In this document: positions 1 to 22,340 of the stretch, piece after piece | Layout: every line of letters begins with the position of its first letter | How positions within the stretch are numbered: the stretch's first letter is position 1 | DNA from: a virus | Virus record (IMG/VR): IMGVR_UViG_3300045538_000481 | Coordinates: 1 to 22,340 of that record | Reading direction: 5' to 3' (one strand) | DNA: 22,340 nt | Translations under genes and position numbers: made by a program | The notes under the pieces: generated by a model | Told to the model about the DNA's origin: nothing | Database searches by the model: none | The model's input: the letters and a program-made list of their open reading frames with translations, nothing else

Positions 1-6
1 CGCTAA

Positions 7-1764
7 ATGAAGACCGAGGAACTTTTCAAAGAACTCCAGTTCCTCGCCGGGAAGCCCGCATTGAAAAATGCGGTCGAGACCCGCGCCTCCTCGCGCCCCT
101 CTTCCGCGCTCACCGAGGACGAACTCTGCCGCCAAGCCATCCTGCGCGTTGGGACTGCCGAGCAGTTCGGCCCCTCCTCGCAGGCGATGCTCCTCGCCAA
201 GTCCCTCTACCCGCAGGTTCGCGATGCCCTCCTCCTCGCCGGATCGTGGACATGGGCGATGAAGGCCACCACGGTCACCGAATCCCTCCCGCGCCCGGAA
301 TACAAGTGGGCTTACCGCTACGACATCCCCGCAGACTGCCTGCGCGTCTTCCGGGTTAACGACTACGACTACTCGACCGGCGACTCGGCATGGGAAGTCG
401 CTGGCAATTTCGTCCTCACCAATGCCGATTCCGGCTCGCCCGCATGGGTCACCGGACGCACCTATGAAGTCGGTAATGCGGTCTCCAACAACGGCGCGGT
501 TTACCGCTGCCTGGTTGCCGGATCGACCAAGCAACCCGGCGTGTCCGCCAGTTGGACGACCGATTGGGATGTGTGGCTCGGCACGGCGATCACGCTGGAA
601 TATGTCAAGAAAGTGACCGAGGTCACCCTCTTCGACTCCTTATTCATAGACTTACTCACGGCCAACCTCGCCTCCAAGCTCGCCGTCCCTCTGACCGGCG
701 ATGCCAACAAAGCCGCGCTCCTCGCGAAAGAAACCGAACTCCTCGGCAAAAGCCCCGCCATGCGCCGGGATTCCACCGAGCGCAAAGGCCGCATCAAGCC
801 TGCGTGGATGTCCTCCAAACTCGTCTCCTCCCGCAATGGCGGCGATGGCGTCGATGCCGCGCAGGTCAGCGGAGGTGGACCGGCAGGCGGCGTCAGTTAC
901 CCATCGCTCCTTGTCCAAGTCGGGACGGTCACGAACCTCCCCACCGGCTCCACTCCCACCGTCACCAACACCGGAGCCAATGACACCGCCGTTCTGAATT
1001 TCGGACTCCCCCAAGGCGCAGCGGGAACGGTTCAAGTCGGCACGACGACCACCGGGGCCGCAGGGACCAATGCCAGCGTTGCCGCCACCGGAACCCCGGA
1101 GAACCGGGTTCTCAATTTTACCATCCCTCGCGGAGACCAAGGTATCCAAGGCATTCAAGGATTGCCGGGAACCACCGGAGCCGTTGGCCCCGCGAACACT
1201 CTTGCAATCGGCACGGTCACCGCTGGCCCCACCGCTGCGGCCTCGATCACCGGCACCGCTCCGAACCAGACGCTCAACCTCACCCTCCAGCAGTCCGCCC
1301 TCCTCTCTTCGTCCAAGACAAGACTGACCGGCAACGGAACGCTCAAAACCTTCACCGTCTCGGGACTCAAGTCGAGCGACCCGAACCATGTCATCGTCTC
1401 GATCAACGGCGTCGTGCAGGAACCCACCACCGACTACCTCGTCAACCAAGGCGCTGGCACGATCACCTTCGCCACCGCGATCCCAAACAACGCAAAGATC
1501 GTCGTCGTCGCCCTCGGCCTCTACTCGCCCACCACGCAGCGTGATCCGGACAATTTCATCCACTCCTTTGCGCTCAACACCGCAGGCACCTTCAGCTACT
1601 ACGGACTGCTCCTCAATTCCGACATCCCCGCCACTGGCTCCGCCGCCGCCGTGGCCAAGTGGACCATCACCCGTTCCGCCCTTTCCGCCAACGGAACCGT
1701 CACTGCCACCGCCAAGGCGACCAATGTCGCGTGGACTAACCGGGAGACCGCCACCTACGCATGA
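7..1764 (+). CDS. Tail tubular protein A-like protein fused to a tail-fibre-like C-terminal region
   Basis: 585 residues. Residues 1-270 look like the T7 gp11 (tail tubular protein A, upper nozzle ring) family: an N-terminal helical part, then YPQVRDALLLAGSWTWAMK (68-86) and a 'P..Y.WAYRYDIPADCLRVFRV' pattern (97-117), which are family hallmarks. Residues 147-190 interrupt this domain with a carbohydrate-binding-module-like stretch (Y-x-V-G-x-x-V, then Y-R-C and paired tryptophans). After about residue 300 the protein changes character: low-complexity Gly/Thr segments, a short collagen-like Gly-x-x run (376-396), a fibre-type SINGVVQEPTTDY segment (466-478) and a C-terminal YYG...WTITR module (531-585). 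T7 gp11 is about 196 residues, so the last 300 are an added fibre-like extension. The ATG follows TAA at 4-6, probably the stop of the upstream gene, which lies outside the window. The next gene overlaps the stop by ATGA. The nozzle role is inferred from family and from the tail tubular B-like gene at 4959. Confidence 0.82.
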   Translation: MKTEELFKELQFLAGKPALKNAVETRASSRPSSALTEDELCRQAILRVGTAEQFGPSSQAMLLAKSLYPQVRDALLLAGSWTWAMKATTVTESLPRPEYKWAYRYDIPADCLRVFRVNDYDYSTGDSAWEVAGNFVLTNADSGSPAWVTGRTYEVGNAVSNNGAVYRCLVAGSTKQPGVSASWTTDWDVWLGTAITLEYVKKVTEVTLFDSLFIDLLTANLASKLAVPLTGDANKAALLAKETELLGKSPAMRRDSTERKGRIKPAWMSSKLVSSRNGGDGVDAAQVSGGGPAGGVSYPSLLVQVGTVTNLPTGSTPTVTNTGANDTAVLNFGLPQGAAGTVQVGTTTTGAAGTNASVAATGTPENRVLNFTIPRGDQGIQGIQGLPGTTGAVGPANTLAIGTVTAGPTAAASITGTAPNQTLNLTLQQSALLSSSKTRLTGNGTLKTFTVSGLKSSDPNHVIVSINGVVQEPTTDYLVNQGAGTITFATAIPNNAKIVVVALGLYSPTTQRDPDNFIHSFALNTAGTFSYYGLLLNSDIPATGSAAAVAKWTITRSALSANGTVTATAKATNVAWTNRETATYA

Positions 1765-2096
1765 CGACGATCACCGAATCGAATATCACCCAGCAACTGG
1801 ACCTCTCCCAGTTCCAGATCGTTTTCCCCGAGGAAATCCAATCGGTCGTCGAATATCCGCAGACCGCAGATTTTCCGGAAACCGGAAAAGCCCAGCGCCT
1901 CTACATCTCACTGGATTCCGGCCTGCCCTATCGCTGGAACGGCACCGCCTACACTCCCGCCGCCGATCTCCCCGCGACCTTTTCCGATACGCCGCCCGCG
2001 CACCCCTACACCGGCCAGCGATGGACCACTCCTTTTGATCTCACGACCTACGAATGGTTCGCAGGCGCGTGGGTCGAAAAACCAACCAACAACTAG
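1761..2096 (+). CDS. Small fibre-cassette protein, 111 residues
   Basis: 111 residues; the ATG overlaps the previous stop (ATGA), so translation is probably coupled. I do not recognise a named family. Two aromatic-rich segments stand out: a first part with LYISLDSGLPYRWNGTAY (residues 47-64) and a second with TGQRW followed by YEWFAGAWVE near the C-terminus. This 'G..Y/W.W.G..W' pattern is the small beta module seen in phage tail-fibre and tail-associated proteins, and it recurs in the next two genes. No signal peptide or membrane segment is visible. A structural role beside the fibres is inferred from this pattern and from the position between the tail tubular A-like and coiled-coil fibre genes. 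Confidence 0.7.
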   Translation: MTTITESNITQQLDLSQFQIVFPEEIQSVVEYPQTADFPETGKAQRLYISLDSGLPYRWNGTAYTPAADLPATFSDTPPAHPYTGQRWTTPFDLTTYEWFAGAWVEKPTNN

Positions 2097-2107
2097 AAAA
2101 CACTACC

Positions 2108-2977
2108 ATGGCAGCTATCTCATTCCCGGCCTCACCGGCCCTTAACGACATCCACACCGTCGGTTCCCGTTCGTGGAAATACAACGGCACCGCTTGGAAA
2201 CTCGTCCCTCGCACAACCGATGCGGTTGTCGAAGGTTCCAATAACCTCTACTACACCAACGCTCGCGTGGCCTCGGCCCCAGCCGTGTCCGCTTTGGAAT
2301 CCCGCGCAGGCGCGATTGAGAGCGACATCACCGCCATCGAGTCGGCAGCGACCAGCTTGACCAGCCGGGTCGGCACCGCCGAGGGAGAAATTGATTCCCT
2401 CCAATCCGGCCTCTCCACCGCACAAAGCAACATCACCGCGCTCAATGTTCGCGTGGACGATGTTCTTTCCAATGTGGATGGCACCGCCCTCAATTCGCTA
2501 TCGGAAATCGTAACAGCTTTTGAAGCTGCGGATTCCAACCTCAACGGAGCCATCTCCAGCCTCGCTGGAGCCGCCTCGACGAACCTCGCCAATGCCGTTT
2601 CCTCGCTGGAAGCCGCCGATGCCGATTTGGCCTCGGACATTTCCGGCCTCGACACCCGCCTCACCACGGCGGAGGGCGAAATCAACACACTCCAAAGCGA
2701 CCTCGACGCCGCCGAATCCGCCGCCAGCACTTTGGCCGGTCGGGTGACTAGCGCCGAAGGGGATATCGATTCGCTGGAAGGCCGCGCCTCCTCCTTGGAA
2801 GGCGGACTCTCCACCGCGCAGTCGAACATCTCCGCCCTCGAAAGCGGCAAGCAAATCAAGGATGTCATCTCGACAACCGCCCCGTCCCACACCGCCGGTC
2901 TCCGCTGGATCGACTCTACCGACATGGCAGAGTATGTCTCCTACAACGGAGCCTGGGTCGAAATCGACAAGCAGTAA
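2108..2977 (+). CDS. Coiled-coil tail fibre protein
   Basis: 289 residues from the ATG at 2108. An in-frame ATG at 2054 lies inside the previous gene and would add 18 basic residues unlike a fibre start, so I reject it. Order of parts: an N-terminal FPASPALND...WKYNGTAW module (6-30); the tail-fibre signature VEGSNNLYYTNARV (41-54); a long alanine/serine heptad region (about 60-250) predicted to be a trimeric coiled coil; and a C-terminal LRWIDSTDMAEYVSYNGAWVE (265-285), a common tail-fibre end module. The coiled coil contains related units (TAEGEIDSLQSGLSTAQSNI at 90-109 and a near copy at 214-241). Probably a shaft connecting tail and adhesin. No Shine-Dalgarno precedes it; the leader reads ACTACCATGG. 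Confidence 0.82.
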   Translation: MAAISFPASPALNDIHTVGSRSWKYNGTAWKLVPRTTDAVVEGSNNLYYTNARVASAPAVSALESRAGAIESDITAIESAATSLTSRVGTAEGEIDSLQSGLSTAQSNITALNVRVDDVLSNVDGTALNSLSEIVTAFEAADSNLNGAISSLAGAASTNLANAVSSLEAADADLASDISGLDTRLTTAEGEINTLQSDLDAAESAASTLAGRVTSAEGDIDSLEGRASSLEGGLSTAQSNISALESGKQIKDVISTTAPSHTAGLRWIDSTDMAEYVSYNGAWVEIDKQ

Positions 2978-2983
2978 AAAACC

Positions 2984-3376
2984 ATGGCCGCCCTCGCGTT
3001 TCCCAGTTCTCCGTCAGTCAACGACACCTTCACTTCCGGCAATCGGAAGTGGAAGTGGACGGGAGCGCGTTGGGTCGTCCAACCCGTCACCATCCCGGCC
3101 TCTCGCCTCTCTGGCGAGGGGGCGGAGATGGGCGACATCCTCGTCTTCGACGGCGAGGCATGGTCCCCCGTCCCTCTCACCGAGGGCGGTTCCAACATCG
3201 CCCGCGCTGCTTGGGCAGAACCCTACCACTACTACGGCACCGCCCCCACCGGCACCGCCGAATCCTCCACCGGCTGGACGATCACCCGCATCACCACCGA
3301 TGCCGATGGGTCGGTCACGGCCACCCAATCCGCCACCGGAGCCTGGTCGAACAAAACCAATCTCCAATTTTCTTAA
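2984..3376 (+). CDS. Short tail-fibre-type protein built from fibre modules
   Basis: 130 residues. The N-terminus (FPSSPSVNDTFTSGNRKWKW, 6-25) is a clear paralogue of the start of the coiled-coil fibre at 2108, with the same FP.SP..ND....G.R.WK spacing. The C-terminus (83-130: YHYYG.APTGT...GWTITRI...) matches the end of the tail tubular A-like fusion protein at 7. The gene therefore joins the head of one neighbour to the tail of another with no coiled coil between them. It is likely a short fibre or adaptor. Start at 2984, 6 bases after the previous stop; the leader AAAAAACCATGG has no Shine-Dalgarno. Function is inferred from the shared modules only. Confidence 0.75.
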   Translation: MAALAFPSSPSVNDTFTSGNRKWKWTGARWVVQPVTIPASRLSGEGAEMGDILVFDGEAWSPVPLTEGGSNIARAAWAEPYHYYGTAPTGTAESSTGWTITRITTDADGSVTATQSATGAWSNKTNLQFS

Positions 3377-3395
3377 ACCCAAAAATCCAAACACC

Positions 3396-3677
3396 ATGAA
3401 CGCTACCAACCCAATCGAAATCGACGGCAAACAATACCCGAAATACTCGCTCAACTTGGCCATCACGGGCCGGTATCTGGGCGATGGTTCTTCCGACGCG
3501 CAGGTCGCCATGCGACTTGTGCCCACCGTGATTGAGAACGGCCAAGTCGAAACCGCAGACGCCAACGCCATCGGCATCTCGCTCGGCACGCTCGCCGGAT
3601 CGGACGAAGCCACCCAGCAGGCCGTGGGCGCGATCCAAGCCGCTCTCCAAGCCTACATCCAAGCGAAAGGACTCTGA
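3396..3677 (+). CDS. Small protein of unknown function in the fibre cassette, 93 residues
   Basis: 93 residues from ATG 3396; the same open frame extends upstream to 2862 but only as a shadow of the neighbouring genes. The protein reads IEIDGKQYPKYSLNLAITGR near the start (7-26), then a region with VAMRLVPTVIENGQVE (37-52), and ends in an alanine/glutamine-rich helix (AIQAALQAYIQAKGL). I do not recognise the family. It has no signal peptide, membrane segment or catalytic motif. Size and position, between fibre and spike genes, would fit a small virion or chaperone-like accessory protein, but that is only inference. The leader AAAAATCCAAACACCATG lacks a Shine-Dalgarno. Confidence 0.65.
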   Translation: MNATNPIEIDGKQYPKYSLNLAITGRYLGDGSSDAQVAMRLVPTVIENGQVETADANAIGISLGTLAGSDEATQQAVGAIQAALQAYIQAKGL

Positions 3678-3680
3678 GCC

Positions 3681-4775
3681 ATGGCACTCATCGTATCTGC
3701 CGCGAGCGGCAATTTTAATGCAGGCGCGACATGGGTGGGCGGCGTTGTGCCTACGGTTGGCGACGAAGCCCGCGCCAGCACCGGCCACACGGTAACGATT
3801 AATGTCAATACGACCTGCAACCGGATTGAAAACACACCATCAAGCACGGGGACATTTGTTTTAAGCGATGGAGTAACTCTTACTGCAAATGTGCTTAACC
3901 AAGGGACTGCAAGCACTGTTGTTTTAACTTTTTCTGCCTCCTCTGGAGCGATTGTTGGAGATGTCAGTGGTGGTGGTAGCACATCGCGAGTTGCAGTTAG
4001 AAATTCTGGGTCGGGAACTCTCTCCATTACTGGAAATGTCACTGGAAACGCAAACGGCGCGTGGGGAGTTGAGAATACGGGGGTTGGAACAACAATCATT
4101 ACCGGAAACTGCACGGCTGTAAGAAACTCAACGACTGGCAGTATTTACATTACGGGAAATGCGAGTGCAAGCGGTTCTGTCTCTGGTGCCGAAAACCAAT
4201 CCACCGGAACCCTTTCCATCATCGGCACCGTCATCGCCTCGCAAACCGCCGCAGGCGTGGCAGGCGCGAATGTCCAGCAAGTCACCATCTTGAGCGGCCC
4301 GTTCATCACCGAGACAACTCGCGGCGTGAACCCCGTCTACTGCGCCGCATGGCGCTGGAACGCCTCGCCGTCGAACAGCACCTACATGGAGGTGATGACG
4401 AACAACCTCCTCACCAAGCGCAGCCTCTACACCGCCGACAACATCACCGGCATGCCCGCAGCCAGCAATGTCAAGAGCGGCATCGCTTACGGGCCGTCAA
4501 GCGAGCTAACAGGCACATTCGCGCAGACCGTCACGCCCAGCACCGCCGACATAGCAACAGCCGTCTGGAGCGCGGCCACGCGCACCATCACGGGCGGCAC
4601 CGTCACCACACTGACCAACGCGCCGACCGTCCCAACCGCCGCCGCCATCGCCACACAGGTGAGAACCGAGTTATCGAGCGAACTCTCAAAAATATCAGCC
4701 CTCAACACGACTCGACTCGGCCAATGCACGACCACGGAAATCCTCGGCAACCTGCTTGCCCAAGCCAATAGCTAA
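3681..4775 (+). CDS. Probable tail spike / receptor-binding protein with beta-helix-like repeats
   Basis: 364 residues. The start (GNFNAGATWVGGVVPTVGDE, 10-29, followed by TGHTVTI) is the entry motif often seen before right-handed beta-helix or cell-surface repeat proteins. Between 108 and 186 at least four short repeats occur, each of the form N-[S/T]-x-x-G-[T/S]-x-x-I-x-G (at 108, 132, 149 and 172). The C-terminal part (TADIATAVWSAATRTITGG and on, about 285-305) is a phage/prophage tail motif, followed by a helical end. The middle of the gene (about 3800-4200) is clearly richer in A+T than both ends: I count 26 G+C in bases 3841-3900 against 40 in 4201-4260. A host-recognition role is inferred from the repeats and the adhesin-cassette context. 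AAAGGA at 3666-3671 could act as a ribosome binding site. Confidence 0.7.
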   Translation: MALIVSAASGNFNAGATWVGGVVPTVGDEARASTGHTVTINVNTTCNRIENTPSSTGTFVLSDGVTLTANVLNQGTASTVVLTFSASSGAIVGDVSGGGSTSRVAVRNSGSGTLSITGNVTGNANGAWGVENTGVGTTIITGNCTAVRNSTTGSIYITGNASASGSVSGAENQSTGTLSIIGTVIASQTAAGVAGANVQQVTILSGPFITETTRGVNPVYCAAWRWNASPSNSTYMEVMTNNLLTKRSLYTADNITGMPAASNVKSGIAYGPSSELTGTFAQTVTPSTADIATAVWSAATRTITGGTVTTLTNAPTVPTAAAIATQVRTELSSELSKISALNTTRLGQCTTTEILGNLLAQANS

Positions 4776-4957
4776 TGAATAGCGACCAACTCAAATCCGC
4801 AGCCACCGGCCTCATCGGCAGCGCCACCTCCATCGGCGCGGCGATTTACTCCATGCTTCCCCACTTGGAAGCGTGGATGCGATTCGCCTCCGTCACGGTC
4901 GGGTTCGCGGTCGGCCTCGTCACCCTCGTCAAAATCCTCCGCGACCTCAAAAAGTAG
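4775..4957 (+). CDS. Two-helix membrane protein, holin-like
   Basis: 60 residues; start overlaps the previous stop (TAATG). Two hydrophobic helices are visible: about 9-28 (GLIGSATSIGAAIYSML) and 35-55 (WMRFASVTVGFAVGLVTLVK), with a charged end (ILRDLKK). Size and topology fit small class II holins. However, it sits between the spike and the tail tubular B-like gene, about 15 kb from the endolysin, and a second holin-like protein lies next to the endolysin. It may therefore be a tail-associated membrane protein rather than the lysis holin. No Shine-Dalgarno; expression probably by translational coupling. Confidence 0.6.
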   Translation: MNSDQLKSAATGLIGSATSIGAAIYSMLPHLEAWMRFASVTVGFAVGLVTLVKILRDLKK

Positions 4958-4958
4958 T

Positions 4959-7886
4959 ATGCCGAAGTTCGATTTTTTCCCAAGTTTCAACGCCGGTGAA
5001 GTCTCCCCCTTCATCGACGCCCGGACGAGCTTGGAGAAATACCGCAGCGCCTGCCGCACGCTGGAGAACTTCCAAATCCTCCCCTACGGCGGCGTCATCC
5101 GCCGCCCCGGAACGCAATACCTCGGCACGACCAAGTCGGCAACCAGCCAGACCCGCTTGATCGGGTTCAACTTCTCCACCACCACCCGCTTCCTTATCGA
5201 AATGGGCGTGGGCTACATGAGATTCTGGAACCCCGCCACGGGAGCGCAGGTCAATGCCGCCACACCCGCCGCATGGGCCACGGGTAACATCTACGCAGTC
5301 GGCAATTATGTGCGTGAAAGCAGCAAAAACTACTACTGCGTCACTGCCCACACCGCAGGCACATTCGCCACCGACCTTGCCGCGAACCGCTGGGTCGAGC
5401 AATCGATCCTTGAGATTCCCACCCCCTACGCCGCCTCTGCACTGCGCGAAATCCAATTTTCCCAGATCAACGACATTATGTATTTCGCTCACGCGAACTA
5501 CCTGCCACACAAACTCTCCCGCCTTGCCGACAACAACTGGACATTCGCGCCAGTGGTCTTTGACTACCCGCCGCTTCAAGACCAGAACGCCACCGAGCAG
5601 GTCGTGAATATTTATCCAAACCCAGACATTTGGGTCGCTGGCACGAACTACATCCTCGGCGACTATGTGCGTCCTCCCACATGGGTCGCATCCACCGCCT
5701 ACGCCGTGGGCGACATCGTGCTGAGTGGCAGCATTGCCTATAAGTGCATCACGGCAAACACCGACGCCACATTCACCGCAGCTAAATGGAGCGCACAGAA
5801 CCAAGCCAACCAGGCATTTTACTACTACGCGATGAGCGCCCACCGCGCTGGGTCGAACTTCGGCGTGGATCAAGCAGCGGGCAAGTGGTCGCAATTCCCG
5901 ATTCCTCTCAATGAAATGGGAAAATACTCGGTCAGCGCCGGGTCTGGACTTTTCCCATCCTCCACGGTGGGTTCGCAGGTTGAACTGAAGTGGCAGAAAA
6001 ACAATTTCTACGCCGAGCAACTCATCACAGGGAACAATGTTTCCGATACTTTGGCCGTGGAAGGCGGGTGGGATTTCAGCACTTCCGGCACATGGACGGC
6101 AACCATGCAAATTCTGCGCGTTCCCTCGGATGTCTTCTCGGCTGGGCGCATCGTGGCCACCGCCACGCGAAGCGGCACGGTAGTGAGCGTCTACCACCCC
6201 TACCACGGTTGGAACAACGGAGACCGCATCTGCGTGGGAGACGGTCGGTCAACAAACAACTACGCCACACACGGGGCGACCATCACCGTCACCGGCACGC
6301 ACACCTACACCTACGATGTTGGATCAAACTCCCAGACCGGCTACCTCGACATTTACCCGGAGAACCTCACAAAAATGGAAATTGTGCGGGAATACTCCGT
6401 GTCGGCAGACCGCAATATCATCACTAGCGGAACGGAGTCCACGCGCTGCGGTCTAAAAATCCGCATTCTGGATTGGGTTTCCGGCACCGGAACCATTGTC
6501 CAGAAAGCCCGCTTGGAAACCGACACCAAGGTCACCGGCGGCATCGCCACCATCGTCGGCTCCGCGCAGATCAATGTGGACAAGTGGCTCGGCGAGGGAC
6601 CGCGCAACCAGCGCAACACCAAGTTCTGGGCATTCGGCGCATTCTCTTCCACTCGCGGCTACCCCCGCTCGGTCGCCATGCACGAACAACGCCTGTGCTT
6701 TGGCGGCACATCCTCCCAGCCAAACACCGTCTGGTGCAGCGCGATTGATGATTTTGAGAACTTCAAGACCGGCGCGACAGCCAGTGATGCGGTCCAATTC
6801 ACGCTCGCAGCCTCCGAGGGAAACCGCATCAACTGGATGTATAGCCAATCCCAACTCCTGATCGGCACAAGCGGCGACGAGTGGACGATTGGCAGCGCCG
6901 ATTCCACGCAGGCGCTCTCGGCAACGAATGTGCAGGCGAACCGGCAATCCTCCTACGGGTCAAAATATATGAAGGCCGCGCTGGTGAACGATGTCCTCCT
7001 CTTCGTCCAGCGCAACGGACGCAAGGTGCGTGAGTTGGTCTACGAACTCAACAAGGACGGCTGGGTCGCGCCGGACCTCACCTTGCTCGCGGAACATATC
7101 ACCAATGGCGAGATCGTGGAGGTCGCCTACCAGCAACAACCCGATGCCGTGCTGTGGTGCGCCCGGGGAGACGGCACGCTCATCGCCATGACTTACGAGC
7201 GCGACCAAAAGGTAGTCGGATGGCACCGCCACACGCTCGGCGATGCCGATGTGGAGTCGGTCGCCACCATCTACGGAAATGGAACTGAGGACGAACTTTG
7301 GATGGTCGTGAAGCGCACCGTCTCCGGAGCAGACTACCGCACCATCGAGCGGTTTCCTCTCCTCTGGAGAACCCGATTCGACGAAGAATCTTCGGCAAAC
7401 TACCGCTACCTCGACGGCCATGTCGCCTTCGCCTCCGGCGCGGCAAATCGCACGGTCCCCGGCCTCGCGCATCTGGAAGGAAAAACCATCGCCGTGGTGC
7501 AGGATGGGCAGTCTCCCATCACCCGCACGGTCGCCAGCGGAGCGATCACCGTTCCTGCCGCAGCCGCCGGTTACCTCGGCCTGCCCTACACCTCCACGCT
7601 CCGCCCCATGAAGCTCGATGCCGATTTCGAGGACGGCACCGCGCAGTCGCGCAAGAAGCGCATCCACCAAGTCGTCGTCCGCACTCTGAAGAGTCGCGGC
7701 GGCGAAGTTCGCACAAATAATGGAACATGGTATGCTCTCGCCCCGACGACCACCACGGGCGACCAAAAGATCATCCTCGGCGGAGCGTTCGGCATCGACG
7801 CCGATGTCGATGTCCGGCAAACCGAACCTTACCCAATGTGCATCATCTCGATCCTTCCCAAGTGGGACGCCTACGGCAATGAGTGA
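4959..7886 (+). CDS. Tail tubular protein B-like (T7 gp12-type nozzle) protein
   Basis: 975 residues, longer than T7 gp12 (about 794). Family hallmarks run the whole length: FNAGEVSPFIDARTSLEKY (10-28), ENFQILPYGGVIRRPGTQY (36-54), an 'EIQFSQINDIMYFAHANYLP..LSRL' segment (164-189), GYPRSVAMHEQRLCFGGTSS (nt 6658-6717), LLIGTSGDEWTIG (nt 6856-6894), and the late RNGRKVRELVY...LLAEH...VLWCARGDGTLIAMTYE block. Three or four 'W-x-x-x-x-x-Y-x-x-G-[D/N]-x-V...Y' copies resembling carbohydrate-binding modules are inserted (105-147 and two or three within 224-311). In T7 this protein forms the lower nozzle that contacts the cell surface. The ATG has no Shine-Dalgarno and follows the previous stop by 1 base. 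The next gene overlaps its last 8 bases. Confidence 0.88.
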   Translation: MPKFDFFPSFNAGEVSPFIDARTSLEKYRSACRTLENFQILPYGGVIRRPGTQYLGTTKSATSQTRLIGFNFSTTTRFLIEMGVGYMRFWNPATGAQVNAATPAAWATGNIYAVGNYVRESSKNYYCVTAHTAGTFATDLAANRWVEQSILEIPTPYAASALREIQFSQINDIMYFAHANYLPHKLSRLADNNWTFAPVVFDYPPLQDQNATEQVVNIYPNPDIWVAGTNYILGDYVRPPTWVASTAYAVGDIVLSGSIAYKCITANTDATFTAAKWSAQNQANQAFYYYAMSAHRAGSNFGVDQAAGKWSQFPIPLNEMGKYSVSAGSGLFPSSTVGSQVELKWQKNNFYAEQLITGNNVSDTLAVEGGWDFSTSGTWTATMQILRVPSDVFSAGRIVATATRSGTVVSVYHPYHGWNNGDRICVGDGRSTNNYATHGATITVTGTHTYTYDVGSNSQTGYLDIYPENLTKMEIVREYSVSADRNIITSGTESTRCGLKIRILDWVSGTGTIVQKARLETDTKVTGGIATIVGSAQINVDKWLGEGPRNQRNTKFWAFGAFSSTRGYPRSVAMHEQRLCFGGTSSQPNTVWCSAIDDFENFKTGATASDAVQFTLAASEGNRINWMYSQSQLLIGTSGDEWTIGSADSTQALSATNVQANRQSSYGSKYMKAALVNDVLLFVQRNGRKVRELVYELNKDGWVAPDLTLLAEHITNGEIVEVAYQQQPDAVLWCARGDGTLIAMTYERDQKVVGWHRHTLGDADVESVATIYGNGTEDELWMVVKRTVSGADYRTIERFPLLWRTRFDEESSANYRYLDGHVAFASGAANRTVPGLAHLEGKTIAVVQDGQSPITRTVASGAITVPAAAAGYLGLPYTSTLRPMKLDADFEDGTAQSRKKRIHQVVVRTLKSRGGEVRTNNGTWYALAPTTTTGDQKIILGGAFGIDADVDVRQTEPYPMCIISILPKWDAYGNE

Positions 7887-8292
7887 GATTTTCCCAACCC
7901 TCAAGATGTTTGATCGGGAAACCGATTACCCCATTGTCAAAGAATGGTGGGAAGGTCATGGGTGGAATGCCGTTCCACTTGCAGTGCTGCCAAAACTTGG
8001 AGTCATGGCAATGCTTAACGAAAAGCCAATCGCCTCCGGTTGGCTTTACATGGACAACTCCGTGGGGGTTTCCATTTTGGAGTGGATGGTGGCTAACCCG
8101 AAAGCCAACCCAAAAGCCGTTTACCGAAGCATCAAAGCCATCGTGGAGTTTTTAAAAAACCAAGCCAAGGAAATGAACTACACGGTGATGCTCACCACCT
8201 GCAAACAAGAGTCGCTTGCCAAGGTGTATGAGAAAAGCGGGTTTTTGCAAACCGACTCCGAAATGATTCACCTTGTGCAAAATTTAAACTGA
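7879..8292 (+). CDS. GNAT-fold protein at the T7 gp13 position
   Basis: 137 residues from ATG 7879, overlapping the end of the tail tubular B-like gene by 8 bases. The layout fits a GNAT acyltransferase: PIASGWLYMDNSVGVSILEW (50-69) as beta strands 3-4, a long helix (80-98), and YTVMLTTCKQESLAKVYEKS (101-120) followed by GF, the usual GNAT C-terminal pattern. The canonical acetyl-CoA loop (Q/R-x-x-G-x-G/A) is not evident, so catalysis is doubtful. In T7 the gene between gp12 and gp14 is gp13, a family I recall being grouped with the GNAT clan, which fits this place. The DNA is more A+T-rich than its neighbours (25 G+C in bases 8101-8160). An alternative is a host-acquired acetyltransferase unrelated to gp13. 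Confidence 0.72.
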   Translation: MSEIFPTLKMFDRETDYPIVKEWWEGHGWNAVPLAVLPKLGVMAMLNEKPIASGWLYMDNSVGVSILEWMVANPKANPKAVYRSIKAIVEFLKNQAKEMNYTVMLTTCKQESLAKVYEKSGFLQTDSEMIHLVQNLN

Positions 8293-8293
8293 C

Positions 8294-9094
8294 ATGTCCT
8301 CCGTTACAGCTATTGCCCTTACCACGGCTTCAGTCCTTGCCACCGCCGCATCGACCGGCATCGCGATGTATTCGGCCAACGAGCAAAGCAAATCGCAAGC
8401 CGCGATTGCCGAATACAACCGGATAGCTAACGAGCAGAACGCCTCATGGCAGCGCATGGCAGCGGAGCGGGCCGCGCAGGCGGAGCAGTTCAATTCGCAG
8501 ATGGCCATGTTCAACGCGCAGTCGCAGGCCGACCAGGCGAACATGAACAATGTTCTTGTTCAGCAGCAATCCCAGCAACTCCGCGCCCAAGCCGATGGCG
8601 AGGATCGCCAAGCCCGCGAGCAAGCCGACCGCATCCGCGCCGAGAAGGCCCGCATCCTCGGACTCCAACGCTCCCAATACGCCGCCGGGGGTGTGACCAC
8701 CGAGGGATCGCCTCTTGCAGTTTTGGCTGATACCGCCAATATTTACGAAATGCAGGTCGCCGATGCTCGTCTCCTCGCCAATCTCTCCTCCGAGAAAAAA
8801 CGCTACGAGGCCGGGATGAACGAACTCGTCGGCGACTTCAACTTGAATTCCGAACTCTTCGCCTCGGCGATGAACAAAAAAGCCGCGCAGATCAGTTTCA
8901 ATGATGCCCAGTTCGCCGAGAAAGCCGCTGGGGCCGGTTACCGAATCAATATGCGCCAAGCCGCGATTGAACAAATGGCAGGCAACGCCACCGCCCGCGC
9001 CACCGCCATTGGCGGCTACTCCGCGCTGGCCAGCGGCATCGGTTCTGTCGCCAACACCGGAATGACCTACTACGGCTACAAAGCAAAATCCTAA
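8294..9094 (+). CDS. T7 gp14-like internal virion core protein
   Basis: 266 residues. It starts with a hydrophobic segment (7-28, alanine/threonine-rich), then a long Gln/Ala-rich helical region (30-130), the family-typical YAAGGVTTEGSPLAVLADTA (about 129-148) and a following 'DARLLANLSSEKKRYE' helix, and ends in a small hydrophobic, glycine-rich tail. This matches phage internal virion protein B / gp14-type proteins, which are ejected and form a channel in the outer membrane. Its place directly after the GNAT protein and before two larger ejection-type proteins reproduces the T7 13-14-15-16 order. The start follows the previous stop by one base; no Shine-Dalgarno is seen. Confidence 0.75.
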   Translation: MSSVTAIALTTASVLATAASTGIAMYSANEQSKSQAAIAEYNRIANEQNASWQRMAAERAAQAEQFNSQMAMFNAQSQADQANMNNVLVQQQSQQLRAQADGEDRQAREQADRIRAEKARILGLQRSQYAAGGVTTEGSPLAVLADTANIYEMQVADARLLANLSSEKKRYEAGMNELVGDFNLNSELFASAMNKKAAQISFNDAQFAEKAAGAGYRINMRQAAIEQMAGNATARATAIGGYSALASGIGSVANTGMTYYGYKAKS

Positions 9095-11073
9095 TGCCCG
9101 CCATCCGACTCGCCGACATCCCCAACGCAGGCCCGCAAGCCCTCGGGCCATCGACCGGCATCCTCGCCCCGCAAGCCGCGCAACTTGGCCGCGCTGCCAT
9201 GGTGGACCCCGGTGGAATGCGAAACGCCGCGCAGTCGATGCTCACGCAAACACTGGAACTCGACGCCTTCTCGCAGGAAGCCCGCGCCATGGGCCAATTC
9301 GCCGACTCCATCGGCGGGCTGGGCGATGTCGCCATGAAGTGGGGCCAGAAATTCGCCGCAGCTAAAGACGATGCGGACATCACCCGAGGGGAGACTGTTT
9401 TGGCGGAGTTCAAACAGAAGCAACTTAACGAACAGCAATCTTTGCCGCCCGAAAAATGGCAGGAAAACTGGGGCAGGAATCAAGAGGAAGCTCGACGCAA
9501 ACTGGCGGATATCAAATTCAGCGGCAACGCCGCCGAGAAATTCAACCCCTACCTTGAGCGGTGGTCTACTCTTACGGGAGTCGAAATCGATTCCCAATTT
9601 CGCAAACGCCAACTCGAAGGCTACCAACTCGACGCCGAAATCGGCTACAAGCGCGAACTCGCCGCTGGCAACATCGAGGGCGCTCTCGGTATCATTTCCC
9701 GTTTTAAAAAAAACGGAACCCTCGCCCCAAAAACTGCCGAGCGTTTTGAGTTCGATGTCGAACTCGAAACCATCAAGAAATCCAAAGCCGAGCGCAACGC
9801 CAACATCGAATCCGGTATCGTCCTCGATCCCCAGAAGTGGGAGGAAGACCTCACCCAAGGCATCGAAAGCGGTTCCAGCAAACTCCAGACCGACCTCACC
9901 AAGGAGGAAATGCTGCGGTTCCTCCCCACCGCCCGCCAGCAGTCCCGCTTCGCCGAGGTGGAAAAACTATCGCTAGTCGAGGACGCGATGGCCAAAGGCG
10001 AATTCCAAACCGTCGAGGAACTCGAAAAAGCCCTCGACCGCCCGGACCTCATGCCGAATGTGAAACTCCCCGAGAGGGCCGTTCAGTCCCTCAAATCATC
10101 GTTCCTGCAATCCCCGGAGCGCCAAGCCGAATCCATCAAACTCCTCCCGGCGATAATCCAGAAAATCGAAGCCTTCGATGTTTCCTCCGACCCAAAACTG
10201 GAAAACTATTTCGATCTCGCCAGCGAGGTGCGCTCCCTGCCGGAAGGCTACCGCCGCGAGCCGCTCGACCTCCTCTACGACAAGTTCCGCCAATTCAAAG
10301 AGGGCCGGAAGCCCGCGCCCGCCACCGCGCTCGGCCAAATCAAAAAGCAAGCCACAGACGATTTGCAAAAAGGCGGTTTCGGAAAATGGAAAACCGATGA
10401 CGATGGTTCGACCCCGGAAGACCAAATCCCAGCCCGCGAAGCAGCCAACCTGCGGTTCAGCCAGGAAATGACTTGGTTGGATAATTGGGCGAAAGCCTAT
10501 CCGGACAAGGCCAAGGTCGATACCGAGGTCTACAAGGCCCACAACGATATCATCACCGAACTCAATAAGGTCGATGCCGCCGCAGGCCGTCCCTCCACCC
10601 GCCGCCCCGTGGACATCCCATCGATCTCCAAGCCGCCCGCCAATCCCTCGGGCATCCCCGATCCCGACGAAATCCTCCGCTCTGCCCCGACCGGCGCATC
10701 GGCTCCGAGGGCGCAACCGCTCGGCAAGGTCACCCACTACAACTTCCCCGGCGATCCGTATTCGGATTCCAATTCACGCAACCGCATCGGCGCGTGGAAC
10801 AACACCCTCGACGAAAACTCCCTCGCCATTTCGCCCGACATCGAGCGCAAATTCAAAGCCGCCGGAATCGGCAAGGGCGACCCCGTGGAACTCACCCTCG
10901 CTGATGGGTCCACCGTGATCCGCACTTGGGACGACCGCACGATGCAGGACTCGCAAGCGATCAAGAAATTCGGCAAGCCACTCACCGGACGCTTCGATTT
11001 TCACTCTCCCGGCGGCAAACAAAAGAACGATGGCATGGCCGTTGTTTCCTTCCGCAAGGCACCTACTGCTTAA
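9094..11073 (+). CDS. T7 gp15-like internal virion protein with C-terminal RlpA/3D-like beta-barrel
   Basis: 659 residues; start overlaps the previous stop (TAATG). Residues 1-470 are helical and charged, without membrane segments, as expected of the T7 gp15 ejection protein (747 residues). A proline-rich linker (about 510-543) leads to a C-terminal domain (544-659) with a different look: GKVTHYNFPGDPYSDSNS, LAISPDIERKF, GDPVELTLADGSTVI and RTWDDRT (610-616), then FDF (634-636). That order resembles the double-psi beta-barrel of RlpA, MltA and 3D-type lytic transglycosylases, where aspartates such as D613/D614/D635 would be catalytic candidates. I infer that the peptidoglycan-cutting step of genome ejection, placed on gp16 in T7, may sit here. 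Family assignment of the helical part rests on gene order. Confidence 0.7.
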   Translation: MPAIRLADIPNAGPQALGPSTGILAPQAAQLGRAAMVDPGGMRNAAQSMLTQTLELDAFSQEARAMGQFADSIGGLGDVAMKWGQKFAAAKDDADITRGETVLAEFKQKQLNEQQSLPPEKWQENWGRNQEEARRKLADIKFSGNAAEKFNPYLERWSTLTGVEIDSQFRKRQLEGYQLDAEIGYKRELAAGNIEGALGIISRFKKNGTLAPKTAERFEFDVELETIKKSKAERNANIESGIVLDPQKWEEDLTQGIESGSSKLQTDLTKEEMLRFLPTARQQSRFAEVEKLSLVEDAMAKGEFQTVEELEKALDRPDLMPNVKLPERAVQSLKSSFLQSPERQAESIKLLPAIIQKIEAFDVSSDPKLENYFDLASEVRSLPEGYRREPLDLLYDKFRQFKEGRKPAPATALGQIKKQATDDLQKGGFGKWKTDDDGSTPEDQIPAREAANLRFSQEMTWLDNWAKAYPDKAKVDTEVYKAHNDIITELNKVDAAAGRPSTRRPVDIPSISKPPANPSGIPDPDEILRSAPTGASAPRAQPLGKVTHYNFPGDPYSDSNSRNRIGAWNNTLDENSLAISPDIERKFKAAGIGKGDPVELTLADGSTVIRTWDDRTMQDSQAIKKFGKPLTGRFDFHSPGGKQKNDGMAVVSFRKAPTA

Positions 11074-11076
11074 AGT

Positions 11077-14000
11077 ATGACCCCACTCATCGACGACGAG
11101 ACAGCCACCCGCTATTGGTCTGAACGCGACACCGCCCCCGAGGCCGAGCGCGAATCCCGCAACGCCGCCCTCATAGATTGGGCCAAGGCCAAAAAAGCCG
11201 ACCAATTTCGCGCCGAGCAGCAGCAGGCCGAAAGCGCCTACACCGACCTTGATGGATGGTGGAAGGAGAATGGCGCGGGCCATGTGTTTGAAAAAGACGA
11301 GGACCGCCTAGAGGTCGCCAACCGCCGCTTCATTGCAAATCAGTTCCAGCAGACCCCCGACCAGCAGGGTCGCTACTACCCGACCTACCGTGACGAGTAT
11401 CTCCAAAAGACCTTTGGCAAATCCGGACTCTCCGAGACGGACACATTCAACCTCATCCGCGATTCGCTCACCGCCCGCAAAGAAACCGAAGCGGCACTTC
11501 GCGAACTCCCCGGCGCATTGGCCAAAGAAATGTTTTCCAAAATCGGAGAGGGCAAGCCGTTCGACGAACATGAATCGCCGGATTTCGCGCAACGCTATCT
11601 CCTCTTCCAAGATTGGAAAGACCGCCACGCCGACAAACTCGGCAAGCTCCCCGAGGGCTGGGAGTCGGCCATGCTCGACCGAGCCGTCAAGCTCCAAGAC
11701 CGTGCCGAAACGATGATGCGCGACCTCGCGCCGGAATCCAAACGCGCCTTCGATACTCTCATGGCATTTACCCGGCCCGAGGATGCCGCTGGTCTTCCGC
11801 CAGCCAACCGCGCCGATGTGGAGAACATCGCAAAGGAATTCGCCAAGCTCACGCCCGAGGATCGCCAGAATATCTACTCGACCCTCTACTACGCCGCCGA
11901 GGCCGATGGCGCTGGCATGGGCAAGGGGTTCTTTGAAAAGATCGGCGAAGGCATCGCTCGCGGTGGTGTGAATATCTACAACGATGCCGAGATGACCGCG
12001 CAGGACCGGCAGGCCCGCCAGAACATTTCTGAATTCCAATCCCTGCTCGACAAGCCAGAGCAGCAACCTGGCCGGATGCAGACCGCCCAGAGCATCCAAA
12101 TGCAACGCGACCTCGCGCAAAAAGGAGTTGAGGAAAACACCCAACGCCTCGCCGAACTTAAAGCCCTTCGCGAAATCCGGCAGATCGCTGACGGCACCAT
12201 CGACCCCATCAAGACCGAGATGGATGGAGTCATTGGGTCAATCGTGCAAGGGGCATACGATTTCTCGCAGTCCGCTGCCTACACGGGCATGGCAATGATT
12301 CCGTATGTCGGAGTGCCTGCCGTCATGGGCGCTCTAACGAACAGCAACTACCTGCGGATGCTTGATGCCTACCCAGACATGGATGCCGATGCCGCATTGG
12401 CCATCTCTGCGGCAATTGCCGCTCCGCAGGCATTCATCGAACGATTCCAAGGCCGCGCCCTTGTTGGAAAATCTTCCACGCTGAATTCGTTGATGAAGAA
12501 GATGACCGATGTCCGCATCCCCATTGCCGGTCGTCTCGCCATCGGCTACGGGGCCAATGTCGCTTACCAGACGGTGCAAGAATGGGCGCAAGAAGCCATG
12601 CCAGTTGCCGCTGACCAACTTGCCGCCGCCATCCGCGAAGACATGCCAGAGTTCGACGCCGAAAAAGCGTGGGGTGCTTACAGGGAGCAGATGCCGGACA
12701 TCTTTTTCTCCATGCTCTGGGGTGGACTCATCGGCACCGGAACCAGCACATTCCGCGAGTTCAAGCGCAATGGTCAATTTGAACGCTCGCTCGGTGAACT
12801 TGAAATGCAAGGCGTCACCGGCGAGGCCGCGCAGGACATCGCCGCCGAGCAAGACCTCGACGCCGCCAATACCAAATTCCGCGAAGCATGGGACAAGCGC
12901 ACCCCGGAAGACATCCAAGCAGGCATCGCCAAGCGAGCCGCCCAACTGGAAGCCGCCCGCTCCACCCAGCAAAACCCCGAACTCCCCGTTCGCCGGATCG
13001 AAGAAAACGCAGACGGCACACTCACCCACATCATTGAGAAACCGGACGGCACCGTCCTCTACCGCACCAACGATTCCGACGCCGCCGACACGGCCTTTGT
13101 TAACATCACCGGCATGGTCGGGCGGTCTCAACTGACCGGCACAACCCGTGGCATCGTTGAATCCCTGCAATTCATCGACCAAGTCAACCAAGCCGCCGGT
13201 CGCGGCGAGGATGTCCAGAAACTCCTGCTCGATGACGCTCCGCGCAACCTGCTCGATGAATACGAGGCGAACCCCACCGAGCAAAACCTCAACAACCTTT
13301 TCGAGACCGTCCGCTCCCAAGGCCAAGACATCAACGAACCCGCCGAACTTGCCAACTTCCCCGTCCTTGCCAGCAACCAGGGTGCTTTGGTCGATGGAGT
13401 TTTCCGGTCCATCATCAAAATTCAAGACGGCGCAACCGGCGACAAGGTCATGCGCGACTTCTCGCAGGACAACCTCAAGCGAGCCATTGCCGAGGGTCGC
13501 ATCACGATGGATTGGGTTCGCGAAAACCTCAACCAAGTCATCCCGCTCATCGAGAGCGAGCGCAACACCGGCCCCGCACTCCGCACCGAGACCGACACCG
13601 ATGTCATCGAATCCTTCTCCGATGTCGCCGTGGCTTACATGACCGGACGCATTCGCGAGGAACAGATTCCGCAAGGATTCCGTGGGTTCCTGCGCCGGAT
13701 GGCCATCATCGTCAAAGACATCTTCCGCCGCGCCTACCGGCTCAAGCGAGCCATCGCCGAGGGCAAGGTGGATTCCAACTTTGAAGGCTTCCTCGCCGAA
13801 TCCGTGGGACTCAACCAGCAGACGATGGTCGATACCACCCGGGAGCGAGCGAGTGGTGATATCATCACTAATGGCGGACAGATGCTCATGGACTTCTCCC
13901 TCGGCTCCCGCGCCAGCGCAGTTTCGACTGATACTCCCTCCATCCGCGCCAGCAACGCCACGATCACCGGCCCCGCGAACTACAGCATCGGAGCATTCCA

Positions 14001-17000
14001 CGGAACGCCGCACAAAGTGGACAAGTTCAGCCTCGACAAAATTGGTATTGGCGAGGGAGCGCAGGCTTATGGTTGGGGGCTTTATTTTGCCGAGAATATC
14101 ACGGTCGCCGAGAACTATGCTCGCGGATATCGACCCGACCACCTCAACACTCCAGAGCGGGTCGCGGCTGAAGCACTACGAATCTGGAGAGGGAATGTTG
14201 AGAATGCTATTGATGACATTAAGGCGAATGACATTTCTGGGATTACGCTTACTCCAGAGATGCAGTCCAGTGCTGTTGATCTACTGAAACGAGGAGAGAG
14301 ACCAAAATCCGGAAACCTCTACACCGTGGAACTCGATGTGGACGATGCCGACCTGCTTGATTGGGATAAGCCATTGAGTGAGCAGAGTGAAAAGGTGTTG
14401 AATGCACTTGATGGAATCAAATTCTGGAATAACGAAACCCAAAGTTTTGATATTGCAAAAAACATATCCTCAACCGGAGGGGAGGCATACTTTGATCTTC
14501 AATCACGATTTAACAATTCTCCAAAAACAGCATCTGATCGATTTTTAAAAGCAGGCATCCCCGGCATCCGCTACCTCGACGGCGGAAGTCGCTCGGTCAA
14601 TGCTACAGACGACCGGCTTTTAGAACTTGCCGAGAAAAACAACGGCAACAAGGAAGCCGCCGTCGATGAGTTCATGCGAAGTGTCTATGACACTCCAAAG
14701 GCCAAGGAGAAAATGCGAAGCGACCTTCTTCGCAACTTTCCAGAACGCACATCCAACTATGTCGTCTTCGACGAGAACCTCATCAAGATCACCGAGGAGA
14801 ACGGCAACCGCATCCCCGCATCGCAAGCTCTCGCCGCGCCAGCAACCGGCGCGACCAACTACAGCATCGGCATGACGGTCGCCCCGCTGCGCCGAGATTC
14901 ACTTTCCGAACTCAATAAAAAGGAAATGCAGAAGCGGGCTTCGTCTGCAAAATTCATCCACCTCCAGCAAGTCATCGATGATGTCGCCAATGCGTATGGA
15001 GTAAAAATTGAATCCCGCCAGCCGGTCATCGGTGGATGGGTTGAAAGTGGGCAGATCAGTCTGGAGGTTCCAGAGGCTATTCTCTTCGACACGGATGACC
15101 TTGAGATGGCGCAGGAGATGGCGGCAATCGTCGGAGCCTCGGCCCCGGAACTGCAAAATGCCGTCATGCTCTGGAAGGATGACGATGCCGGGAAAGATAC
15201 CGTGCTGGAATTCCAAGCCAAAGGAGCCGACTCGGCCTTGGCGGTTGCCAAGGATTTGAATGCGGCGGGGCTGAATGGATTCACCTATGACACGAAAAGC
15301 CGGAAGTTTTCGCTTGTTCTGGCAGGACTTCCAACCGAAGCTATTACCAAAGTCTATGACTACATCAACGACCAAAGCGCGACCGGCAACATTAGCACTC
15401 GCGGAGGCACTCAAGCGAGGGCGGGAGTTGCCGCCTTCCCATCCGAGAGCGACTATCGAGGATATCTGCAAGGCGCTCGGAGCCGAGCGGATTTACTCCA
15501 ACAAGGGCAACGCGAAGCCCTCCTCGATGTTGTTGATCGGGCGGAACGGCGTGTAGATCGCTATGCCGCTGCTCTGAAAATTTCGGAGCAAGCCAAGAAA
15601 ATCCAGAAGAAGCTCAAGCGCCCCTCCACTTCGGCGCTGGCTATCGAGTCCGAACTCAAGGGCAAGCAGTTCGATAATATCCGCCAGCTTGGGCTATACC
15701 TCGACGCCCGGTTCAACAAGGTCTTCGGCAAGCCATCATTTGAGATCGGCGGGCAAGAGGGCATCGATATCGCATCGGATGCGTTCGTCTACGACATCAT
15801 CGACGGGCTGGCCGGTGATGGCTCCGGTATGGGGTGGTATGACGAGCGTGTGCAGGAAACAATCCGCGAACTCTCCAAATTGCACCCAGAGTTTGCAACC
15901 GATTCCAACGCCCTTGCAGTCTACATTGGCATCCTTGCCACGACATCGCAGGGCTACACGGTTGTCGAAAATTTCAAGCAGGCCAACAAGGTCTACAACG
16001 AATACAAACGAACCGGCAGAATCCCGACCGATTTTAAATTTGCGAAATCTTCGGACCCAATTAACTCCAACCTCGCCCAAATCCAAGGTCTCATCGATGA
16101 GCATGGATTAGATGGCTACGCTGAATTCATGGACCAAGAGGTCACCGGGCAGGCGCTCCGCGACCAGTTCGGGAAAACACCAACCGGCGTGACCCTCAAA
16201 GACACGGTGCGCGGCAATCGTGTCCTTGGTCCCAAGATTGGTAGCTTCTTCAACAACCTGCGCGGGCAGTTCGATACCATCACGATGGACCTGTGGTATA
16301 CCCGCACGATGCATCGGTTCTTGGGTGAAACGGTTGTCCCGCTGGATTCCGACAAGATGCAGAAGGCCATCACGAAATTCCGAGAGGAATTGAAAAAGGA
16401 TGGAGTCCGCACCTATGGGATCGACCTCACAGAGGCGCTCAAGGACGACGAAGCCACGGTGCAGGCGGCTCTCACGCTTTTCCAACGCTGGGCGCGAGGT
16501 GACAATGACTACACCGAAAAGGGATATTTCAAATTCCCCGATGGCTACAAAATAGAGAAAGCCGCTCGCGGAATCTTCAGCATCGGCGGAATGAAAGGCG
16601 CTCCTCAAAACAAGACGCACCGGCAGTATTTCGCCAAGGTGGTTTTGGAGGCAAAAGCCAAACTTGCAAAACTTGGCATGAAGCTCACTGAGGCCGACAT
16701 GCAGGCCATCATCTGGTATCGCGAGAAAAACCTTTTTGCCCGCACTGGGGTGGCCAACGCCGCAGCCAAGCCCGCAGACTATTTGGATGCCGTCATGGTT
16801 GCCCGATCCGGAGCGCAAGTGCAGGAGGATGTAGACCCCGCAGATTTGGAAGCAGAAGATGGAGACACCAACTACTCCATAGCCAGCCAGTCGGAGATCG
16901 ACCGGGTGAACAAGGCGCTCGGCGGCATGAACCGAGGCCCGGACGAACGACTCAAAGTCTACGAGCGGGCCAAGCAGAAATTCTCCAAGCTCATGTCTTG

Positions 17001-19959
17001 GAATTCCGACGAACTCGGCGCGATGGCCGACACCGGCTCCGACGAGACGCAAATCCGCCGCAACCAACTTCTGCAAGGATTCGGTGAACTTGACGCGATC
17101 CTTCAAGTTCTGCCGCCCGAGGTGCGTGGGCGCGTGGGCGGCTACACCGTCCTCGCCAACATCGCTCCGATGGATGTCTTCAAGGACGGGGTGAAAGTCT
17201 CCGAATCCAAAAACATGGACGGCGCGATCATCTCGGCATGGATGAAGGAAGGCCAAAACATCGGCCAAGCAGGCAAGCAGGTCTCGCTACCACCAGGCTA
17301 CACGGCCAAGGAAAACCTCGCCAGCAAGCGAGCCGACAAAGCCCTCGCCGACTTCTTCCGCGACCGCATCAAGAAAATCGACACCGAACTCGAAAAGGTG
17401 CTGGTGCGCGAATACACCGAGGCCATCACCAAGGCCGTGAAGCAATCCCGCCCGAAGGCCGGTGACAACGGAGTCCGCAAATCCACGCTCGGAGCCGAGA
17501 CGCAGAAGTTCGCCGACATGGTCCAACGCGCCACGCTCCTCGATGACGAGGCCACGCCAAGGCGCATGGCCGAGATCGAGGCCGCGCTGGCCAACCCGGA
17601 CGCCACCGCCGAGGACATCTCCGCGCTCTCCGAAGAGTGGTCGATCCTCAACACCTTTGGCGACCTCGACAACCGATCCTCTGAGACGCTCGCGCAGGGA
17701 CTCGACTGGCTCAAAGGCCAACTGCAAATGGGCCGCGAGGCATGGCGCATCAAGGAGCAGGCCCGCATCGACGAGCAACAAGCAAGGGCCGCAGCGACCA
17801 TCGAATGGCTCGGCAAAAGCACAGCCAAAAAACGCTTCGCCGACAAGGGACTCATGCAACGCATCGCCGAGGTCGGGAACAACTACCTCCTCGATCACGC
17901 CAGCTTTGAGCAGTTCGTCACCGCCATGCTCCCGCCGGAGATCGCCGCGAACTTCTCCGAGCGTCTCCGCAAGGCCGACATGGCCGCGCAATCCTCGGAA
18001 ATCCGCGATGGCAAAGGCATCCTCGATGCCGTCCGCGAAGGTGCGAAAGCTGCCAACATGTCCGCAGGCGATGCCATGCTCTGGCTCAAGGGAGATCAGA
18101 AAAATGCCGTAGCCTACCTTGAAGGCCGCAAGGTAAAGGACGAGCGCATCGCCATCGAACTCGCTCAAAAGATCGTCACCGGCGAGGCCGACCGCAGCAA
18201 GCTCACCGATGCCGATATCGAGACGCTCCGCAACGAACTCGCCACACTCCCTGCGGACACGCAAAAAGAATTCGTCACCATCAAGCGGGTCATCTTCCGT
18301 GGCGAGGATGTGAAGCTCGACATGTCCCGCGCCAAGGCCATCCAACTCCTGCTCTCATGGAACCAACCGGATGTCCAAATCAAGATGCGAAAGGAAGGAT
18401 GGACCGATGAAAGCGCCACCGACCTCAAGGCGCTCGTCAACGACCCCGTCTCCCGATCCGTTGTGAGCTACCTGCAAAGCCTCTACGGCAAAGGCGCAGG
18501 CATCGTGAATCCGGTCTACTCTCGGATGTTCGGAATGACCATGCCGCAGGTCAAAAACTACGCTCCCACCCGCTTCCTCAACGCCAAAGACTCAAAGGAC
18601 ATCGGCCTCGACGGGTCGCCTACAGCCACCGGCACGACTCCGGGCTTTGCCAAAACCCGTGTCACCCACTCGGCGAAGATCGCTCCGGAGGATGCCCTCA
18701 CCGTGGCGCAAGGCCACATCGCCCAACAAGCGCACTGGGTCCACTTCGCCGAACTCGCCCGCGAATTCCGCGCACTGCTCTCCTCACCGGAAGTCCGCGA
18801 ATCCCTCAAGCAAAAGCACGGAGATGCCGTCCTCAAAAGCGCCGAACTCTGGGCAGACCAATTGGAACAACGAGGAGGCAACAAAGCCCGCGAATCCGCA
18901 TGGCTGAATCCAATCCTCGGCACGGTCCTTTCCGGCAAGGCCGTCTCCTCACTGGGATTCAGCTTGAAGACCCTCGCCATGCAGTTGGACAACACGATCC
19001 GCTTCGGCCTCGCCCTCGACATGCGACAGATCGTCTCCGCTCTCTCCAACCCATCGACAATCGTCGAAGACATCCAGACCGTGTGGGAATCCGATGCCAT
19101 CCAGAACCGACTCCAAGGTGGAGCAACCGCCGAGGCGAGATTCCTATTCTCGCGCTACGCAGGCAAACCAAACTTCGGCGCAAAGATTGCCGAGGCATCG
19201 ATGACTCCGATCAACTGGCTCGACTCCGCCGCGACCTCGATCTCATCGGCCATCGTCTACCGGGCCAACCTCAACGATGCCCTCGCAGCGGGCATGCCGG
19301 AGAACCTCGCCAAACAAGCCGCCCTCGACGCCGCCAGCCAAGCCATCTACCGATTCGCGCAACCGGTCAGCTTCGGACAAAAATCCATCATGGAAAACAA
19401 CGGGAATGTTTTGGCAAAAACCTTCTTCCTTTTCATGTCCGATCCTCGCCTCAAAACCGCCATCCTCGCCGATGCCGCTCGCGGGCTGGCCACCGGGCAA
19501 GGCAACGCCAACGAACACATCCGGCGAATCCTTGTGGTCGAAACGATGGCCGTCCTTTCCCATGTCGTAGCCAGCGCCTTCCGCGATGTCTTCTCCGATG
19601 ACGACGACGAGGAAATCTGGAACCTCGGCGGCTTCGCCAAGGCCATTCTCCTCGCCCCGCTGCAAGGGTTTTTCTTTGCAGGCACGGTCGGCGAACTCGC
19701 CATCTCCAAGCTCACCGGACAGAAAACTTTCAACAGCAGCACACAGAACCCACTACTCTCCGCCATGGAGCAAGCGGTGCGTGCGGGAAATAATCTCGAC
19801 GATGTCTTCAACCTCGACGACCCGGATGCCATGCTCAAGGAGTGGAACAACATTTTCCGCTCAATGGCTCTTGCCCCATGGTTGGCCGCTCCCGCCGTCC
19901 TGCTGAACATGGTCAAACCAGTGTATGGCCTCTACCAGAACGCCACCACCGAAGACTGA
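11077..19959 (+). CDS. Giant multidomain (polyvalent) internal virion protein with ADP-ribosyltransferase-like module
   Basis: 2960 residues, against 1318 for T7 gp16, whose place it takes. Parts: 1-938 is mostly helical with hydrophobic stretches at about 385-450 and 539-556 and a segment (839-930) typical of polyvalent-protein-associated regions. 968-1260 is an ADP-ribosyltransferase-like module (AFHGTPH at 973-979; AYGWGLYFAEN at 997-1007; SNYVVFDENLI at 1226-1236), as in the ART-PolyVal family. 1261-1931 is of unknown function, including GWYDE near 1587 and GPKIGSFFNNLRGQFDTITM near 1717. 1932-2960 is helical, with a hydrophobic C-terminal section around an acidic SDDDDEE (2840-2846). NYSIG/NYSIA motifs stand at 968, 1261 and 1932, and a variant (DFSLG) at 939. 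No in-frame stop or frameshift is seen. Position and size suggest it is packaged and ejected. Polyvalent proteins in general act on host or competitor targets; the target here is unknown. Confidence 0.83.
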   Translation: MTPLIDDETATRYWSERDTAPEAERESRNAALIDWAKAKKADQFRAEQQQAESAYTDLDGWWKENGAGHVFEKDEDRLEVANRRFIANQFQQTPDQQGRYYPTYRDEYLQKTFGKSGLSETDTFNLIRDSLTARKETEAALRELPGALAKEMFSKIGEGKPFDEHESPDFAQRYLLFQDWKDRHADKLGKLPEGWESAMLDRAVKLQDRAETMMRDLAPESKRAFDTLMAFTRPEDAAGLPPANRADVENIAKEFAKLTPEDRQNIYSTLYYAAEADGAGMGKGFFEKIGEGIARGGVNIYNDAEMTAQDRQARQNISEFQSLLDKPEQQPGRMQTAQSIQMQRDLAQKGVEENTQRLAELKALREIRQIADGTIDPIKTEMDGVIGSIVQGAYDFSQSAAYTGMAMIPYVGVPAVMGALTNSNYLRMLDAYPDMDADAALAISAAIAAPQAFIERFQGRALVGKSSTLNSLMKKMTDVRIPIAGRLAIGYGANVAYQTVQEWAQEAMPVAADQLAAAIREDMPEFDAEKAWGAYREQMPDIFFSMLWGGLIGTGTSTFREFKRNGQFERSLGELEMQGVTGEAAQDIAAEQDLDAANTKFREAWDKRTPEDIQAGIAKRAAQLEAARSTQQNPELPVRRIEENADGTLTHIIEKPDGTVLYRTNDSDAADTAFVNITGMVGRSQLTGTTRGIVESLQFIDQVNQAAGRGEDVQKLLLDDAPRNLLDEYEANPTEQNLNNLFETVRSQGQDINEPAELANFPVLASNQGALVDGVFRSIIKIQDGATGDKVMRDFSQDNLKRAIAEGRITMDWVRENLNQVIPLIESERNTGPALRTETDTDVIESFSDVAVAYMTGRIREEQIPQGFRGFLRRMAIIVKDIFRRAYRLKRAIAEGKVDSNFEGFLAESVGLNQQTMVDTTRERASGDIITNGGQMLMDFSLGSRASAVSTDTPSIRASNATITGPANYSIGAFHGTPHKVDKFSLDKIGIGEGAQAYGWGLYFAENITVAENYARGYRPDHLNTPERVAAEALRIWRGNVENAIDDIKANDISGITLTPEMQSSAVDLLKRGERPKSGNLYTVELDVDDADLLDWDKPLSEQSEKVLNALDGIKFWNNETQSFDIAKNISSTGGEAYFDLQSRFNNSPKTASDRFLKAGIPGIRYLDGGSRSVNATDDRLLELAEKNNGNKEAAVDEFMRSVYDTPKAKEKMRSDLLRNFPERTSNYVVFDENLIKITEENGNRIPASQALAAPATGATNYSIGMTVAPLRRDSLSELNKKEMQKRASSAKFIHLQQVIDDVANAYGVKIESRQPVIGGWVESGQISLEVPEAILFDTDDLEMAQEMAAIVGASAPELQNAVMLWKDDDAGKDTVLEFQAKGADSALAVAKDLNAAGLNGFTYDTKSRKFSLVLAGLPTEAITKVYDYINDQSATGNISTRGGTQARAGVAAFPSESDYRGYLQGARSRADLLQQGQREALLDVVDRAERRVDRYAAALKISEQAKKIQKKLKRPSTSALAIESELKGKQFDNIRQLGLYLDARFNKVFGKPSFEIGGQEGIDIASDAFVYDIIDGLAGDGSGMGWYDERVQETIRELSKLHPEFATDSNALAVYIGILATTSQGYTVVENFKQANKVYNEYKRTGRIPTDFKFAKSSDPINSNLAQIQGLIDEHGLDGYAEFMDQEVTGQALRDQFGKTPTGVTLKDTVRGNRVLGPKIGSFFNNLRGQFDTITMDLWYTRTMHRFLGETVVPLDSDKMQKAITKFREELKKDGVRTYGIDLTEALKDDEATVQAALTLFQRWARGDNDYTEKGYFKFPDGYKIEKAARGIFSIGGMKGAPQNKTHRQYFAKVVLEAKAKLAKLGMKLTEADMQAIIWYREKNLFARTGVANAAAKPADYLDAVMVARSGAQVQEDVDPADLEAEDGDTNYSIASQSEIDRVNKALGGMNRGPDERLKVYERAKQKFSKLMSWNSDELGAMADTGSDETQIRRNQLLQGFGELDAILQVLPPEVRGRVGGYTVLANIAPMDVFKDGVKVSESKNMDGAIISAWMKEGQNIGQAGKQVSLPPGYTAKENLASKRADKALADFFRDRIKKIDTELEKVLVREYTEAITKAVKQSRPKAGDNGVRKSTLGAETQKFADMVQRATLLDDEATPRRMAEIEAALANPDATAEDISALSEEWSILNTFGDLDNRSSETLAQGLDWLKGQLQMGREAWRIKEQARIDEQQARAAATIEWLGKSTAKKRFADKGLMQRIAEVGNNYLLDHASFEQFVTAMLPPEIAANFSERLRKADMAAQSSEIRDGKGILDAVREGAKAANMSAGDAMLWLKGDQKNAVAYLEGRKVKDERIAIELAQKIVTGEADRSKLTDADIETLRNELATLPADTQKEFVTIKRVIFRGEDVKLDMSRAKAIQLLLSWNQPDVQIKMRKEGWTDESATDLKALVNDPVSRSVVSYLQSLYGKGAGIVNPVYSRMFGMTMPQVKNYAPTRFLNAKDSKDIGLDGSPTATGTTPGFAKTRVTHSAKIAPEDALTVAQGHIAQQAHWVHFAELAREFRALLSSPEVRESLKQKHGDAVLKSAELWADQLEQRGGNKARESAWLNPILGTVLSGKAVSSLGFSLKTLAMQLDNTIRFGLALDMRQIVSALSNPSTIVEDIQTVWESDAIQNRLQGGATAEARFLFSRYAGKPNFGAKIAEASMTPINWLDSAATSISSAIVYRANLNDALAAGMPENLAKQAALDAASQAIYRFAQPVSFGQKSIMENNGNVLAKTFFLFMSDPRLKTAILADAARGLATGQGNANEHIRRILVVETMAVLSHVVASAFRDVFSDDDDEEIWNLGGFAKAILLAPLQGFFFAGTVGELAISKLTGQKTFNSSTQNPLLSAMEQAVRAGNNLDDVFNLDDPDAMLKEWNNIFRSMALAPWLAAPAVLLNMVKPVYGLYQNATTED
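13978..14856 (+). other. ADP-ribosyltransferase-like module inside the giant protein
   Basis: This part codes for residues 968-1260, bounded by two NYSIG motifs. H975 (in FHGTPH) and Y1003 (in WGLYFAEN, followed at 1011-1014 by AENY) align by eye with the H and Y of the PARP-like H-Y-E triad. The position of the third residue, before YVVFD, is N1227. An unusually A+T-rich insert (about 14170-14560; 19 G+C in bases 14401-14460) lies between the NAD-binding part and the C-terminal GIPGIRYLDGGSRSVNA segment. Module identity is from motif recognition, not from a search. Confidence 0.75.
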
Positions 19960-19960
19960 T

Positions 19961-19982
19961 TTTTGACTAGCGAGTTTTGACT
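19961..19982 (+). repeat. Direct repeat TTTTGACT before the lysis cassette
   Basis: Two copies of TTTTGACT start at 19961 and 19975, 14 bases apart, in the only gap between the giant gene and the lysis cassette. Each contains TTGACT, one base off the sigma-70 -35 consensus, but I see no convincing -10 hexamer at a fitting distance. It might be an operator or a chance repeat. Confidence 0.3.
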
Positions 19983-19997
19983 GATACCATCCACAAC

Positions 19998-20168
19998 ATG
20001 AAACCAATGAACTACCTGCTCACACAACTCGGCCAATCGTCAACATGGAGGGGCGTCCTTCTGGTCCTCACGGGGCTGGGCGTCTCGCTCAGTCCGCAGC
20101 ACCAAGAGGCCATCGTGGCGGCGGGGTTAGGGCTGGTCGGCGCGATCAACATCCTCCGCAAGGGATGA
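19998..20168 (+). CDS. Holin-like small membrane protein
   Basis: 56 residues from ATG 19998; other possible starts are TTG 19977 (63 residues) and ATG 20007 (53 residues), and no ribosome binding site decides between them. The sequence STWRGVLLVLTGLGVSLSPQ followed by EAIVAAGLGLVGAINILRKG gives two short hydrophobic helices joined by a turn. This 'STWRG...L.G..LSP.....I...G...VG.IN' pattern is common in small prophage proteins lying just before endolysins and usually called holins. The gene overlaps the next by ATGA and stands two genes upstream of the endolysin, which supports a lysis role. Confidence 0.68.
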   Translation: MKPMNYLLTQLGQSSTWRGVLLVLTGLGVSLSPQHQEAIVAAGLGLVGAINILRKG

Positions 20169-20413
20169 CCCCGGGCCGGATCGCCGCAGGGATGATCATG
20201 CTGGGCTGGATTTTCCTCGCCCTCGCATTCCTTACATCCTGCGTCAGCGTTCCGATCCCGCCATTCGGCGACCGAGTCGGCGAACTCGGCAACCTGCAAC
20301 TCAGCGTCAGCGTGAAATACATGCCGGTTCAAAATCCCGACATTCCCGCAGACGACAACCTGTCTTATGCCTGGTCGAAATTCGGCGAGGCAAAAGCCCT
20401 CAAGGACAAATGA
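20165..20413 (+). CDS. Small lipoprotein of the lysis cassette, possible outer-membrane spanin
   Basis: 82 residues from ATG 20165, overlapping the previous gene's stop. An N-terminal signal segment (MIMLGWIFLALAFLTSC, 10-26) ends in a lipobox L-T-S-C, with C26 as the lipidated cysteine. The mature part is short (56 residues), begins VSVPIPP and ends with charged residues. Small lipoproteins between holin and endolysin are often spanin components (Rz1-like). No separate Rz-like inner-membrane partner is seen, so it could be a single-component spanin or just an unrelated prophage lipoprotein. The lipobox is clear; the spanin role is inference. Confidence 0.65.
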   Translation: MTPGRIAAGMIMLGWIFLALAFLTSCVSVPIPPFGDRVGELGNLQLSVSVKYMPVQNPDIPADDNLSYAWSKFGEAKALKDK

Positions 20414-20955
20414 CCCGACTGCTCGCCGAAATCGCAGCAGCAGAAGTCGGGGTCCGCGAGATCGGAGGCAACAACAACGGATCCAAAATCCGCGACTACC
20501 AGCGGGCCACCAACCTCAAGCCAGCTTCGTGGCCATGGTGCGCTGCGTTCGTTGATTGGTGCATCCGCGAGTGGCTCGCCCGCCCCGGCGTCCGCGACTG
20601 GCTCAACCTGCAATCCTCTACTCCCGAGGAATGGCGACCAAAGACCGCCCTCGCATACGGGTTCCTCGGCTGGGCGAAGTCCCGCCCCAAGACCTCGGTC
20701 ATCCTCCACGAACGCGACATGGCCCGACCCGGCGACATTGTGGTTTTCGATTTCAGTCATGTCGGAATCGTTGAGTCTGATTCCGGCCACCAGATCATCA
20801 CCATCGAAGGCAACACCAATGGCCGAGGCGACCGCGACTCCGAGTCCGGTGACGGGGTCTGGCGCAAAGCCCGCCAGAAGACAATCGCCCGGAATTTCAT
20901 CCGAATCCGCCCTGTCTTGGCACTTTCTGGCACTCCTTCCGTAAATCGTTCGTAG
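20410..20955 (+). CDS. CHAP/NlpC-P60-type endolysin
   Basis: 181 residues from ATG 20410 (ATGA overlap; AAGGA lies just upstream). Early residues AAAEVGVREIGGNNNGSKI are the usual entry of phage CHAP-type peptidases. Catalytic candidates are C44 in WPWCAAFVDWC (41-51), H117 in FSHVGIV (115-121) and E133/N135 in TIEGNTN (131-137). The PGDIVVFD strand (107-114) precedes the histidine, as usual. Expected to cleave cell-wall peptide or amide bonds at lysis. There is no signal peptide, so export depends on the holin. The last codons carry two TTGGCACT-like repeats that belong to the probable attP, so the C-terminal tail (about 169-181) may be shaped by DNA sites rather than by enzyme function. Confidence 0.82.
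   Translation: MTRLLAEIAAAEVGVREIGGNNNGSKIRDYQRATNLKPASWPWCAAFVDWCIREWLARPGVRDWLNLQSSTPEEWRPKTALAYGFLGWAKSRPKTSVILHERDMARPGDIVVFDFSHVGIVESDSGHQIITIEGNTNGRGDRDSESGDGVWRKARQKTIARNFIRIRPVLALSGTPSVNRS
20917..20934 (+). repeat. Left arm-type repeat pair (TTGGCACT / CTGGCACT)
   Basis: Two direct repeats with 10-base spacing, lying inside the last codons of the endolysin gene. They match the pair at 21137-21154 apart from the first base of the second copy. Probable integrase arm-binding sites. Confidence 0.6.
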
Positions 20956-20969
20956 TCAGTAGCCGTTTC

Positions 20970-21026
20970 TCGACTCGAAATCGAACGCAGGGCAACCTGC
21001 CGTGGGTTCAAATCCCACCCCTTCCG
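20970..21026 (+). pseudogene. 3' fragment of a tRNA-Ser(CGA) gene, probable att core
   Basis: It folds as the last part of a class II tRNA. The anticodon loop CTCGAAA (20974-20980, anticodon CGA) sits on four base pairs TCGA/TCGA. A variable-arm hairpin GCAGG-GCAA-CCTGC covers 20987-21000. The T arm GTGGG-TTCAAAT-CCCAC covers 21002-21018. The acceptor strand CCCTTCC (21019-21025) is followed by discriminator G. The fifth anticodon-stem pair fails (C20969 against A20985), and no D arm or GGAAGGG acceptor strand lies upstream, so the 5' half is absent. Such fragments restore a host tRNA gene after integration; the similarity beginning at the anticodon stem suggests crossover in the anticodon loop. 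Confidence 0.75.
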
Positions 21027-21029
21027 CTC

Positions 21030-21055
21030 CTCCAGTAAAGCCTCTGGAGCCTTTT
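21030..21055 (+). terminator. Possible Rho-independent terminator
   Basis: A 6-bp stem CTCCAG (21030-21035) and CTGGAG (21044-21049), with an 8-base loop, is followed by CCTTTT. The T run is short and interrupted, so termination may be weak. It sits just after the tRNA fragment and could end lysis transcription, or be the terminator of the host tRNA gene carried within the att region. Confidence 0.4.
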
Positions 21056-21136
21056 CCCAAGCGGGTCTCCGGTCACCCCTCATCTTTTGCTTCGTGTTTT
21101 TTTCTGTTGCGTGGTTTTGCTTTTGAGGGGATGTTT

Positions 21137-21163
21137 TTGGCACTAGTTGGCACTGACTGCCAA
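21137..21163 (+). repeat. Right arm-type repeats (two direct, one inverted)
   Basis: TTGGCACT occurs at 21137-21144 and 21147-21154, and ACTGCCAA (21156-21163) is an inverted copy with one mismatch. They sit 17-43 bases before the integrase start, so binding here could also repress the integrase promoter. Probable integrase arm sites. Confidence 0.6.
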
Positions 21164-21179
21164 AACACCAACCAACAGA

Positions 21180-22178
21180 ATGAAACACAACCCCTATGCG
21201 GTGCGGTTTGAAGATTCGCGAAATCGATGGGTGCTGGATTTGAAAGCATCCCATTTCGGGGATCGGAAACGGATGTTTTTTGAGACCGAGTTGGAGGCGC
21301 ATTCGGAGGGGGCGCGGTTGGTGGATGTGTTGCGCGAGAAAGGTCGCGAAGGAGTGAGGAGCGAGGAGGGCGGGATGTCGGTGGCCGTGGCGACCCGGAT
21401 GTTCACGGCGGAGAACGCGACGAAATCGAAATCGCATTTCGCAAAGGTCGAGATGTTGTGCCGGGAACTGAACTCGAAATGGTCGGGTCCATTGTCTGCC
21501 ATTGAGCCGGTGGCGCTGACTCGGTGGCTTAACCAGACCTCGGATTCGCCGACCACCCGGGCGATGTGGTTCCGCTATGCTCGGATGTTTTTCCGATGGG
21601 CCGCGAGGATGAGGTTCATCGAGCGGTCGCCTGTCGAGGGGATGCGGAGTCCGAAAGCGACCCCAGCGCGAAACATTTTAACGGCCTCGCAAATGAAGGA
21701 ACTGCTCAAAGCGCCGATGCAGGATGATGTGATGGCGTTGCTCTTGCTGGGCGGGTTCGCGGGCCTGCGGACCATCGAGGTGGCGCGGATGAATTGGGAG
21801 GATGTGGATTTCAAATCCAAGCAAATCCATATTCGGCCCGAGGTCAGCAAACAGACCACGGGAATGCTGGAGCGGGTCGTGGACATGACTGAGCCGCTGG
21901 TGAAACGGAGGGAGTTTTTTAAGGGCAAAAAAGGTGTGATCGTGAAAGGATCGCTGGAGGCGTTGCATGAGGCGCGGCGGCGCGTGGCGCTAGGGCTGGG
22001 CTGGGAGGGATGGCCAGAGAATGCGCTGCGGCATTCGTTCGCGACCTACCACTTGGGTCGCTGCGGGAATGCGGGATTGACGGCCTACCAAATGGGTCAC
22101 ACCTCGCCAGCGATGGTGCAGAGAGTCTATGCGGTTCCCGCCGTGCGGGCTGATTGGAAGGCGTTCTGGAGGATTTGA
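21180..22178 (+). CDS. int: Tyrosine integrase
   Basis: 332 residues from ATG 21180. A TTG at 21147 in the same frame lies inside the arm-type repeats, so I reject it. N-terminal part: an arm-binding-like segment with basic and aromatic residues (1-40), then a core-binding (SAM-like) helical domain about 66-155. Catalytic domain about 165-332: R197 in GLRTIEVARMNWEDVD (195-210), candidate lysine K224, box II ENALRHSFATYHL (280-292) with R284, H307 in QMGHTSP and Y317 in QRVYAVP. The usual histidine of H-x-x-R is N281. It probably integrates the phage into a tRNA-Ser(CGA) gene through the adjacent attP. Base use is opposite to the structural genes (G-rich, G-ending codons on the same coding strand). 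The leader has no Shine-Dalgarno. Confidence 0.88.
   Translation: MKHNPYAVRFEDSRNRWVLDLKASHFGDRKRMFFETELEAHSEGARLVDVLREKGREGVRSEEGGMSVAVATRMFTAENATKSKSHFAKVEMLCRELNSKWSGPLSAIEPVALTRWLNQTSDSPTTRAMWFRYARMFFRWAARMRFIERSPVEGMRSPKATPARNILTASQMKELLKAPMQDDVMALLLLGGFAGLRTIEVARMNWEDVDFKSKQIHIRPEVSKQTTGMLERVVDMTEPLVKRREFFKGKKGVIVKGSLEALHEARRRVALGLGWEGWPENALRHSFATYHLGRCGNAGLTAYQMGHTSPAMVQRVYAVPAVRADWKAFWRI
22168..22172 (+). promoter_or_regulatory. Strong Shine-Dalgarno GGAGG
   Basis: GGAGG lies 9 bases before the ATG at 22182, inside the end of the integrase gene. It is the only textbook ribosome binding site in the window and it supports the start of the last, truncated gene. Confidence 0.6.
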
Positions 22179-22181
22179 CCT

Positions 22182-22340
22182 ATGCCCTACGCGAACAAAA
22201 AAACGCAGCGGAAAGTGATGGCGAAGCAATATGCGGATCGCTACCGAACGGACGAAAAATTCAAGGAAGCGGAGAAGGTTCGCAAGGCTGATTGGTATCA
22301 GCGAAACCGAGAAAAAGTTATCGCTCGCGTGATGGAGAAC
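22182..22340 (+). CDS. N-terminal part of a probable HNH endonuclease (runs off the window)
   Basis: Only 53 codons are present and no stop is reached. The protein starts MPYANKKTQRKVMAKQYADR and continues very lysine/arginine-rich, with WYQRNREKVIARV near the end. Such Tyr/Asn/Arg-Lys-rich starts ('...WYQ.NREK...R') are typical of small phage HNH endonucleases, whose zinc-binding and catalytic part would follow outside the window. The start lies 3 bases after the integrase stop with a GGAGG ribosome binding site. The catalytic motif is not visible, so the call is tentative; a small DNA-binding protein is the alternative. Confidence 0.55.
   Translation, partial: MPYANKKTQRKVMAKQYADRYRTDEKFKEAEKVRKADWYQRNREKVIARVMEN

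Follow-up and report, generated by a model that had tools for sequence, protein, structure and literature searches.

For lambda, the integrase bridges a core and arm sites on both sides in a fixed geometry, to which the site described here can be likened. The lambda integrase intasome is a 240-bp complex (PMC4880445). In the Cluster K mycobacteriophages CrimD, Anaya, Adephagia, and Pixie, two pairs of arm-type repeats of about 11 bp are placed around a tmRNA/tRNA-identical core, int adjoins attP, and a putative terminator lies between the core and the right pair (PMC3203893). The arm consensus varies between close phages of this cluster and is paired with N-terminal substitutions in the integrase; the attP sites of L5 and Giles, cited in the same paper, are further mycobacteriophage examples (PMC3203893). 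Among podoviruses, the T7-like cyanophages P-SSP7 and S-TIP37 carry int and a tRNA attP that matches host tRNA alleles, and their integration was shown experimentally (PMC8776855).

The window, that is, the whole stretch of DNA that was analysed, is a complete IMG/VR viral record of 22,340 bp. Podovirus-type tail genes were recognized (a phrog_376 tail protein, E 7.8e-178; a phrog_394 tail protein; and an internal virion protein), and the right end carries a CHAP endolysin followed by a tyrosine-recombinase integrase (Int). Among annotated tail proteins, the closest came from Pelagibacter podoviruses (about 35-38% identity), and none of the phage collection records encoded a relative of the integrase. 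A single 2960-aa ORF (11077-19959) is probably a giant internal virion protein, and its residues 974-1016 gave a weak, sub-threshold ADP-ribosyltransferase (polyvalent proteins) match. The tail proteins at 7-1764 and 4959-7886 have CBM_5_12 carbohydrate-binding matches, one above and one below the Pfam cut-off, and the former also contains collagen-like Gly-rich repeats. A tRNA-Ala(GGC) called by ARAGORN on the minus strand (8951-9040), inside the internal virion protein ORF 8294-9094, is probably spurious.

An intact attP was found at 20917-21180, adjoining int, and its features are collected in Table 1. We regard it as very likely that this stretch is the attP of a podovirus-type Verrucomicrobiota phage in its un-integrated state, with Int bridging arms and core and with the host tRNA-Ser(CGA) gene as the target. 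This reading is drawn from the sequence itself: the layout, the in-register conservation, the concerted change of four arms and the Int N-domain, the identity of sister-phage cores to host genes, and the circular relatives.

Table 1. Features of the attachment region and its neighboring genes (window coordinates)
Feature	Position	Strand	Basis or remark
CHAP-domain endolysin	20410..20955	+	Pfam PF05257 E 4.6e-9; PHROG endolysin families
P1 arm-type site TTGGCACT	20917..20924	+	-54 from core start
P2 arm-type site CTGGCACT	20927..20934	+	-44 from core start
Block GTAAATCGTTC between P2 and core	20941..20951	+	Ungapped alignment
Core: 3' part of tRNA-Ser(CGA), anticodon stem to acceptor 3' strand	20969..21026	+	Host tRNA comparison
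Anticodon loop CTCGAAA between inverted CGA/TCG	20974..20980	+	Leftmost segment common to attP and host tRNA
Hairpin with 6-bp stem, then T-rich DNA, just past tRNA 3' end	21030..21049	+	Fold
P'1 arm-type site TTGGCACT	21137..21144	+	+166 from core start
P'2 arm-type site TTGGCACT	21147..21154	+	+176 from core start; 25 bp before int start codon
Partial inverted arm copy TGCCAAAA	21158..21165	-	Absent in L017-L019
Tyrosine-recombinase integrase, 332 aa	21180..22178	+	Pfam PF00589 E 2.1e-10; phrog_1 integrase E 1.8e-30
Int N-terminal ~64 residues, probable arm-binding domain	21180..21371	+	Block identities, DNA identity profile, AlphaFold2, trees
Small basic ORF directly after int, cut by contig end	22182..22340	+	After int in most relatives examined

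The core consists of an anticodon stem-loop (CGA CTCGAAA TCG, 20971-20983), a variable arm, a T arm, and the 3' strand of the acceptor stem. No complete tRNA-Ser was found in the window by ARAGORN. Host genomes contain complete tRNA-Ser genes of the same structure as the fragment. Judged from the sequence shared with host genes, the anticodon loop is probably the 7-bp strand-exchange region. Relatives of the tRNA-Leu(CAA) type carry an identical anticodon stem. Such relatives in host-family genomes (L123, L149, and L151) have a tRNA-Leu(CAA)-like core with the same CGACTCRAAATCG anticodon stem-loop; integrases of this family thus seem to be tied to the stem-loop and not to a particular tRNA.

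The 57-base core had also been proposed to form the end of a host tRNA-Ser(CGA) gene. For the sister phages this was borne out: over 57-63 nt, their cores are identical to complete tRNA-Ser(CGA) genes of hosts in one Verrucomicrobiota family. In the MAG G001, which contains the phage contig L042, a complete tRNA-Ser(CGA) on another contig equals the L042 core over 63 nt, including its unusual variable arm, and the tRNA-Ser(CGA) pattern was matched in 19 of the 26 genomes of this family. Exact matches of 57-61 nt in this comparison set linked the cores of L011, L012, L015-L019, and L032 to the tRNA-Ser(CGA) of G126, those of L034-L037 to G403, G405, and G410, and that of L029 to G408. For the window itself no such gene was found: its own tRNA allele CAGGGCAACCTGCCGTGGG (the core allele is also denoted CAGGGCAACCTG) was absent from 26 genomes of the family, 213 of the order, and a sample of 388 from the phylum; the best host tRNA (G408) had 5 mismatches in 57. 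We infer that the host of the window phage is an unsampled member of the same family. In general, host-matched cores tie uncultured podovirus-type phages to one Verrucomicrobiota family.

The search with Int returned 40 viral loci and one genome contig. The core was present in nearly all relatives that include DNA upstream of int, and wherever a relative extends far enough, an arm pair lies on either side of it. Every one of the ~40 viral relatives that reaches the site has attP; attL or attR was found in none, and no IMG/VR relative has a complete tRNA at the attachment site. All 12 records checked whole have a single core. The near-full-length relatives have genomes of about 37.5-39.5 kb, and exact terminal overlaps of 127 bp were found in four of seven, and one more has an overlap of 59 bp (G591, G593, G595, G596, and G598). 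The overlap points differ across the map, which is the pattern that circular assemblies should give. The window contig itself does not close; both of its core flanks are contiguous in the circularly closing relatives, at 91-93% identity. As these relatives assemble as circles with both flanks contiguous, the DNA on either side of the core is phage, and the sequence to its right is not chromosomal. Together with the single core and the lack of a complete tRNA, the contiguous flanks indicate attP from un-integrated phage DNA. The circular relatives thus rule out a prophage junction and support the original view of free phage DNA, with a tandem double prophage as the sole remaining local look-alike.

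For any close relative, an attL/attR pair was not found, and the genome collection contained no prophage of the close family, its sole match being the phage contig in a MAG. In the genome G396, an integrase 45-47% identical and with its own arm pair is found next to a complete tRNA-Ser(CGA) and is followed by podovirus genes, in an attL-like arrangement; its attR was not found in the region read. Of all loci in the wider family, this one gives the strongest indication of actual integration. The region (G396:C2:1938000-1997999, L146-L148) holds a block of about 42 kb between tRNA-Asn and tRNA-Ser(CGA), with two different integrases, one at each tRNA, and podovirus structural genes. A direct-repeat partner was absent for either tRNA end of the block, and the element between the two integrases may be rearranged.

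An attP of the same anatomy could also be a working module of a phage that is essentially lytic and integrates only rarely and transiently, rather than one for stable lysogeny. The missing prophages of the close family would fit such a role, as would the T7-like cyanophages, which integrate with int and a tRNA-Leu attP while lysogens were not found (PMC8776855). However, the distant relative in G396 looks integrated, and the relatives encode RecT-like, exonuclease, and O-like replication proteins as well as an excisionase-like HTH_17/phrog_66 protein just below the Pfam cut-off. In almost every relative whose sequence extends that far, the gene for the latter lies 0.7-1.5 kb downstream of int (L023 8012-8203); it is known from relatives, the window contig ending at 22340. 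A transient role is unlikely in our view, though it deserves to be kept in mind.

The small basic ORF after int (MPYANKKTQRKFMAKQY...) was without a family match. In L023 it lies at 7036-7218, and it is strongly conserved even in L121, whose Int is only 49% identical; it is possibly an integrase partner.

The source of the window could have been a tandem double prophage, as the internal junction of such a pair forms a complete attP-like site, and a circular assembly made from one would look locally identical. This is improbable, given the absence of attL, attR, or a complete tRNA noted above for the viral relatives. In addition, the phage contig in G001 is separate from an intact, unoccupied tRNA-Ser(CGA) elsewhere in the same MAG. 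An attP of un-integrated phage DNA remains the preferred reading.

The four arm-type sites of this attP are arranged as TTGGCACT tt CTGGCACT on the left and TTGGCACT ag TTGGCACT on the right. The word YTGGCACT (TTGGCACT or CTGGCACT) occurs exactly four times in the 22,340 bp, always on the plus strand (20917, 20927, 21137, and 21147), whereas 0.73 copies are expected in the whole window. The start-to-start spacing is 10 bp in both pairs. When the region 20860-21203 was shuffled with dinucleotides preserved, 0 of 5,000 shuffles gave an 8-mer pair (at most 1 mismatch allowed, spacing 8-12) that recurred from one flank of the core to the other. The layout in the initial annotation, with arm-type sites flanking the tRNA-Ser core, the endolysin to one side, and int to the other, was borne out, and the exact word positions agreed with its 10-base spacing in both direct pairs. 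An inverted copy on the right had also been described; a partial copy is present, but it is not conserved. Since it was lost in L017-L019, it is not an essential part, and its function is doubtful. The left pair overlaps the final 13 codons of the endolysin ORF. Between P2 and the core, the GTAAATCGTTC block (consensus g.AA..cgtTg) is conserved at the same register in each of the two arm-word clades and is a candidate host-factor or excisionase site.

Arm positions were counted from the core start CGACTC. The pairs lie at -54/-44 and +166/+176 in the window clade and at -53/-43 and +166-168/+176-177 in a clade with the word GGACAAC. All relatives with both sides have -54/-44 or -53/-43 together with +166-169/+176-178, and L030 and L033 depart from this merely by an extra or variant copy. 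The rule includes two host-family contigs (L123 and L151) with Int about 46% identical and a tRNA-Leu(CAA)-like core, in which GGGCAAC is found at -53/-43 and +167-169/+176-178. A third host-family contig, truncated on its left side, carries GGGCACA/GGCACAA at about +166/+176, and in G396 the word GGACACA lies at +179/+188, farther from the core by roughly one helical turn. The in-register words TGGCACT, GGACAAC, GGGCAAC, GGACACA, and GGGCACA have in common a G, then C and A. This set of five words that differ in sequence but share a scaffold provides material for studying the recognition code.

The start of int at ATG 21180 is most likely, and a TTG at 21147 was set aside. Int residues R197, K224, R284, H307, and Y317 are invariant across 20 relatives; at residue 281, Asn appears to replace the usual first pentad His in all 20 aligned relatives. 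Compared with L020-L022, the window Int has 31% identity in residues 1-30, 53% in residues 31-60, and mostly 80-100% beyond. At the DNA level, identity drops at 20900-20980 and 21060-21380 and is 82-95% across the core (at 20980-21060). In a tree of residues 65-332 (CB+CAT), the window clade stands beside L020-L022 on short, well-supported branches, whereas in a tree of residues 1-64 long branches separate the arm types. From these trees, the GGACAAC type is probably ancestral, and the window clade probably acquired its different N-domain a single time, together with changed words to the left and right of the core. AlphaFold2 predicted a beta-beta-beta-alpha N-domain (pLDDT 87.5), a fold described for arm-binding domains (PMC8138268), and the modeled domain is a probable arm-binding domain. 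It gave nothing significant in Pfam (E up to 5) or by Foldseek against the PDB, where the best match was an AP2 domain (E 0.31, not significant). The full-length Int model, poor past residue ~160 and with a mean pLDDT of 55.8, was left out.

Because the arm words on both core sides changed with the N-domain, in what amounts to a domain swap made by nature, the repeats are marked as Int arm sites, and the short words are very probably the DNA read by the integrase. The left arms are not contiguous with the gene segment for the N-domain; thus, hitch-hiking alone fails to explain the match. A single recombination spanning everything, with a host-selected core, is possible. As the switch is essentially one event, it is strong anatomical evidence and not statistics over many events. 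When the domain alone was used for a scan for the donor, nothing matched beyond its own clade. The family offers a strong evolutionary test, without experiment, of the words read by the Int N-domain and of attP rigidity.

The repeats could instead be operators of a transcription regulator or elements of the int promoter. The position of the right pair so close before the int start codon would suit them, and regulatory and arm sites often overlap (PMC2951348). However, a matching pair sits on the other side of the core, where the endolysin gene ends, the positions are fixed relative to the tRNA core, and the word covaries with the Int N-domain on both sides, so that such a role has little to recommend it. 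Tandem elements at one tRNA gene are common, and the window might then be a prophage end (attR) beside a second, independent element at the same tRNA, a reading with a negligible chance of being right and already refuted by the contiguous flanks in circular relatives (91-93% identity) and by the identical arm word on either side of the core.

Between L008 and L011, 7 of 35 positions differ in the variable and T arms, in contrast to 2 of 206 in the arm and spacer segments that flank them, with zero differences within a core type. A similar exchange was seen in the other clade (L031/L033 versus L032). By this pattern, the tRNA part is exchanged as a cassette. One possible route is integration at the anticodon loop followed by excision via identity further toward the tRNA 3' end. 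Alternatively, other phages could be the partners in homologous recombination, a process for which RecT-like and exonuclease genes are present in the relatives. More tentatively, the N-domain and P' arm may have been replaced as one piece and the P arm brought into line, forming an exchangeable arm-code module within a fixed 220-bp arm-to-arm geometry. Recombination and int control would thereby become orthogonal to relatives on the same tRNA and host, with the tRNA half swapped in parallel as a cassette tracking the host allele.

The proposed mechanism, which extends to protein binding, the crossover point, the role of the hairpin, int autoregulation, and the occurrence of integration, is a model built on these observations. 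The Int N-domain would bind the direct-repeat arm sites P1/P2 and P'1/P'2, while the core-binding and catalytic domains would bind the anticodon stem-loop of the tRNA-Ser core, giving a single complex with a fixed geometry. By strand exchange in the anticodon loop, the phage would enter the host tRNA-Ser(CGA) gene, and the host 5' half joined to the phage 3' half would rebuild the tRNA on the int side. The prophage would then have int at one end, just downstream of the tRNA and in the same direction, and the endolysin at the other.

The hairpin after the tRNA may insulate int. It folds at -8.8 kcal/mol (z -2.3), and hairpins different in sequence are equally placed in L027, L030, L034, and L123. 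Compared with shuffles, the fold ranks above most of them in the window and in L027, L034, L123, and L149 and is weak in L017 and L042. A consensus terminator scan missed it, and alignment-based analysis gave no covariation because the hairpins do not line up by alignment column, so that each was folded singly. On its fold and position, it is a candidate terminator between the rebuilt tRNA and int. KplE1 IntS is similar in that its arm sites lie close before int, with int downstream of the tRNA in the same direction (PMC2951348). With the right arm pair so near the start codon, this analogy predicts that Int represses its own gene, that is, negatively autoregulates int.

Compared with lambda, no IHF or Xis sites were identified in the window attP. 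The lambda core is not a tRNA gene and its arm sites are not two equal direct pairs, and the window differs in both. Like P-SSP7 and S-TIP37, the window family is podovirus-type, with int and a tRNA attP matching host alleles; the cyanophage site is a tRNA-Leu with attP downstream of int, and arm sites are not described in the cited part of that source (PMC8776855). A further difference is that the replication genes of the window family look lambda-like (RecT, O-like). Cluster K is similar in that the window also has two arm pairs around the core, int adjacent, a candidate terminator, and covariation of arms with the Int N terminus. However, the phages, hosts, and targets are all different, and the two pairs are mutually inverted in CrimD, whereas both are direct in the window. 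Novelty is limited because mycobacteriophages had already shown paired arm sites covarying with Int. The change in Cluster K affects one arm position and two Int residues, whereas in the window clade it extends to most of the word and the entire N-domain, with the geometry kept. What is new is thus the different phylum and a larger, cleaner switch.
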